A stretch of DNA of 64,000 nucleotides from Synechococcus sp. WH 8109 (GTDB lineage Bacteria > Cyanobacteriota > Cyanobacteriia > PCC-6307 > Cyanobiaceae): the NCBI RefSeq assembly GCF_000161795.2, contig NZ_CP006882.1, positions 930,001 through 994,000 of the forward strand. Direction: 5' to 3'. This document shows, piece after piece, positions 1 to 64,000 of this stretch. Under the pieces are notes generated by a model. The model was not told the origin of the DNA, did not search any database, and saw only the letters and a list, made by a program, of their open reading frames with translations. Made by a program: the position numbers and the translations under genes. Each line of letters starts with the position of its first letter. Position 1 is the first letter of the stretch.

Positions 1-247
1 AGGTGAGCAGTGTCGTGAGTGAAGCCACCAAGCTGCTGTTGAACAGGTACCGCCAGAAGGGCGGATTGGTGCTGAGCAGATCCCGGTAGTTGTTGAGCGT
101 CCAACGGCTCCAGAAGCTCAGTTGGTGATTGACCAGGGCATCTGCGGTGGTGAAGGAACTCAGCAGCTGCCACAGCATCGGACCGAGGGACCAGACCAGC
201 AGCAGTGCTATCCAGAGCGAACGTCGTGTCATCAATCCATGCGTCAT
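1..247 (-). CDS. ggtD: Sugar ABC transporter permease, GgtD/MalG type (partial)
   Basis: This is the N-terminal 82 codons of an inner-membrane permease; the rest lies beyond the left edge. The first ATG at 247 overlaps the stop of the preceding permease gene by four bases (ATGA), which argues for translational coupling. The visible protein has one strongly hydrophobic segment (about residues 11-31), then a periplasmic stretch containing WTLNNYRDLL, typical of MalG-family permeases, and the beginning of a second membrane segment. The neighbours (binding protein, second permease, glucosylglycerol-phosphate synthase) indicate glucosylglycerol uptake or leakage recovery. The substrate is inferred from that context. 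An internal ATG at 232 is a possible alternative start. The ATPase subunit is not in the window. Confidence 0.85.
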   Translation of the reverse strand, partial: MTHGLMTRRSLWIALLLVWSLGPMLWQLLSSFTTADALVNHQLSFWSRWTLNNYRDLLSTNPPFWRYLFNSSLVASLTTLLT

Positions 248-1110
248 CGGTCCAGGGGCCTCAACAAACCGAAGCTCTTCAGCAGCAACGTGCCCGCAAG
301 GATCAGCGCGGTGAGCAGTAGGAATCCCGCGAGCATCACCGTGGCGCTGTAGCCGAAATCGAGGAAGCGCATGCCGTTGAGGTAGGCATAGAGGGCAATG
401 CTTTCGGTGCTGCCGGCAGGACCACCACCGGTGAGCACCTGCACCAGATCGAACACCCCGAAAGCCTGGGCCAGGCGGAATAGGAGGCTCAGCAGGATGT
501 AGGGGAGTAACAGCGGCAGGGTGACTCTGCGAAGCGCCTGAAGGGGCGTTCCCCCTTCCAGGCGAAAGGCGCTGTAGAGGTCGTCGGGAATGCTCTGGAG
601 TCCCGCCAGAAGAATCAGCGTGATGAAGGGCGTTGTCTTCCAGACATCGGCAAACACGGTCACCAGCCAGGTGATCGATGGGGTGGACAACAGATCCAGG
701 GAGTTGAGGCCAAGGCTTCGTGCCAGCACCTCGATCGGGCCGTAGGGGGTGTTGAAGATCCAGCGCCAGCCCAGGGCCATCATCGTTGTCGGCAGGGCCC
801 AGGGCAGCAGGGTCAGGGCGCGAACGGCTCCTCTGCCGCGCCAGCGTTGATGCAGCAGCAGCGCAATGGCGAGGGCCAAAAGCAACTCCAAACCCACCGA
901 GATCAGGGCAAAGCGCGCGGTTTGTCCGGCATCTACCCAGAAGCGCTGATCAGCCGCCAGTCGCCACCAGTTGGCTCCGCCGTTGGCCACCGGTTCAAGG
1001 CCGGTGAGAACGGAATATGCGTGGAAGCTCAGCCAGGCGTAGCGAAGCATCGGCCAGCCGAACACCACCGCGATCAAGAGCAGCGCAGGAGCAGCCAGGA
1101 GCATCGTCAT
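244..1110 (-). CDS. ggtC: Sugar ABC transporter permease, GgtC/MalF type
   Basis: The 288-residue protein begins with a membrane helix (about residues 2-25) and has further hydrophobic segments, as in MalF-type permeases. The EAA-like loop that contacts the ATPase is visible as FRLEGGTPLQALRRVTLPLL near residues 182-201. The start ATG at 1110 overlaps the binding-protein gene by four bases, and the stop overlaps the start of the next permease, so three transport genes are translationally coupled downstream of ggpS. Family knowledge ties this arrangement in cyanobacteria to glucosylglycerol and related osmolytes. Substrate specificity is inferred from ggpS. Confidence 0.88.
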   Translation of the reverse strand: MTMLLAAPALLLIAVVFGWPMLRYAWLSFHAYSVLTGLEPVANGGANWWRLAADQRFWVDAGQTARFALISVGLELLLALAIALLLHQRWRGRGAVRALTLLPWALPTTMMALGWRWIFNTPYGPIEVLARSLGLNSLDLLSTPSITWLVTVFADVWKTTPFITLILLAGLQSIPDDLYSAFRLEGGTPLQALRRVTLPLLLPYILLSLLFRLAQAFGVFDLVQVLTGGGPAGSTESIALYAYLNGMRFLDFGYSATVMLAGFLLLTALILAGTLLLKSFGLLRPLDR

Positions 1111-2372
1111 GGCGTGGCTCCCGCAGCACGCAGCAGGGTTTGGCTTCGCTGCTGACTGGTGGCCATGGCCTCATCGGCGGACCCGGCACCGGTGAACAAG
1201 CCGTTGAGTTCTCGCTGCACCACATCGCTCAGCTGGGCATACAGCGGGGTAGGTGGACGAACCAACGCACTGTTCAAGGCCACCAGCAGATCCGGCAGCA
1301 CAGGAGAGGCCTTCAGCATCTCCGGGTCGTTGAACAGATCCGCCTGGATAGGGGTGTAGCCGTTGTTGAGAAAGCGCTGCCGCTGGGCGTCTTCGCTGGT
1401 GAGGTAGCGAATCGCTTCCACCGCTGCTTCCTTGTGCTGCGATTGGCGCATCAGGCTCAGCCCCCAGCTGCCGAGGGTGGCTCCGGGACGTTCACCCGGT
1501 TGTGCCACCATCAGGCTGATGCCTACGTTGCCTTTTACAGCGCTGTCGTCCTTCTGCAGTTCAGCCCAGGCGTATGGCCAGTTGCGCATCAGAGCCGCAT
1601 CACCGGCCTTGAAGGCCTGGAGCGACTCCGCCTCGGCGTAATTGGTCACGGCGTAAGGGCTGACGCCTTTGTTGATCAGATCGTTCAACCAGGCTGCTGC
1701 CGCCGTTGCCTCAGGCGAATCGAGTTCCATGGCGTTGGTGCTGGTGTCCATCCAGTCACCGCCGAAGCCCTGCAGCACTTCCAGGAAGTCGCAACTTAGG
1801 CCTTCGTACTGACGCCCCTGCCAGACAAACCCGTTGGCAACGGCTTGGTTTTCAACGAGGCGTCCAGCAACCTCCACCAGCGCGTCGGGAGTTGTTGGTG
1901 GCTGATCCATCAGATCCGTGCGCCAGTAGAGCAGTCCCACATCGGCCACCAGCGGCCAGCGGTAGAGATGACCGTTGTAGTCATTGCCGAGCCGTGCGCC
2001 TTGCACCAGTTGCTCCTGGGCGCCCTGATCAAACCAGGGATCCAGGGCTTCCAGCCAGCCGGCGGCGGCATATTTCGGCAACCAGGTGACATCCATCAAC
2101 AGCGCGTCGAACGGCGCATCACCGAGCAGAAGACTGCTGATTGCCAGGTCTGAGATCGATTCCGTGTTCAACGGACCGCGAATCAACTTGAGATGAATCC
2201 GGCCGCGATGCTCGCGGTTGAAGGCTTTCACCAGATCGGCACTGGCATCGGTGAAGGACGAGGGCATGAGGATGCTCACCACCTCCTCGCGCGAGGAGGC
2301 TGATCCAACCAGAACACCAAGGGCCATCATCAGCGCTAATGCACCGCCTAACAGCCAGCGGCGCAGTTTCAT
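1107..2372 (-). CDS. ggtB: Sugar ABC transporter substrate-binding protein, GgtB type
   Basis: A 421-residue periplasmic solute-binding protein of the carbohydrate-uptake family. It opens with a Sec-type signal peptide (basic MKLRRW, hydrophobic core to about residue 25) and has no lipobox cysteine, so it looks soluble or membrane-retained rather than lipidated. The body contains the family pattern of extended hinge strands, for example ILMPSSFTDASADLVKAFNR near residue 36. It starts four bases inside the end of ggpS and its stop overlaps ggtC, making it the second gene of the operon. The likely ligand is glucosylglycerol, taken from context. Confidence 0.87.
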   Translation of the reverse strand: MKLRRWLLGGALALMMALGVLVGSASSREEVVSILMPSSFTDASADLVKAFNREHRGRIHLKLIRGPLNTESISDLAISSLLLGDAPFDALLMDVTWLPKYAAAGWLEALDPWFDQGAQEQLVQGARLGNDYNGHLYRWPLVADVGLLYWRTDLMDQPPTTPDALVEVAGRLVENQAVANGFVWQGRQYEGLSCDFLEVLQGFGGDWMDTSTNAMELDSPEATAAAAWLNDLINKGVSPYAVTNYAEAESLQAFKAGDAALMRNWPYAWAELQKDDSAVKGNVGISLMVAQPGERPGATLGSWGLSLMRQSQHKEAAVEAIRYLTSEDAQRQRFLNNGYTPIQADLFNDPEMLKASPVLPDLLVALNSALVRPPTPLYAQLSDVVQRELNGLFTGAGSADEAMATSQQRSQTLLRAAGATP

Positions 2373-3859
2373 TGCAGGGTGGAGGGCGACAGGCCAGAAA
2401 TCTGTTCCTCGGCCCAGTCACTCACCGTGTAGCTCTCCACGGCATCGGTCATGCGGCTCATGCGGTCGCGCTGCTCGTCTTCATCCATTTCCAGTGCCGA
2501 TTCGATGGCCTCATCCATGCGGCGATTGGAATAGGGATTTGTGAGCACGGCACCATCCAGCACAACCGAGGCTCCGGTGAATTCCGAGAGCACAAGAACT
2601 CCGCCACGGTTGCGTCGAGCAGCGGCGTATTCCTTAGCCACCAGATTCAGGCCATCCCTCAGCGGTGTGATCCAGCAGACATCTGCATGGCAGAACCAGG
2701 CAATCATTTCGTCGTAGGGGATCCGACGGGTGGAAAAGCGGATGGGGACCCAATCGATCTGGCTGAAGCGGCCATTGATCCGCCCGGCCATTTCCTCGAT
2801 GGAGCGTTGGGTGTCTTCGTAGATCTTCATCCCACTGGCAGCGGCCACACAAGCCAGCATCAGCACCACCTGGCCGTGCAGATCGTTGCGTCGTTCCAAC
2901 AGCCGTTCAAAAGCCAGCAGCAACTCTTCGTTGCCCTTGGTGTAATCCACTCGACTGGCAGAAAGGATCAGTTTTCGGCCTTTTTTGGTGTCTTGAACGA
3001 TCAATTCGCCATGGCTTTCAACCGACGGGCTCCAGCACAATTCCTGAATCAGATCGGGTGAGGTGCCCACCGGAGAGCTGAGTAACTGAATCGTGCGGCC
3101 ATTGTGCTCGAGGTGACTGGTGACCGTGCCTTCCGAAAGGGCGGTTCCAACCTCAATAAATTTCTTGTCCACAAGGACTTTGGGCCCTCGTTTGGCGCCC
3201 ACCAGGGTTGTGGCGGCACGAGCAAAGTTCTCCGTGTAGCGGGGAATGTGGAAGCCGACAACATCACAACAGAGCAAACTTTCCAGAATTTGCTCACGCC
3301 AAGGAAGGATGGCGAAAACATCATTACCCGGAAAAGGAGTGTGATGGAAAAAGGCAATCTTCAGGTCTGGACGTTCGGCTCGGATGTATCCGGGAGCTAA
3401 CCAAAGGTTGTAGTCATGCACCCACACGGTTGCGCCTTCGGCGGCTTCGGCGCATGCCGCCATGGCGAAAAGCTTGTTGACCTCTTCAAAGATCTTCCAG
3501 TTCGCGTTGTTGACATTGAAATAGGTTGGAAACGTATGAAGAATTGGCCAGAAGCATTCTTTGGATGTGATGTGATAAAAACTGGAGATCTGTTCATCTT
3601 CCAGGGGGATTCGGCACAGAGTGAACGGCGAAGGGTTATCCATCTCAAACCGTTCTGTGCCCTCATTCGACTGATCGTCGACCCTTCTCCAGGCAATCCA
3701 AGTGCCCTTTTCGCAGCTACGGAAGAGGTTACGAAGGGTTGGAATAATTCCGTTAGGGCTTTTCTGGTCGACCCATATTCTTTTACCGTTCTTGTCTTTT
3801 GATTCGTCGAACGGCGTGCGGTGATAGAGGATTACAAATGAACTCTGACCCGCACCCAT
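2369..3859 (-). CDS. ggpS: Glucosylglycerol-phosphate synthase
   Basis: A GT20-family glycosyltransferase (496 residues) related to trehalose-6-phosphate synthase; in cyanobacteria this branch makes glucosylglycerol phosphate from ADP-glucose and glycerol 3-phosphate during salt acclimation. Visible landmarks are the acceptor region FFHHTPFPGNDVFAILPWRE, the nucleotide-sugar motif LILSASRVDYTKG and the C-terminal PLRDGLNLVAKEYAAAR. It leads an operon with the ggt transport genes, so synthesis and re-uptake of the osmolyte are co-transcribed. The gap to the upstream peroxiredoxin gene is 52 bases. I see no room there for the small ggpR repressor frame described in Synechocystis. The dedicated phosphatase GgpP is not in the window. 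Assignment to ggpS rather than otsA rests on the ggt genes and family resemblance. Confidence 0.9.
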   Translation of the reverse strand: MGAGQSSFVILYHRTPFDESKDKNGKRIWVDQKSPNGIIPTLRNLFRSCEKGTWIAWRRVDDQSNEGTERFEMDNPSPFTLCRIPLEDEQISSFYHITSKECFWPILHTFPTYFNVNNANWKIFEEVNKLFAMAACAEAAEGATVWVHDYNLWLAPGYIRAERPDLKIAFFHHTPFPGNDVFAILPWREQILESLLCCDVVGFHIPRYTENFARAATTLVGAKRGPKVLVDKKFIEVGTALSEGTVTSHLEHNGRTIQLLSSPVGTSPDLIQELCWSPSVESHGELIVQDTKKGRKLILSASRVDYTKGNEELLLAFERLLERRNDLHGQVVLMLACVAAASGMKIYEDTQRSIEEMAGRINGRFSQIDWVPIRFSTRRIPYDEMIAWFCHADVCWITPLRDGLNLVAKEYAAARRNRGGVLVLSEFTGASVVLDGAVLTNPYSNRRMDEAIESALEMDEDEQRDRMSRMTDAVESYTVSDWAEEQISGLSPSTLQ

Positions 3860-3911
3860 TTATTCGAACAATGCTTCGTTTGGTCTACCTTTCAGCAAAA
3901 GCCCTTTTTTG

Positions 3912-4472
3912 TCAAACGGCGGCTTTGGTCTTAAAAGACACCAACGAATCCAGCACCTCCCGGGCGTGACCGTTGGGTCGAACCGCTACCCAGCGTTCAC
4001 GCAGGACTCCGTCCGGATCGATCAGGAAGGTGTGGCGTAGCGAGTACGGCGCCATCCACGACCCGTAGGCCTTGCTCACGGTTCCGTCGGGATCGGACAG
4101 CAGGGGGAAGCTCAATCCTTCACTCTCACAGAAGGATTCATGGTCGTCAACGCTGTCGGCGCTGATGCCGATCACTTCCGCTCCGGCCTGAAGGAAGTCG
4201 TTGTGAAGGCTTTCGAAGCCCCGGGCTTCGATCGTGCATCCGCCGGTGAAATCCCTTGGATAGAAGTAAACCGTGAGCCACCGGCCTCGAAGATCACGGC
4301 TGCTCCATTGCTTCCGATCGGGTTCGGATTGGCTGGATCCGGGCAGATTAAAATCGGGTACTACTGTTCCCGTTTCCAAAACGACACCCCCGAGAGCCGA
4401 AGCCCGCGAAGGTGTGAGCGTCAGAGCTGCAAAGAAAAGGCTGGACTTGACTAATAATTCCCGCCGATTCAC
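3912..4472 (-). CDS. PrxQ/BCP-type peroxiredoxin with export signal
   Basis: A 186-residue thioredoxin-fold peroxidase with a cleavable N-terminal signal. The signal begins MNRRELLVKSS, which resembles a twin-arginine (Tat) motif, followed by a hydrophobic stretch and an A-x-A-like site near residue 26; this suggests a lumenal or periplasmic location. The peroxidatic cysteine is C79 in DFTGGCTIEA. The position five residues later, where most PrxQ proteins carry the resolving cysteine, is R84. The only other cysteine is C115 (SFCESEG). The enzyme may therefore work as a 1-Cys type or use C115. The typical C-terminal strand RHTFLIDPDGVLRERW is present. It precedes ggpS on the same strand. Confidence 0.88.
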   Translation of the reverse strand: MNRRELLVKSSLFFAALTLTPSRASALGGVVLETGTVVPDFNLPGSSQSEPDRKQWSSRDLRGRWLTVYFYPRDFTGGCTIEARGFESLHNDFLQAGAEVIGISADSVDDHESFCESEGLSFPLLSDPDGTVSKAYGSWMAPYSLRHTFLIDPDGVLRERWVAVRPNGHAREVLDSLVSFKTKAAV

Positions 4473-4484
4473 CCGTTCACAATC

Positions 4485-4721
4485 TCAAATCTTGGCCAGG
4501 TTAATGCCCAAAGACTTGGCATAGGCGCCCAGGCCTTTCTTCTGGATGGTTTTGAGGGCGCGGGTGGTCACACGCAGCTTCACCCAGCGGTTGCCCTCCG
4601 CCCACCAGAGGCGACGCTGCTGCAGGTTGGCCTGCTGCAGCTTCTTGGTGCGGATGTGGGAATGGCTCACGGCCATGCCGTTGTTGGCGCGAGTACCGGT
4701 GAGCTGACACACCCGTGACAT
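4485..4721 (-). CDS. rpmB: 50S ribosomal protein L28
   Basis: The 78-residue basic protein matches L28 along its whole length: [20 protein letters not shown] at the N-terminus, the central NLQQRRLW and the C-terminal [18 protein letters not shown]. It is a component of the large ribosomal subunit. A good Shine-Dalgarno (AGAAGGA) lies just upstream of the ATG on the minus strand. It sits 12 bases upstream of the peroxiredoxin gene and 78 bases downstream of htpG. Confidence 0.97.
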
Positions 4722-4799
4722 GACGATGTCCTTCTACTGAGAGGTTGTTTGGAGCTGAGAACCAGTTCCAAACTACCAATTTAGCAAAAGGTCTTCAGC

Positions 4800-6704
4800 T
4801 CAAAGTCCTCTCTGCATCAAGGCACCCATCAATTCAGCGCTGCGGGTCTGGAAACCGGCCAGCTCATTTGGCTCCAGCCCCCCGACGCCCAGGCGCGCCA
4901 TGTCATACAAATGGCGGGCCACATTCTCGGCCAGGCTTGCGGTCGGCGATGTTTCCGCCGCTCCTACCAGCACGCCACCGGCACGCAACTTCAGCATCCC
5001 CTCCACAAGGGGATGGCGCCGGTTCACCAGCAGCACGTGATGCTCGGGAAGGCCTGGCAGGCGTTGTTCCATCAAGGCGCCCATGTCGTTGAGCCGGCGC
5101 ATCTGTTCCGGCAGAAGAATCATGGCCGGCGGTGCCCCTTCGGCTTTCAGGGCCTGCACCTGAACGGTCACCTTGTCGTTGGCCAGGGCCGCTTTGATCA
5201 GATCACGCAGTCGGTCTGACTCGGTGCTGCCGTCCTGGTCGGTGAGTTCGGCATCGTTGTCCTTCAGGCTTTCGTCCAGTTCCGAGTCGACGCGCTGGAA
5301 GGTGAGTTCCTCATGGCGGTGCTCCAGCCAGGGGATGAACTGGGTGTCGATCACCGTCTCCAGCTTCAGTACTTCCGCGCCTTGGGAGGTCCAGAGGTTG
5401 AGCGCACCGGCCTGGGCAACGTCATCGGTGCTGTAAAGCACACGCTTGTTCTGATCCGCGTCCAGTCGGCTGCGGTATCCCTCCAGGGTGGTGAAGGCAC
5501 GGGAATCGCAGGCAATCGGGTCAGCGTCGTCCCCTTCTCCTGCTGCAGCGGTAGTGGCGAACAGGATCAGTTCAGACACCTGTTCGGCGAACTTCTCATC
5601 CTCCATGGCGCCGATCTTCACGAAAGGTGCCAGGGCATCCCAGGCCTCGGCGTAAACCTTGGGATCCTCCTTTTTCAGATTCCGCAGCCGGTCGGACACT
5701 TTCTTGGCGACGAAGTTGCCGATGGAGCGAACGCGTCGATCGGTTTGCAGGGCACTGCGGCTAACGTTCAGGGGGATGTCGGGTGAATCGATCACACCCC
5801 GCAGAGGCAACAGGTAGCGCGGAACGACTTCCTTTATCGAATCGCTGACGAACACCTGGTTGCAGTACAGCTTGATTTCCCCCTTCTCCCAGTCGGCACG
5901 ACCGGTCTGCTTGGGGAAGAAAAGAATGCCCTGAAGGTTGTAGGGATAGTCGGTGTTGAGGTGAACCCAGAGCAGGGGATCGCCCTGGAAGGGATAGAGG
6001 TAGTGGTAAAGGTCGATGTAGTCCTGATCACTAAGATCTCTGGCGCTTTTGCGCCAGGGGGCATCCATCTTGTTGATGGTTTCCCCTTCCAGCTGCACCG
6101 GTACTGCCATGAAGTCGCAGTAGGTGTTGATTAGGGTGCGGATCCGAGCTGGTTCGAGATATTCGAGCTCGTCCTCCATCAGATGAAGGATCACGTCCGT
6201 GCCGGGCTTGTCTTTCTCTGCGGCAGTGAGGCTGAAGTTCGGGGAACCATCACAGCTCCAGCGAACGGCCTCAGCCTCGGGCCGGGCCGAACGGGTCAGC
6301 AGCTCAACCCGCTTGGCCACCATGAAGCTGGAATAGAAGCCCAGGCCGAAGTGGCCAATGATGGCGTCGTTTTCCTGCTTGTACTTCTCCAGGAAATCCT
6401 CTGCGCTGGAGAAGGCCACCTGGTTGATGTATCGCTTCACTTCATCGGCGGTCATGCCGATGCCGTTGTCGCTGATTGTGAGCGTTCTGGCTTGGCGATC
6501 CACACTGATCCGGATGGCCCCGTCATCCCCTTCGCTGCAATCACCTGCCATCGCCGCCATGCGGCGCTTGCTGATGGCGTCGACGCCATTACTGACCAGC
6601 TCCCGCAGAAACACCTCATGGCCGGAATAAACGGCCTTCTTGATGATCGGGAAAATGTTTTCGGTGTGGATCTGAATCTGACCCTGTTCCTCCAGCACCG
6701 CCAT
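4800..6704 (-). CDS. htpG: Hsp90 chaperone HtpG
   Basis: The 634-residue protein is a full-length bacterial Hsp90. The GHKL ATP site is visible: ELVSNGVDA at about residues 35-43, DNGIGMT at about 79-85 and GHFGLGFYSSFMV. The middle domain carries NVSRSALQ. The C-terminal dimerisation region is complete. It is a cytosolic ATP-dependent chaperone involved in heat, cold and oxidative stress; in cyanobacteria it also interacts with phycobilisome linkers. The start has an AAAGGA Shine-Dalgarno. I see no obvious heat-shock operator in the 88 bases upstream. Confidence 0.97.
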   Translation of the reverse strand: MAVLEEQGQIQIHTENIFPIIKKAVYSGHEVFLRELVSNGVDAISKRRMAAMAGDCSEGDDGAIRISVDRQARTLTISDNGIGMTADEVKRYINQVAFSSAEDFLEKYKQENDAIIGHFGLGFYSSFMVAKRVELLTRSARPEAEAVRWSCDGSPNFSLTAAEKDKPGTDVILHLMEDELEYLEPARIRTLINTYCDFMAVPVQLEGETINKMDAPWRKSARDLSDQDYIDLYHYLYPFQGDPLLWVHLNTDYPYNLQGILFFPKQTGRADWEKGEIKLYCNQVFVSDSIKEVVPRYLLPLRGVIDSPDIPLNVSRSALQTDRRVRSIGNFVAKKVSDRLRNLKKEDPKVYAEAWDALAPFVKIGAMEDEKFAEQVSELILFATTAAAGEGDDADPIACDSRAFTTLEGYRSRLDADQNKRVLYSTDDVAQAGALNLWTSQGAEVLKLETVIDTQFIPWLEHRHEELTFQRVDSELDESLKDNDAELTDQDGSTESDRLRDLIKAALANDKVTVQVQALKAEGAPPAMILLPEQMRRLNDMGALMEQRLPGLPEHHVLLVNRRHPLVEGMLKLRAGGVLVGAAETSPTASLAENVARHLYDMARLGVGGLEPNELAGFQTRSAELMGALMQRGL

Positions 6705-6792
6705 TCCTTTGCTGCGAAAAACTAGACATTAGAGACAGGTTTCACCCGGGCTCAACGGCTGTTTCAGGGGGTTCACCGTACCTTGTTCCAGC

Positions 6793-7017
6793 TCAGGGCG
6801 TCTTCTGCAGGTCAGGGCGCTCTTCGGCAACGATGGCCCCTTCAACGGGACACACCTGCAGGCAGATTCCGCAATCGATGCAGGTGTCGAAATTGATCCA
6901 ATAGAAGTCGGTGCCCTTTTTGTTCTTTCCTTTTCCCTGGTCGATGCAGGCCACAGGGCAGGCATCAACACAGTCAGCGATGCCCTCGCAAACGTCAGTG
7001 ACGATGGAATGAGCCAT
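6793..7017 (-). CDS. Bacterial-type 2[4Fe-4S] ferredoxin
   Basis: A 74-residue small electron carrier. It has two cluster-binding motifs: CVDACPVACI in the first half and CIDCGICLQVCP in the second, the PsaC-like pattern CxxCxxCxxxCP. The segment between them is long (about 24 residues including GKNKKGTDFYW), as in the cyanobacterial/plant FdxB-like group. The frame is open further upstream, but the start at the ATG 7017 (MAHSIVTD) fits the family. It lies 25 bases after hisZ, in the same direction, and is probably co-transcribed with it. The redox partner is unknown. Confidence 0.92.
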   Translation of the reverse strand: MAHSIVTDVCEGIADCVDACPVACIDQGKGKNKKGTDFYWINFDTCIDCGICLQVCPVEGAIVAEERPDLQKTP

Positions 7018-7042
7018 GGAGGTTCTGCTGTACAGCCGGATC

Positions 7043-8221
7043 CTAAGGATCGACCCAATCCAGCTGCAGACCACCCTGGGCCTTCGCCTGCTGCTCAGCC
7101 TCCTGCTTGGACGCCAGGGGTTCAAGGGCCATCACGGCAGTGCGTCCCTGCTCATGCCAGCTGCGCTGACGCTCCATGGCGGATTCCAGATTCGAGGCTG
7201 TTGAAAAAGCAACGAGAACATCGGACTGATGTTGTTTGGCAGCATCCAGGTCTGAAATCAGTTCGCGGATCGGATCGATCGCGAGGCTGAACCCTGCGCC
7301 AAAGGCCCGGTCATCCGTTGCGCCGCACCGGTGCACCAGATCGTCGTAGCGGCCGCCGCGGGCAATCACCACCGGTGAACTGCGGCCATCACACACCAGC
7401 TGGAACACCAGGCCGGTGTAGAGCTCGAAATGGGGTTGGAAGGTTGGATCCAGTTGGATCGTCACCGCCTGAGCTTGAGCTGCCGAGGCGAGATGGGCGC
7501 AGAGGCGCCGCAGCTCATCGAAGACCGGCTGTTCCCCGCAGAGACTGCCGAGCTTCGTCAGCACTTGGTCGGGGGTGCCGCGGCAGTCCAGCAGGGAGAG
7601 CAGCCTGGTCTTCTCAGCGTCGGCCAGGTCGAAGCTCTCGATGGCCAACCGGTCGAAATCGATCAATGCCGTGCGGATCTGATCTCGCACCGCACCGCTG
7701 AAAGGACGGAGTACCAGATCCATCAGAGCGGTGTGCCCCAGCAACAGCCTTGGTTTCTGGCTGGCCTGCAGCTCCAGGGTCTGAACGGAGGCCAGCAGCA
7801 GGCTGAGCAGCTCCATCTCCGCTTCGCTGCCACTGACGCCGAACAGTTCAACGCCGCTCTGAAGGTTTTCCTCAATGCACTGCCCTCCCTCATCGGCGGA
7901 ACGGGTGCGGAACACCGTCCCGGAGGCCCAGAGCCGCAGCGGTCTCTGGCGATCTGCAAATCGGGTGCAGGCGGCCCTGGCGATCGATGCCGTCATCTCC
8001 GGTCGCAGCCCGAGGGGGTCATCAGCCACCAGACGAACAATGTCTGAGCTGTCGATGGCACCGCCGGCCATCAGGGTGGCCAGGCGTTCCACCCGGGGTG
8101 GCGAAACCTCGTCGTAGCCCCAGAGGCGGTAGACCGACGCCAGACGTTCCGTCAGCTGTCGGTTGGTCTCCACCTGACGTGGATTCAGATCCTTTGCGCC
8201 AGCTGCAGGTTGCAGCGCCAT
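7043..8221 (-). CDS. hisZ: ATP phosphoribosyltransferase regulatory subunit
   Basis: A 392-residue HisZ, a class II aminoacyl-tRNA-synthetase-like protein without aminoacylation activity that activates the short-form HisG at the first step of histidine synthesis. Motif 2-like sequence is visible in [17 protein letters not shown] and [11 protein letters not shown], and the histidine-pocket-like segment is [11 protein letters not shown]. Motif 3 is degenerate, as expected for HisZ ([12 protein letters not shown]). The start is taken at the ATG 8221 ([14 protein letters not shown]). It lies 22 bases downstream of the inositol-monophosphatase-like gene. Confidence 0.93.
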
Positions 8222-8243
8222 CTCACGTCCTCTCGGCCACGCC

Positions 8244-9131
8244 TCAGGATCCCATGGCCGTGACCTCAGGCGCACCGAAGGCGGCTCCAGGCAATGGTTT
8301 CACCTGAGACAACCCCTCGGTGATCGCCGCATGCAGGCTGGCGCCAGCTGCAACGACCCGGCCACTGGAGAGGTCGAAGGGTCGATTGCCATAGCCGGTG
8401 ACGGTTCCACCGGCCAGATCCACCAACGCCACGCCAGCCGCCAGATCCCAGGGAGACAGGCCCCGTTCCCAATAGCCGTCCAGGCGGCCAGCGGCCACAA
8501 AGGCCAGGTCCACTGCTGCAGCACCGCCCCGGCGCACTCCATGGGTGCGATGGGTGAACCAGCAGAACTCGGCGTAGTTGTTGTCGAGTCGGGTGTGCCG
8601 GTCGTAGGCGAATCCGGTCACCAGCAGGGAGTCTTCGAGCCGATCGCAGCTGCTCACCTGCAGGGGGCTGTCGTTGCAGAACGCTCCGATCCCCGATGCC
8701 CCCCAGTACATCTCCTTGAGAAAGGGCACAGCGATGGCCCCGAGGATTGGCTGCTGGCCCAGGGTGAGCCCGATTGAAGTGGCAAAGAAGGGATAGCCGT
8801 GGGCGAAGTTTGTGGTCCCATCGAGTGGGTCAACACACCACCTAAGGCCGTCCTGCTGACCAGCCGCCCCGCTTTCCTCTGCCAGCACAGCAATCTCAGG
8901 GGTCTGCTCCGCTAGAAGTTTCAAGACGATGCGTTCGGCTGCAAGGTCGGCATTGGTGACCAGGTCGCCGATACGACCTTTGCTTTCGATGGACGCCAGG
9001 CGCCCGTAATGGCGCATCAGTTCCTGGCCACCGGCATCGGCCGCTGAGCGGGCCACGCCGACAAGACGCTCCAGATCGCTTGGGGTGAGACCGCCTTCGC
9101 GGGCGGCACGGTCGCAGATCGATTCCGGCAT
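8244..9131 (-). CDS. Inositol monophosphatase family protein
   Basis: A 295-residue Mg-dependent sugar-phosphate phosphatase. The metal-binding motifs are clear: EES at about 85-87, [15 protein letters not shown] at about 98-112, and near the C-terminus [20 protein letters not shown]. Family members hydrolyse inositol-1-phosphate, histidinol-phosphate or related monoesters. Because it sits just upstream of hisZ, a histidinol-phosphatase role is possible but cannot be decided from sequence. The ATG at 9131 is preceded by GGAGGAG, so I prefer it to the GTG at 9137. Confidence 0.88.
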
Positions 9132-9133
9132 GC

Positions 9134-9502
9134 TCACTCCTCCTCGAGGGGAATGCGAGTGGTGACACGCCCTTTGCCGAAGTGGCGTCCGAACTGGAGC
9201 TCGTACACCTCATCCTCATCCTGGGTTTCAGCTTCCAGGGGGCCGATGGCGCGGGCGACGCAGAGCAGGCCGTAGCCCTTGTCCCTCAGCTCCCGCGACA
9301 GACCCATGGCTTCGCGCTGGTCGAGGCTGCCCCTCTGCACGCGAACGGCGCATTCCGTGCAGCATCCGTTTCTGCAAGAGAAAGGAAGTGGGTCACCCTG
9401 CTCTTCGAAGCTGTGGAGGATGTAGTCCCCCTCAGGGACGTTGTGGGTGATGGTGCGACCCTCCTGGCGCCAGTGAATCGTGATCCTGTGGCTGGGACGC
9501 AT
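9134..9502 (-). CDS. 2Fe-2S plant-type ferredoxin
   Basis: A 122-residue ferredoxin with the cysteine pattern C43-x4-C48-x2-C51 and a distal C81 (YGLLCVAR), which binds one [2Fe-2S] cluster. It differs from photosynthetic PetF by a longer acidic C-terminal tail (ETQDEDEVYELQFG followed by RIPLEEE). The start ATG at 9502 (MRPSHRITIHW) is chosen because an upstream extension would run into the tRNA gene on the other strand. Its stop abuts the Shine-Dalgarno of the phosphatase gene, so the four genes from here to 6793 probably form one transcription unit. Confidence 0.9.
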   Translation of the reverse strand: MRPSHRITIHWRQEGRTITHNVPEGDYILHSFEEQGDPLPFSCRNGCCTECAVRVQRGSLDQREAMGLSRELRDKGYGLLCVARAIGPLEAETQDEDEVYELQFGRHFGKGRVTTRIPLEEE

Positions 9503-9555
9503 GAAGGTCTGCTGGCAGTGCCCTGCTACATTCTCACCTGCCCCATTTAGCCGGT

Positions 9556-9642
9556 GGAGAGCTGGCCGAGTGGTCGAAGGCGCAGCACTGGAAATGCTGT
9601 ATAGGGGCAACTCTATCGAGGGTTCGAATCCCTCGCTCTCCG
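9556..9642 (+). tRNA. tRNA-Ser (GGA)
   Basis: The 87-base gene folds as a class II tRNA. The acceptor stem GGAGAGC (9556-9562) pairs with GCTCTCC (9635-9641), with discriminator G at 9642. The anticodon stem CAGCA/TGCTG flanks the loop CTGGAAA, anticodon GGA at 9590-9592. A long variable arm and the T-loop sequence GGTTCGAATCC follow. The CCA end is not encoded. It decodes UCC and UCU serine codons. Confidence 0.97.
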
Positions 9643-9647
9643 CTTCT

Positions 9648-9675
9648 CCGGTCCTTCAGGACCGGATTTTTTTTT
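9648..9675 (+). terminator. Rho-independent terminator after tRNA-Ser
   Basis: A 7-bp GC-rich stem CCGGTCC/GGACCGG with a TTCA loop is followed after one A by nine T residues. It begins only five bases after the tRNA, so it most likely ends the tRNA transcript. On the opposite strand there is no T-run, so it does not serve pstB. Confidence 0.93.
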
Positions 9676-9727
9676 GCTCATTTGAGGTCTGTACGTCAAA
9701 GGTCTTGGCCGGGGTGAATGACAGCAA

Positions 9728-10549
9728 TCAGCCGAAACGACCGGAGACGTAGTCCTGGGTGGCCTGTTGTTGGGGGGCGTTGAAGATCTTGTCGGTGTCG
9801 TTGAATTCCACGAGATAACCCACCTTTCCGGTTCCGCCTTCAACGGCCTCTGCGTTGTAGAAAGCAGTCATGTCGCTGACACGAACGGCCTGCTGCATGT
9901 TGTGCGTGACGATCACGATGGTGAAGCTCTTCTTGAGCTCATGCATCGTCTCCTCGATCTTCAACGTTGAGATGGGGTCGAGGGCTGAACAAGGCTCATC
10001 CATGAGGATGACCTCCGGCTGAATCGCGATTGTGCGGGCGATGCAGAGGCGCTGCTGCTGTCCGCCGGACAGCGAATACCCGCTCTCATTCAGCTTGTCT
10101 TTGCACTCATCCCAAACCGCCGCCTGGCGGAGGGATCGCTCAACAAGCTCATCCATGTCTCCCGTGTAGCCATTGATGCGTGCGCCGAAGGCGATGTTTT
10201 CGTAGATGCTTTTCGGGAATGGGTTGGGTTGTTGGAACACCATTCCGATCCGTCGGCGCACTTCCACGGGATCAATCCTGGGCCCGTAGAGGTCTACACC
10301 TCCAAACAGGATGCTTCCCTTCAGTGAGCAACCTTCGATCAGATCATTCATTCGATTCAATGAACGAAGCACCGTGGACTTTCCACAGCCAGATGGGCCA
10401 ATGAATGCCGTCACCTTGCCGCGGGGGATCTCGCAGTAGACATTTTTGACGGCTTCGAAATTGCCGTAGCTGATCGTGACGTTATGCAGGGAAAGGGCGA
10501 CGTCTGTGTTGTGGGACTCGATGGCTTGGATCTGTTGAAGAGTCGTCAT
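9728..10549 (-). CDS. pstB: Phosphate ABC transporter ATP-binding protein
   Basis: A 273-residue ABC ATPase of the high-affinity phosphate importer. It has Walker [10 protein letters not shown] at about 51-59, the signature [13 protein letters not shown] and Walker [14 protein letters not shown], then the switch histidine in [11 protein letters not shown]. The ATG at 10549 ([12 protein letters not shown]) is taken as the start; the frame is open further up into pstA but lacks homology. It is the last gene of the pstC-pstA-pstB unit, 20 bases after pstA. The phosphate-binding protein PstS and PhoU are not in this window. Confidence 0.97.
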
Positions 10550-10569
10550 TGTTTTATGTAGAAAATGGT

Positions 10570-11487
10570 TTATTTGCCAGCAAATCGCGCCAGCCAGCGA
10601 GAAAGAAGGTTCAGGGCCAGGATCATCACCACGAGCACAAACGATCCGGCCCACGCCAGCTCGTTGTGAAATTCGTAGGGCATGATCGCGAAGTTGTAGA
10701 TCATCACCGAGAGGGTCGCGATTGGAGCGAAGATCCCTTCCGGCGTGAGCAGATCCGACCAGAACGGTGAGAACAGAGCGGTGAAGATCAAAGGAGCTGT
10801 TTCCCCTGCTGCTCGGGCGATGCCAAGCACAACCCCTGTGGCAATCGGGGTTAATGCGGCAGGGAGGGTGATTCGAACAACGGTGACAAACCGGGATGCC
10901 CCCACGCCGAGGGCACCACGCCGGAGATCGTCGGGCACCAGCTTCAGGCCTTCATCAGTGGTTTTGATCACTGTGGGAAGCATCAGCACCGCCAGCGCCA
11001 TGCCTCCGGCCATGGCGCTGTATGCGTTCCCGAACAGAATTCGACTGGTGACGATCGTGCCGTAAATAAAGACGCCAGCAATGATCGATGGCACCCCAGC
11101 CAGCACATTGGTGCCGAAGCGGATGAATTGAGCGAACCATCCCGAACGGGAGTATTCAGCCAGAAAAACGCCGCCACCGACGCCCACCGGAACGGCGATC
11201 AGCGCAGCGATGGCCGTCACCACAAGCGTTCCAACGATTGCATTGGCGATGCCACCCTCTTCGAGGCCTGGCGGTGGTGGCAGTTGCGTCAGCAGAGCCA
11301 GGCTGATCTTGCTGCCCCCCTGTACGAGCACGTAACCCAGCACCAGGATCAGGGGCAGGACAGCAATCGCGGCAAATAGAGCTGCCAGAAACGAGAGAGC
11401 CCTGCTGCTGATGTTTCTGCGTTGAAGGGGTTTGTAGCTGAGGTCAGATGCTGACTCTGCTTGGTTGTGGGTGAGCGTTTGTGTCAT
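10570..11487 (-). CDS. pstA: Phosphate ABC transporter permease PstA
   Basis: A 305-residue inner-membrane permease. Hydrophobic segments are spread over the sequence, the first around residues 30-55. The conserved ATPase-contact loop is [20 protein letters not shown] near residues 192-211. The start codon lies two bases beyond the stop region of pstC, indicating coupled translation. Function in phosphate import follows from its pairing with PstC and PstB. Confidence 0.96.
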
Positions 11488-11488
11488 G

Positions 11489-12436
11489 TCAGTACTTCAG
11501 GCTTAAACGCTTCACGATCCACTGGGCAAAAATATTCACGCACAGGGTGAGAACAATCAGTACGAATGCTGCGTACATCAGTGATGACACCTGGGAGCCA
11601 TCCGCCTCACCAAATTGATTGGCCAACATCGCTGCGATGGTGTTGCCGGGAGCTAGCAGCGACACGCTGAAGTTGTTGGAATTTCCGATGATCATCGTCA
11701 CCGCCATGGTTTCGCCCATCGCCCGGCCTAAGGCCAACATCACACCACCAATGATTCCGGAAATCGCTGCAGGGAGAATCACATTGATGATGGCTCCCCA
11801 GCGGGTTGTGCCTACCCCATAGGCCGCCTGGCGGAGTTGCCGTGGAACCTGATTCAGGCAATCACGGGAAATCGCCGTGATGATCGGCAGTATCATCACC
11901 ACCAGGATTAACACTGCAGGAATGGTGCCAGGACCCATCGGTGGGGTGCTGAACAGGGGGATCCAATTGAACAGTTGATAGAGAAGTTCAAGCCCAGGTC
12001 TGATGAACGGTTCCATCACAAAAATGGCCCAGAGGCCAAGCACCACCGATGGAATTGCGGCGAGCAGTTCCACCATCAGGCCGATCACGTCCCTGATCCG
12101 CTTGGGGATGATGTTTTCGGTGATGAAGATGGCTGTGCCAACCCCGAGGGGCACCGCAATCATCAAGGCCAGCAGTGATGTGATCAAGGTGCCGTAGATC
12201 GCTGCCCCGGCCCCGTACTGATCGTCCACGGGATTCCAGTCTGAGGTGACCAGAAATTGCCAGCCGTAGCGGGCCATGGAATCCAGGCTTCCCTGGAAAA
12301 CCACCACCAGGATTGAGAACAGAACGATCGCCACAACGGAGGCCATGGCGATGGCGAGGTTTCTGAAACTTATGTCCACCAGTCTTTCCGCTGGTGGACG
12401 GCTTCGGAGCAAGTAACGACTGTCCGCGTCGGACAT
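11489..12436 (-). CDS. pstC: Phosphate ABC transporter permease PstC
   Basis: A 315-residue permease and the first gene of the pst operon. A membrane helix at about residues 27-51 is followed by a periplasmic loop (GWQFLVTSDWNPVDDQYGAG) and four or five more helices. The contact loop with PstB is LRQAAYGVGTTRWGAIINVI. A tandem Pho-box-like element lies about 50 bases upstream, consistent with control by the PhoB/PhoR (SphR/SphS) system. There is no pstS immediately upstream, unlike the usual pstSCAB order. Confidence 0.96.
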   Translation of the reverse strand: MSDADSRYLLRSRPPAERLVDISFRNLAIAMASVVAIVLFSILVVVFQGSLDSMARYGWQFLVTSDWNPVDDQYGAGAAIYGTLITSLLALMIAVPLGVGTAIFITENIIPKRIRDVIGLMVELLAAIPSVVLGLWAIFVMEPFIRPGLELLYQLFNWIPLFSTPPMGPGTIPAVLILVVMILPIITAISRDCLNQVPRQLRQAAYGVGTTRWGAIINVILPAAISGIIGGVMLALGRAMGETMAVTMIIGNSNNFSVSLLAPGNTIAAMLANQFGEADGSQVSSLMYAAFVLIVLTLCVNIFAQWIVKRLSLKY

Positions 12437-12483
12437 GCATCCAATGGCGTGCCCTTACAACGTATGACCCGAACCGTTTGAGG

Positions 12484-12502
12484 TCATTAAGAACGTCTTA
12501 AG
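12484..12502 (-). promoter_or_regulatory. Tandem Pho box upstream of pstC
   Basis: On the minus strand the sequence reads CTTAAGAC, GTT, CTTAATGA: two 8-base units of CTTAA type with an 11-base period, which matches the layout of cyanobacterial Pho boxes. A weak third unit (CAAACGGT) follows after another three bases. A possible -10 element (CATACG) lies about 18 bases downstream on the same strand, and pstC starts at 12436. It is inferred to be the binding site of the phosphate-responsive regulator. Confidence 0.75.
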
Positions 12503-12559
12503 CGGGGGCTGGAGCCGGTTTGAACCTGCCGTTAGCGTGGGGATCAAGTTTTCATGGAT

Positions 12560-14551
12560 ATGGGGCGGATCGTCGGAATCGATCTGGGGACCACCAATTC
12601 GGTAGTCGCTGTGCTGGAGGCAGGTCGTCCCCACGTGATCGCCAATGCCGAGGGCGGCCGAACCACCCCATCCGTTGTCGGATACACCAAAGATCAGGAA
12701 CTGCTGGTGGGGCAGCTGGCCCGCCGCCAGCTGGTGCTCAGTCCCCGAAACACCTTCTCGAACCTGAAGCGGTTCGTCGGCCGGGACTGGGACGAGCTGG
12801 AGGACAGCAGCCTGTCGGTTCCCTACACGGTGCGTGCCAACGACCAGGGGCAGGTTCGGGTGCCCTGTCCGGTGACCGAGCGGGAATACGCGCCCGAAGA
12901 ACTGGTGGCCAGCATCATTCGCAAGCTTGTCGACGACGCGTCCACCTATCTGGGTGAACCGGTGGAAGCGGCCGTGGTGACCGTGCCCGCTTACTTCAAC
13001 GATGCGCAGCGCCAGGCCACCCGCGACGCCGGACGCCTGGCGGGCATATCGGTGGAGCGGATTCTCAATGAGCCCACCGCAGCTGCACTGGCCTATGGCT
13101 TTGACCGCAGCGCCGTCAAACGGGTCTTGGTCTTCGACCTCGGTGGAGGAACCTTTGACGTGTCGCTGCTGCGCATCGCCAATGGAGTTTTTGACGTCAA
13201 GGCGACAAACGGCGACACGCAACTCGGCGGCAACGATTTCGATCAACGCATCGTTAACTGGCTGGCTGATGCCTTTGAGGAGGAGCACAGGGTTGATCTG
13301 CGCCGCGATCGTCAGGCCTTGCAGCGGTTGACGGAAGCGGCTGAGAAGGCGAAGCAGGAACTCTCCGGTGTGCTGAGCACCCCCATTTCGCTTCCCTTCA
13401 TTGCCACCGGCAGCGATGGTCCGCTGCACATCGAAACCCGCCTGGACCGTGCCACCTTCGAAGGGCTCTGCCCCGATCTGCTGGATCGTCTGCTAAGTCC
13501 AGTCCAGGCGGCGCTACGCGATTCCGGTTTGTCGGCTGATGACATCGATGACGTCGTGCTGGTAGGCGGTGCCACGCGGATGCCGATGGTTCAGCAACTG
13601 GTGCGCACCCTCGTGCCGATCGATCCCTGCCAATCAGTGAATCCAGATGAGGTGGTGGCGATCGGTGCTGCGGTGCAGGCCGGAATCCTCACCGGTGAAC
13701 TCAGGGATCTGCTGCTCAACGACGTCACCCCCCTGTCGCTGGGACTGGAGACCATCGGCGGATTGATGAAGGTGCTGATTCCCCGCAATACGCCGATACC
13801 CGTGCGTCAGTCCGATGTGTTCAGCACCTCGGAAGCCAATCAGTCGTCCGTGGAAATCCATGTCTGGCAAGGGGAGCGCCAGATGGCGACGGACAACAAA
13901 TCCCTCGGACGTTTCAGGCTCTCAGGGATTCCACCTGCCCCGCGGGGGGTGCCCCAGGTTCAGGTGGCCTTCGACATCGATGCCAATGGTCTGCTGCAGG
14001 TCAGTGCCACAGACCGCACCACCGGCCGCAAGCAGTCGGTGTCGATTCAGGGCGGCTCGAACCTCAATGAGGAGGATGTGATCGCTCTGCTGGCGGAAGC
14101 GGAAGCGAGGGCTGATGAGGACAGGCGCAAACGCAATCAGATCGAGCGCCGCAACCGGGCACAGACCTTGCTTGCCCAGGCGGAACGGCGCCTGCGGGAT
14201 GCCTCGCTCGAGTTGGGGCCCTATGGAGCTGAACGGCAGCAACGGGCCGTTGAAATGGCCATGCGTGACGTGCAGGACTGCCTCGCCAACGACGACCTTC
14301 AGGAGCTTGATCTCTGCGTGAGTGGTCTCGAGGAGGCGTTGTTCGGGCTGAACCGCCGGCTGTCGGCGGAACGTCAGGCCGATGGCAGCCCGCTTCAGGG
14401 GATCCGCAACACCCTGGGCTCTCTCAAGGATGAGCTGTTTGCCGATGACTGGGACGACGACCCCTGGGGTCCCCCCAGCCGTCCGGGTGACCGTGGCCGT
14501 GGTCTGAGCCGGCGTGACCCTGCACCTTGGGACGATGACATCTACCGCTGA
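12560..14551 (+). CDS. dnaK: Hsp70 chaperone DnaK (one of the cyanobacterial paralogues)
   Basis: A 663-residue Hsp70 reading from [18 protein letters not shown]. The ATPase domain carries the phosphate-1 motif, [13 protein letters not shown] and the hinge-proximal [13 protein letters not shown]. The substrate-binding domain has [18 protein letters not shown]. The C-terminus is acidic and Trp-rich ([11 protein letters not shown], then [10 protein letters not shown]) instead of the EEVD-like or DnaK2 tail, so this is one of the accessory DnaK forms (DnaK1 or DnaK3). An ATG six bases earlier is also possible. Its last 17 bases overlap a dnaJ-like gene, so the pair is coupled. It is divergent from pstC. 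Confidence 0.93.
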
Positions 14552-15467
14552 GCCTGATTACTGGTCTCTGCTGGGGGTCGATGCCGACTGCACGGATCAG
14601 CAACTGAAACGGGCTTTTCGCCGGGAGGCGCGCCGCTGGCACCCCGATCTCAACAGCAACGATCCCTTTGCTGAAGAGCGCTTCAAGTTGGTCAATGAGG
14701 CCTATGCGGTGCTCAGCGATCCCCGCCGGCGTGAGGTCTGGCAGCGGGGGGCTGGATTCCGTGCGGATGTTGCCGATCCCTTTGCCAAGGGCTTCCCAGA
14801 TTTTGAGGACTACCTCGATGTGATCTTCGGCGCCGGAACAGGTCGTTCCCCAGCTGAGGTTGAGGACGAGCCCGATTCCCCCGTTCGGGGTGATGACGCC
14901 AGCCGTGACAGCAGGGCCTATGAAACTCCGGTTTCGGCACCGCCGCCGCCGCCGCCGGTGCGTGCCGTGGAAGATCTTGAGTCGGTGGTCCATCTCACTC
15001 CGGATCAGGCCCTCCAGGGATCCGTGGTGGAACTGACGCTCGATGACGGCACAGTGATCGAGCTGAACACGCCCCCCTTTGCTGGGGATGGCTGGCGTCT
15101 GCGGCTTGAAGGCGTTGCCCCCGGCGGCCGTGATCACTTCCTGCAGCTCAGGGTCGTGACCAACGACGGCCTGCGGATTGATGGTCTGAGGGTGCTCTAC
15201 AAGCTGATGCTGTTCCCACCGGATGCAGCCCTTGGCTGCGCTGTGGACGTGCCGACCCTAGATGGCCCTGTGACGCTGCAGGTTCCTCCAGGCTCATCCA
15301 GTGGACGTTTGCTGCGGCTGCGGGGGCGTGGGCTGCAGCTTGATGACGAGCGGGGTGACCAGTTGGTGGAGATAGTTGTGGTGATTCCGTCGGATCTGGG
15401 TGATGCGGAACGGGCCCTCTACCGACGTCTTCAGGAACTGGCGAGCGAATCCGAGCAGGGTGGTTGA
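14535..15467 (+). CDS. DnaJ-type co-chaperone without zinc fingers
   Basis: A 310-residue J-domain protein. The J domain spans about residues 8-73 with the HPD signature at 36-38 (RRWHPDLNSND). A low-complexity linker with six prolines follows, and then the C-terminal substrate-binding domain (TLDDGTVIELNTPPFAGDGW; VDVPTLDGPVTLQVPPGSSS). The cysteine-rich zinc-finger module of classical DnaJ is absent, so it is a type II/CbpA-like partner. The ATG at 14535 lies inside the end of dnaK. It presumably serves the DnaK encoded just upstream. Confidence 0.9.
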   Translation: MTSTAEPDYWSLLGVDADCTDQQLKRAFRREARRWHPDLNSNDPFAEERFKLVNEAYAVLSDPRRREVWQRGAGFRADVADPFAKGFPDFEDYLDVIFGAGTGRSPAEVEDEPDSPVRGDDASRDSRAYETPVSAPPPPPPVRAVEDLESVVHLTPDQALQGSVVELTLDDGTVIELNTPPFAGDGWRLRLEGVAPGGRDHFLQLRVVTNDGLRIDGLRVLYKLMLFPPDAALGCAVDVPTLDGPVTLQVPPGSSSGRLLRLRGRGLQLDDERGDQLVEIVVVIPSDLGDAERALYRRLQELASESEQGG

Positions 15468-15510
15468 CGATGGGTGAGACTCCGGTCCGGTTGATCTGAC
15501 GGTTTTTCCG

Positions 15511-15954
15511 ATGCGCGTCCACGTCCTGCTCTTTGATGCCGGTACGGATAGCGAAGGCATCCACTCGCTTGAAATCGCCGGACGAACCGTGGTTCTGCTG
15601 TTTGAGAACATCGACGATGCCGAGCGTTATGCCGGTCTTTTGGAGGCCCAGGACTTTCCGGTTCCGACGGTGGAGGCCCTCGATCGGGAAGACGTTGATC
15701 TGTTCTGCCGTGAGGCCGGCTACGAGGCTCGGGTGATCGAGTCGGGCTTTGTGCCCAGCAATGACGAGGAGCGTCTGTTTATGGCGCCGCCCCAGATCAA
15801 CCGAGATGTGAGCAACTGGAAGGACGACACAGTTTCGGACGACGGGGTGGTAGAGCAGCAGGGCGTGGAGCCGGCGCGCCAGGGACTGGAGACCGAACCG
15901 GAATCGAATCCTGAACTGGATGAGCTGCGTCGGCGCCTGGAGGGTCTGCTCTGA
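15511..15954 (+). CDS. DUF3110 domain protein
   Basis: A 147-residue cyanobacterial protein of unknown function. The DUF3110 core runs from MRVHVLLFDAGTDSEGIHSL to about residue 90 and includes VVLLFENIDDAERYAGLLEAQ and REDVDLFCREAGYEARVIE. The remaining third is acidic and probably disordered, ending in a short helix (LDELRRRLEGLL). No membrane segment or catalytic motif is apparent. It lies 43 bases after the dnaJ-like gene and three bases before murQ. Confidence 0.88.
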   Translation: MRVHVLLFDAGTDSEGIHSLEIAGRTVVLLFENIDDAERYAGLLEAQDFPVPTVEALDREDVDLFCREAGYEARVIESGFVPSNDEERLFMAPPQINRDVSNWKDDTVSDDGVVEQQGVEPARQGLETEPESNPELDELRRRLEGLL

Positions 15955-15957
15955 GCT

Positions 15958-16908
15958 ATGGCCGTGTTCGACCCAGATCTGGAGCCCTCCATCGACCGCG
16001 GCCACCTGCTTACCGAGCAGAGCAACCAGCGCAGTTCACGCCTGGATCAGCTCGACACCCTGGCGCTGGTGGAGTTGTTTGCGGACGAGGATCGTCGCCC
16101 CCAGCAAGCCGTCGCCGCGGTCGCCCCGGCCCTGGCCCAGGCGGTTGATGCCGTTGCCGAGCGCCTCCGTGCCGGCGGCCGCCTCTTCTACCTGGGTGCT
16201 GGCACCTCCGGACGGCTGGGGGTGTTGGATGCCGCGGAATGTCCGCCCACCTTCTGCAGTGATCCCCAGCAGGTTCAGGGGGTTCTCGCCGGTGGTTCCG
16301 CCGCGTTGCTGCGCAGCTCCGAGGGGCTTGAGGACATTGAGGGCGCCGGACGTGCCGATCTGGAGGAGCGGGGCTTCTGCGACAAGGATTGCCTGGTGGG
16401 CATCGCCGCCGGCGGCACCACCCCCTACGTGCGGGGTGGGCTGTCGTTCGCCAAAAGCATCGGAGCCCTCGCCATCACCATGGCCTGTGTTCCGACGGAG
16501 CAGGCGCCTCTGCCCTGCGACATTGACATCCGCCTGCTCACGGGCCCTGAGCTGCTGACGGGATCCACCCGGATGAAGGCCGGAACTGCCACAAAACTGG
16601 CCTTGAACACCCTCTCCACCGCCGTGATGGTGAAGCTGGGCAAGGTCTACGGCAACCGCATGGTGGATGTGGCCGCCAGCAACAGCAAGCTGGTTGACCG
16701 GTCCCTGCGGATTCTGCGTGATCTTGCCGGTGTAGAGCGGGAGCGGGGGCTGACGCTTCTGGAGGAGGCCGGAGGATCGGTGAAACTCGCCCTGTTAATG
16801 ACCGCTGCAGCCTTGTCGGTGGACCAGGCCAAGGCTCTTCTGCAGCAGCACAACCAACAGCTGCGGCCTGCCTTGGCCGCCTGCGGCGCTCAGCTGGCGG
16901 AGGCCTGA
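15958..16908 (+). CDS. murQ: N-acetylmuramic acid 6-phosphate etherase
   Basis: A 316-residue SIS-domain lyase ether hydrolase that splits D-lactate from MurNAc-6-phosphate in cell-wall recycling. The SIS core is visible as LGAGTSGRLGVLDAAECPPT, then GIAAGGTTPYVRGG, and the family block STRMKAGTATKLALN. Length and ends fit MurQ. Its 3' end overlaps the convergent mtnP gene by 19 bases. An amidase that could feed the same recycling pathway is encoded at 23744-24631. Confidence 0.94.
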   Translation: MAVFDPDLEPSIDRGHLLTEQSNQRSSRLDQLDTLALVELFADEDRRPQQAVAAVAPALAQAVDAVAERLRAGGRLFYLGAGTSGRLGVLDAAECPPTFCSDPQQVQGVLAGGSAALLRSSEGLEDIEGAGRADLEERGFCDKDCLVGIAAGGTTPYVRGGLSFAKSIGALAITMACVPTEQAPLPCDIDIRLLTGPELLTGSTRMKAGTATKLALNTLSTAVMVKLGKVYGNRMVDVAASNSKLVDRSLRILRDLAGVERERGLTLLEEAGGSVKLALLMTAAALSVDQAKALLQQHNQQLRPALAACGAQLAEA

Positions 16909-17798
16909 TGGAACGGTCCCCAGTATGGGGTGGTGAACAGATCAAGTTTGGACCGGGTCTGCGCCGGGACTTGATCTTTGGGGGTGATCAGGGCATCGGA
17001 GAGGGCTGTGTGGGCCGGCGAGGCTGGAGGGTCCTGCTTGATCCGTTGCATCAATCCACTCAGGATCGGTTCGGTGGCTGAGGCATTGGCCTGAAGGTTG
17101 CCGATCACCATCTCCACCGAGACGGCGGCGTGATCCTCATGCCAGCAGTCGAAGTCGGTGACCATGCTCAGGGAGGCGTAGGCCAGTTCGGCTTCCCGGG
17201 CCAGTCGAGCTTCGGTGTGATTAGTCATCCCGATCACCGAACAGTCCCAGGAGCGGTACAGCTTGCTTTCGGCCCGGGTGGAGAAGGCGGGGCCCTCCAT
17301 GCATAGATAGGTGCCACCGCGGTGCAGCCGTCGACCCTCCGGCAACCCCTGCTCGGCGGCATCGGCCAACAGGTAACTCAAATTGGGGCAGAAGGGGTCC
17401 GCAAGGCTGACGTGGGCCACGCAGCCGTTGCCGAAGAAACTGGCGGGCCGATCACGGGTTCGGTCGATGAACTGATTGGGCACGACCATGTCGCGCGGCT
17501 GCAGATGCCCCTGCAGCGACCCCACCGCTGAGAGCGAGATCAGCCAGCGCACACCCAGTGAACGCATCGCCCAGATGTTGGCCCGGTAGGGCACTTCACT
17601 GGGAAGCAGATGGTGATGGCGGCCGTGGCGGGCCAGGAAGACGGTTTCAACGCCCTCGAGCTCTCCCAGGCGCAATTGATCGGATGGTGCTCCGAAGGGT
17701 GTGTCGACCCTGCGTTCCTCCACCTGGCGCAAGCCGGGGATCGAATAGAGACCGCTGCCGCCGATCACACCGACGCGGGCTTGGGAGAGGTCGGGCAT
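16890..17798 (-). CDS. mtnP: S-methyl-5'-thioadenosine phosphorylase
   Basis: A 302-residue enzyme of the PNP/MTAP family that cleaves methylthioadenosine, the by-product of polyamine synthesis, to adenine and methylthioribose-1-phosphate. Landmarks are [15 protein letters not shown] at the N-terminus, [20 protein letters not shown] (phosphate and sugar site), [15 protein letters not shown], and the base-binding loop [19 protein letters not shown]. The ATG at 17798 matches the family start. The C-terminal 30 residues are extra relative to core MTAPs. It is convergent with murQ, overlapping by 19 bases. Confidence 0.92.
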
Positions 17799-17838
17799 GG
17801 TCGGCGTCTCTTTACACTCCAAGTTTGCTCGCGCCACC

Positions 17839-18282
17839 ATGACCAAGGCCTTGATGGACACTGAAGCAGGCCTGATCGAGCTCGAGCTGTTCGAAGCCGA
17901 TGCCCCGGACACTGTCGCAAACTTCGTGAAGCTGGCCAAAGATGGCTTCTACGACGGTCTGGCCTTTCATCGCGTCATCCCCGGCTTCATGGCCCAGGGG
18001 GGATGCCCCAACAGCCGTGAAGGGGCCCGCGGCATGGCGGGTACCGGCGGCCCCGGTTACCGGATCGATTGCGAGATCAACCAGCAGAAGCACCAGGCCG
18101 GCACCCTGGCCATGGCCCATGCGGGTCGCAACACCGGCGGCTCGCAGTTTTATATCTGCCATGAGGCTCAGCCTCACCTTGATGGAGTGCACACCGTGTT
18201 CGGCCACACCGGCAACATGGATGTGGTGCTGAAGCTGGCCAACGGCTCCAAGATCAACCAAGTGACGATCCAGGAAGGCTGA
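17839..18282 (+). CDS. Cyclophilin-type peptidyl-prolyl isomerase
   Basis: A compact 147-residue cytoplasmic cyclophilin with no signal peptide. It contains the active-site arginine motif [15 protein letters not shown], the GGSQFYI block and [13 protein letters not shown]. The ATG at 17839 ([11 protein letters not shown]) is preferred over an upstream GTG because it fits the family. It is divergent from mtnP with 40 bases between starts, and its stop directly abuts the stop of ribBA on the other strand (TGATCA). Confidence 0.93.
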
Positions 18283-19914
18283 TCAGCTCCGGGTCCAATG
18301 CAGCAGTGACGGGCCGTTTTCAAGCAGTCCGTCACTGCCCAGGTTGATCAACTCATTTAGTTGATGCTCCACCCGTTCAAGGGTCTGGGGCGGGTGCAGG
18401 GCCATCCGCTCGGTTGGCACGCGCATCAAACCCACCCGCTCGGTCGCTGCCAGGGCCGCCAGACTCTTGAGCAGAGGGGCTACATCGGCGCTGTCGGGAA
18501 TCAATTTCCAGACGAATTGCGGTCGATCCCACAGCGCTAACAAGCGGGATTCATGCAGGGCCTCCATGCTGAAGCCGCGGCGCTGGGCGATGGCCTCCAC
18601 TTCCTGGCGAATGGTGGGCCAGCTTTCGGGGCCCACGTTCACCGCCAGGGCCAGCACCACACAGGGACTCTCGGATTCGAACAAATGCCCAAGCTTTTCC
18701 CGCTTGGCCGCCAGGTAGTCGGCATTGTGGGCGCCGGGGTCCATCACCAGAGGCACCCTCTCCTCCACCTGCAGGCCATAGCCGCCGAGGCCTGCGATCT
18801 TGCGGGGGTTGTTGGTTAGCAACCGTAGACGGTGGATGCCAAGGTCGGAGAGGATTTGTGCGCCGACCCCGTAGTTGCGCAGATCCGCCGGGAAGCCAAG
18901 CCGCTCATTGGCTTCAACGGTGTCGAGCCCGGCTTCCTGGAGGCTGTAGGCCTTCAACTTGTTGATCAGGCCGATGCCCCGACCTTCCTGGCGCAGATAA
19001 ACGACAACTCCCTCGCCTTCCGCTTCTATCTGGCGTAGGGCCGCCTCTAGCTGGGGACGGCAGTCGCAGCGCAGTGAGCCGAAGGCATCGCCGGTGAGGC
19101 ATTCGGAATGCATGCGCACCAGAACGGGTTCTCTCAGGGCATTGGGCTCACCCTTAATCAGGGCAACATGTTCGGAGCCATCCAGTTCGTTGCGGTAGCC
19201 CACCGCCTGAAAGCTGCCGAAGCGGCTGGGCATCTGGGCCTGGGCCATGCGGCGAACGAAGCGCTCGTTCTCCAGCCGGTAGCGAATCAGTTCAGCAATG
19301 CTGATCAGCTTCAGCCCCCAGCGATCGGCGTAGCTGCGCAGCTCCGGCAAGCGGGCCATGGAGCCATCGCTGTTCTGGATTTCACAGATCACTCCGGAGG
19401 GGCTGAGGCCCGCCAGCTGAGCCAGATCCACGGCGGCTTCGGTGTGACCGGCCCGTTTGAGCACGCCGCCGGGACGCGCGCGCAGCGGAAAGATGTGCCC
19501 AGGGCGGCGCAGTTCCGCTGGCCGAGTGGCTGGGTTTAGGGCTACCTGAATCGTGGCGGCACGGTCTTCGGCGGAGATCCCGGTGGTCACCCCATGCTCG
19601 ATGCCGGCATCGATGCTCACGGTGAAGGCCGTTTCGTTGGCATCGGTGTTGCGGTCCACCATCAGCGGCAGATCCAGTTCATCCAGCCGCTGCCCCTCCA
19701 TGGCCAGACAGATCAGGCCCCGTGCCTCGGTGGCCATGAAGTTGATCGCTTCCGGGGTGGCGAACTGGGCCGCGCAGATCAGATCGCCTTCGTTCTCCCG
19801 TTGTTCGTCGTCCACCACGACAACGCACTCCCCATTGCGGATCGCCGCAAGGGCGTCGCTGATGGCATCAAACGCGATGGGTTCGTTCGCGGGGTCAAGG
19901 GAACTGGAGTTCAG
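18283..19914 (-). CDS. ribBA: Bifunctional DHBP synthase / GTP cyclohydrolase II
   Basis: The enzyme opens the riboflavin pathway from ribulose-5-phosphate and GTP. The RibB half contains [17 protein letters not shown] and [16 protein letters not shown]; the RibA half has the zinc-ligand pattern [17 protein letters not shown] and [13 protein letters not shown]-terminal extension of about 120 residues is usual in cyanobacteria. The homologous N-terminus ([18 protein letters not shown]) extends 32 codons upstream of the first GTG at 19818, yet an in-frame TGA near 19943 is met without any ATG, GTG or TTG. I therefore mark a CTG at 19914 as the most likely start, giving 543 residues. The start is uncertain; the enzyme is not. 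Confidence 0.9.
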
Positions 19915-20015
19915 GAGCCTGGTCGCCGGGTAATGGCTTCATTATTGGTCTCTGTACGATCGATCGTTGGCTGGTTGGTTCAATGGCAGGCAGGACAACG
20001 TCGGCAGTTGAAGCG

Positions 20016-21089
20016 ATGGCAACGGTGAAAGGCGGACGGGTTGCTGTGATCGGCGCCTCCGGCTACGGCGGCCTCCAGACCATCCGTCTGCTCCAGGGCC
20101 ACCCCGTGCTGTCTGTGAGTTTTCTTGGCGGTGAACGCAGTGCTGGTCAACGCTGGAGCTCCGTCTGCTCCTTCCTGCCCCTGCCGGATGACCCAACGGT
20201 GGAATCAGCGGATCCTGATCGGATTGCGGCCAGTTCCGATTTCGCTGTTCTGAGCCTCCCCAACGGCCTGGCTTGTCAGTTGGCACCGCAACTGCTGGAG
20301 CGGGGTGTACGGGTGGTGGATCTCTCCGCAGACTTCCGCTACCGCTCCCTGGAGCAGTGGCTGCAGGTGTACGCCAAGGAGGCCGGCTCACTCAACCGTC
20401 AGGACGCGGAGCTCTGCAGCAGTGCCGTTTACGGCCTGCCGGAATGGAACGGCCCCGCCATCGCTGAAGCGAAGCTTGTTGCAGCTCCAGGTTGCTTCCC
20501 CACCGCCAGCCTGCTGCCCCTGCTTCCCTTCCTCAAGCAGGGTCTGATCGAGACCAGCGGCATCATCATTGATGCCAAGACGGGCACCTCCGGCGGAGGG
20601 CGCCTGCCGAAGGAGGCGATGCTGCTGGCGGAGGCCTCTGAATCCATCGCGCCCTACGGCGTTATCGGCCACCGCCACACCTCTGAAATCGAGCAGATGG
20701 CGATGGAAGTGGCTGGTCAGGAGGTGCGGCTTCAGTTCACGCCGCATCTGGTGCCGATGGTGCGTGGTCTGCTGTCCACGGTGTACGCCCGTCTGCGCGA
20801 CCCCGGTCTCACTGCCGAGGATTGCACCACGGTTCTAGAGGCGATCTACCGCCACCACCCCTGCGTCCAAGTTCTGCCGGTGGGCACCTATCCCGCCACC
20901 AAGTGGGCGCGCCACACCAACCGTGGCCTGCTGTCGGTTCAGGTGGACACTCGCACCGGCCAGCTGGTGTTGATGAGTGCCATCGACAACCTGATCAAGG
21001 GGCAAGCGGGGCAGGGTTTGCAGTGCCTCAACCTGATGGCGGGCCTCGCTCCGGAGACGGGGCTGCCCCTGCAGTCGTTCTATCCCTGA
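20016..21089 (+). CDS. argC: N-acetyl-gamma-glutamyl-phosphate reductase
   Basis: A 357-residue enzyme of arginine synthesis, reducing N-acetylglutamyl-phosphate to the semialdehyde with NADPH. The nucleotide fold starts RVAVIGASGYGGLQTIRLL, the catalytic cysteine lies in LVAAPGCFPTASLLPL, and the C-terminal block HTNRGLLSVQVD is typical. The ATG at 20016 is preferred to one at 19983. It is divergent from ribBA. Its end overlaps the convergent purN by ten bases. Confidence 0.95.
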   Translation: MATVKGGRVAVIGASGYGGLQTIRLLQGHPVLSVSFLGGERSAGQRWSSVCSFLPLPDDPTVESADPDRIAASSDFAVLSLPNGLACQLAPQLLERGVRVVDLSADFRYRSLEQWLQVYAKEAGSLNRQDAELCSSAVYGLPEWNGPAIAEAKLVAAPGCFPTASLLPLLPFLKQGLIETSGIIIDAKTGTSGGGRLPKEAMLLAEASESIAPYGVIGHRHTSEIEQMAMEVAGQEVRLQFTPHLVPMVRGLLSTVYARLRDPGLTAEDCTTVLEAIYRHHPCVQVLPVGTYPATKWARHTNRGLLSVQVDTRTGQLVLMSAIDNLIKGQAGQGLQCLNLMAGLAPETGLPLQSFYP

Positions 21090-21721
21090 CGCCAGGTTGG
21101 CTTCAGCTCAGCCAGTGCTCTGGGTAGGAGCAGGTGTTCCTGCTCCTGAATCCTTTTGGCGAGCCTGGCGTGGTCATCCCCATCGAGAACGGGAACGGCG
21201 GCCTGGGCCAGGATCGGGCCGGCATCCAGTTCCTCGGTGACGATGTGCACCGTGCAGCCGGTGACCTTCACCCCGGCTTGCAGGGCCTGCCCGATGGCGT
21301 CCAGTCCACGGAAACTTGGAAGCAGTGAGGGGTGGATATTGATCAGGCGATCGGAATAGCCGCCGATCAGTACCTCAGTGACGATTCGCATCCACCCCGC
21401 CATCACCACCAGCTCCACCTGGTCGGCGCGAAACAGGCGCACCAGTTCGCCGTCCAGCTCGCGCCGATCCTTGATCAGGCGATGGTCGAGCACCGATACC
21501 GGGATGCCGAGACGCTCCGCCCGCTGCTGGGCACCACAACCTGGATTGTTCACCACCAGCCGCTGAATCCGCGCGTTGAGATTCCCCGCCTGAATGGCCT
21601 GGGCCAGGGCCTCGAAGTTGCTGCCGCTTCCAGATGCCATCACCCCCAGCTGCAGCGGGGCCTGGTCAGCTCGATTGTTGTGGCTAGGGTCTGTCAAAGC
21701 GGGGTTCGGTCCATGTCCCAT
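21080..21721 (-). CDS. purN: Phosphoribosylglycinamide formyltransferase
   Basis: The PurN enzyme transfers a formyl group from 10-formyl-THF to GAR in purine synthesis. The N-terminal strand is LGVMASGSGSNFEALAQAI, the active-site region is LINIHPSLLPSFRGLDAIGQ (catalytic N, H) followed by VTGCTVHIVTEELDAGPI with its essential aspartate. Taking the ATG at 21721 gives 213 residues with a 25-residue lead before the core; this start would overlap the divergent ycf35 start by nine bases. A TTG at 21697 is the alternative. The frame remains open further upstream, but that extension has no family match. Confidence 0.9.
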   Translation of the reverse strand: MGHGPNPALTDPSHNNRADQAPLQLGVMASGSGSNFEALAQAIQAGNLNARIQRLVVNNPGCGAQQRAERLGIPVSVLDHRLIKDRRELDGELVRLFRADQVELVVMAGWMRIVTEVLIGGYSDRLINIHPSLLPSFRGLDAIGQALQAGVKVTGCTVHIVTEELDAGPILAQAAVPVLDGDDHARLAKRIQEQEHLLLPRALAELKPTWRQG

Positions 21722-22063
21722 CTCTCCATCCTGCCGACTGTCTTCACCGACCTCGAGTGCCTGGTTCAGGCCCTTTGTGATGAGGGCTTCAGTGTGGAGC
21801 GATCGACCGTATTGCAGGGATTTGCAGACGACTCCCACGCCGTGGATGTGCTCGCGTTTCAGGGTTCAGCCATGCCCCTGGGCTGGACCCAGCGGGAGGA
21901 TGGAACGATCGTTGTGCATGGCGACATCCAACGCATCAGCCGACAGCCCGGGCTTGAACAGCGCTTGCAGCGGGTGACCCGCCGCTACGCCCTGCTCCAC
22001 GCCATGAACGAAGTGCGCCTTGGTGGCATGGGTTCCGCTGAGTTGATTCTGCAGACCAACTGA
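21713..22063 (+). CDS. ycf35: Ycf35-like protein (DUF1257)
   Basis: A 116-residue conserved cyanobacterial and plastid protein starting MSHLSILPTVFTDLECLVQA, the recognisable Ycf35 opening. The middle has an alternating strand pattern (VDVLAFQGSAMPLGW; GTIVVHGDI) and the C-terminus is helical (RVTRRYALLHAMNEVR). Its biochemical role is unknown. It is followed after one base by the M61 protease gene, so the two are probably co-transcribed. Confidence 0.85.
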   Translation: MSHLSILPTVFTDLECLVQALCDEGFSVERSTVLQGFADDSHAVDVLAFQGSAMPLGWTQREDGTIVVHGDIQRISRQPGLEQRLQRVTRRYALLHAMNEVRLGGMGSAELILQTN

Positions 22064-22064
22064 C

Positions 22065-23762
22065 GTGTTCGAACCGGTTCAGGTCCGGCTCGATCTGAGC
22101 CATCCCGAAACACAGACCATCGCGGTGTCCATCCATTGGACACCGCAAACCAAACGCCAGACCTTCCAACTGCCGGTGTGGACACCGGGGTCCTACACGG
22201 TGCGTGATCACGCCCAGCACCTACACAGCCTGCTGCTGCTGGCCAACGGCGAGGAGCTTCCGGTGCGTCGTATGGCGCCGCACCAGTGGCTCTGTGATCT
22301 GCCGGATCTGAGCCCGCTCACGCTCAACTATCAGGTTGAAGCCCGGGATCTGACCGTACGCACCGGGTTGCTGGATCCTGATCTCGCGTCGCTCTGCCTC
22401 GCTGCTGTGGCGATGGACATCGACGGCTGCCGCTGGTCACCACACCATGTTGCTGTGTCTACCCCGGAGCACTGGAGTGTGCATCTGCCGCTGGAGACCA
22501 GCGCTGAGGGCTGGGTCGCATCCGATTTCGATGCCCTCGTGGACAGTCCGCTGCATGCGGGGCCGTTTCAGGCAGAACCCTTCATGGTGGAGGGCAAACG
22601 CCATGAGCTGTTACTGATCGGCACTCCGCCGATGGGTTGTCCGCCGAACTTCATCAGCGACATCGAGAAGGTGTGCAGTGCCACCTGTCGCTTGCTGGGG
22701 ACCCCGCCTCCGGCGGGGAACCGCTACCAGCTGGTGCTGCAATTGCTCGATCAGGGCTATGGCGGCCTCGAACACGACAACAGTGCTGTGCTGCAGTTCA
22801 GCTGGTCGGCTCTGGCTAAGCCCAAGGGTTACCGGCAGCTGTTGCAGCTGATCGGCCATGAATACCTTCACCAGTGGAATGTGCGGCGGCTGCGGCCTGT
22901 TGAGCTTCGTCCCTACGACTACGGGCAGGCGGTGATCACCGAAGGCCTCTGGTTTGCCGAGGGAATCACCAGCTACTTCGACCTCAGCCTGCCACTGCTG
23001 GCGGGGTGTTCGGATCGGCCGACCCTGCTCAAGGATCTGGGGGAGGAGCTTTCCAGTGTGCTGATGACACCAGGCTCTTCGATCCAGTCGCTGGCGGCCA
23101 GTGCCCGTGAGGCATGGATCAAGCTCTACAAAGCGACGCCAGCCTCACGGGACAGCCAAATCAGCTACTACCGACTCGGTGCGGCGGTGGCCTTCTGCCT
23201 CGACGTGCGCCTGCGGCAGCGCGGCCACTCCATGGCTGCGATCCTGCGGGAGTTGTGGCAGGGCCCCGGCCATCAGGCCCGTGGCTACAGCCGTGATCAC
23301 ATCAAGGCGGCAGTGGCTCGATGGGATGGCGATCTTGCGATGGACCTGGATCAATGGCTTGACCAGCCCGAAGCCCTGCCCCTGCTTGATTGCGTTGAGG
23401 CTCTTGGGCTGCGCATAAACCCTGTGCCGCTCAAGCATCCCGATCATGGACTCACCATCAAGGATGCTGAGGGTGCTGCTTTGATTCAGCGGGTGCGGCG
23501 CAACAGTCCCGGTCAGCGGGCCGGGCTTGTGGTGGGCGATGAGCTTTTGGCGATCAATGGCTACCGGGTGCGTCGCAGCAGTGACATCGCAGTTCTGCTT
23601 GAGAAGCAGGATTGGGTGCGCGTCACCTATTCACGACGCAGCCTGCTCAAGGAGACCCAGCTCTTCCCTGACGCGGGTGTGGACCACTGGACGTTGGATT
23701 GGGATCCTGGGTGCACAACGGAACAACGGCAGTTGCGGGATCGATGGTTCGAGATCGTCTAA
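22065..23762 (+). CDS. M61-family (glycyl) aminopeptidase with PDZ domain
   Basis: A 565-residue metallopeptidase. The zinc motif HEYLH is at residues 265-269, followed by the family stretch QWNVRRLRPVELRPYDY, and the third ligand is E299 in WFAEGITSYF. The N-terminal region is the beta-rich M61 domain. The C-terminal PDZ domain spans roughly residues 455-530 (IQRVRRNSPGQRAGLVVGDE; LLAINGYRV). No signal peptide is seen, so it is probably cytoplasmic. The start is a GTG one base after ycf35, and its end overlaps the amidase gene by 19 bases. Confidence 0.9.
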   Translation: MFEPVQVRLDLSHPETQTIAVSIHWTPQTKRQTFQLPVWTPGSYTVRDHAQHLHSLLLLANGEELPVRRMAPHQWLCDLPDLSPLTLNYQVEARDLTVRTGLLDPDLASLCLAAVAMDIDGCRWSPHHVAVSTPEHWSVHLPLETSAEGWVASDFDALVDSPLHAGPFQAEPFMVEGKRHELLLIGTPPMGCPPNFISDIEKVCSATCRLLGTPPPAGNRYQLVLQLLDQGYGGLEHDNSAVLQFSWSALAKPKGYRQLLQLIGHEYLHQWNVRRLRPVELRPYDYGQAVITEGLWFAEGITSYFDLSLPLLAGCSDRPTLLKDLGEELSSVLMTPGSSIQSLAASAREAWIKLYKATPASRDSQISYYRLGAAVAFCLDVRLRQRGHSMAAILRELWQGPGHQARGYSRDHIKAAVARWDGDLAMDLDQWLDQPEALPLLDCVEALGLRINPVPLKHPDHGLTIKDAEGAALIQRVRRNSPGQRAGLVVGDELLAINGYRVRRSSDIAVLLEKQDWVRVTYSRRSLLKETQLFPDAGVDHWTLDWDPGCTTEQRQLRDRWFEIV

Positions 23763-24631
23763 GCCATTTCTGCACCAGTGTGTGGAACCGCGTTGAGCTG
23801 CACCGGCCGCTCGCCATCAGCGTTGCTGCAGCGGGGACGTTGGCTCTGGGGCTGACCAGCTTGTTGTTGATGGATCAGGGTGAGCTGTCCCCTGTTGGGA
23901 TAGAACGTGGTCGCCAACGGGAGGACAACCCCTCCTCTTCGGTGCCGTTGCCGCCGAAGTCGCGCTCCTGGCGGTCGCCGCTGGCCCGGCAGTGTTCGGG
24001 TGTCGACACTGCATTGCGGTCGCGTTTGAACCAGCTCGATGCCCGCTCGAATTCCTGGCGGGCGTTCGTGAAGATCGATCCCACCAATTTTGGCGAGCGC
24101 TACCACAAAGACGCCTACGGCCGTGTGATCGACGCCACGCCAAGGGTGGTGGTGCTGCATGAAACCGTTTACTCGATGAGCTCCGCGTTGAACACCTTCA
24201 TGACGCCCCACCCCCGCGATGAAGATCAGGTGAGTTATCACACCTTGGTGGGCCAGGACGGACGCGTTCTGGATCTGGTGGATCCCTTGAGCCGGGCCTA
24301 CGGCGCTGGGTTTTCCGCCTTTCTGGGGGAGTGGGCGATCACCAACAAGAAGCTCAAGGGTTCCGTTAACAACTTTGCTCTGCATCTGAGCTTGGAGTCT
24401 CCACCATCAGGCGCGAATGCCAACCGTTCCCACGTTGGTTACACCTCCAAGCAATACGACGCGCTGGCCTTGGTGTTGTCGGGTTGGATCCGCTCCTTCA
24501 ATCTGCCGCCAGCGGCGATCACCACCCATCGCCATGTGGATGTGGGCGGAGAACGGGATGATCCCCGCAGTTTCGACTGGTCGAAACTTCAGACGCGGCT
24601 GGCGGCCCTCGGCGACCTCTGCGTGACCTGA
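23744..24631 (+). CDS. N-acetylmuramoyl-L-alanine amidase (Amidase_2 family)
   Basis: A 295-residue envelope enzyme. An N-terminal membrane anchor or signal lies at about residues 24-43 (ISVAAAGTLALGLTSLLLMD). A proline- and charge-rich linker follows. The amidase fold shows the first zinc ligand in VVVLHETVYSM, the SYHTLVGQDG strand and the C-terminal ligand region ITTHRHVDVGGERDDP. Enzymes of this type cleave the bond between MurNAc and the stem peptide. The ATG at 23744 overlaps the M61 gene by 19 bases. Confidence 0.85.
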   Translation: MVRDRLSHFCTSVWNRVELHRPLAISVAAAGTLALGLTSLLLMDQGELSPVGIERGRQREDNPSSSVPLPPKSRSWRSPLARQCSGVDTALRSRLNQLDARSNSWRAFVKIDPTNFGERYHKDAYGRVIDATPRVVVLHETVYSMSSALNTFMTPHPRDEDQVSYHTLVGQDGRVLDLVDPLSRAYGAGFSAFLGEWAITNKKLKGSVNNFALHLSLESPPSGANANRSHVGYTSKQYDALALVLSGWIRSFNLPPAAITTHRHVDVGGERDDPRSFDWSKLQTRLAALGDLCVT

Positions 24632-24659
24632 TGCGTCGTTAGCGTTCGAAGCAATATGC

Positions 24660-24908
24660 ATGGCGTCGGTGACAACGCTCCCTAGCGAGGATCTCGATCG
24701 CATAGTTGAAATGGCCTGGGAAGACCGAACGCCCTTCGAGGCGATTGAGTTTCAATTCGGACTCTCCGAGGCGCAGGTGATCGCAGTGATGCGGCAGGAG
24801 ATGAAAGTGTCATCGTTCAAGCTCTGGCGCAAGCGGGTAAGCGGCCGCAAAACCAAACATGCCGCCACCAGTCGCTCCGATCGGTTCCGAGCGAGCTGTC
24901 ACAAGTGA
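24660..24908 (+). CDS. Small conserved protein, TIGR03643/DUF2805 family
   Basis: An 82-residue basic protein. The family signature is clear: RIVEMAWEDRTPFEAIEFQF, then GLSEAQVIAVMRQEMKVSSF and KLWRKRVSGRKTKH. The middle looks like a helix-turn-helix, so nucleic-acid binding is plausible, but no function is established to my knowledge. It is followed 17 bases later by a convergent gene. Confidence 0.9.
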   Translation: MASVTTLPSEDLDRIVEMAWEDRTPFEAIEFQFGLSEAQVIAVMRQEMKVSSFKLWRKRVSGRKTKHAATSRSDRFRASCHK

Positions 24909-24925
24909 GCGGGCCCTGCTTCGGT

Positions 24926-25270
24926 TCAGCGCAGGACGCCCCGCAGGATTCCTTCAATAAGACCAGCCGGATTCATGCCCCGGGAGAAGTTTGTTGATGC
25001 GTTGCAGTAGGTCGGGCCGGAGATCAGACCTGCAGCCACCTGCCCCATCAGGCCGGCAAGAGGGGCAATGTCCTCTGAACGCCGAGCCGGCGTGGTGAAG
25101 GCCCTGACGCGGCCATAGAAATCCCTGGCCTCCTGGCATTGGGCTGCCACTTCGGCATCGACCTGAGCCAGCGCTGCTGATGGAACAAGCAGGCCAAAAG
25201 CCACCAGGTAAATGAGCTGTTTTATCGATCTACCGAGCTGGATCGATAAAACAGCCAGGGGGACTTCCAC
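24926..25270 (-). CDS. Small secreted protein of unknown function
   Basis: A 114-residue protein I do not recognise. It has a signal-peptide-like segment (IYLVAFGLLVPSAALAQ, about residues 20-36) and a mature part with two cysteines (QCQEARDF and TYCNAS), which could form a disulfide. The region between is compact and helical. The 5' end of the frame contains a perfect 15-bp inverted repeat (25216-25255). The start at 25270 (MEVPLAVL) places that repeat inside the coding sequence; if translation starts later, the repeat would be in the leader. Confidence 0.65.
   Translation of the reverse strand: MEVPLAVLSIQLGRSIKQLIYLVAFGLLVPSAALAQVDAEVAAQCQEARDFYGRVRAFTTPARRSEDIAPLAGLMGQVAAGLISGPTYCNASTNFSRGMNPAGLIEGILRGVLR
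25216..25255. repeat. Perfect 15-bp inverted repeat
   Basis: The arms GCTGTTTTATCGATC (25216-25230) and GATCGATAAAACAGC (25241-25255) are exact reverse complements around a 10-base spacer. The element lies at the beginning of the small secreted-protein gene read on the minus strand. It has no T-run on either side, so it is not a simple terminator. It could be an operator for a dimeric regulator or an mRNA hairpin hiding the translation start. Confidence 0.85.
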
Positions 25271-25379
25271 ATCACCTAAATGGGGGAGAAGCTGAGCGGC
25301 TTATCTCCCTGAACTGAGGGATGTGGCGATGGTGGATTGGGTTAGCCCGCTCACGTAGCCAAGCCCTAACCGTGGAGTT
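25271..25379. other. Short intergenic region with a weak stem
   Basis: These 109 bases separate two minus-strand genes. They contain a 6-bp stem GGTTAG/CTAACC (around 25339-25370) with a 20-base interior and no T-run. I find no reading frame or convincing promoter here. Confidence 0.4.
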
Positions 25380-26150
25380 TTACACCGTGATGTCGGAATT
25401 CGGTTGACGACCGCCGTAAATCAACCCGTGCAATTCAGGGTCCTGCATGTAGCCCAACACCCGCGCTGGGTAATCCAATTTTCCGTTGTGGAGATAGGTG
25501 AGGGTGACGATCGCTTTGGCATCCAGGTAGGAGCGGCTCGCCTGCAGCATCAAGCTCTCGGGCAGACCAAGGGCAAGCTTCAGCCGTTGAAACTTCGCCG
25601 CCAGCAGGGTGATGTTCATCTCGGGGTCCAGCAATTGATTGCGGGCCCAGGTGATCTCCTTCTGCGTTGGGTTCGCCGGCAGCCGGTTCTGATGGATCAG
25701 TTCCGAGATGCTGATCTGGGCCGGTCCGTGGGTCTTCACCAGACCGGAATGGGCGATGAAGGGGAGGCTCTCCCCCGGCTTGGAGTGCTGAATTTCGTCG
25801 AAAAGAACGGCGGTGATCAGCATCGGATTTACCTGATGCGCGGCTGCTTGACGCAGGATCACCGGCTTCAGCTCGCGCAGGCGATCTAGGGTTGATGCGC
25901 GCAGAGGTTGGAGCTGATCCACCCCGCTGGTCAACAGCTGGGCCAGCTGCGTCTGGGGGCCGTGGACCCCGAAGCGCCGTTGCAGCAGCTTCATTTCTTC
26001 GGGGGAGAAGTCAGTGGGCTCGAGCCTGTCCTCCACCACAAGAGGCGCCTGATCCCCAAGCTCAGCGACCGGCTGTGACCACTGGCCAACCAGGCACAGG
26101 CTCGCTGCCGTCGCCAAGAGAGCTGTCGTCCATCGATATGGCTCAGCCAT
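25380..26150 (-). CDS. Secreted lysozyme-fold-like protein, DUF1402-like
   Basis: A 256-residue exported protein starting MAEPYRWTTALLATAASLCL, whose hydrophobic stretch is a signal peptide or anchor. The central part, KPVILRQAAAHQVNPMLITA then VLFDEIQHSKPGESLPF and GLVKTHGPAQISISELIHQ, resembles DUF1402 and, more distantly, the SLT/goose-lysozyme fold, where a glutamate such as that in FDEIQ is catalytic and GPAQ parallels the GLMQ-type motif. A transglycosylase role is inference. It is divergent from pgi, with 115 bases between them. Confidence 0.72.
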   Translation of the reverse strand: MAEPYRWTTALLATAASLCLVGQWSQPVAELGDQAPLVVEDRLEPTDFSPEEMKLLQRRFGVHGPQTQLAQLLTSGVDQLQPLRASTLDRLRELKPVILRQAAAHQVNPMLITAVLFDEIQHSKPGESLPFIAHSGLVKTHGPAQISISELIHQNRLPANPTQKEITWARNQLLDPEMNITLLAAKFQRLKLALGLPESLMLQASRSYLDAKAIVTLTYLHNGKLDYPARVLGYMQDPELHGLIYGGRQPNSDITV

Positions 26151-26265
26151 GGGAGATGGAAACGGGGTCAGCGGAAGGTGACATGAAACTAGCTGTGGTG
26201 TCCTTTCTCGTGGGCATCCCGTCAGATTCTGGATACGTTCAACAGGACTGCATCGTCCGCCCGGC

Positions 26266-27864
26266 ATGAGCTTCCCGGATTTCAACGCTTCCGACGCTCA
26301 TATTCAGTGGCAGAGGTTCTGCGATCTCAACTGGTATCACGATGATCTGGGCGTCTGGCTCGACATCAGCCGGATGCACCTAAACGTGAGCGATCTGCAG
26401 CAGCTGCAGCCGCGAATGGACAAGGCGTTCGCTGCGATGCAGGAGTTGGAAGCCGGTGCCATCGCCAATCCGGATGAGCAGCGCCAGGTGGGTCATTACT
26501 GGCTGCGTACCCCTGAACTCGCTCCCTCGTCAGAGCTGCATCAGCACATCTCCAGGGAAATTGATCTGATCGCAGCCTTTGGGCGCGATGTGATCAACGG
26601 AACGATCAAGGCCCCCAACGGCGAAGCCTTCACCGATGTGCTCTGGATTGGCATCGGCGGCAGTGGTCTGGGACCCGCCTTGATGATCAAGGCTCTGCAG
26701 AACCCTGGAGAGGGGCTTCCGTTTCATTTCTTCGACAACGTCGATCCCAATGGGATGAGCAACGTCCTGGCGGGGTTGGAGGGTCGTCTTGACCGCACCC
26801 TGGTGGTGACGGTAAGCAAGTCGGGGGGAACGCCCGAACCCCACCTCGGCATGGAGCAGGCTCGCCATCGCCTCGAGGCCGCTGGTGGCCAGTGGGCCGG
26901 TCAGGCCGTTGCCGTGACGATGCTCGACAGCAAGCTGGACCAGCAGGCCCAGAAGGAAGGTTGGCTCAAGCGCTTCGACATGTTCGATTGGGTGGGGGGG
27001 CGCACCAGCATCACCAGTGCCGTTGGTCTGCTGCCCGGTGCCTTGATTGGCTGCGACATCCGTGATTTCCTCACCGGCGCATCTCAGATGGATGCCGCCA
27101 CTCGCGCCGCGGATCTGCGCCGCAATCCAGCCGCCCTGATGGCCGCTTCGTGGTACGTGGCCGGTGGTGGTCGCGGTCAGCGCGACATGGTTGTTCTGCC
27201 CTACCGCGATCGTTTGGAGGTGTTCAGCCGTTACCTCCAGCAGCTGGTGATGGAATCCCTGGGCAAGCGACTGGATCGCAACGGTGAAGTGGTGCATCAG
27301 GGCATCGCTGTTTACGGCAACAAAGGCTCCACCGACCAGCACGCCTACGTGCAGCAGCTGCGCGACGGTGTCGACAATTTCTTCGCCACCTTCATCGAGG
27401 TGCTCGAGGACGTGAGCGATATCCCCACGCTTGACGGGGAATGCCCCGGCGACTTCCTCGATGGCTTCCTGCAGGGCACCCGCTCAGCCCTCACCGAGGG
27501 TGGGCGCCAGAGCATGACGATCAGCATGCGCCGCTTTGATGCACGCCGTCTCGGCGCCATGATCGCTCTGTTCGAGCGTGCCGTCGGTCTTTACGGCGAA
27601 CTGGTCAACATCAACGCTTACCACCAGCCCGGAGTGGAAGCTGGCAAGAAGGCTGCGGCGGCGATTCTTGACCTCCAAGGTCGTGTGGAATCGATCCTGG
27701 CCGATGGTGTGGCCCGCTCCGCCGATGAAATCTGTCTGGCCCTCGGGGAGGGCACCGACGAATCCATCTTCTGGATTCTGCGTCACCTCACCGGCAACCA
27801 GCGCGGCTTCAGTGCCCAGGGCGACTGGAGCCAGCCTGCCTCGATGCGCTTCAGCAAAGGCTGA
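26266..27864 (+). CDS. pgi: Glucose-6-phosphate isomerase
   Basis: A 532-residue cytosolic enzyme interconverting glucose-6-phosphate and fructose-6-phosphate. Two SIS domains are present. Family signatures seen are VLWIGIGGSGLGPALMIKAL, VVTVSKSGGTPEP, the MFDWVGGRTSITSAVG block and STDQHAYVQQLRDG with its catalytic histidine; the C-terminal lysine is in AYHQPGVEAGKKAA. The ATG at 26266 fits. It is convergent with leuS, 12 bases apart. Confidence 0.96.
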   Translation: MSFPDFNASDAHIQWQRFCDLNWYHDDLGVWLDISRMHLNVSDLQQLQPRMDKAFAAMQELEAGAIANPDEQRQVGHYWLRTPELAPSSELHQHISREIDLIAAFGRDVINGTIKAPNGEAFTDVLWIGIGGSGLGPALMIKALQNPGEGLPFHFFDNVDPNGMSNVLAGLEGRLDRTLVVTVSKSGGTPEPHLGMEQARHRLEAAGGQWAGQAVAVTMLDSKLDQQAQKEGWLKRFDMFDWVGGRTSITSAVGLLPGALIGCDIRDFLTGASQMDAATRAADLRRNPAALMAASWYVAGGGRGQRDMVVLPYRDRLEVFSRYLQQLVMESLGKRLDRNGEVVHQGIAVYGNKGSTDQHAYVQQLRDGVDNFFATFIEVLEDVSDIPTLDGECPGDFLDGFLQGTRSALTEGGRQSMTISMRRFDARRLGAMIALFERAVGLYGELVNINAYHQPGVEAGKKAAAAILDLQGRVESILADGVARSADEICLALGEGTDESIFWILRHLTGNQRGFSAQGDWSQPASMRFSKG

Positions 27865-27876
27865 TTCCGACTGGGA

Positions 27877-30486
27877 TCAGGGCACCAAGTTCACCAGTTT
27901 CCCGGGGACCACGATCACACGACGGGGGGCTGCACCCTCCAACCATTTTTCGGCCACTTCACTGGCCAGGGCGAGCCGTTCCAGCTCCTCCTTGCCGGCG
28001 GAGGCCGGAACCTGCAGCTTGCCCCGCACCTTGCCCTTTACCTGGATCACCACTTCAACTCTGTCCTGCACCAGAGCCGTTGGATCCAGAAGCGGCCAAC
28101 TTTGACGGTGCACGCTGCCGCTTCCCCCCAAACGGCTCCAGAACTCCTCAGCCAGATGCGGCGCGAACGGAGCCAGAAGGCGTACTAGTCCGGAAAGAGC
28201 CTCCTGCAATACAGGGCCACTCAGGTCATCGATGCCCGTGGAGCTGATGGCATTTGATAGCTTCATCAATTCGGAGATTGCCGTGTTCAGCTGGATCTCG
28301 TTACTGAGATCCTCGCTGACGGCTTTGATGGCCAGGTGCAGCGCCCGACGTACGCCACTGTCTGCATCGCTCAAATCGGCTGGCCGATGCATCGGCTCGA
28401 GTGAGTCGATGCGGGCAGCCCCCGCCTCAACAAGGCGCCAAAGTCTTTGGAGGAAGCGGAACTGGCCTTCCACATCGGCGTCATCCCACTCCAGATCCTT
28501 CTCCGGCGGTGCCTTGAACAGGATGAACATGCGGGCTGTGTCTGCGCCGTAGCGATCGATCACCGCCGCGGGGTCAACGCCGTTGTACTTCGACTTCGAC
28601 ATCTTCTCGAACAACACCTCGAGCTTGTCGCCGGTGTTGGGATCCCGAGGGTCTTCGGGATCTGCCACGTCCGCTGGAGCGATGTACTTGCCGGTTGTCG
28701 CATTGCGGTAGGTGATGCCCTGCACCATGCCCTGGGTGAGGAGCCGTTCAAACGGTTCGTTGATGTCTATCAGGCCACGATCCTTCAGCGCCTTGGTGAA
28801 GAACCGGGCATAGAGCAGGTGCAGGATCGCGTGTTCGATGCCGCCCACGTATTGCTTCACCGGCAACCAGCGGTTCACCGCCTCCTTGCTGAAGGGTTTC
28901 TCGATGTTGTGGGGATCGGTGAAGCGCAGGAAATACCAGGAGGAACACATGAAGGTGTCCATGGTGTCGGTTTCCCGCTTGGCCGGCTTGCCGCAGCAGG
29001 GGCAAGACACATTCACCCAGTCGCTCTGCTGGCTCAGGGGCGAACCGCCCTTTCCCGAGAGATCAATGCCACGGGGCAGCTCCACCGGAAGGTCCTCGCG
29101 GGGCACTGGAACAGCACCGCAGTTATCGCAGTGGATGACGGGAATAGGGCAGCCCCAGTAGCGCTGGCGCGAGATCAGCCAGTCGCGCAGGCGATAGGTG
29201 ACCTTGCTGAGGGCCCAGCCCTGCTCGGCGCCGTGGCCGGTGATGGCGCTCTTGGCTTCGCTGGAGGCGGTGCCATCGAAGCTGCCGGAGTTGACCAGTG
29301 TTCCGGCATCCGTCCAGGCCTGACCGGTCGCGATGGCTTCAGCAGCTCCCTCGGCGTCGATCACCTGCTGGATCGGCAGACCATTCGACTGGGCAAAGGT
29401 GATGTCGCGTTGGTCGTGGGCTGGCACGCCCATCACGGCGCCCGTGCCGTACTCGGCCAGCACGTAGTCGGCGATCCATACCGGCAGCACCGCCCCTGTC
29501 AGGGGGTTGATCACGTGACTGCCGATGGGCACACCCCGTTTGGGCCTGTCATCACTGGTGCGTTCAATCGTGCTGAGACGAGCCACCTCCTTGCGGAATG
29601 CCTCCACCGTCCCCTTGTGTTCAGCGATTGTGAGGCTGTCCACCAGCTCGTTTTCCGGTGCCAGCACCACATAGCTCGCCCCAGCGAGGGTGTCGGGACG
29701 GGTGGTGAACACGGTGATCCTCTGATCCTGTGGCCCTTCAACGCTGAAGCTGATCTCCGCCCCTTCGGAGCGGCCGATCCAGTTGGCTTGCATGGTGCGG
29801 ACCCGTTCCGGCCAGCCCTTGAGGGCATCCAGGTCGTTGAGCAGCGGCTCGGCGTAGTCGGTGATGCGGAGGAACCATTGGTTCAGCTGGCGTTGTTCCA
29901 CCAGAGCTCCGGAGCGCCAGGAGCGGCCGTCACCATCCACCTGCTCATTGGCCAGCACGGTCTGGTCGACGGGATCCCAGTTGACGGTGGCGTTCTTGCG
30001 ATAGGCCAGCCCTCCTTCGAGCAGTTCAAGGAACAGCCACTGGGTCCAGCGGTAGTAGGAGTTGTGGCAGGTCGCCTGTTCGCGGCTCCAATCGATCGAA
30101 AGGCCAAGACGATCTAGCTGCGCCCGCATCTGATCAATGTTGCGGTCGGTCCACTCGCCGGGGTCCACATTGCGTTCGATCGCCGCGTTTTCAGCGGGTA
30201 GGCCGAAGGCATCCCAGCCCATCGGATGCAGAACGGCATGGCCCCGCATACGTTGCACCCGGGCGATCACATCGGTGATCACGTAGTTGCGCACGTGGCC
30301 CATGTGCAGGCTTCCCGAGGGGTACGGGAACATCGACAGGGCAAAGAATCCGGGCTTCTCAGCAACTTCTTCTGTGGTGTCTACCCCATCCGCCTTCCAG
30401 CTCTCCTGCCAGCGCTGCTCAAGCGTGGTGGGGTCATAACGACCGGTCTGGGCACTGGCGTCGACGGCAGGGTTGGCAGCGTTCAC
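27877..30486 (-). CDS. leuS: Leucyl-tRNA synthetase
   Basis: An 869-residue class I synthetase. The HIGH motif is in [18 protein letters not shown], the KMSKS motif in [11 protein letters not shown], and the editing (CP1) domain includes [20 protein letters not shown] zinc-binding-like insertion [10 protein letters not shown] and CPCCGK pattern is present. The anticodon-binding and C-terminal domains are complete. I use the GTG at 30486 as the start; a TTG at 30504 is possible. No ATG occurs nearby. No tRNA-dependent leader is visible upstream, where hfq ends 47 bases away. Confidence 0.95.
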
Positions 30487-30532
30487 GGAACCAGCGCGCG
30501 GCAAGGTTGCGATCGTGCCACATGCCTGGTGT

Positions 30533-30754
30533 TCAGCCGAGGGAGAGGATCACGCTGATCTGCCGACGGTTGATCAGCACGGGCCGGATCTCAGCCGCCC
30601 ATTCGATGCCAAGAAATTCAGGGTCCTGCCAGATCGGACGCCCCTCCAAGGGCTCCTGTCCCACCACACCAACGCTGGGAGTGAGCTGTTTTCGGATCCA
30701 GGTCTGCAGCAGACGAACCCCCGGCAGGCTTGGATCAAGTGGAGATGTCTCCAT
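30533..30754 (-). CDS. hfq: Hfq-family RNA-binding protein (cyanobacterial type)
   Basis: A 73-residue protein starting [20 protein letters not shown]. Its pattern of an N-terminal helix, a Sm-like set of strands ([20 protein letters not shown]) and a closing strand ([16 protein letters not shown]) matches the divergent cyanobacterial Hfq, and the position directly divergent from dapF is the conserved place for hfq in cyanobacteria. The residues that bind U-rich RNA in enterobacterial Hfq are not conserved in this branch, where the protein is known for a role in motility and pili. The start ATG is 28 bases from the dapF start. Confidence 0.82.
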
Positions 30755-30781
30755 AGGATTCGGGGGCGATACCGGCCACGC

Positions 30782-31882
30782 ATGCTGCAGTTCAGCAAAT
30801 ACCAGGGACTTGGCAACGACTTCCTGATCCTTGAGGGCCGGCAAGGACAGCTGCCCGATTCCATCAGTGATCCCGATCCAGCCTGGGTGAGTCGCATTTG
30901 CGATCGGCGCTTCGGGGTTGGCGGGGATGGTCTAATCCTGGCGCTCCCCCCGCAAGCGGAGGGGGAACTGCGGATGCGGATCCTCAATGCCGATGGCAGT
31001 GAGGCGGAAATGTGCGGCAATGGCATTCGCTGCCTGGCGCGCTACCTGGCCGATACAGACGGAGATGCTCCCGGTCGGCGTTGGGACATCGAAACCCTTG
31101 CGGGCATGATTCGCCCCGAACTGATGGCCGATCGTCAGTTGCGGGTGGACATGGGACCGCCGTTCCTCACACCGGAGGCCATCCCCACCACCGTGATGCC
31201 TGAGGATGGCCTTCCGCAGGGTGTGTTGCTGCTGGAGGACGAGCAAATCAGGGTGGCTTCTGTTGGCATGGGCAACCCCCACGTGGTCGTGCCCGTGGAC
31301 GACCTCGCCAGCATTCCCTTTGACACCTGGGGCGCTGCCTTGGAGGTGCATCCGGCTTTCCCCGCCAAAACCAATGTTCACTTCCTCCAGGTTCACAGCC
31401 GTGAGCGCCTGGAGATCCGGGTTTGGGAACGGGGTGCAGGCCCGACCCTGGCCTGCGGCACCGGTGCCTGCGCCACCCTGGTGGCGGCAGTGTTGCTGGG
31501 GCTTGCCGATGACTGTGCCGAGGTGGTTCTGCCCGGCGGTCCGCTGATGATCGAGTGGCGCGATCGCTCGGGTTCCGTGTTGATGACCGGTCCAGCCGAA
31601 GCCGTCTTTGACGGGGTGATGACGCCGGAGTTGATGTCTGGTCTGTTTGCCGTGGAACCCCAGGACAGTCCCATCAATCAAGACAGTCCCATCAACCAGG
31701 ACATGACCAATCCCTCACCCACTACAGAAGACACGCCAGCAGTGAGTCCAGAGGACGAAGCGGCTGCCCTGGAGCAGGTGCAGAAATTTCTGAACGACAC
31801 CTCCCTGGATTCGATGCTCAATCTGGCCAGTGAGTCACTCGAACAACGCACCAAAGCCCGGTTTGAGCGTGGGACGCCCTGA
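30782..31882 (+). CDS. dapF: Diaminopimelate epimerase with C-terminal extension
   Basis: The enzyme converts LL- to meso-diaminopimelate for lysine and peptidoglycan. Both catalytic cysteines are seen: C78 in GSEAEMCGNGIRC and C225 in PTLACGTGAC. The family usually ends near residue 290 (GVMTPELMSGLFA), but this frame continues to 366. The extra part starts with a tandem DSPINQ repeat, then a Thr/Pro-rich stretch and a helical segment (EDEAAALEQVQKFLNDTSL). An ATG at 31703 within it could also start a separate 59-residue product. The 3' end overlaps the cysteine desulfurase gene. Confidence 0.93.
   Translation: MLQFSKYQGLGNDFLILEGRQGQLPDSISDPDPAWVSRICDRRFGVGGDGLILALPPQAEGELRMRILNADGSEAEMCGNGIRCLARYLADTDGDAPGRRWDIETLAGMIRPELMADRQLRVDMGPPFLTPEAIPTTVMPEDGLPQGVLLLEDEQIRVASVGMGNPHVVVPVDDLASIPFDTWGAALEVHPAFPAKTNVHFLQVHSRERLEIRVWERGAGPTLACGTGACATLVAAVLLGLADDCAEVVLPGGPLMIEWRDRSGSVLMTGPAEAVFDGVMTPELMSGLFAVEPQDSPINQDSPINQDMTNPSPTTEDTPAVSPEDEAAALEQVQKFLNDTSLDSMLNLASESLEQRTKARFERGTP
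31664..31699 (+). repeat. Tandem 18-base repeat in dapF
   Basis: Two adjacent copies of an 18-base unit (GACAGTCCCATCAAYCAR), differing at two third positions, encode DSPINQDSPINQ. They mark the junction between the DapF core and its C-terminal extension and look like a recent duplication. Confidence 0.9.
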
Positions 31883-33041
31883 GCTGTATCTCGATGCCGC
31901 CGCCACAACACCGCCACTGCCGGCGGTGATCGCGGTGATGCAGCAGCTCCAGCAGACGGCCTGGGCGAACCCCAGCAGTCTCCATGGGGCAGGTCTTGCC
32001 GCGGCGGAAGCCCTCGAACGCTCCCGCTGGCGCATGGCCGAACGCTTTGCTGTCAGTCCTGATCAGCTGATCGTCACCTCCGGGGCGACGGAGTCCGTCC
32101 ACCTCGCCCTTCTCGGCAGTGCAGCAAGTCTTCCACCCGGCAGGGTGGTGATTTCCGCGGTGGAGCATCCAGCGGTGATTGCTGCGGCCCACCAACTTGA
32201 AGCCCTGGGGTGGAGCGTTGCCGAATGGCCCGTTGATAGCCAGGGGGTGGTGCGGCTCGACCAACTCGATCGCCTGTTGTCAGCTCCGACGCAGCTGGTC
32301 TCCCTGATTGCAGCCCAGGGCGAAGTGGGTGCCCTGCAACCGGTGATCGAGATTGCTCAGGCCTGCCGCGAGCGCGGCATCGTTATCCACAGCGATGCCA
32401 CCCAACTGGTGCCTCAGGGCTGCTTCCCCTTCGCGCAGCTCAGGGTTGATCTGCTGACCCTCTCGGCCCACAAGTTCCGCGGTCCCCGGGGTGTGGGCCT
32501 GTTGATTCGGGCCCCGGGTGTGGAACTTTCACCGCTCCAGGGCGGTGGTGGCCAGGAACATGGCCTGCGCTCCGGCACCGAACCCGTTGCGTTGGTCAGC
32601 GGCATGGCCGAAGCTCTGATTGCTCTTCCCCGCTTTGACCCCGTGAGCCAGCCCGTTCCACCGGGCAGCTCAACCCAGATTCGTCGTCAACGGGATCAAC
32701 TCCTTGAACGCCTGCTGGAGCTACCCCAGCTTCAGCTCTGCGGCCCTTCACCCGATCAGCGTCTGCCGAATCACATCTCGCTGTTGGCCAAAACCATTGG
32801 TGGACAGCCGCTACCGGGACGCGATCTGGTGCGACGGCTTGCGGCGGCGGGGTTAGCCTGCAGCAGTGGCAGTGCCTGCAGCAGTGGTCGCAGTGCCGAC
32901 AGTGCCGTGCTCACGGCCATCGGCATTCCCGGGCCTGAACGTCAGTCGGGCCTGCGGCTGACCCTGGGCCCCTGGCTGTCGGATCAGGATCTCGATGTTG
33001 TTCCTGGCCGTTTTGTATCCGTGCTCGAGGCACTTTCCTGA
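31869..33041 (+). CDS. Cysteine desulfurase (NifS/IscS-like)
   Basis: A 390-residue PLP enzyme that takes sulfur from cysteine for Fe-S clusters and thiocofactors. The start region GRPELYLDAAATTPP is characteristic, HSDATQLVPQG supplies the cofactor aspartate, the PLP lysine is in LTLSAHKFRGPRGVG, and the reactive cysteine lies in the loop ACSSGSACSSG. The GTG at 31869 gives the family-standard N-terminus; a GTG at 31830 would add 13 residues. It overlaps dapF by 14 bases. Substrate acceptor is not predictable from sequence. Confidence 0.92.
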   Translation: MGRPELYLDAAATTPPLPAVIAVMQQLQQTAWANPSSLHGAGLAAAEALERSRWRMAERFAVSPDQLIVTSGATESVHLALLGSAASLPPGRVVISAVEHPAVIAAAHQLEALGWSVAEWPVDSQGVVRLDQLDRLLSAPTQLVSLIAAQGEVGALQPVIEIAQACRERGIVIHSDATQLVPQGCFPFAQLRVDLLTLSAHKFRGPRGVGLLIRAPGVELSPLQGGGGQEHGLRSGTEPVALVSGMAEALIALPRFDPVSQPVPPGSSTQIRRQRDQLLERLLELPQLQLCGPSPDQRLPNHISLLAKTIGGQPLPGRDLVRRLAAAGLACSSGSACSSGRSADSAVLTAIGIPGPERQSGLRLTLGPWLSDQDLDVVPGRFVSVLEALS

Positions 33042-33053
33042 CATGCTTTGGGG

Positions 33054-33770
33054 ATGACTCAATCCGACGCTCCATGTCTCGCTCTCCCCGCGGATCTGCT
33101 CGCGGCCGAGGAGGCCATGCTGCAAGCTGCCCTGGCGGCCGTTGGATCCGGCGACGGCCAACGCTGGGCCGCAAGCCTCCGCTTTGAGGGCCTTCGCCTG
33201 CTCCCGGTGGCGGTGAGGCTGGCTCGTGCATTGATCGCTGCTGGTCAGGATTTGTTAATGGTTTGGCCCGATGCCGGTGCTGCTGCTCTGGCCCGGCGCG
33301 ATGCGGATGACCTCAAAGAGGTGATCTTTGATTTCAATCAGCTCAAACGTGCGGAGAGCGATGCCCCCGATACCCGCCTGCTGGTTGCGGTGAACCCCTC
33401 CCCTGCGGATTACGAGGAGTTCCAGGCGTTGTGTGAGAACCACGCTGGAGTGGTTCTGATGCTGAATGGGCGTCTGGAAGACGCCGCCGTAGGCATCGGC
33501 AGCGTGGCCCGGGAGCGCCGCAAGGGTTTCGTCGCCAGCTGGCAGCAGGCCTACTGGCTTCAGCCCCTGGAGGGAGGAGCGTTGATGCGCTGCTTCCCCG
33601 ATGACTGGCGCCTCTATCGCCAGGATCCCGACGGTTACCGGCAATTGGAGGTGCTTCCCGAACGTCCGGATCCCGACACCACAGCAGCGCTGCTGGCCGG
33701 TGAAGATCCCGACAGCATCAAGCAACAGCTGTCCGGTGTCGATCGCTTCCTTGATGGTCTGCGCAATTGA
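33054..33770 (+). CDS. DUF1995 domain protein
   Basis: A 238-residue cytoplasmic protein of a family shared by cyanobacteria and chloroplasts. The sequence shows alternating helices and strands: LPVAVRLARALIAAGQDLLM, VIFDFNQLKRAESDAPDTRL, then GVVLMLNGRLEDAAVGIGSV and the YWLQPLEGGALMRCFPDDW block typical of DUF1995. Function is unknown. It begins 12 bases after the cysteine desulfurase gene and is likely in the same transcript as dapF. Confidence 0.85.
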   Translation: MTQSDAPCLALPADLLAAEEAMLQAALAAVGSGDGQRWAASLRFEGLRLLPVAVRLARALIAAGQDLLMVWPDAGAAALARRDADDLKEVIFDFNQLKRAESDAPDTRLLVAVNPSPADYEEFQALCENHAGVVLMLNGRLEDAAVGIGSVARERRKGFVASWQQAYWLQPLEGGALMRCFPDDWRLYRQDPDGYRQLEVLPERPDPDTTAALLAGEDPDSIKQQLSGVDRFLDGLRN

Positions 33771-33832
33771 GCCACCTCTGGCTTGATCCAGGCTCAGACT
33801 CTCCTTAAGGTTCAAGCCCAGGCTCCCCTTTG

Positions 33833-34339
33833 ATGGTGCTCAACAGGCTTCGATCCCTTTCATCCATCGATGCCGTGGCTGGAGTAATCGCCCTGGCAGC
33901 TCTGGCCGGTGTGGTCTGGTCCCCCAAGCTTTCGAATGAGGTCGCCAAGGCAACTGGGGCCGTAAAGCCTGTGCAGGTCAGCGTTGATGTTGTTCGTTTA
34001 TACAGCGCTGATACCGAGCACCTGCTGAATTCAATGCGGGAGGAAGCAGCCCTCAATATCGTGATTCGCAATCAACCGGCCGGTCTAGTGAGCCTGGTGT
34101 CGGTGGATGACGTCACCACCCCCCTGACGGCGGTGCAGTCCGATGGTTCGGTTGTGATAGCCGATCCCCCCCCCACGGTTTTTCCACGGCATGCCCGGTT
34201 TGTGATGGAGGCCCAGGCCGAGATCAAACCCTCCGGTGTGGTGATCGGTGGCACCAAGCTCAAGGTGGGTGTTCCCGTTGAACTGGAGGGTCGCCTCTAC
34301 CGCTTGAACGGTGTTGTGAGTGGAGTGATGCCTCTGTGA
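33833..34339 (+). CDS. DUF4330 family membrane-anchored protein
   Basis: A 168-residue protein with an N-terminal transmembrane helix (about residues 14-30, VAGVIALAALAGVVWSP) and a periplasmic beta-rich domain (VQVSVDVVRLYSADTEHLL; AALNIVIRNQPAGLVSLVSV). It matches the cyanobacterial DUF4330 group, sometimes placed in exopolysaccharide contexts. Its stop overlaps the dacB start by four bases (GTGA), which suggests a linked envelope function. Confidence 0.78.
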   Translation: MVLNRLRSLSSIDAVAGVIALAALAGVVWSPKLSNEVAKATGAVKPVQVSVDVVRLYSADTEHLLNSMREEAALNIVIRNQPAGLVSLVSVDDVTTPLTAVQSDGSVVIADPPPTVFPRHARFVMEAQAEIKPSGVVIGGTKLKVGVPVELEGRLYRLNGVVSGVMPL

Positions 34340-35643
34340 TTCGCTCTGCCCTGGTCACCATGCTGGTGCTGGCGCCCCAGTTGCCGCTCAGGGCAGCGCC
34401 TCCACTGTTGGCACCACCCCCGGTGGTCCAACGTCAGGGCCAGGCCTTGATCAGTGGAGGTGCACTTTGCCCGGCCCTTCAGACGGCCCTGGAATCAGCA
34501 GTAGGCACCGAAGAGCCGCTGTGGAGCGTCAGCGTTGTCGATCAACGTGGTCAGCTGCTGGCTGATCTCAACGGGGGGATCCCCCGGATTCCTGCATCGA
34601 ATCAGAAACTGGTCAGCACGGCCTTTGCTCTGGATCGCCTCGGCCCCGACTTCCGTCTGAAGACGCAACTGTTGCGTCATCCCGATGGATCACTGGAGAT
34701 CGTGGGGGAAGGCGATCCCGACCTCAGCATTGCCGAGATCCAGAGGTTCGCCATGGTTGCCCTCGGCCAGGGCGGTTCCAGGGGTACCTCCAGCGTCCCC
34801 TCTGAGCCCGTTCAGCTGATGGTGCGGGAGGAACCGCGTCAGCGCTGGTGGCCCGCCGATTGGGATCCTGCGGATCGCTCCTACGCCTACGCCGCACCGA
34901 TCACCCGCCTTGCCCTCACCAGCAACGCCCTGCACATGGCGGTGATGGATCCATCTGCACGGCTGCAGCGAATCCTCAACTCCACCGTGCAGCAGCAGGG
35001 GGGGCAGATGCGCCTGCAGATGGTTGATCAGCAGACCCGGGAAGCGGCCCTCGCGCGGAATTGGAGGGCGAGTGTTGTTCTGCACAGTGAGGATTCCGCC
35101 CCGATGCACGCCCTGCTCAGCCTGGCCAACACGGAGAGCCATAACTTCACTGCTGAGGTGTTGATGCGTGAGGCCGCGGACGTCTGGGATGTGAATCGTG
35201 CATCCATCGCCACCACCCGCTGGTTGCAAGCCCAGGGGGTCCCGATGACGGGACTTCGGCTTCGGGACGGCAGTGGACTTTCACGGGGCAACCGACTCAC
35301 CAGCCGTTCCCTGTCTGTGCTGCTGTGGCGTATGGCGCAACACCCCCTCGCGGCCTATTACCAGGGCTCGATGGCGATTGCAGGCCAGAGGGGAACGCTG
35401 CGCAACTATTTCTGGGGCACCACGCTTGTGGGTCGATTCTGGGGCAAGACCGGCACCCTCCGCGGAGTTCGATCGATCTCCGGCATTCTTGAAACCACAG
35501 TTGGACCGCGGTACGTGAGCATGATCGCCAACGGTTCCTACGCACCCAACTCAGTGATGGGGCAGATCCTGCTGGCCAGCCAGAGGATCAGCCGTTGCCC
35601 TGCATGGACCGCAGCCGGGACGCCGCCCGCTGGGCCCGACTGA
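34336..35643 (+). CDS. dacB: D-alanyl-D-alanine carboxypeptidase, PBP4 class
   Basis: A 435-residue class C penicillin-binding protein (peptidase S13) acting in the periplasm. A short signal peptide occupies residues 1-20. The active-site motifs are SNQK at 88-91, SHN in NTESHNFTAEVL, and KTGT starting at K371. A long insert between the first two motifs is usual for this class. The start is a GTG overlapping the DUF4330 gene. Its last 56 bases overlap the convergent coiled-coil gene. Confidence 0.92.
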   Translation: MIRSALVTMLVLAPQLPLRAAPPLLAPPPVVQRQGQALISGGALCPALQTALESAVGTEEPLWSVSVVDQRGQLLADLNGGIPRIPASNQKLVSTAFALDRLGPDFRLKTQLLRHPDGSLEIVGEGDPDLSIAEIQRFAMVALGQGGSRGTSSVPSEPVQLMVREEPRQRWWPADWDPADRSYAYAAPITRLALTSNALHMAVMDPSARLQRILNSTVQQQGGQMRLQMVDQQTREAALARNWRASVVLHSEDSAPMHALLSLANTESHNFTAEVLMREAADVWDVNRASIATTRWLQAQGVPMTGLRLRDGSGLSRGNRLTSRSLSVLLWRMAQHPLAAYYQGSMAIAGQRGTLRNYFWGTTLVGRFWGKTGTLRGVRSISGILETTVGPRYVSMIANGSYAPNSVMGQILLASQRISRCPAWTAAGTPPAGPD

Positions 35644-36607
35644 ACGGCACGGTTTTGGTGTCGTCACCAGCGTTAGCGCCAGATGCCGCTGAACGGATGG
35701 TCTGAATCTTGGAGAGCTCCTGACGGCCGGCCATCACCACCTGGGCCATTTCCTTGAGGCGCACTTCCAGCTCACCGAGTGTCTGCTCGGCGTAGCGATT
35801 GGCGCCGTCCTGAACGCCGGCTGCTTCCTGGCGGCTGCGTTGGATCAGCGACTCGCATTGCTGTTGGGTCTGCTGGCGGAACTGCAGAGCGTCGTTGTGA
35901 ATCCGCTCGGCCTCATCGCGGCCTTCCTTCTGCAGACGCAGGGCTTCGCGGCGAATCGTCTCCAGATCCTGCAGCGCCTGCTGACGGTTGGCTTCGTGCT
36001 GCTCAGCGTGTTGGCGCTTGAGTTCCGCTGCATTGGCCTCGATATGTTGGATTTGCTGCTGAGACTGTTGGCGGCTGGCGTCGAGTCGCTCAGCGTGTTG
36101 ACGCTTCAGCTCAATCGCTTCCTGATCCAGCTGCTGGCGACGCTCCAGACCTTCCTGCTCCAGCTGCTGGCGGCGTGATGCGAACTGCTGCTCCAACTGG
36201 GCCAGCTTGCCTTGCATCTCCTGTTCCAATTTCGCCCCCTGTTCGCGCGTTTTCTGGAGCAGTTGCTCACACTGCTGGCGGGCCTGGTCACGCATCTCAT
36301 TCACCTGCCGTTCCGCTTCCTGGCGGATGGCGGCGTTGTTCACCAGCTGTTCGCGCTGACGCTGGGCCTGCTCAACGATCTCCTCGGCGTTCCTCCGGGC
36401 GGTGTTGATGAACTCGTCCCGGCGCTCCAGCAATTTGGCGGCCCGTTCCAGCTCCTTCGGCAATTCATCACGGACGGCATCCAGCAGCTCAACGGCATCG
36501 GTTTCGTTGACCAGACGTCCGCCGGTGAAGGGCAGCCGACTGCCCTCAAGAACAACTTCCTCCAGCTGATCGAGTTGATCGAGAACGGAGAACCGGACGT
36601 CGTTCAT
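35588..36607 (-). CDS. Long coiled-coil protein, possibly DivIVA-like
   Basis: A 339-residue protein dominated by a Gln/Glu/Arg-rich coiled coil from about residue 50 to 290. The N-terminal 45 residues (VLDQLDQLEEVVLEGSRLPF, then VNETDAVELLDAVRDELP) form a separate head. An internal repeat places ELKRQHAE at 166-173 and again at 195-202, a 29-residue spacing. No membrane segment is seen. Similar cyanobacterial proteins are sometimes annotated as DivIVA or V-ATPase-E-like; I consider a structural or division role possible but not shown. It follows coaD after one base, so the two are co-expressed. Confidence 0.75.
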   Translation of the reverse strand: MNDVRFSVLDQLDQLEEVVLEGSRLPFTGGRLVNETDAVELLDAVRDELPKELERAAKLLERRDEFINTARRNAEEIVEQAQRQREQLVNNAAIRQEAERQVNEMRDQARQQCEQLLQKTREQGAKLEQEMQGKLAQLEQQFASRRQQLEQEGLERRQQLDQEAIELKRQHAERLDASRQQSQQQIQHIEANAAELKRQHAEQHEANRQQALQDLETIRREALRLQKEGRDEAERIHNDALQFRQQTQQQCESLIQRSRQEAAGVQDGANRYAEQTLGELEVRLKEMAQVVMAGRQELSKIQTIRSAASGANAGDDTKTVPFSRAQRAASRLRSMQGNG

Positions 36608-36608
36608 C

Positions 36609-37100
36609 TCAGCTAGCGGGGAAAGCTGAATTAAAGAGCCTGTTGAGGTCCTTCGCCACCTCCGGCGGGACCATGTGGTCGATCGACCCGCCGAATCGGG
36701 CCACTTCCTTCACCACTGAGCTGCTGAGAAAGCTGTGGCGTGCGGTGGTGGCCATGAAAACCGTCTCCAGATCGTCTGCCAACGAGCGGTTGGTGTGGGC
36801 GATCTGCAGTTCATATTCGAAGTCACTCATCGCTCGCAGGCCCCTCAGGATCAGGTCGGCGCGATGGGTGACGGCACAGTTCACCGTGAGGCCATCGAAA
36901 CTGATCACTTCAACGCCCGAGAGGTGGCACGTCGCCGTGCGTATCTGTTCGATCCGTTCTTCGACACTGAATGCGGGCCGTTTGCTCGGATTGCTGAGCA
37001 CCGCAACGACCACCTCTCCAAACAGGCTCACCGCCCGCTCGATCAAGTCCATATGACCATTGGTGAGAGGGTCGAAACTTCCGGGGTAGAGCGCCCGCAT
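36609..37100 (-). CDS. coaD: Phosphopantetheine adenylyltransferase
   Basis: A 163-residue nucleotidyltransferase for the fourth step of coenzyme A synthesis. The HxGH-like motif is in [18 protein letters not shown], the second signature is [20 protein letters not shown], and the [12 protein letters not shown] segment near the end completes the family pattern. It is divergent from the flavin reductase gene with 69 bases between. Confidence 0.96.
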
Positions 37101-37169
37101 CGGGAATCAGCGATGGGCGGATCCTATGCAGCGGATCGCTGTTTAGATTTCAGCCAACGCATCCGTGCC

Positions 37170-37652
37170 ATGAGCCTCGACGCCGACGCCAAGAAGGTCC
37201 TGCTTCGCAAAATTCCCCACGGGCTCTTCATCTGCGGAGTACGTAACGGCGATGAGGTCAATGGTTTTACGGCCAGCTGGGTGACCCAGGGATCGTTCGA
37301 ACCACCATTGGTTGTGATGGGCGTTCGAGCTGAAAGCAGCAGTCACGCCATCATCGATGCCACCGGCAAGTTCTCGCTCAACGTGCTGCGGGCCGATCAG
37401 AAAGATTTGGCAGCCGTGTTCTTTAAGCCCCAGAGGGCGCTTGGCGGTCGCTTTGAAGCGGCACCCTTCGAGGAAGGCGAACTCGGTCTTCCCCTGCTCA
37501 CCGATGCTGTCGGAGGTCTGGAGTGCGAACTCGTGGGTTCGATCAAGCACGGTGACCACACCGTTTTTGTGGGTGAAGTGAAAACGGCGCGTCTGATCGC
37601 CGATGGCGAGGCCTTGAACCTGGCCAGCACCGGCTGGAATTACGGCGGCTGA
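37170..37652 (+). CDS. Flavin reductase-like FMN-binding protein
   Basis: A 160-residue split-barrel flavoprotein. The block GLFICGVRNGDEVNGFTASW followed by VTQGSFEPPLVVMGVR is the FMN-binding core, and GKFSLNVL with ECELVGSIKHGDHTVFVGEV matches the reductase domain that also ends cyanobacterial diflavin flavoproteins. It is a stand-alone version of that domain. The physiological partner is not known. UvrC begins nine bases later. Confidence 0.88.
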   Translation: MSLDADAKKVLLRKIPHGLFICGVRNGDEVNGFTASWVTQGSFEPPLVVMGVRAESSSHAIIDATGKFSLNVLRADQKDLAAVFFKPQRALGGRFEAAPFEEGELGLPLLTDAVGGLECELVGSIKHGDHTVFVGEVKTARLIADGEALNLASTGWNYGG

Positions 37653-37661
37653 GCTGGTCTG

Positions 37662-39647
37662 GTGGATGCCGCCTCCGGTGCACCGCTGCTGACGCAGCCA
37701 GAGCGTCTTGAACGCCGCCTAAAGGAGATCCCCGCTGAGCCGGGTTGCTATCTGATGAGGGACGGCGACGACCGGATCCTCTACGTCGGTAAGTCGAAGG
37801 CGTTGCGCAGCCGCGTGCGCAGCTATTTCCGCAGCCACCACGATCTGTCGCCACGGATCCGGCTGATGACACGCCAGGTCTGTGAGATTGAGTTCATAGT
37901 CACCGACAGCGAGGCGGAGGCCCTCGTCCTCGAGTCGAACCTGATCAAGAACCTTCAGCCGCACTTCAACGTGCTGCTGAAGGACGACAAGAAATATCCC
38001 TACCTCTGCATCACCTGGAGTGAGGCCTACCCACGGATTTTCATCACCCGTCGCCGTCGCTTCCGCAGCCCCCTGGATCGCTTTTACGGGCCCTATGTTG
38101 ATGTGGGCTTGCTGCGCCGCACCCTGTTTCTGGTGAAGCGGGTGTTCCCGCTGCGGCAACGACCTCGGCCGATGTACCCCGACCGCACCTGCCTCAACTT
38201 CAGCATCGGACGCTGTCCGGGGGTCTGCCAGGAAAAAATCAGCTCGGAGGACTATCACCGCACCCTCCGCAAGGTTGCGATGGTGTTCCAGGGCCGCAGC
38301 GATGAACTGCAGCAGCTGCTTCAGGAGCAGATGGAGCGGTATGCGGAGCGAATGGACTACGAGTCTGCGGCCCGGGTCCGGGATCAACTTCAGGGGTTGG
38401 ATCAGCTCACCGCTGACCAGAAGATGAGCCTGCCGGATTCCTCTGTGAGTCGCGATGTGCTGGCCCTTGCCTTCGATGAACGTTTGGCGGCCGTGCAGCT
38501 GTTTCAGATGCGCGCCGGGAAGTTGGTGGGACGTCTCGGCTACACAGCTGATGCCTCAGGCCTGGAACCGGGACTGATCCTGCAACGGGTGATTGAAGAG
38601 CACTACAGCCAGGTGGATTCCGTTGAGGTGCCTCCCAAGCTGTTGGTGCAGCACGCTCTGCCCCAGCAGAAACTGATGGAGGATTGGCTCTCGGAACAGC
38701 GGGAGCGTCGGGTGCAGATCCACTGCCCGCAGCGTCAGCAGAAAGCCGACCTGATCGAACTGGTGCAGCGCAACGCGGAGTTTGAGTTGCTACGCGCCAA
38801 GCAAGGTCAGGAGAAGCAGTCGTTGGCGACGGAGGATCTGGCGCAATTGCTGGAGTTGCCCACTCCACCGCGACGGATCGAGGGCTACGACATCAGTCAC
38901 ATCCAGGGCAGCGATGCCGTGGCCTCCCAGGTGGTGTTCATCGACGGGCTGCCCGCCAAGCAGCACTACCGCAAGTACAAGATCCGCAGCAGCAGCATCC
39001 AGGCTGGCCACAGCGACGACTTCATGGCGATGGCGGAAATCATGCGCCGTCGTTTTCGGCGCTGGGCCCGGGCCAAGGCAGAGGGGCTGGATGTGGGTGC
39101 CCTGCGTCACAAAGGTGGAAGTGCTCTGCAGACCGACGGCCTCAACGACTGGCCCGATGTGGTGATGATTGACGGCGGCAAGGGCCAGCTCTCTGCCGTG
39201 ATGGAGGCTCTGCGCGAGCTTGACCTCCACGAGGATCTGAACGTCTGCTCCCTCGCCAAGCAGCGCGAAGAGGTGTTTCTCCCCGGTGAAAGCCAGCCGC
39301 TGGAGAGTGAACCGGATCAGCTCGGGGTTGTGCTCCTTCGCCGCCTTCGCGACGAAGCCCACCGTTTCGCCGTCAGCTTCCACCGCCAGCAGCGTGGTGA
39401 GCGGATGAAGCGTTCACGCCTTTCGGACATCCCCGGGGTTGGGCCCAAGCGGGTCAAGGATCTCTTGGCTCACTTCCATTCGATTGATGCGATCCAACTG
39501 GCATCGGTTGAGACCCTGTCCAAGGCCCCTGGTGTGGGTCCGGCGCTGGCCCGCGACATCCACGATTTCTTCCATCCTTCCGACGACGGAACCGACGCTG
39601 ATGCCAGGGCTGCTTTAGAAGAGCAGCCTCAGGAACTCTCCGCATGA
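37662..39647 (+). CDS. uvrC: Excinuclease ABC subunit C
   Basis: A 661-residue nucleotide-excision-repair nuclease. The GIY-YIG domain is near the N-terminus ([20 protein letters not shown]), the UVR motif is [19 protein letters not shown], the RNase H-like second nuclease region includes [19 protein letters not shown] and [14 protein letters not shown], and the C-terminus carries two helix-hairpin-helix units ([25 protein letters not shown]). The start is a GTG. Its end overlaps the next small gene by four bases, and a photolyase relative follows. Confidence 0.96.
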
Positions 39648-39931
39648 TTCGTCATCTCTGCATGGCTTTGGCAGGAGTGCTTCTTCTCGCCACTCAGGTC
39701 TGGGCGTCTCCTGGACTGTGCACGGGGCCTGTGTGTGCCGACGGCATCACCCGCAGCGCCAAGAATCACTGGCAGTTGGTGCTGCGGCTCAACGATCAGC
39801 AGGGCCATCGCGAAAAAGTGGTGATGAATTGCCGTGCCGGCCAGCTGAGCCCAATGGAAGGCCCCGTGGATCGCGCCTATGCCATCGCCCTGGGTCGACG
39901 CGCCTGCCGTCTTGCTGGGGAGGACAGCTGA
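39644..39931 (+). CDS. Small secreted protein of unknown function
   Basis: A 95-residue protein with a signal peptide ([18 protein letters not shown] followed by VWASP) and four cysteines in the mature part ([22 protein letters not shown]), suggesting disulfides outside the cytoplasm. I do not recognise a domain. It starts with ATGA overlapping the uvrC stop and ends just before the photolyase-like gene, so it is translated between two DNA-repair genes. Confidence 0.75.
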
Positions 39932-39933
39932 CG

Positions 39934-41430
39934 GTGGATCTCAGTCTTGTTTTTCCCCATCAGCTGTTTGAACACCATCCCGCGCTTCGGCCTGGACGGG
40001 CCGTGGCCCTGATCGAAGATCCGCTGCTGTTCGGCACTGATCCCCGCTGGCCGATCCAGGTGCATCGGCAGCGCCTGCTTCTGCATCGGGCCTCGATGAA
40101 TGCCTATGCCGAGATGCTTCAGGCCAACGGCTTCACCGTGTTGCGGGTGCTGCAGGGGCAGGCAGCCAGCACTGCTGAGATCCTTGGTGATCTGCTCGAT
40201 CAGGGCTATCGGTCCTTTCATCTGGCGGATCCGGTGGACGATGTTCTGAGGCGACGGATTTCCGCCTTCGCATCACGCCACGGCTGCGGTCTGGAGATCG
40301 TCGCCACCCCGATGCTTCTCACCCCAGAGGCCGTCATCGAGGACCATTTCGCCTCCGGCAAGAAGCCCCTGATGGGTCGCTTCTACGAGATGCAGCGCAA
40401 GCGACTGGATCTGCTGATCGATCCTGACGGTGGGCCTGTCGGTGGTCGCTGGAGTTTCGATTCCGACAACCGCAAGAAGCTCCCCAAGGGAATCCTGGTT
40501 CCAGAGCCACCGGCCGAACGCTCGAGCGGCTCGGTGGCCCTCGTCGAGGCTGCCCGGCAGCAGCTCATCGGCGAGGGGGTGGCCGGCATCGGCAGCTGGG
40601 AGCGGTTCCATTATCCCGTTACCCATGGCGATGCAGCCCGTTGGTTGGATCAATTCCTCGAACAACGCCTGCGCCAGTTCGGGGCTTACGAAGATGCGAT
40701 CAGCACCCAGCATCAGGTGATGTGGCATAGCGTGCTCACGCCGATGCTCAACATCGGTCTACTCACACCTCTGCAGGTGCTGGATCGAACGCTGGAGCGG
40801 GCTGAGGCCGGTGACATCCCGCTCAATTCTTTGGAGGGATTTCTGCGTCAGATCATCGGCTGGCGGGAGTTCATGGCGGCGATTTACCGTCGCCATGGGG
40901 TGGAGATGCGCAACGGAAATTTCTGGGGCTTCGATGACCGGCCGATTCCCTCCGCCTTCTACACCGCATCCACGGGTCTGCCCCCGATTGATGACGCCAT
41001 CCGCCATGCCCTGGAGACCGGGTATTGCCATCACATCGAACGCCTGATGCTCCTGGGCAATGTGATGCTCCTCTGCGGATTCCATCCAACCCGGATCTAC
41101 ACCTGGTTCATGGAGCTGTTTGTGGATGCCTACGACTGGGTGATGGTGCCCAACGTCTATGGCATGAGTCAGTTCGCTGATGGTGGCATCTTCACCACCA
41201 AGCCCTATCTCTCTGGCTCGAACTACGTTCGCAAGATGTCGGATTACGGCAAAGGTGAGTGGTGTGACACCTGGGATGGCCTGTTCTGGACATTCATCCA
41301 CCGCCATCAGGACTTCTTCCGGCGCCAATACCGGCTGGCGATGATGGCCCGCAACCTGGATCGCATGGCTCCCGACGTTCTGTTGGCCCATCAGCATCGA
41401 GCCAGCGATTTTCTTGACGCGCTCACCTGA
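39934..41430 (+). CDS. Cryptochrome/photolyase-related protein (FeS-BCP/CryPro class)
   Basis: A 498-residue flavoprotein of the group that includes bacterial (6-4) photolyases. The N-terminal Rossmann domain starts VDLSLVFPHQLFEHHP at a GTG. The helical FAD domain contains LRQIIGWREFMAAIYRRHG, the double histidine in GYCHHIERLMLLGN, and YDWVMVPNVYGMSQFADGG. In typical members, the segment after RKMS(D/N)Y holds three of the four [4Fe-4S] cysteines (CxxC and a later ACPFN). Here residues 434-450 read KMSDYGKGEWCDTWDGL: the loop is shortened and only one cysteine remains. It likely repairs UV lesions or senses light without the cluster. Confidence 0.88.
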   Translation: MDLSLVFPHQLFEHHPALRPGRAVALIEDPLLFGTDPRWPIQVHRQRLLLHRASMNAYAEMLQANGFTVLRVLQGQAASTAEILGDLLDQGYRSFHLADPVDDVLRRRISAFASRHGCGLEIVATPMLLTPEAVIEDHFASGKKPLMGRFYEMQRKRLDLLIDPDGGPVGGRWSFDSDNRKKLPKGILVPEPPAERSSGSVALVEAARQQLIGEGVAGIGSWERFHYPVTHGDAARWLDQFLEQRLRQFGAYEDAISTQHQVMWHSVLTPMLNIGLLTPLQVLDRTLERAEAGDIPLNSLEGFLRQIIGWREFMAAIYRRHGVEMRNGNFWGFDDRPIPSAFYTASTGLPPIDDAIRHALETGYCHHIERLMLLGNVMLLCGFHPTRIYTWFMELFVDAYDWVMVPNVYGMSQFADGGIFTTKPYLSGSNYVRKMSDYGKGEWCDTWDGLFWTFIHRHQDFFRRQYRLAMMARNLDRMAPDVLLAHQHRASDFLDALT

Positions 41431-41465
41431 ACCCTGCGTAAGGTCGCTCCAGATCAGTCGTGTTG

Positions 41466-42038
41466 ATGACGTTTTCGCCTGAGGCCTACCTCTGGTTCAA
41501 GACCCTGCACATCGTTGGGGTTGTGGTGTGGTTTGCGGGCCTCTTCTATTTGGTGCGCCTGTTCATCTATCACGTTGAAACGGCGGAACTGGCGCCGGAA
41601 CTGCAGCAGCCGTTCCGCAATCAATACACATTGATGGAGAAACGCCTCGCCAACATCATCACCACGCCGGGGATGGCTGTGGCGGTGTCAATGGCCATCG
41701 GGTTGCTTCTGGCCCAGCCCTCGTGGCTTCAGCAGGGCTGGATGCACGCCAAGCTTGGTTTTGTGGCTGCCCTGCTGGCTTACCACGTGTTCTGTTACCG
41801 GCTGATGGGCCAACTCCATGCCGGCACCTGTGCCTGGTCGGGCAAGCAGCTGCGCGCCCTGAATGAGCTGCCCACGTTGCTGCTGGTGATCGTGGTGATG
41901 CTGGTGGTGTTCAAAACGCAGTTCCCCACCAGCGCAGCGACCTGGTTCATCGTCGCCCTGGTGGTGTTCATGGCAGCGTCGATTCAGTTCTATGCCCGTT
42001 GGCGCCGCCTACGGGCCGAAGCCTCTGCCAAAGCCTGA
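41466..42038 (+). CDS. hemJ: Protoporphyrinogen IX oxidase HemJ
   Basis: A 190-residue membrane protein for the last common step of heme and chlorophyll synthesis. The first helix has YLWFKTLHIVGVVVWFAGLF, including the conserved histidine, and the second block MEKRLANIITTPGMAVAV with WMHAKLGFVAALLAYHVFCY contains the other family histidines and lysine. Four or five helices are predicted by eye. The ATG at 41466 is preferred to the GTG and TTG just before it. Some annotations call this family CopD-like. Confidence 0.88.
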   Translation: MTFSPEAYLWFKTLHIVGVVVWFAGLFYLVRLFIYHVETAELAPELQQPFRNQYTLMEKRLANIITTPGMAVAVSMAIGLLLAQPSWLQQGWMHAKLGFVAALLAYHVFCYRLMGQLHAGTCAWSGKQLRALNELPTLLLVIVVMLVVFKTQFPTSAATWFIVALVVFMAASIQFYARWRRLRAEASAKA

Positions 42039-42051
42039 GATGAGGGTTGAG

Positions 42052-42699
42052 ATGACCCACCCCCTCAAAGCCGTGCTCGAGAAGGTGGGACCGTCGAGCT
42101 GTCCCACCACGCATAACTTTCACTGCCACACCGTCTGCAGTGACGGCAGCCTCGAACCGATCAAGCTCATCCAGCAGGCCACCGAGCGGGGGCTGAAGCA
42201 CCTGGCGGTGACGGATCACCACAGCAGCCATGCCCACAGGGAGATCCAGGCCTGGCTGGATCAGCAGCGTGCCACAGGTGTACTGGTCCCCACGGTCTGG
42301 AGCGGCATGGAAATCAGTGCACTGCTGAAGGGGTGCCTTGTTCATGTGCTCGCCCTTGGCTTCGAGCTCAACCACCCTGTGCTCCAGCCCTACAACCGTG
42401 GTGATGCCGTCGTCGGTGAACTGCTAAGGGCTGAGGCGGTGGTTAAAGCCATCCATGACGCCGGTGGATTGGCAGTGTTGGCCCATCCCGCCCGTTATCG
42501 CCTTGGCCATGACGTGCTGATCGATGAGGCGGCACGGCTTGGTTTCGATGGTGGTGAGGCCTGGTACGACTACGAGATGCAACCAACCTGGTCCGCCAGC
42601 CCGTTGATCTGCGAGGCCATCGATCGTCAGCTGAGCAACCTTGGCCTTTTGCGTACGTGTGGCACCGATACCCATGGAATTGACCTTTGCGGCCGCTAA
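42052..42699 (+). CDS. PHP-domain metal-dependent phosphoesterase
   Basis: A 215-residue enzyme with the four PHP motifs: NFHCHTVCSDGS near the start, AVTDHHSSHAHREI, LAVLAHPARYRLGHD and GTDTHGIDL near the end. Such proteins hydrolyse phosphoesters using three metals; the related RNase AM/TrpH group acts on nucleotide 3',5'-bisphosphates or RNA ends. The substrate here is inferred only at family level. The ATG at 42052 has GAGG five to eight bases upstream; an ATG at 42040 is alternative. It follows hemJ closely. Confidence 0.85.
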   Translation: MTHPLKAVLEKVGPSSCPTTHNFHCHTVCSDGSLEPIKLIQQATERGLKHLAVTDHHSSHAHREIQAWLDQQRATGVLVPTVWSGMEISALLKGCLVHVLALGFELNHPVLQPYNRGDAVVGELLRAEAVVKAIHDAGGLAVLAHPARYRLGHDVLIDEAARLGFDGGEAWYDYEMQPTWSASPLICEAIDRQLSNLGLLRTCGTDTHGIDLCGR

Positions 42700-42726
42700 G
42701 TTCGTTTCATCTCAGTTCCGGTCGAC

Positions 42727-43281
42727 ATGGGCTTCTTGGATCGTCTGCTGAAAAAGGATGCCGCAGATTCAGACTCCACGATTCAGCCGCGCAAGCCGGC
42801 AAAGGAGAAGCCAGCTGAGTTCTTCCTTGATGCTGATGCTTCCTCTTCCCTGGGGGATGTGAACTACATGCGCGAGTCAAAGACGATTCGCCGCACCTTC
42901 CCCGGCACGGCCGCAAGCCCCGGAACGAAGGAACAGATCATGGAGGTCGCAGCTCAAACCGAGAAGCTTGAAAAGCGCAGCGAAGGCCTTGGTGGTGTGG
43001 TCCAGAAGGAAGAATCAATCACTCTCAACGCGGGCATCCCCACACCGGTGAAGAAAACCTTCGCTACGCAGGTGAGCACCGAGGAGATGAGCAAGCGCCT
43101 CAAGGGCACCGCCATCACGGGTGTGAACACCCCTGCTCCCGCAGATGCCGCTCCCGTCGGCCGCAAAGAAGAGTTGAAGCCCAAGGAGGAACCGGTGGCC
43201 AAGGAGGGTTCCGCCGCGCCGTCCTCCAAGCCTGGATCGATCGATCCGTTTCGTCAGATGGTTCGCGACCTCAACAAATAG
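42727..43281 (+). CDS. Conserved hypothetical, low-complexity soluble protein
   Basis: A 184-residue protein that I cannot assign. It begins MGFLDRLLKKDAADSDS, an amphipathic start, and contains a conserved-looking block FFLDADASSSLGDVNYMRES, followed by KTIRRTFPGTAASPG. The rest is rich in Lys, Glu, Pro and Ala and probably disordered, ending in a short helix (IDPFRQMVRDLNK). There is no membrane segment. Its last 11 bases overlap the convergent cobN. Confidence 0.75.
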   Translation: MGFLDRLLKKDAADSDSTIQPRKPAKEKPAEFFLDADASSSLGDVNYMRESKTIRRTFPGTAASPGTKEQIMEVAAQTEKLEKRSEGLGGVVQKEESITLNAGIPTPVKKTFATQVSTEEMSKRLKGTAITGVNTPAPADAAPVGRKEELKPKEEPVAKEGSAAPSSKPGSIDPFRQMVRDLNK

Positions 43282-46200
43282 GTCCACCCCGTTCAATCTG
43301 GGCTTCGCTGTTGTTCACCAGCTGTTGCAAGTGGAGCAGCTGATTTTCCGATGCTGACGTCCAAAGGCCTCGATTTGAGGCCTCCAGCAGCCGTTCGGCC
43401 ATGTCTCTCAGCACCCAGGGGTTGCTCTCCTTGAGGAAGTCGAGGGTTCCCGTCTGGCTCAGCCACTGGTCACACACCGCGCCGTAACACCAATCGGGAA
43501 CGCGATTGGTGGAGGCGTCGTAGGCAAAGAGGTAGTCAAGGCTGGCTCCCATCTCAAATGCACCCTTGTAGCCGTGCTGCATCATTCCCTCGATCCAGCG
43601 GGGGTTGAGCATCCGGCTGCGCATCACCTTGTCCAATTCCTTTTCGAGCCGGTGCAGGCGAGGACGTTCGGGTCGGGAATGGTCTCCGAACCACAGTTGC
43701 GGCCGTGTTCCTGAAACCTCTTCCACCGCGGCACTGAGGCCCCCCTGGAACTGGTAGTAGTCGTCGGAATCAAGCAGATCGTGTTCGCGGTTGTCCTGGT
43801 TGTGGAGCACCACCTGCACCCTGCCCAGGGCCTGCTCGAGACCGGAACGATCAAGGCTGGGGGCAGCGACACCGTCGTACGACCATTGGCTCCAACTGAG
43901 AAAGGCCTGGCCCAGGTCTGCTCGAGAGTCCCAGGCGCCACTGTCGATCAGGGCTTGCAAGCCGGCTCCGTAGGCACCGGGGGCGGATCCATAAATGCGT
44001 CCCTGGGGCCCGCCTAGACGGGTGAGCTCGGCCAGGGGATTCAGTTCATCCGGTTCGTCGATGGCTGCAACCATAGATTGGGCCTGATGCACCCAGCCCA
44101 CCAACTGGGGGAAGGCATCGCGAAACAGCCCGGAGATGCGCAGCACCACATCCACCCGCGGTCGACCCAGCAAACGGGCTGGAATCACTTCCAGGTCTAC
44201 CAACCTTCGGGTGGGGCCATCCCACACCGGTCGAACACCGATCAGGGCCAGCAGCTGGGCGATGTCTTCTCCGCCATTGCGCATCGTTGCTGTTCCCCAG
44301 ACCGATAACGCCATATGGCGCAGCGGTTCCCCCTGCTCCAGCAGATGGAGATCCAGCAACTGCTCCGCCGAACGTCGCCCAAGGTCCCAGGCGGCTTCCG
44401 TGGGCAAGCCCCGCAGATCGACGGAATAAAAATTTCGGCCGGTGGGCAGCACATCGGGGCGACCGCGACTCGGTGCACCTGAGGGCCCCGCAGCGATGCG
44501 CTGCCCCTGAATTCCCCGCAGGAAGGCCTCTTTTTCGGCTGAGGCACAACCGTTCAAGCGGGGCCAGAGGTCGTCGTGCAGGTTCTGCAGGCAGGGATCC
44601 TCCAGGCTCCAGGTCCGGAAGGGTTGAGCCAGTCCGTCGCCCTTTTCCCCATGGATGATCCGCCTGATCAACAACTGGGCCTGCTGCTCCAGCCATGCGC
44701 ATCCATCCCCCACCCGTCGGCAGTTCGTACCACTCAGCAGCCTCAGGCGGGTCTGATCCGCCTCCGAGAGCTTGTCGCCTTCGTCCTGCTGCCAAGGGTC
44801 AAAGCCCAGTTCTGCTTGCAGGGCCATGGCCTGCAGCAAGCCGGGCTGCCCCTGCCTGGGCGGGCGAGCCAGGGCGATCAGCAGCTCATCGGCGGCTTTT
44901 GTCGATGGCGCGACACCAAACCGATGCAAGCCCGTGCGGATCTGCGATTCCTTGAGCTCGCAGAGATAGGTCTCCGCCTGATCCAGACAGCTCTCCAGCA
45001 GCTCCGGTTGGCGGCGAATCTCCGCTTGGCTGGGGATTCCGGGCCAGTTGAGGGAAAGCAGGCTGGAATGCACCGACTGTTCCAGCACCCGGGCCCGCTG
45101 GCCGCCCAGCTGCCGCACCTCCACCAGTTCATCCAGCAGGCCCTCCAACCGTTGCAGCGGTCCGTGCAATCCAGCACGTCCCAAAGGCGGTGTGAGGTGG
45201 TCCAGCACCACGGCATGACCACGTCGCTTGGCCTGAGATCCTTCGCCGGGGTCATTTACGATGAAGGGGTAAAAGTGAGGGATCGGTCCCAGGGCCAGCT
45301 CGGGGCCGCAGGCATCGCTCAAACCCACCGACTTGCCCGGTAGCCATTCAGCACTGCCGTGCTTGCCCACATGCAGCATCACCTGGGTCTGATGCACGCA
45401 GCGCAGCCAGAGGTACTGAGCTAGATACCGGTGCGGTGGTGGCAGATCAGGTGAGTGGAGATCGGCGATCTGATCGGCGTCATAGCCGCGATCCGGCTGG
45501 ATCAGCACCACCACATGACCAAAGCGCAGGCCATGAATGGCAAACCCTTTGTTTGGATCCAGATCGCAGGCGGCTTCTGGAGGTCCCCAACGGGATTCGA
45601 TCAAGCGTCGAGCCGATTCCGGAACGCTGGTCCACCACTTTTGATAGGTGGTGAGAGGCAGATGATCCAGCGCTGGGCGGTGCTGTCCTTCCGGTGAATT
45701 GGTGCGACCGGACAAAAGCTGTTGCATCAGGCCATCGCCTGAATCCGGCAAGGCTCCCGAACCGAGGTCATGGCCGGCGTCAGCCAACCAGCGGAGCATC
45801 CGCGCCGTGCTATCTGGCGTATCAAGGCCCACGCCATTGGCCACACGACCGTCACGCACGGGATAGTTGGCCAGCACCATCGCGATGCGCCTCTCGGCAC
45901 AGGGTGTCCGTCGCAGCTCCACCCAGCGTCGGCTGTGCTCGGCCAGCCACGCTAGTCCAGATGGATCCGGTTGCAGGCAGGGAATGGCCGTGGCCAGTGG
46001 GCCGGTGGTTTGTAGGTGGTCACGAAAACCGCAGGGCCGCGTGGTGATCCGAGCATCCAGCTCCGGCATCACCACCTGCAACGAAAGATCCATCGGATTC
46101 AGCCCCTGGCTGCTCTCCAGCCACTGGGCCCGGCTCCGGCTGCTGCTGACCAGTTGCAACACCGGTCGATCGAGCCGATCCCAGAGAGCGCTGCCAAGGC

Positions 46201-46999
46201 CGGCCTGTTCGGTCTGCACCGAGGCAAAGGACGTGCCCGCAATCACCAGCTCAGCGTTTTGCTGATTCAAAAGGTCGTGGACGCCGGCCTGCACCGCCGG
46301 GTTTCTCAAGCTGCTGACCCAGAGCAGACAGGGCCGCAGTCTCTCTTTCCGTAGTGCGGCTGTGAGGGCATCCGCCAGGGCAAGGTCTCCGGCCTGAAAC
46401 AGAGCCCGATACAGAACCACGCCCACCGCAGCCCCGGCTTCATCGCGCCAATCCCAGGGCATTGGATCGGGGCAAGGCACCACCGCAACGCTCTCTGGTG
46501 ATGGGGGAGTGCTCTCCAGCAGAGCCTCGAGAGCTCCGAGGAACCGCCCCATGTTGTCGATGCCACCCTCTCGCAGTAATGCCGACAGCTGATCGGCCAG
46601 TTCAGGACTGCAGGAGCCCAACCCATGCAGCTCGTTGCTCTGATCAGCCGTTCCGGCAAGGACGATCAGTTGTCGCTGTTTCGCTTCGCTGCACCAGCGC
46701 TGCAGTTGCTCCAGGCCGTAGCTCCAGTGCCCACGGCTGCCGAGCAGGCGCACCGCAATCAATTGCGCCGCTTGGGCGGTGGTGTTGAGGTAATGGTCCA
46801 GCTGTGCTGGGTGCTCCAGGCAGCTCAGGGGCAACGCCCGGATCCGCTTGTTCCAGGCCTGGTTGCTCGGCAGGCTGGCGTCCAGGCAGCTGATGTCAGT
46901 GCCTGCGCTGGTGAGGAACAGCACATCCGCTCCCGGCTGCTCCACGAGCACCACATCTTCCGGTGGGTCCAGACCCGGACAGGTGGCAAGGCGATGCAT
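43271..46999 (-). CDS. cobN: Cobaltochelatase subunit CobN
   Basis: A 1242-residue chelatase large subunit that inserts cobalt into the corrin ring in aerobic-type B12 synthesis, related to ChlH. Core signatures include MLHVGKHGSAEWLPGKSVGL, the segment GRNFYSVDLRGLPTEAAWDLG and the C-terminal HGYKGAFEMGASLDYLFAYDA. Length matches CobN. No CobS/CobT are in the window; cyanobacteria are thought to use ChlI/ChlD-type partners. It is upstream of, and divergent from, ilvE and metH; MetH uses the cofactor CobN helps make. I see no cobalamin riboswitch in the 65 bases upstream. Confidence 0.93.
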   Translation of the reverse strand: MHRLATCPGLDPPEDVVLVEQPGADVLFLTSAGTDISCLDASLPSNQAWNKRIRALPLSCLEHPAQLDHYLNTTAQAAQLIAVRLLGSRGHWSYGLEQLQRWCSEAKQRQLIVLAGTADQSNELHGLGSCSPELADQLSALLREGGIDNMGRFLGALEALLESTPPSPESVAVVPCPDPMPWDWRDEAGAAVGVVLYRALFQAGDLALADALTAALRKERLRPCLLWVSSLRNPAVQAGVHDLLNQQNAELVIAGTSFASVQTEQAGLGSALWDRLDRPVLQLVSSSRSRAQWLESSQGLNPMDLSLQVVMPELDARITTRPCGFRDHLQTTGPLATAIPCLQPDPSGLAWLAEHSRRWVELRRTPCAERRIAMVLANYPVRDGRVANGVGLDTPDSTARMLRWLADAGHDLGSGALPDSGDGLMQQLLSGRTNSPEGQHRPALDHLPLTTYQKWWTSVPESARRLIESRWGPPEAACDLDPNKGFAIHGLRFGHVVVLIQPDRGYDADQIADLHSPDLPPPHRYLAQYLWLRCVHQTQVMLHVGKHGSAEWLPGKSVGLSDACGPELALGPIPHFYPFIVNDPGEGSQAKRRGHAVVLDHLTPPLGRAGLHGPLQRLEGLLDELVEVRQLGGQRARVLEQSVHSSLLSLNWPGIPSQAEIRRQPELLESCLDQAETYLCELKESQIRTGLHRFGVAPSTKAADELLIALARPPRQGQPGLLQAMALQAELGFDPWQQDEGDKLSEADQTRLRLLSGTNCRRVGDGCAWLEQQAQLLIRRIIHGEKGDGLAQPFRTWSLEDPCLQNLHDDLWPRLNGCASAEKEAFLRGIQGQRIAAGPSGAPSRGRPDVLPTGRNFYSVDLRGLPTEAAWDLGRRSAEQLLDLHLLEQGEPLRHMALSVWGTATMRNGGEDIAQLLALIGVRPVWDGPTRRLVDLEVIPARLLGRPRVDVVLRISGLFRDAFPQLVGWVHQAQSMVAAIDEPDELNPLAELTRLGGPQGRIYGSAPGAYGAGLQALIDSGAWDSRADLGQAFLSWSQWSYDGVAAPSLDRSGLEQALGRVQVVLHNQDNREHDLLDSDDYYQFQGGLSAAVEEVSGTRPQLWFGDHSRPERPRLHRLEKELDKVMRSRMLNPRWIEGMMQHGYKGAFEMGASLDYLFAYDASTNRVPDWCYGAVCDQWLSQTGTLDFLKESNPWVLRDMAERLLEASNRGLWTSASENQLLHLQQLVNNSEAQIERGGPIC

Positions 47000-47064
47000 G
47001 ACCCCATTCTCCTTATTGCGGTGCGCGGTGGTGAGAAGATTCAGCGATCGGATCCATCACGGTG

Positions 47065-47979
47065 ATGCATCAGTTCCTGCCCTATGCCTGGTTCCAGGGC
47101 CAGTGCGTCCCCTTCGAGGAGGCCAGGATCTCCATTGCCACCCATGCCCTGCACTACGGCACTGGTGCCTTCGGCGGCATGCGCGCCATTCCCGATCCCC
47201 AGAACAGCAACACCATGTTGCTGTTTCGTGCCGACCGGCACGCCCGGCGTCTCAGCCAGAGCGCCCGGTTGCTGCTCACGGATCTGAGTGAGGAGACGAT
47301 CCTCTCGGCTCTCACTGCGATGCTGCAGGCCAACAAGCCTGATCAGCCGATATATCTGCGGCCCTTTGTGTACACCAGCGATCTGGGCATCGCCCCGCGC
47401 CTGCACAACATCGAGACCGACTTCCTGATTTACGGACTCCCCCTCGGGGATTACCTCTCCCCAGAGGGGGTGAGCTGCAGGATCAGCAGCTGGACCCGCC
47501 AGGAGGACCGCTCCCTGCCGCTGCGCGGAAAGATCTCTGGCGCCTACATCACCAGTTCCCTGGCCAAGACGGAAGCCGTGCAGAGCGGTTTCGACGAAGC
47601 CTTGCTGTTGAACAGTCGCGGCAAGATCAGTGAAGCCAGCGGCATGAACCTGTTCCTGGTGCGTGATGGTCAGCTGATCACGCCTGGAGTTGATCAGGAC
47701 ATCCTTGAGGGCATCACCCGTGCCAGCGTGATTGAGCTGGCCAAAGCGATGGACATCCCTGTGATTGAACGTCCCGTGGATAAAACCGAGTTGTTCATCG
47801 CCGATGAAGTGTTCCTTTCCGGCACGGCCGCCAAGGTGACGCCGATCCGTCAGATTGAATCAACGGTGCTGAACTCCAAGCGTCCTGTGATGGATGCCCT
47901 GAAGGCCAAGCTGGTGGCGATCACCGAAGGACGGGACCTCGCTTATGAGCACTGGGTGACCCGTATTCCGATCTCCTGA
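47065..47979 (+). CDS. ilvE: Branched-chain amino acid aminotransferase
   Basis: A 304-residue fold-type IV PLP transaminase. The N-terminus MHQFLPYAWFQGQCVPFEEA matches the family, ATHALHYGTGAFGGMRA follows, the PLP lysine is about K156 in LRGKISGAYI, and the cofactor phosphate-binding segment is ISEASGMNLFLV. It catalyses the last step of Leu, Ile and Val synthesis. A GTG three bases earlier could add one residue. A 63-base gap leads to metH. Confidence 0.94.
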   Translation: MHQFLPYAWFQGQCVPFEEARISIATHALHYGTGAFGGMRAIPDPQNSNTMLLFRADRHARRLSQSARLLLTDLSEETILSALTAMLQANKPDQPIYLRPFVYTSDLGIAPRLHNIETDFLIYGLPLGDYLSPEGVSCRISSWTRQEDRSLPLRGKISGAYITSSLAKTEAVQSGFDEALLLNSRGKISEASGMNLFLVRDGQLITPGVDQDILEGITRASVIELAKAMDIPVIERPVDKTELFIADEVFLSGTAAKVTPIRQIESTVLNSKRPVMDALKAKLVAITEGRDLAYEHWVTRIPIS

Positions 47980-48042
47980 ACGAACAGTCTGAAGTTCGCC
48001 CTGAGCTTTTCTTAAGATCGGTGCTTCCCTGAGAGTGCATTG

Positions 48043-51000
48043 ATGGTGGTGACGCAGGCAGATCGGCAAGCCACCACCTCTGCATTCCTCGAGTACCTGC
48101 ATGGACCACAGCGTCCTGTGCTGGTGTTCGACGGCGCCACTGGCACCAGCCTTCAGGGGCTAGGGCTCACGGCGGATGATTTCGGTGGTCCCGACCTAGA
48201 GGGTTGCAACGAGAACCTGGCGGTCACCAAGCCGGATGCAGTCAAGGCTGTGCATCGCCAGTTCCTCGAGGTGGGCTGCGATGTCATCGAGACCGATACC
48301 TTCGGCGCAGCATCTATTGTTCTGGCGGAATACGGCCTGGAAGACAAGGCCTTTGAGCTGAACAAGCGGGCAGCCGAGCTGGCCCGGGAAATGGCTGATG
48401 AGTTCAGCACCCCTGAGAAGCCACGTTTCGTGGCGGGCTCCATGGGACCCACCACCAAGCTGCCCACCCTTGGCCACATCGATTTCGACACGATGCGGGA
48501 TTCGTTCCGCGAGCAGGCTGAGGGACTGATCGCCGGAAACGTCGACCTGTTCATCGTCGAAACCTGTCAGGACGTGCTGCAGATCAAGGCAGCTCTCCAG
48601 GGCATCGAAGAGGCCTTTTCCGCCACCGGTGAGCGGCGTGCCCTGATGGTTTCGGTCACGATGGAAACCACGGGCACCATGCTCGTCGGCACTGACATCG
48701 CCGCTGTGGTGTCGATCCTTGAGCCGTTCCCGATCGACATCCTCGGCCTGAACTGCGCCACCGGTCCGGAGCAGATGAAGGAGCACATTCGCTACCTCTC
48801 TAAGCATTCCCCCTTCACCGTCAGCTGCATTCCCAACGCCGGTCTGCCTGAAAACGTTGGCGGGGTGGCCCATTACCGCCTCACGCCAGTGGAGCTGAAG
48901 ATGCAGCTGATGCACTTCGTTGAAGACCTCGGCGTACAGGTGATCGGTGGGTGCTGCGGCACCACTCCGGCCCACATCGGCAGCCTTGCGGAATTAGCGC
49001 AGGAGCTTAAGCCGGCTGAACGCCCCTCCCGCTGGGATCGCGCCAGCGCGGAGGATGTTCGCCCCAGCCTCAATTACGAGCCCGCAGCCTCATCGATCTA
49101 TGGCGTCACGCCCTATCACCAGGACAACTCTTTCCTGATCATTGGTGAGCGGCTCAATGCCAGTGGCAGCCGCAAGGTGCGCGAACTGCTGGCGGAGGAA
49201 GACTGGGACGGGCTCGTGTCGGTGGCCCGCGGCCAGGTGAAGGAAAACGCCCACGTGCTCGACGTCAACGTCGACTACGTCGGTCGCGATGGCGAACGGG
49301 ACATGCACAAGCTGGTGAGCCGTCTGGTCACCAACGTCAACCTGCCCCTGATGCTCGATTCCACCGAGTGGCAGAAGATGGAGGCGGGCCTGAAGGTGGC
49401 TGGGGGTAAATGCATTCTCAACTCCACCAACTACGAAGACGGCGACGAGCGCTTCTTCAAGGTTTTGGAGTTGGCCCGCCGCTATGGAGCCGCTGTAGTG
49501 GTCGGCACTATCGATGAAGAAGGGATGGCCAGAACGGCCGAGAAAAAGTTCGCCATCGCCCAGAGGGCCTACCGCGATGCACTCGAGTTCGGCATCCCTG
49601 CCCATGAGATCTTCTACGACCCCCTGGCCCTTCCCATCTCCACTGGCATTGAGGAAGACCGGCTGAATGGTCGCGCCACCGTGGATGCCATCCGGATGAT
49701 CCGGGAGAACCTCCCCGGTGTGCACGTGGTGCTCGGGGTCAGCAACGTGAGTTTCGGCCTGTCACCGGCGGCCCGGATCACCCTCAATTCAGTTTTTCTT
49801 CACGACTGCTGTGAAGCCGGCATGGATTCGGCCATCGTCAGCCCCGCCAAAATTCTCCCGCTAATCAAGATCAGTCATGACCACCAAAGTGTGTGTCGAG
49901 ATCTGATAGACGACAACCGCCGTTTCGAGGACGGCATCTGCGTCTACGACCCACTCACCGAACTCACCAAGCTGTTTGAGGGAGTCAGCACCAAGGAAGC
50001 CCGTGCTTCAGGCCCCTCGCTGGCGGATCTGCCGATTGAGGAACGGCTCAAGCAGCACATCATTGATGGTGAGCGCATCGGCCTGGAGCCCTCCCTGGAT
50101 GAGGCGTTGCAGACCTATCCCCCTCTGCAGATCATCAACACCTTCCTTCTGGATGGCATGAAGGTGGTGGGTGAATTGTTCGGCAGCGGCCAGATGCAGC
50201 TCCCCTTCGTGCTGCAAAGCGCCGAGACGATGAAATCCGCCGTGGCTCACCTCGAGCCGTACATGGAAAAAAACGAGGGCGAGAGCACAAGCAAGGGCAA
50301 GTTCCTGATCGCCACGGTGAAGGGCGATGTCCACGACATCGGCAAGAACCTGGTGGACATCATCCTCACCAACAATGGCTATGAGGTGATCAACCTGGGC
50401 ATCAAGCAGAGCTGTGAAGCCATCGTTGAGGCCCAACGTGAACATCAAGCCGATTGCATCGCCATGAGCGGTCTGCTGGTGAAGTCCACGGCCTTCATGA
50501 AGGACAATCTCCAGGCCTTCAACGAGGCAGGGATCGATGTTCCTGTGATCCTCGGCGGTGCGGCCCTCACGCCACGCTTCGTGCAGAAGGACTGTCGTGA
50601 GGTTTACGACGGCAAGGTGATCTACGGCCGTGATGCCTTTGCTGATCTGCGCTTCATGGATGCGTTGATGGATGCGAAGCGCAGCGACAACTGGACCAAC
50701 AACAAGGGCTTTCTTGCTGATGCGCCCCAAGGGGTGGGCCTTGATGAAGAGGGCACAACTTCCGAGAACGCTGAGGAGACATCCACCTCCGCATCGGATG
50801 CTCCGGCAGCGGATCTGCCGCCGGTGAGCTCAGATCGATCCGACGCCGTCCCCGCTGAAGCCGCACCGGTGCCGCCCTTCCTCGGCTCTGCGGTGATTAC
50901 TGAGGTCGACATCGACATCACCGAGGTCTTCCACTACCTCGACCGCAATGCCCTCTTCGCTGGCCAGTGGATGCTCCGCAAAACCAAGGAGCAGAGCAGG

Positions 51001-51669
51001 GAAGACTACGAGGCGATGCTTCAGGAGAAGGCAGAGCCGGTGCTGCAGGAGTGGATGCAGCGCTGCATCACCGAGTCACTGTTGACCCCCCGGGCGGTGT
51101 ACGGCTACTTCCCTGCGGCACGCGATGGAAACACCCTTCGGGTGTTTGATGCCGATGGCACGCGGGAACTCGGGTTTTTTGAGCTTCCCCGTCAACGGTC
51201 TGGCAACCGCTACTGCATTGCCGATTTCTTCAACGATCTGGACGCTGAGGGACGCCCGAAGGACGTGCTGCCGATGCAGGCCGTGACCATGGGCCAGAAG
51301 GCCTCTGTGGTGGCGCAGGAGCTGTTCAAGGGCGACCGCTACAGCGATTACCTGTACTTCCACGGCCTTGCGGTGCAGATGGCCGAAGCGATGGCCGAAT
51401 GGGTGCACGCACGGATTCGCTCGGAACTCGGTTTCGCAGATCCAGCTGGCATAGCGCTGCGGGATGTGCTGGCGCAGCGGTACCGCGGCAGTCGGTACTC
51501 CTTCGGCTACCCCGCCTGCCCGAATGTGGCTGACTCCAGGCAGCAGCTGGAATGGCTTGGCGCTGAGCGGATCGGCTTGAGCATGGACGCCAGCGATCAG
51601 CTCGAACCGGAGCAGAGCACCACAGCATTGGTAGCGCTCCACTCCCAGGCGCGTTACTTCAGCGCCTGA
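48043..51669 (+). CDS. metH: Cobalamin-dependent methionine synthase
   Basis: A 1208-residue four-module enzyme. The homocysteine domain carries [15 protein letters not shown] and the zinc ligands in [10 protein letters not shown]. The methyltetrahydrofolate domain contains [16 protein letters not shown]. The B12 module has the cobalt-ligand motif [11 protein letters not shown] with D762-x-H764-x-x-G, and [14 protein letters not shown]. An acidic, Ser/Ala/Pro-rich linker of roughly 60 residues separates it from the AdoMet reactivation domain ([15 protein letters not shown] at its end). The ATG at 48043 is chosen over a preceding TTG. No B12 riboswitch is visible upstream. Confidence 0.96.
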
Positions 51670-51716
51670 GCCCTGAGGGGCGTCCCATAGCCTGAGGCGC
51701 CCTGTTTGTGTTCACC

Positions 51717-51989
51717 ATGGCCATTGCCGGACCGGATGGTGTTGATGCCGCCATCAAAGCTGGTGTGGATCTGGATGGAAGTCCAATCCCTGGAGCGATG
51801 CTCGCCCTCTACAACCAGGTGATGGATCTGGAAAGTCAGCGCGCCCGCAGTGGCGTTCTCAAATCGATGCGCAACCGGGTGGTCAAGACCGGAGCCAAGC
51901 ATTTCGACAAGGAAACGCTCAATCAGAGGCTCGTTGAGGCCGGATGGGACGGTCTGAAGGACAAGGAGATCTCTTTCTTCTATGGATGA
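51717..51989 (+). CDS. Small conserved hypothetical protein
   Basis: A 90-residue soluble protein starting MAIAGPDGVDAAIKAGVDLD. It has a helical centre with basic residues (LESQRARSGVLKSMRNRVVK) and ends EAGWDGLKDKEISFFYG. I do not recognise a domain. Composition and codon use look like a real gene and it follows metH at a short distance in the same direction. Confidence 0.7.
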   Translation: MAIAGPDGVDAAIKAGVDLDGSPIPGAMLALYNQVMDLESQRARSGVLKSMRNRVVKTGAKHFDKETLNQRLVEAGWDGLKDKEISFFYG

Positions 51990-52023
51990 TCTCCTGCTGA
52001 CGGAGAAGCAAGCTCTGCAGGGC

Positions 52024-52254
52024 TCAGTCCTGGCAGAGCTTCTCCATCGTGTCGATCACTTCTTGCTGGAACGATTCCAGGGCACTGGATTCGCTCAGAT
52101 CAAGGCCTTCGCCAGCGGCGTTCTGGGCCAGGTCCTGGAAATGAAAGGCTCCCTCTCCATTGGCAAGGAACTCGATCGCCGAGCTTTCACCGCTCTCACG
52201 AAACGCATCGCAGAGCGCCAGAAAAGCAGCGTCTTCAGTGAACTCCCAATCCAT
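52024..52254 (-). CDS. Small acidic hypothetical protein
   Basis: A 76-residue acidic, mostly helical protein (MDWEFTEDAAFLALCDAFRE at the start, then LESFQQEVIDTMEKLCQD at the end). I chose this frame over an open frame on the plus strand covering the same bases because its composition looks more protein-like and it does not overlap the preceding gene. I do not recognise a family. Confidence is moderate. Confidence 0.55.
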   Translation of the reverse strand: MDWEFTEDAAFLALCDAFRESGESSAIEFLANGEGAFHFQDLAQNAAGEGLDLSESSALESFQQEVIDTMEKLCQD

Positions 52255-52365
52255 CGAGTGGAGATGACTGAATGACGTTTAACCCGCTCCCCCAGGGGTT
52301 CGTCAACCGTCTGAAGTCAAAATGTGCCAGTCCTTGGGCAGACTCCCCCTCGATTGAGCGCTCAG

Positions 52366-52761
52366 ATGTCCAGCAGCAGCCCCGAATTTCCGCCGGCCAG
52401 GAACGTTCTTGGCGACCCACTGCAGAGTTGCAGTTGTGAGCCGATGACGGGTTGGTATCGCAATGGTCTCTGCCAAACCGATCCATCGGATCTCGGCCAG
52501 CACAGCATCTGCTGCGTGATGACCGAGCAATTTCTCAGTTACAGCAAGGCCCTGGGCAATGACCTGAGCACGCCGGTGCCCGCTTTTCAGTTCCCGGGAT
52601 TGAAACCAGGGGACCACTGGTGCGTCTGTGCACCGCGCTGGAAGCAGGCCTACGAGGATGGCGTCGCACCCCTGGTGCGCCTGGATGCCACGGAAGACAC
52701 AGCGCTGAGTGTTGTCAGCCTTGACCAGCTGAAGCAGCACGCTCACCAATCGATCGACTGA
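52366..52761 (+). CDS. DUF2237 family protein
   Basis: A 131-residue cytoplasmic protein that fits DUF2237 well: NVLGDPLQSCSCEPMTGWYR, then GLCQTDPSDLGQHSICCVMT, GNDLSTPVPAFQFPGLKPGD and HWCVCAPRWKQAYEDGVAPL. The many conserved cysteines suggest a metal or redox function, but none is established. Its end overlaps the convergent SDR gene by 19 bases. Confidence 0.9.
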   Translation: MSSSSPEFPPARNVLGDPLQSCSCEPMTGWYRNGLCQTDPSDLGQHSICCVMTEQFLSYSKALGNDLSTPVPAFQFPGLKPGDHWCVCAPRWKQAYEDGVAPLVRLDATEDTALSVVSLDQLKQHAHQSID

Positions 52762-53471
52762 CCGTCCCAGGCGAGAAAAGTTCCTGATTGTTCCGGGGTC
52801 TGTTGCAGCAACAATTCAACCAACTGATGCGCAGCCAGTTCTGGAGTGAAAAGTTTGTCCGGTGCCACGAAGCTCTGGAACGGACGAGACAGGCCTGTGT
52901 CGGTCGTACCGGGATGCAACAGGCTCACGGTGGCCAACGGCCAGCGGCGGCCCCATTCAATGCTCAGGCAGCGCAGCAGCTGGTTCTGAGCCGCCTTGGC
53001 AGCCCTGTAGCCGTACCAGCCACCAGTACGGTTGTCGCCGATGCTTCCCACGCGAGCACTGAGGCTGGCGAAATGAAAGGGTTGATCCCGCTGCAGCAAG
53101 GGCTCGATCGCCTTGGCCAGCAGGATCGGAGCCATTGCGTTGATGCCGAATTGCTGTTCCAACTGAGAACGATCGATCTGTTGAAGACGTTTTTCGGGTT
53201 GAAGCCCAGGACCATGCAGGCGGCCGCTGCAGTTGAACACCAAACGCAGGGGGAGCCCCTGGGCACGCAGTCTTGGGCTCAGACCATCCAGATCACTGTC
53301 GTTCTCGAGGTCCAGTTGCAGTGAGGACGCCGGAGGTCCATGACGTCCAGCGGTCAACACTTTCAGATCCGGGCAGGTCCGCTTCAGTTCCGCTGCCACT
53401 GCCGCTCCGATCCCACCGGGGCCAACCACCAAGGCCAAGCCAGCCCAAGTGATCGGAGCTTCTTCGACCAT
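52743..53471 (-). CDS. Short-chain dehydrogenase/reductase
   Basis: A 242-residue Rossmann-fold oxidoreductase. The cofactor glycine motif is VVGPGGIGAAVA, the NNAG-like strand is VFNCSGRLHG, the catalytic serine lies in FHFASLSARVGSI, and the YxxxK pair is in GWYGYRAAKAAQNQ. It belongs to the CsgA-like SDR branch. The substrate is unknown. It is divergent from the SpoIID-like gene and convergent with the DUF2237 gene. Confidence 0.88.
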   Translation of the reverse strand: MVEEAPITWAGLALVVGPGGIGAAVAAELKRTCPDLKVLTAGRHGPPASSLQLDLENDSDLDGLSPRLRAQGLPLRLVFNCSGRLHGPGLQPEKRLQQIDRSQLEQQFGINAMAPILLAKAIEPLLQRDQPFHFASLSARVGSIGDNRTGGWYGYRAAKAAQNQLLRCLSIEWGRRWPLATVSLLHPGTTDTGLSRPFQSFVAPDKLFTPELAAHQLVELLLQQTPEQSGTFLAWDGQSIDW

Positions 53472-53525
53472 GTGAACTTGCTGCGAAGAAGGGATCGTCT
53501 AGCGGAAATCAGGCATCATCGGCTG

Positions 53526-54425
53526 GTGGCTCTGACAGCAGTTCTGGTGCCGTTTCGCCGTCATTTCTGGCTCCAGGCCGTGATCGGAAGTCTTTTCATG
53601 GCCGCTTTGACCGGCTGGTTGGCTCGGCTACTCCCACAGCGGCCTGATCAGCCCAGATCAAGCTTGGCTGATCTGCTCGATCATGATTCAACCGTTGGTT
53701 CCAGTGTGGTTCCAAGGGTGCCGCCGCGTGCTGACCATGTGCCCCTGGAGATCCGCGTCGGTTTGGTCAGCCAGAGCCACATCACCGCCTTACGACCGGG
53801 ACCCAACGTGCTCTGTCGCTACAAGCACGGCCCTGTGATCCCTACTCAAGAGTTGGTGACGAGGATCGCTTCCTCTCCTCAGCACGAGATTCATTGCTCC
53901 GGTGGACCTGTTCAGATCAACCAGCAGAACTATCAAGGCGATGTATCACTGCTGAAAGGCCAAGGTGATTGGCTCCCGGCGATCTCGCATGACCTGGAGA
54001 CCTACGTGGCCTCAGTGGTTGGCACCGAAATGCCCAGTAGTTGGCATAGGGAAGCCCTGAAGGCGCAAGCCGTTGCAGCACGCTCCTACCCGATGGCCCA
54101 TCTCGCCCGACCGGCAACGACGGCGTATCACCTGGGGGATACAACCCGTTGGCAGGTGTTTGCAGGGCGGAAAAGCACCACCCTGGCCAGTCGTTCAGCA
54201 ACACGGGAAACCCGCGGGATCATCCTTAGTTACAGCGGCGGCATTGTGGAAAGCCTTTATGCGTCAAACCCGCAGGTGAGTGCCGAAGCCCATGGCCATC
54301 TCGGCGCCAACATGAGTCAATCAGGGGCACAGCAATTTGCACATCAGGTACTTCCCTTCAATGCCATTCTCGGCAGATACCACGCAGGAGCCTCGCGGGC
54401 ACGGTTGACTTGGCATGACCAGTGA
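53526..54425 (+). CDS. SpoIID/LytB-domain protein
   Basis: A roughly 299-residue envelope protein. A GTG at 53526 begins VALTAVLVPFRRHFWLQAVI, and the membrane anchor lies at about residues 13-32. The SpoIID domain is identified by LETYVASVVGTEMPSSWHRE, ALKAQAVAARSYPMAH and IVESLYASNPQ. In sporulating bacteria SpoIID is a peptidoglycan lytic transglycosylase; here a cell-wall role is likely but not sporulation. The exact start is uncertain because the frame stays open upstream. It overlaps the next gene by 11 bases. Confidence 0.82.
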   Translation: MALTAVLVPFRRHFWLQAVIGSLFMAALTGWLARLLPQRPDQPRSSLADLLDHDSTVGSSVVPRVPPRADHVPLEIRVGLVSQSHITALRPGPNVLCRYKHGPVIPTQELVTRIASSPQHEIHCSGGPVQINQQNYQGDVSLLKGQGDWLPAISHDLETYVASVVGTEMPSSWHREALKAQAVAARSYPMAHLARPATTAYHLGDTTRWQVFAGRKSTTLASRSATRETRGIILSYSGGIVESLYASNPQVSAEAHGHLGANMSQSGAQQFAHQVLPFNAILGRYHAGASRARLTWHDQ

Positions 54426-55260
54426 ACTGCTTCGAAAAGCGATGGAGGTCACGGTTGCAGCGACCGCATCCGGAGCTCTGGTGCCGCTCGATACCTCATT
54501 GACCCACCTGATCGGGGAAAGAGGCTGTCGCTTTGAGTTGCGCCATCTCCTCAGCGCCACACCAAAACACCTTCGAGCATCGGGTCCAAAGCCGAATCCG
54601 TTTCTCCCCTGGGACCAACGTCTGGAGGTTGATCGGATCGGTGAATCCCACGTCGTGATCCTGAATAAATATCCCGTTCAGACCTCCCACATGTTGCTCA
54701 TCACCCAGGACTGGCAACCCCAGACCGGTTGGTTGTCCATGGAGGATTGGCGCTCCCTAGCCTGGATTGATGCCACGACGACGGGTTTGTGGTTCTTCAA
54801 CAGCGGGCCTGATGCCGGAGCAAGCCAGCCGCATCGACATCTGCAGTTGTTACCGCGGTCAGAAGGGGAGCGGATCTGTGCTCGGGACGATTGGTTCCGT
54901 TGCTGTGCGGCTGGCAGAACCACGCCTGCTCAGGACCTTCTGTTGCGCAGTGCACGGGTCGCAGCGATCAGTTCAACCCTGACAGGTGAAATGCTTCAAG
55001 CGCTGTATCTAGCTCTGGCAGAAGACCTCGATCTGGGGCACCCCAGCACCGATGATTGTCCTCGTGGGGCTTACAACCTGCTGCTCACAAGGCAGTGGAT
55101 GGCCATGGTTCGGCGCAGAAGGGAGGGAATTCGTGGTTTCAGCGTCAACGCCCTCGGCTTCGCCGGATCCTTGTTGAGCACCGAGGCCTCCGATCGACAG
55201 TGGATTCAGCGTTCAGGACCAGAGGCCCTGCTTCAAGCTGTTGTTGACACGCAGAGCTGA
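54415..55260 (+). CDS. Ap4A phosphorylase (ATP adenylyltransferase)
   Basis: A 281-residue enzyme of the GalT/HIT-like Apa1/Apa2 group, which degrades diadenosine tetraphosphate by phosphorolysis. The histidine triad variant is ASQPHRHLQLLPR, preceded by HVVILNKYPVQTSHMLLITQ, and PKPNPFLPWDQRLEV near residue 60 is typical. The start ATG is inside the end of the SpoIID-like gene. A 9-bp hairpin follows at 55284-55311. Confidence 0.9.
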   Translation: MTSELLRKAMEVTVAATASGALVPLDTSLTHLIGERGCRFELRHLLSATPKHLRASGPKPNPFLPWDQRLEVDRIGESHVVILNKYPVQTSHMLLITQDWQPQTGWLSMEDWRSLAWIDATTTGLWFFNSGPDAGASQPHRHLQLLPRSEGERICARDDWFRCCAAGRTTPAQDLLLRSARVAAISSTLTGEMLQALYLALAEDLDLGHPSTDDCPRGAYNLLLTRQWMAMVRRRREGIRGFSVNALGFAGSLLSTEASDRQWIQRSGPEALLQAVVDTQS

Positions 55261-55283
55261 AAAGTTCAGTGATGGCACGGATG

Positions 55284-55311
55284 CCTTGGCATGCTTCTCT
55301 CTGCCAAGGCT
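55284..55311. repeat. 9-bp hairpin after the Ap4A phosphorylase gene
   Basis: GCCTTGGCA and TGCCAAGGC are perfect complements around a 10-base loop. There is no T-run on either side, so a Rho-independent terminator is not proven; it may still stabilise the 3' end of the upstream transcript. Confidence 0.6.
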
Positions 55312-55338
55312 GGAGATGGAACTTACAACCACACTTAG

Positions 55339-55966
55339 GCCAAAACCTGCCTCAAAAATCGGAACCGTCAAATTCAGGACAACTTGCATCTGGTTCGACC
55401 CATTGCCCGTCATTACGCCCAACAGACAGGCCTAGGAAGCGACGATCTCCTGCAAGTGGGATGTCTTGGCCTGATCAAGGCTTACAACCGCTACGAAGTC
55501 CAGCGGGGGGCTCCCTTTAAAAGTTTAGCCAAGCGGCACATTCGGGGAGCCATTCTTCACTTCGTTCGCGACAGAGTCGGATTGATACGACTCCCAAGGG
55601 CCTTTGAAGAACGGGCAATGCAGATGGTTCACAGTTCGGAGTGCTCTTCTCTGAGTCCAGCCGATGACCCGGTGGTTGACCACTACCGCAGCAAGCAGCA
55701 CTGGGTGGAATTCAAGGACGACCTTCTCGACGACACACCGCAAGGGATTGATCTGGTCGCTCAGAGGCCTGTAGCAGGGTGAACAAGCTGTTATGCAACC
55801 CTGAGAATGACGACCATGTGCCCTGCACATGGTCGTCATTGATGGGATGAGTCTGAGGCAGATAGCGGAACTGCTAGGGGTTTCAGCGATGACAGTTCAG
55901 AGGCGCGTGAAACTCGGCCTCAACACCATCGCGGACGAGCTGAAAGCTACTCAGCCCGACGCTTGA
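55339..55966 (+). pseudogene. Broken group 3/4 sigma-70 factor gene
   Basis: The first frame encodes a sigma region 2: NLHLVRPIARHYAQQTG, then SDDLLQVGCLGLIKAYNRYE and AKRHIRGAILHFVRDRV, with RLPRAFEERAM leading into region 3. It stops at TGA 55780-55782. A region 4 helix-turn-helix (DGMSLRQIAELLGVSAMTVQ, then RRVKLGLNTIADEL) continues in another frame up to TGA at 55964-55966. The two frames are separated by a perfect 16-bp inverted repeat. At the 5' end an in-frame TAG (55336-55338) occurs before any ATG; only a TTG at 55384, already inside region 2, could start it. The missing start and the split frame indicate a decayed SigF/SigG-like alternative sigma factor. Confidence 0.72.
55806..55840. 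repeat. Perfect 16-bp inverted repeat in the sigma pseudogene
   Basis: The arms AATGACGACCATGTGC (55806-55821) and GCACATGGTCGTCATT (55825-55840) are exact reverse complements around a three-base loop CCT. The right arm encodes the conserved LHMVVID of region 4; the left arm replaces what should be coding sequence just before it and introduces TGA. It looks like a templated inversion event. Confidence 0.9.
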
Positions 55967-56175
55967 ACGTCGCGATCCATCTGTTCCTGGAGAGTTTTGA
56001 TCGCGGCATTGAGTGCCGACAGCTGCCTTTCAGCACCATCACGCCAGAACCGCAGCATCGACAGCTTTCGTTCCTGATGCTGGCGACGCAAGCTCGTGTG
56101 ATCGGTGCTGGGGCTGCAGCAGAACGGAGGAAGCATGTCAGCGTCGACGCTGGAAACATGCTGACCGATTTTCAA
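55951..56175 (-). CDS. Small hypothetical helical protein
   Basis: A frame of 74 residues whose second half is a clear amphipathic helix rich in Arg, Gln and Leu (SLRRQHQERKLSMLRFWRDG, then AERQLSALNAAIKTLQEQMD). The first half (MKIGQHVSSVDADMLPPFCC) looks less constrained, so the true start may be further in. I do not recognise a family. Its 3' end overlaps the end of the sigma pseudogene by 16 bases. Confidence 0.5.
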   Translation of the reverse strand: MKIGQHVSSVDADMLPPFCCSPSTDHTSLRRQHQERKLSMLRFWRDGAERQLSALNAAIKTLQEQMDRDVQASG

Positions 56176-56290
56176 GCTTGGTGTGACTCGCCAATTACTT
56201 GGCTGTCTCAGAAGCTGGAACTACGGTGTGGATTGAGAGCATCTACTTCGTGGTGTCGACGTCGTTCCGCACACCACAACATCAAGCCGC

Positions 56291-57832
56291 ATGAGTCTCA
56301 GGCGAATCCCGATTTTGGTCTTGTCCTGCGTCTCGCTTGCGGGTTTTGAGTTCGTTCCTCATCGCAGCGCTGAGGCATATGTCGCCCTGATGGCAGGTCA
56401 AAAGGCACGACCTCTCAACGGCACCTTCAACAACGTTCCGGTTCTTCATTCCAATCAACCGGAGATCGTCACCGGGCCAGGAATCCTGGTGGACACGGCT
56501 GCGGGCTCGGCCATCGCTGCAGAGTCGAACCAGCCGCTTCGCAACGCTGCCCACACCTTCAACGGTGAGTTCGGCGTTCATATGCATCACAAGTACTACC
56601 CCAAAGACCAAGCCAGGCTGGGGGGCCGTCGATCCAGGGGCTTGATGACCTTGGCTCTGATCGCGACGAATCCCGGATCAAGTCCGATCACACTGAAGTT
56701 CGATCGAGGCTCCGTCAAAAACAGCTTTGAAGCGCCTTATCACCCGAATCGTTTGATGGGGGTCAAGCCCCTCGGAAAGCGTCCTTGGAACACAGGACCA
56801 GGCGATGCCACCGCCGTTCAACTGCTGCGCGGTGAACTAGATCGGAAATTACCCGAACAGGTCGTGATCCCGGCAGGAGGGCAGAGGGTTGTGGTGCGAA
56901 CTGTGCTCCCTGCCCGTGGCATTGCCAACGGGCTGCTGAAAGGATGCAGCAACGGTCCTTTCACGCTGGCTGTCGTTGCAGCCGAGCAATCAGCACAGGA
57001 TGCCGATCTTTTCGCGGTGCTGCAGTCGGGGCGACTGGCACCGGGGAGGATTTATCTGAACCGGATTCGCGAGATCCAGCTGGGTCGTGTTTTCTCCAGG
57101 GTGGCTGGCGTTGCCCTGGGCGATGCCTACAAGGCTGAGATCAGCCATGACCTCAACCAGGGGCCACTGCACGTGCCCCTCACCAGCACGAAGCGACATC
57201 ACTTCGGTACCAGTGATGTTCAGGTCAATCCGTTGACCACACGGATGATTGATTCCGCTCTGAACAACGTCGGCACCTATGGGGTTCGCTACGACGTGAC
57301 CCTCAATATTTCTGGTGTAGGGCCCCATCAACTGGTGCTTAGTCACCCGGTTGTGTCTGGCAAGAAGACGTTCACAGCCTTCCGTGGATCGCTGCAGATT
57401 CTTCAGGATCGAACCCTTCAAGAGGTTCACGTGGGCATGCGCTCGGGGGAGAGCCTGGCCCTGGCTGATCTCAACCTGGTGCCTGGCACACGCAAGGCGG
57501 TGAAGGTGAGCTTGGTTTATCCGGCCGATGCCACCCCAGGCCATCTCCTCAGTGTTGTGCCCGTTCAGCAGCTGGCCATGCTTTATCGGCGCAAGCAACA
57601 ACAGCGAGACGCCCAGGTCAAAATCGCGGACACCAAATCCCGCATGGTGGGGCCCAAGACAGCTCCTCCTCCGCCTGAATCCAAGCCAGTTGTTGTGAAC
57701 CCTGCACCTGTGAAGCCAGCATCTGTAAGGCCGGTTCCTTTGATGCCGGCTGTGGTGCCTATCGCCCGTCCCAGTTACGGCGATGTGATTCGATCTCAGC
57801 AGCAGTGGTTGCTCCAGCTTCAGGGTCGATAA
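56291..57832 (+). CDS. DUF3370 secreted protein
   Basis: A 513-residue exported protein with a signal peptide (MSLRRIPILVLSCVSLAGF). The DUF3370 core runs from GQKARPLNGTFNNVPVLHSN to about residue 430 and is beta-rich (GEFGVHMHHKYYP; MTLALIATNPGSSPITLKF). The last 70 residues form a Pro/Val/Lys-rich linker (KPVVVNPAPVKPASVRPVPL) and a short end helix. The function is unknown, probably in the periplasm or outer layer. It is followed 24 bases later by the J-domain gene. Confidence 0.85.
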   Translation: MSLRRIPILVLSCVSLAGFEFVPHRSAEAYVALMAGQKARPLNGTFNNVPVLHSNQPEIVTGPGILVDTAAGSAIAAESNQPLRNAAHTFNGEFGVHMHHKYYPKDQARLGGRRSRGLMTLALIATNPGSSPITLKFDRGSVKNSFEAPYHPNRLMGVKPLGKRPWNTGPGDATAVQLLRGELDRKLPEQVVIPAGGQRVVVRTVLPARGIANGLLKGCSNGPFTLAVVAAEQSAQDADLFAVLQSGRLAPGRIYLNRIREIQLGRVFSRVAGVALGDAYKAEISHDLNQGPLHVPLTSTKRHHFGTSDVQVNPLTTRMIDSALNNVGTYGVRYDVTLNISGVGPHQLVLSHPVVSGKKTFTAFRGSLQILQDRTLQEVHVGMRSGESLALADLNLVPGTRKAVKVSLVYPADATPGHLLSVVPVQQLAMLYRRKQQQRDAQVKIADTKSRMVGPKTAPPPPESKPVVVNPAPVKPASVRPVPLMPAVVPIARPSYGDVIRSQQQWLLQLQGR

Positions 57833-57856
57833 CCTGCCCAAAGGTGGATTGAACTT

Positions 57857-58858
57857 TTGAGCGGCGAGGACTCAAAACGTCAACGCATCTCTGTGGAGAT
57901 GTCAGAGCCCATGGTCGCGTTGATTGACCAGCTCAAGGGTGAATACGGAGCTCGTTCCCGTGGCCGGGTGCTCGAAATGCTCCTCCAGGATCTGCTCGAC
58001 CCTGGGGATCCAGCGTCGGATCAAGAGGTCGATCCTCTGAAGGGCGATGCTGAACCAGCGGTCGCCAGTCGGCCCGATGAGGTCACCAGTCTCGTTCTGA
58101 TCTCAACTGGCAACAAACAACAAGGGCTTGAAGACGCTCCAACCTCAGCCTCTGGGCTTCCATCGGGGGGTGGCTCCTCAGGCATCGACCTGCCGGGGTT
58201 TGTCAGCAAACGCACCAGTCAGTTGAAAGCGACGCTTCGCTCTCCGCAGCAACGCGATTCCCCTCAGAACGACCCCCTTGTCTCAACGGTGGACCCCACT
58301 GATTTAAGAGAGGCCAGTGCTGCTGCCGAAGAGCACTGGAGGTCCCTCTATGGTCAACCACCGGGTCCAACAGTGATTGAAGCGGCCATGACCTGGCTGG
58401 CTCGAGATGTCTGGTCCAGTACCGATGCCAGTGATGGGCGTCCATTCACCTGGTCGGCAGCGAATGCAGCCGTTGAGACGCTCTGTGCCAGCTGGGAGTC
58501 AATTGATCCATCGCTGGGTCGGGTGATGGTTGTGGCTGGCGCTCTTGAGGATCCCTTTGCAACATCCTCCTTGGCAGAACGTATGCCAACCCTGATCCGC
58601 CGCTTTGTGAACCGTTTCCGCCGCAGCAGACAGGTCACCTCCTTCGAAACCCTTGAGTCAACAATGACGGTGCATGGGGCTCTCAAGCTGTTGGGTTTAT
58701 CAACCCAAGCAGGGACTTCGGTCACTCTGAGTTCCATTCGTGAGGCTTACAAGCAACGGGCGCTTGAAGAACATCCCGATGCTGGTGGCTCCACCGACGC
58801 GATGCGCCGACTCAATGAGGCCTATCGGTTGCTGCGTGAGCTGTACAGAAACCGTTGA
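57857..58858 (+). CDS. Ribbon-helix-helix plus J-domain protein
   Basis: A 333-residue protein starting at a TTG. Residues 8-48 (RISVEMSEPMVALIDQLKGE, then YGARSRGRVLEMLLQDLLDP) look like a ribbon-helix-helix DNA-binding unit. A disordered Gly/Ser/Pro stretch is followed by a helical domain of about 140 residues (EEHWRSLYGQPPGPTVIEAA). The C-terminus is a J domain with the HPD signature in LEEHPDAGGSTDAMRRLNEA, truncated right after helix III. J domains at the extreme C-terminus are common in cyanobacteria, but the RHH partner is less usual. A DnaK partner is implied. Confidence 0.8.
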   Translation: MSGEDSKRQRISVEMSEPMVALIDQLKGEYGARSRGRVLEMLLQDLLDPGDPASDQEVDPLKGDAEPAVASRPDEVTSLVLISTGNKQQGLEDAPTSASGLPSGGGSSGIDLPGFVSKRTSQLKATLRSPQQRDSPQNDPLVSTVDPTDLREASAAAEEHWRSLYGQPPGPTVIEAAMTWLARDVWSSTDASDGRPFTWSAANAAVETLCASWESIDPSLGRVMVVAGALEDPFATSSLAERMPTLIRRFVNRFRRSRQVTSFETLESTMTVHGALKLLGLSTQAGTSVTLSSIREAYKQRALEEHPDAGGSTDAMRRLNEAYRLLRELYRNR

Positions 58859-58924
58859 TCACTTGTCCCTGCTGAGACGTGTAATTGGTCCAGGACTGTG
58901 TCTTGATTGAGATGCGTGCGTAAT

Positions 58925-59459
58925 AGCTCGTGACCGGCACCTCTACTGCGAACAATCAACCAAGCACTGAGGGCCAACATGGTCTCAGTGCCACACGGCG
59001 CCAAAAGATCAGTGGCGTTGTTCACCTCGAAGCCGATGGTCTTGTTGAACGCAGCGACAATCAGGCCCACAACAATCACATTGGAGAGATTGTTTTTCAG
59101 GCTTTGAAGGCTGTTCGCCAAGAGAATGTTGGTGTGCTGCTCCTCGCCATCCTCCAGGCCTTGATCAAGGTCTGAGATCACCAACTAATAGACGTTATGG
59201 CCAAAGATCGGCAGGGCGATGCATATCACGAAGTAATCAACCCTTCCCACCATCTGGCTGATGTTCTAGGCGGCAACACTTTTGGCAGTGATGGTCAGGC
59301 GCATGATTACAAGAAAGGACTGAAGACCTCAACCGCCCTAATCACGAAGCAGCCAACGCTTCCGAGCAGGCTGAGCACCATCGGAACGATGCTGATCAGC
59401 CGGAATTTCCAGATCAGGCGCTCAAACCGCCGTTCAATCAATAGCGCGGCCACGGTCAA
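58925..59459 (-). pseudogene. Decayed UPF0114 (YqhA-like) membrane protein gene
   Basis: On the minus strand, VAALLIERRFERLIWKFRLI continues as SIVPMVLSLLGSVGCFVIRA, a UPF0114 N-terminus. The frame then shifts near 59310, and the next frame has KSVAA, a TAG (59266-59268), NISQMVGRVDYFVICIALPI, FGHNVY, a second TAG (59185-59187), and then LVISDLDQGLEDGEEQHTNI and LQSLKNNLSNVIVVGLIVAA. Both TAG codons stand where the family usually has an acidic residue. The normal C-terminal stop also seems lost. At least one frameshift and two nonsense codons make it a pseudogene. The intact family is a small membrane protein of unclear role. Confidence 0.75.
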
Positions 59460-59948
59460 ATCCGATCATCCGTTCGCAATCTGATCAACAGAATCTCAGG
59501 TCTTGTCTGCGATACATAACAAGACACAGAAAGAGTCTTACCTGAAACGAGCGCTAATCGTCAAGATTCAAAAAATTGGTGGTTTTTGCTTGCTGTGCAG
59601 GTGACGTTGCATTGCGGCGCCCTTTCTTGTTCAAAAGCTTTTTTCTGTTGTTTTTGTCTGCAGTCCACGGCCAGTCCAGGGGTTGCCTACGACCGATGAA
59701 ACCCACTGGATTGTAGGGTTTTCAGGCCTGCGTACCTGCTGTAGACACAGGTACGCAGGCCGATCAGCGGTTTTCGAGCCCTTGCTGGCCTAAGGAAAGC
59801 TCAATCTCTGGCTGATCAGCTGGGAATTTGAACGAGACTCGTTTCTTGTCTCGCATGGGCCTGCAGAGACTGTAGAACTGCCTCTTGCGTCTTACTTGAG
59901 ACACGTGCCAGGTCTGACAATAAGTCTCATCCGAGATAAGTGGACAAT
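59460..59948. other. Non-coding region with inverted repeats
   Basis: No convincing gene is seen on either strand in this stretch. It is poorer in GC than its surroundings and contains poly-T tracts (around 59637-59668), a perfect 14-bp stem at 59725-59761, a short palindrome ACGAGACTCGT near 59832, and several GAGAC/GTCTC words between 59830 and 59940. It could hold a small RNA or the remains of other genes. The apcD terminator lies at its right end. Confidence 0.6.
59725..59761. repeat. Perfect 14-bp inverted repeat
   Basis: GGCCTGCGTACCTG (59725-59738) and CAGGTACGCAGGCC (59748-59761) are exact reverse complements around a nine-base loop. On neither strand is the stem followed by a T-run, so it is not a standard terminator. 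It sits in the non-coding stretch downstream of apcD. Confidence 0.88.
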
Positions 59949-59972
59949 AAAAAACCGGGCTCGAAAGCCCGG
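59949..59972 (-). terminator. Rho-independent terminator of apcD
   Basis: On the minus strand a 7-bp stem CCGGGCT/AGCCCGG closes on a TTCG tetraloop and is followed by six T residues. It begins 27 bases after the apcD stop codon. It is a strong intrinsic terminator, as expected for a highly expressed phycobiliprotein gene. Confidence 0.95.
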
Positions 59973-59998
59973 CTCTTTTGACCACGTTCAACGTTGAA

Positions 59999-60493
59999 TC
60001 AGGTGGATGTTTGCATGCCCTGAATTAAGAAGTCGAAATAAGGAGACGTGAGCTTCACCTGCTGTTCCGACAACAACGACACGGACGCTTCCTTCATGCA
60101 CTTCATGGCTTCAACCATGCCGGGCATCGGAACACCGAGGCTGTTGTACATCTCGCGAGCACCCACCAGCCCGATCTCCTGGATCATTTCGGTGCTGCCG
60201 GCCAGCACTCCGTAGGTGATCAGACGGAGGTACCAGCTGTAGTCGCGAAGACACTGGGCCCGCTGGCGCTGACCGTAGGCATTGCCGCCAGGTGCGACGT
60301 ACTCAGGTTTGCGACCAAACAGTTGCTTGGCTGATTCGTCGACGATCTTCTTTTCGTTCTCGGTCAGAACCTTGACCACAGAAACGCGCATGGCGCCTTG
60401 GTCTAGGAAATCCACCATGGTGCGGAGTTCTCCGCTGGTGGGATACCGCAGATCGTCATCGGCCTGGAGGATGAGATCCCGGACAATGCTCAT
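59999..60493 (-). CDS. apcD: Allophycocyanin alpha-B subunit
   Basis: A 164-residue phycobiliprotein. The start MSIVRDLILQADDDLRYPTS and the block EYVAPGGNAYGQRQRAQC with C81 as the phycocyanobilin attachment site match ApcD rather than ApcA or ApcF. The rest (YSWYLRLITYGVLAGSTEMI) is the globin-like core. ApcD is a terminal emitter in the phycobilisome core and helps pass energy to photosystem I. It stands alone here, with its own terminator, away from apcAB. Confidence 0.92.
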   Translation of the reverse strand: MSIVRDLILQADDDLRYPTSGELRTMVDFLDQGAMRVSVVKVLTENEKKIVDESAKQLFGRKPEYVAPGGNAYGQRQRAQCLRDYSWYLRLITYGVLAGSTEMIQEIGLVGAREMYNSLGVPMPGMVEAMKCMKEASVSLLSEQQVKLTSPYFDFLIQGMQTST

Positions 60494-60565
60494 GGAACTG
60501 GGCAGGCTTCGTGGAGTTTAGTGGTCTCGACCCGTTCACCTGACCCATCACCGCCCGGGTGTTAC

Positions 60566-60579
60566 GCCATTGCAATGGC
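60566..60579. repeat. 14-base palindrome upstream of rlmD
   Basis: GCCATTGCAATGGC is a perfect 14-base palindrome located between the divergent apcD and rlmD genes, 14 bases before the chosen rlmD start. It could be an operator, or it may be chance. Confidence 0.5.
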
Positions 60580-60593
60580 AGGGAATCGAGAGC

Positions 60594-61991
60594 ATGACCA
60601 AAGTCGACAGCCCGAACAGCAGTGAACCGCGGCCTGGGCTCACGATTGAGCTCGAGGCTGTTGACCTGGATCGCGACGGCAAGGGTCTGGCCCGTTGGAA
60701 CAACTGGGTGATCGTCGTTCCTGATCTCTTGCCGGGGGAGCGCGCCACGGTTCAGCTGCAGCAACGCCAGAAGTCGCGCTGGTTGAGCCGTCGGGTGGAT
60801 CAGATCACGTTCTCCGCAGATCGGCGCCTTCCTCCCTGCATCCTTGCCGATGACTGCGGTGGTTGCACCCTCCAACGCCTGGATGACGCCGCCCAAATCC
60901 GTTGGAAAGCCAAGCAGATTCAACAGACCATGCAGCGCATCGGGGGGATTGACGTTGCCCCTGCGCCCACGCTGGTTAATGCGGAACGCTGCTTCGGTTA
61001 TCGCAACAGGGCCTTGATCCCGCTGAAGCGAGACCAGAACGGACGGTTGAAGGCCGGCTACTTCCGATCGAAAACCCACAAGATCGTCAATCTGAACCAC
61101 TGCCCGGTGCTCGATCCACGCCTGGACGCGTTGGTGGAACCTCTTAAGCAAGATCTGGATGCAGGGGGGTGGCCTGCCGATCATGACCTGCTCGAATCCC
61201 AGGGTCTGCGCCATCTCGGGCTTCGTCTTTCAATCGCTACCGGAGACGTTTTGATCACGCTGATCAGCAGCCATGCTCAGCTTCGAGGTCTTGAGGTCCT
61301 CGCTCAGAGCTGGGTCGAGCGTTGGCCCGCGGTGAAAGGGGTCTGCCTCAACCTTCAACCCAAGGCCAACAACCTGGTGCTCGGTCGAACCACCCATTGC
61401 CTCGCCGGTGTTCCCACCATTGAGGAACAGTTCTGCGGCATCAAGCTCGCCCTCAGCAGCACCACCTTTGTTCAGGTGAATACGCCGCAGGCTGAACGGA
61501 TCGTTCAGCGCCTCACAGACTGGCTTTTGGTTCAGTGCGCCGGCGCACGTGTGGTCGACGCTTATTGCGGCGTAGGAACCATTGCCCTGCCCCTGTCCAA
61601 GGCCGGTTTTAATGTTCAAGGCCTGGAACTCAACCCCGACTCGGTGGAGCAGGCCCGGCTGAATGCCATGCACAACGGCCTTTCCTCCCGCTGTGCATTT
61701 GATGCCGGCGATGTGGCAGACCTGCTCGCTGCTCATCTGGACGACTGTCAGGCGCTGGTGTTGGATCCACCTCGCCGGGGTCTCGATCGATGCGTGGTGG
61801 ACAGCATCCTTGAGCGGCCTCCTGCGGTGCTGGCCTACCTCAGCTGTGACCCCGCCACGCAAGCACGGGATCTGAAAGCACTGCTCGCCCCATCAGGTCC
61901 CTACGAGCTGGAGATGCTCCAGCCCGTGGACTTCTTCCCCCAGACAACGCACCTTGAATCGTTAGCGCTGCTGAAACGGGTCAGCTCCTGA
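60594..61991 (+). CDS. rlmD: 23S rRNA (uracil-C5) methyltransferase, RlmD/RumA family
   Basis: A 465-residue SAM-dependent RNA methyltransferase. A TRAM domain lies at the N-terminus (PGLTIELEAVDLDRDGKGLA). Iron-sulfur ligands are C82, C88 and C91 in PPCILADDCGGCTLQ, plus the cysteine of NLNHCPV. SAM-binding sequence is VVDAYCGVGTIALPLS, and the catalytic cysteine is in LAYLSCDPATQARDL. The ATG at 60594 (MTKVDSPNSSEP) is preferred to one at 60570. The position modified in the ribosome is not certain. It overlaps pheT by 11 bases, tail to tail. Confidence 0.9.
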   Translation: MTKVDSPNSSEPRPGLTIELEAVDLDRDGKGLARWNNWVIVVPDLLPGERATVQLQQRQKSRWLSRRVDQITFSADRRLPPCILADDCGGCTLQRLDDAAQIRWKAKQIQQTMQRIGGIDVAPAPTLVNAERCFGYRNRALIPLKRDQNGRLKAGYFRSKTHKIVNLNHCPVLDPRLDALVEPLKQDLDAGGWPADHDLLESQGLRHLGLRLSIATGDVLITLISSHAQLRGLEVLAQSWVERWPAVKGVCLNLQPKANNLVLGRTTHCLAGVPTIEEQFCGIKLALSSTTFVQVNTPQAERIVQRLTDWLLVQCAGARVVDAYCGVGTIALPLSKAGFNVQGLELNPDSVEQARLNAMHNGLSSRCAFDAGDVADLLAAHLDDCQALVLDPPRRGLDRCVVDSILERPPAVLAYLSCDPATQARDLKALLAPSGPYELEMLQPVDFFPQTTHLESLALLKRVSS

Positions 61992-64000
61992 GCTCAGCCT
62001 GAAACTGCTTGCTCAAAGCGGCACGCACCTTGTCGTGAACAGGCTGAATTTTGTCGTCGGTGAGGGTTTCGTTTTTGCCGCGGTAGCGCAGACGGAAGGC
62101 CTGGCTCACTTTGTTGTCGCCTAGCTGCTCGCCCTCAAAGCGATCCACCAGTTCCACCTGCTCCAGAAGAGGTTTGCCCGCCTTGCGGATGGCTTTGATC
62201 AGATCGGCAGCTGCACTGGATCGGTCGACGATGACGGCAAGATCCCGCTCGCTGAAAGGCACGGTTGGGTATTGCTTGAAGGATGGCGTCCAGCGGTTGC
62301 TGCGGGTGGCGGCATCCAGCAGTCGCGCAAGGTCGAGTTCGAACAGATAGGTGGCTTCAGGAAGATCGAGCTGCTCAGCCATGGCTGGGTGAAGCTGACC
62401 AAAACAACCCAAGGGGCGTCCTTCCAACACCAGGGTGGCAGCCCGACCCGGATGCAGTCGTGCATCGTCTGTCAGGCGATGGTCAGACAGTTCCAGCTGC
62501 AAGGCCTCCATCACCCTTGTGAGAACGCCACGGGCCTGGAAATAGTCGGGCGCCTGCGGCTTGCCGCTGGTGGCCCAGGTGGACAGGCGTCGATCTCCGC
62601 AGATCACGCCACCTAGAATGGCGATCTGGCTGACAGCCTCCGCGGATCCGCTGTATGTGTTGCCGATCTCGAAGACGGAGCAACCCCGCTGCGACGCCTT
62701 CAGATTGCGAACACAGATCTGCAGGTGCTCTTCCCAGAGGTTCGTGCGCAGATGGCTTGTGTCGGACAACAAAGGATTGCTGATGGCGATGCGCTGTTCC
62801 TGCTCGGAAGCCGGAACGAGAGACAGGGTGGTGACCTCCTGTAGTCCTGTGGAACAGAACAGCTGCCGCAGGCGCCGTTCCGCCCGCTGGTGCGGTGTCA
62901 GGGCACCTGGCTCCAGCGGATCCGGCAGGTGGGCCTCAAACCGATCGAAACCCACAAGACGAGCCACCTCCTCGATCAGATCAACTTCACGCTGGAGGTC
63001 TTGCCGTCTCGAGGGCGGTGCAATGACCTGCCATCCCTGGTCATGGGCTGAGAGCTGGCAACCGAGGGCTTTCAGGCAGTTTTCGATGCTGGTGTCATCC
63101 AGATCTTCCGGGCCATCGGAAGCATCGAGGGGGCCAAGCAATTGATGAAGGGCACTGCGCCTCAACAGCACCGGTTCCGCTTCTGCGGGACCGTTACCGC
63201 CAACCCAACGGCCGCGCTCAGAGCAGGAAAACTCCTGACTCAACAAGGCCGAAGCACGGGCCGAACAGGGCAGGGTCATTTCCACAGGCAACCCCTTTTC
63301 GAAACGACTGCTGGCATCCGTGCGCAAGCCCAGGGCCCGGGCTGACTGACGAACCCTCGGCGATGCAAACAGAGCGGATTCAAGCCAAATGTTTCGGGTA
63401 CTGGCGGTCACCCCACTCTCGAGACTCCCCATCACACCTGCGACGGCGACAGGCCGGTCATGGCAGGTGACGACCTGCACACGGCTGTCGAGACTTCGCT
63501 TCTGATCATCCAGACCTACGAAGATTTCCCCATCGCGAGCGGAACGGACCGCAAAACTCTTGGCGTCCACCGCTTGCCCGGTCAGTTGTTCCAGCGCATC
63601 GGCATCAAAGGCATGGAGGGGCTGCCCCTGTTCCAGCATCACCAGGTTGGTGACGTCAACCACCTCATTGACGCTGTTCACACCACCACGCTCAAGGCGC
63701 TGCTGCAACCAGGTGGGTGAGGGCTTGGAGCCGTCCACCCCCTCGATCCTGGTGATCGAATAGAAGCAGCCGTCCAGTTCTGTGTTCAGCGGAGTGGTGC
63801 TGGGATCCAGATCCAGCTCGGGCAGGCTCAATCTTCCACCGGTCAGGGCCGCCACCTCGCGAGCGATACCCACCATTGAGAGGCCGTCGGGACGATTGGC
63901 CGTGATGGCCAGCTCCAGAACGGTGTCGTCGAGTCCCAACAGAGGGGCCACAGGCGACCCGTTGGGCGGCAAGGATTCGTCCAGCTCATCCAGGATGGCG
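61981..64000 (-). CDS. pheT: Phenylalanyl-tRNA synthetase beta subunit (partial)
   Basis: The C-terminal 672 codons of PheT; the N-terminus lies beyond the right edge and the frame is open to it (AILDELDESL at the edge). The visible part includes LDDTVLELAITANRPDGLSM of the B3/B4 editing region, VNEVVDVTNLVMLEQGQPLH, the B5 region, the catalytic-like domain (FSCSERGRWVG and downstream) and the C-terminal anticodon-binding domain with FSERDLAVIVD and DRFEGEQLGDNKVSQAFRL. It pairs with PheS to charge tRNA-Phe. Confidence 0.96.
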   Translation of the reverse strand, partial: AILDELDESLPPNGSPVAPLLGLDDTVLELAITANRPDGLSMVGIAREVAALTGGRLSLPELDLDPSTTPLNTELDGCFYSITRIEGVDGSKPSPTWLQQRLERGGVNSVNEVVDVTNLVMLEQGQPLHAFDADALEQLTGQAVDAKSFAVRSARDGEIFVGLDDQKRSLDSRVQVVTCHDRPVAVAGVMGSLESGVTASTRNIWLESALFASPRVRQSARALGLRTDASSRFEKGLPVEMTLPCSARASALLSQEFSCSERGRWVGGNGPAEAEPVLLRRSALHQLLGPLDASDGPEDLDDTSIENCLKALGCQLSAHDQGWQVIAPPSRRQDLQREVDLIEEVARLVGFDRFEAHLPDPLEPGALTPHQRAERRLRQLFCSTGLQEVTTLSLVPASEQEQRIAISNPLLSDTSHLRTNLWEEHLQICVRNLKASQRGCSVFEIGNTYSGSAEAVSQIAILGGVICGDRRLSTWATSGKPQAPDYFQARGVLTRVMEALQLELSDHRLTDDARLHPGRAATLVLEGRPLGCFGQLHPAMAEQLDLPEATYLFELDLARLLDAATRSNRWTPSFKQYPTVPFSERDLAVIVDRSSAAADLIKAIRKAGKPLLEQVELVDRFEGEQLGDNKVSQAFRLRYRGKNETLTDDKIQPVHDKVRAALSKQFQAELRS

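Follow-up and report, generated by a model that had tools for sequence, protein, structure and literature searches.

A perfect inverted repeat of two 16-nt arms lies within the remnant of a sigma factor gene in the window, by which we mean the whole 64-kb stretch of DNA that was analysed. How did so regular a hairpin come to stand in former coding sequence, and was the event that made it the one that killed the gene? The repeat itself is just as the first-pass annotation had reported it, with arms that are 100% complementary and separated by a 3-nt spacer; its position and those of the surrounding features are collected in Table 1.

Table 1. Features of the SigF-like pseudogene and its hairpin, in window positions.
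Feature	Position	Strand	Remark
SigF-like sigma factor pseudogene	55269..55966	+	position of the start codon uncertain; left boundary approximate
Stop codon TAG close to the gene start, read in the old frame	55336..55338	+	
4-bp deletion junction, where the frame first breaks within the conserved part	55757..55758	+	from the alignment; placement ambiguous by a few bases
TGA after the 4-bp deletion	55780..55782	+	reached through the shifted frame
Left arm of the perfect inverted repeat	55806..55821	+	old codons (K/N)DDQCA minus one base
T in the left arm, completes a pair	55808..55808	+	L003 has C and the 8 outgroup rows used have A; ancestral state ambiguous
Window-specific 1-bp deletion junction	55815..55816	+	extra base in 11 of 11 other loci: A in 10, G in L013
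Loop CCT	55822..55824	+	same three bases in L003 (closest relative), L005 and L009
Right arm	55825..55840	+	sigma region 4 begins here, with LHMVVI in the window and LQMVVI or LQMVAI in its closest relatives
Right-arm C, window-specific, closing a stem pair	55828..55828	+	all 11 other aligned loci have G

Perfect hairpins of this length are rare, beyond what chance yields in random sequence. In 400 kb of the own genome (G000; contig 1, 800001–1200000) this one ranked longest among 17 perfect hairpins with arms of at least 11 and a loop of 3–20, and three order-3 Markov simulations of 400 kb each gave no perfect arm longer than 13. It was still the longest when the search was widened to 800 kb of the same genome, followed by one of 15 and one of 14. 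In 800 kb of the closest relative, G033, perfect hairpins of 17 (two) and 16 (one) stood at other places, besides a single one each of 15 and 14, so the window hairpin is not unique in kind. The predicted RNA fold of the 91 nt around it reaches −39.3 kcal/mol (z −5.3), and as single-stranded DNA the window sequence folds at −18.8 kcal/mol, compared with −6.1 for L009, −7.9 for L003 and −11.3 for L005 among its relatives. A search of the own genome for a second copy matched only the hairpin itself and its self-pairing, and the 13-base core of the arm occurred in the 64-kb window only as the two arms; a repeated palindromic element was ruled out on these grounds. One pattern scan of viral contigs returned 0 matches, and the idea of a phage or viral copy was dropped.

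The host gene is named only SigF-like, because the score with the best NCBIfam profile (SigF, NF005644) was 135.4 bits, under the curated subfamily cut-off of 261. The ORF ahead of the hairpin (55384–55782) matches sigma-70 region 2 (Pfam PF04542, in the part of the window copy that precedes the TGA), and the orthologue L005 has both regions 2 and 4 (Pfam PF04542, PF08281 and PF04545). SigF-type group 3 sigma factors of cyanobacteria are described in PMC2758279: the regions of L005 and the SigF profile as best match are in keeping with that family, whereas the score below cut-off and the broken state of the window copy are not. Read in the old frame, the right arm does encode LHMVVID, which had been put forward as a conserved segment, but its H is specific to the window, the other aligned loci having Q in 10 of 11 cases and K in L008.

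A DNA search found matches to the locus in 13 of the 34 genus genomes in the collection, which has one genome per species, the own genome included; these genomes we take to be marine Synechococcus-type cyanobacteria. The alignment comprised 12 loci, namely the window and 11 others (L009 being truncated at a contig end), and omitted L002 (the self match of the hairpin), L014 (a 93-base match) and L015 (a 41-base match). Frameshifts or early stops break the gene in 7 of the 12 aligned loci (window, L004, L006, L007, L008, L011 and L013); L003 stops four codons early, and the gene is open over the compared codons in L005, L010, L012 and the partial L009. The lesions in this SigF-like gene (window 55269–55966, orthologues L003–L013) differ among species of the genus, and such differing lesions in 7 of 12 loci suggest that the gene was lost repeatedly. 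Substitutions on the window side fall on the three codon positions in the ratio 12:12:16, those on the L003 side 4:7:13, the spread expected of a pseudogene in the former case and of a constrained gene in the latter.

In the window copy, the 4-bp deletion sits 58 bp ahead of the 1-bp deletion in the left arm, and relative to L005 the two combined do not restore the frame. The inverted repeat is accordingly not "exactly at the frame break", as had been stated: the 4-bp deletion already breaks the frame, and the arm only adds a further 1-bp deletion. The TAG near the gene start also appears as a stop inside the protein match. Because the start codon is uncertain, its effect is conditional; it would inactivate the gene provided that translation started no later than this codon. 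With these two other likely inactivating lesions, the 4-bp deletion and the TAG, present in the same gene, the claim that the lesion at the repeat killed the gene finds no support. A striking hairpin in a pseudogene, this case warns, need not be the cause of the gene's death.

The orthologues place the origin of the arms further back. The 16 stem pairs are complete in the window alone, with 13 formed in L003, 12 in L005 and L009, 10 in L011, 9 in L004, L006 and L008, 8 in L007, 7 in L012 and 6 in L010 and L013; the longest perfect arm within the aligned stretch is 16 in the window and 6–8 in the 11 other loci. Relatives with both arms in an open frame thus do exist (L003, L005 and L009), and the arms there are imperfect, at 12–13 of 16 pairs and with a bulged A. 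The alignment thus shows both arms to be old coding sequence that was already quasi-palindromic, a by-product of the DDQCALQMVV codons. The left arm had been described as standing in place of the expected coding sequence, yet relative to L003 its only differences are the loss of an A and a changed base at 55808. A further prediction of the first-pass annotation, that alignment with orthologues would find only the left arm altered, failed at 55828 in the right arm, and a left-arm-only template switch was rejected since the right arm has changed as well.

An outgroup vote assigned the loss of the A and the change to C at 55828 to the window lineage and left the polarity of 55808 ambiguous. The base lost at the 55815/55816 junction is a bulged base of the older imperfect stem. 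All three window-side states add pairs; the arms and loop contain no further window-side change, and none lowers pairing. One of the three pairs missing in L003, at 55836, is that locus's own change, and for this reason the ancestor shared with L003 probably had, judging by the outgroup vote, 14 of the 16 pairs, or 15 with T already present at 55808, and a single bulged base. On the polarity given by the outgroups, an imperfect hairpin became perfect on the window lineage through the loss of one base and one or two substitutions, with both arms affected.

We consider the perfect hairpin, lying as it does in a sigma-factor pseudogene undergoing decay, to be probably the scar of a quasi-palindrome correction, whether by template switch or by repair of the hairpin. 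An imperfect inverted repeat preceded the change, and the repeat became more perfect and never less, the polarity of 55808 being ambiguous. The changes are not confined to one arm, as a single switch would leave them; because 55828 changed too, the event is classed as quasi-palindrome correction in the wide sense. The kind of event first proposed for this site is therefore retained as the best reading, with pairing raised to 16/16, but a single copying of the left arm from the right is insufficient, and a correction in two steps or by mosaic repair explains the site best. In such a course, the nascent end of the bottom strand would copy the right arm, the loop and the inner stem, then fold back and use the right-arm copy it had just made as template, out to the outer end of the stem. 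One fold-back event of this sort would yield both left-arm changes, the loss of the bulged A and the change of 55808 to T; the right-arm change at 55828 would come from a second event, or from mismatch repair of the same hairpin templated by the other arm.

Several points temper the proposed correction. The spread of changes over two arms counts against one simple copy explaining all of them, the ambiguity at 55808 means that the evidence for templating may rest on two changes, and the site was picked for being perfect. The long perfect hairpins at other places in G033 and the small numbers of the genome scan described below weigh on the same side. The correction may also have happened during or after the decay of the gene, and need not have been the inactivating event. 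A single extruded hairpin repaired both ways, with the left-arm bulge cut and the right-arm mismatch mended by heteroduplex repair and not by nascent-strand switching, is a version that we hold to be rather doubtful; if true, it would be one event changing both arms in a natural picocyanobacterial lineage.

The mechanism of quasipalindrome-associated template-switch mutation is described for E. coli at a thyA hotspot and with lacZ QP reporters (PMC7202029). As in those mutations, an imperfect inverted repeat with a short loop was here perfected and a base lost with a frameshift; the present case is unlike them in that both arms changed, and in a natural lineage instead of an assay. For the evolution of RNA genes, template switches have been proposed whose footprints are hairpin stems newly created or mended (PMC8794818), and the changes seen here likewise restore stem pairing, whereas in a protein gene that is already dead the pairing need not have been selected for. 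The hairpin is most likely a neat but ordinary mutation scar of a known kind. Its value is that it clearly records, in nature, a type of mutation known in detail from laboratory reporters, and it suggests how a palindrome that arose by chance among codons can become perfect after selection on the protein ends.

Could independent neutral mutations in the pseudogene have done the same, slippage in the AA run together with a transversion and the change at 55808 having perfected a near-palindrome by chance? The gene evolves fast, with 47 window-side substitutions in the compared stretch, AA is a minimal slip site, and 55808 was possibly T beforehand, which would leave two changes. Against this, arms of at least 15 (loop 3–5, ancestral C at 55808) were reached in only 3 of 2,000,000 runs of an independent-mutation simulation, and the per-site probability of chance perfection by formula was 1.9e-7 to 2.5e-5 over the ancestral 55808 bases and rates tried. 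Comparable quasi-palindromes, defined by at least 13 pairs, one mismatch, one bulge and a loop of 3–10, numbered 18 per 400 kb in the own genome and 19 in G033, so that about 5e-4 or fewer chance perfections would be expected per 400 kb, figures that are rough in that the site was chosen as perfect and the mutation rates came from this gene alone and were applied to all sites. The window-side changes in the arms and loop, none of which lowers pairing, also speak against accumulation by chance. Chance perfection is disfavoured on this evidence, and we regard it as unlikely, though still deserving of some weight.

An artefact of sequencing or assembly comes to mind at any strong hairpin, since such structures disturb sequencing. 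The genome is, however, a single contig and 99.99% complete, the gene is broken independently of the hairpin site, and an artefact would have to create the right-arm substitution besides the deletion; we find this improbable. That the hairpin is a functional element, a terminator or regulatory structure kept by selection, seems more improbable again. Its fold is very stable, and a convergent ORF on the opposite strand (55951–56175), recognisable in the loci of the relatives, ends about 110 bp off, but no terminator-like site was found on either strand in 55200–56300, the perfect stem is absent from the 11 other loci, and the own genome yielded no second copy. An intrinsic terminator in particular was rejected, as the stem has no T run after it.

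Events of this type were also sought more widely in 591 kb of G000 aligned to G033 (6.2% mismatches), by scanning for clusters of differences that reverse-complement sequence within 40 bases. For segments of at least 10 the scan gave 7 reverse-complement sites, of which 3 were in G000 and 4 in G033; the controls gave 3 sites when reversed only and 2 when complemented only. At a length of at least 11, G000 had 3 sites and G033 had 2, the latter being both arms of a single hairpin, against 1 complement-only and 0 reversed-only controls. Each genome retained one site at 12 or more, that in G000 being the window hairpin, with 0 controls; the counts throughout are small. A lineage-specific mutator in G000 had been considered on a first scan (3 versus 0 at a length of at least 11) and was dropped since the larger scan gave 3 versus 2.

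Other hairpins were noticed along the way. In G033, a perfect hairpin of 17 bp lies at C1:678211–678248; one of its arms has 8 positions that differ from the G000 match, and no reverse-complement cluster in the 591-kb alignment is longer. The window itself contains a perfect 14-bp hairpin with a 9-base loop at 59725–59761, whose part covered by the alignment is one base off G033, and a perfect 15-bp hairpin with a 10-base loop at 25216–25255, within the first codons of a minus-strand ORF (24926–25270). The latter (genome position 955244), also a G000 site of the scan, was tried as a template-switch event and dropped, its stem being paired in L134 and L139 too; pairing there with different bases suggests what may be a conserved structure.

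Outside the window, at another G000 site of the scan, L018:14134–14170 (genome 814134–814170), three clustered left-arm substitutions differ from the six relatives compared. With these substitutions the left arm matches exactly the reverse complement of the right arm, which lies 13 bases off and is unchanged in 5 of the 6 relatives and has one base different in L129. The site lies within an open ORF of 258 codons, presumably a HupE/UreJ-type membrane protein. By this comparison it is the footprint of a template switch on one arm, in a gene whose frame is open, the very pattern that had been predicted for the hairpin studied here.
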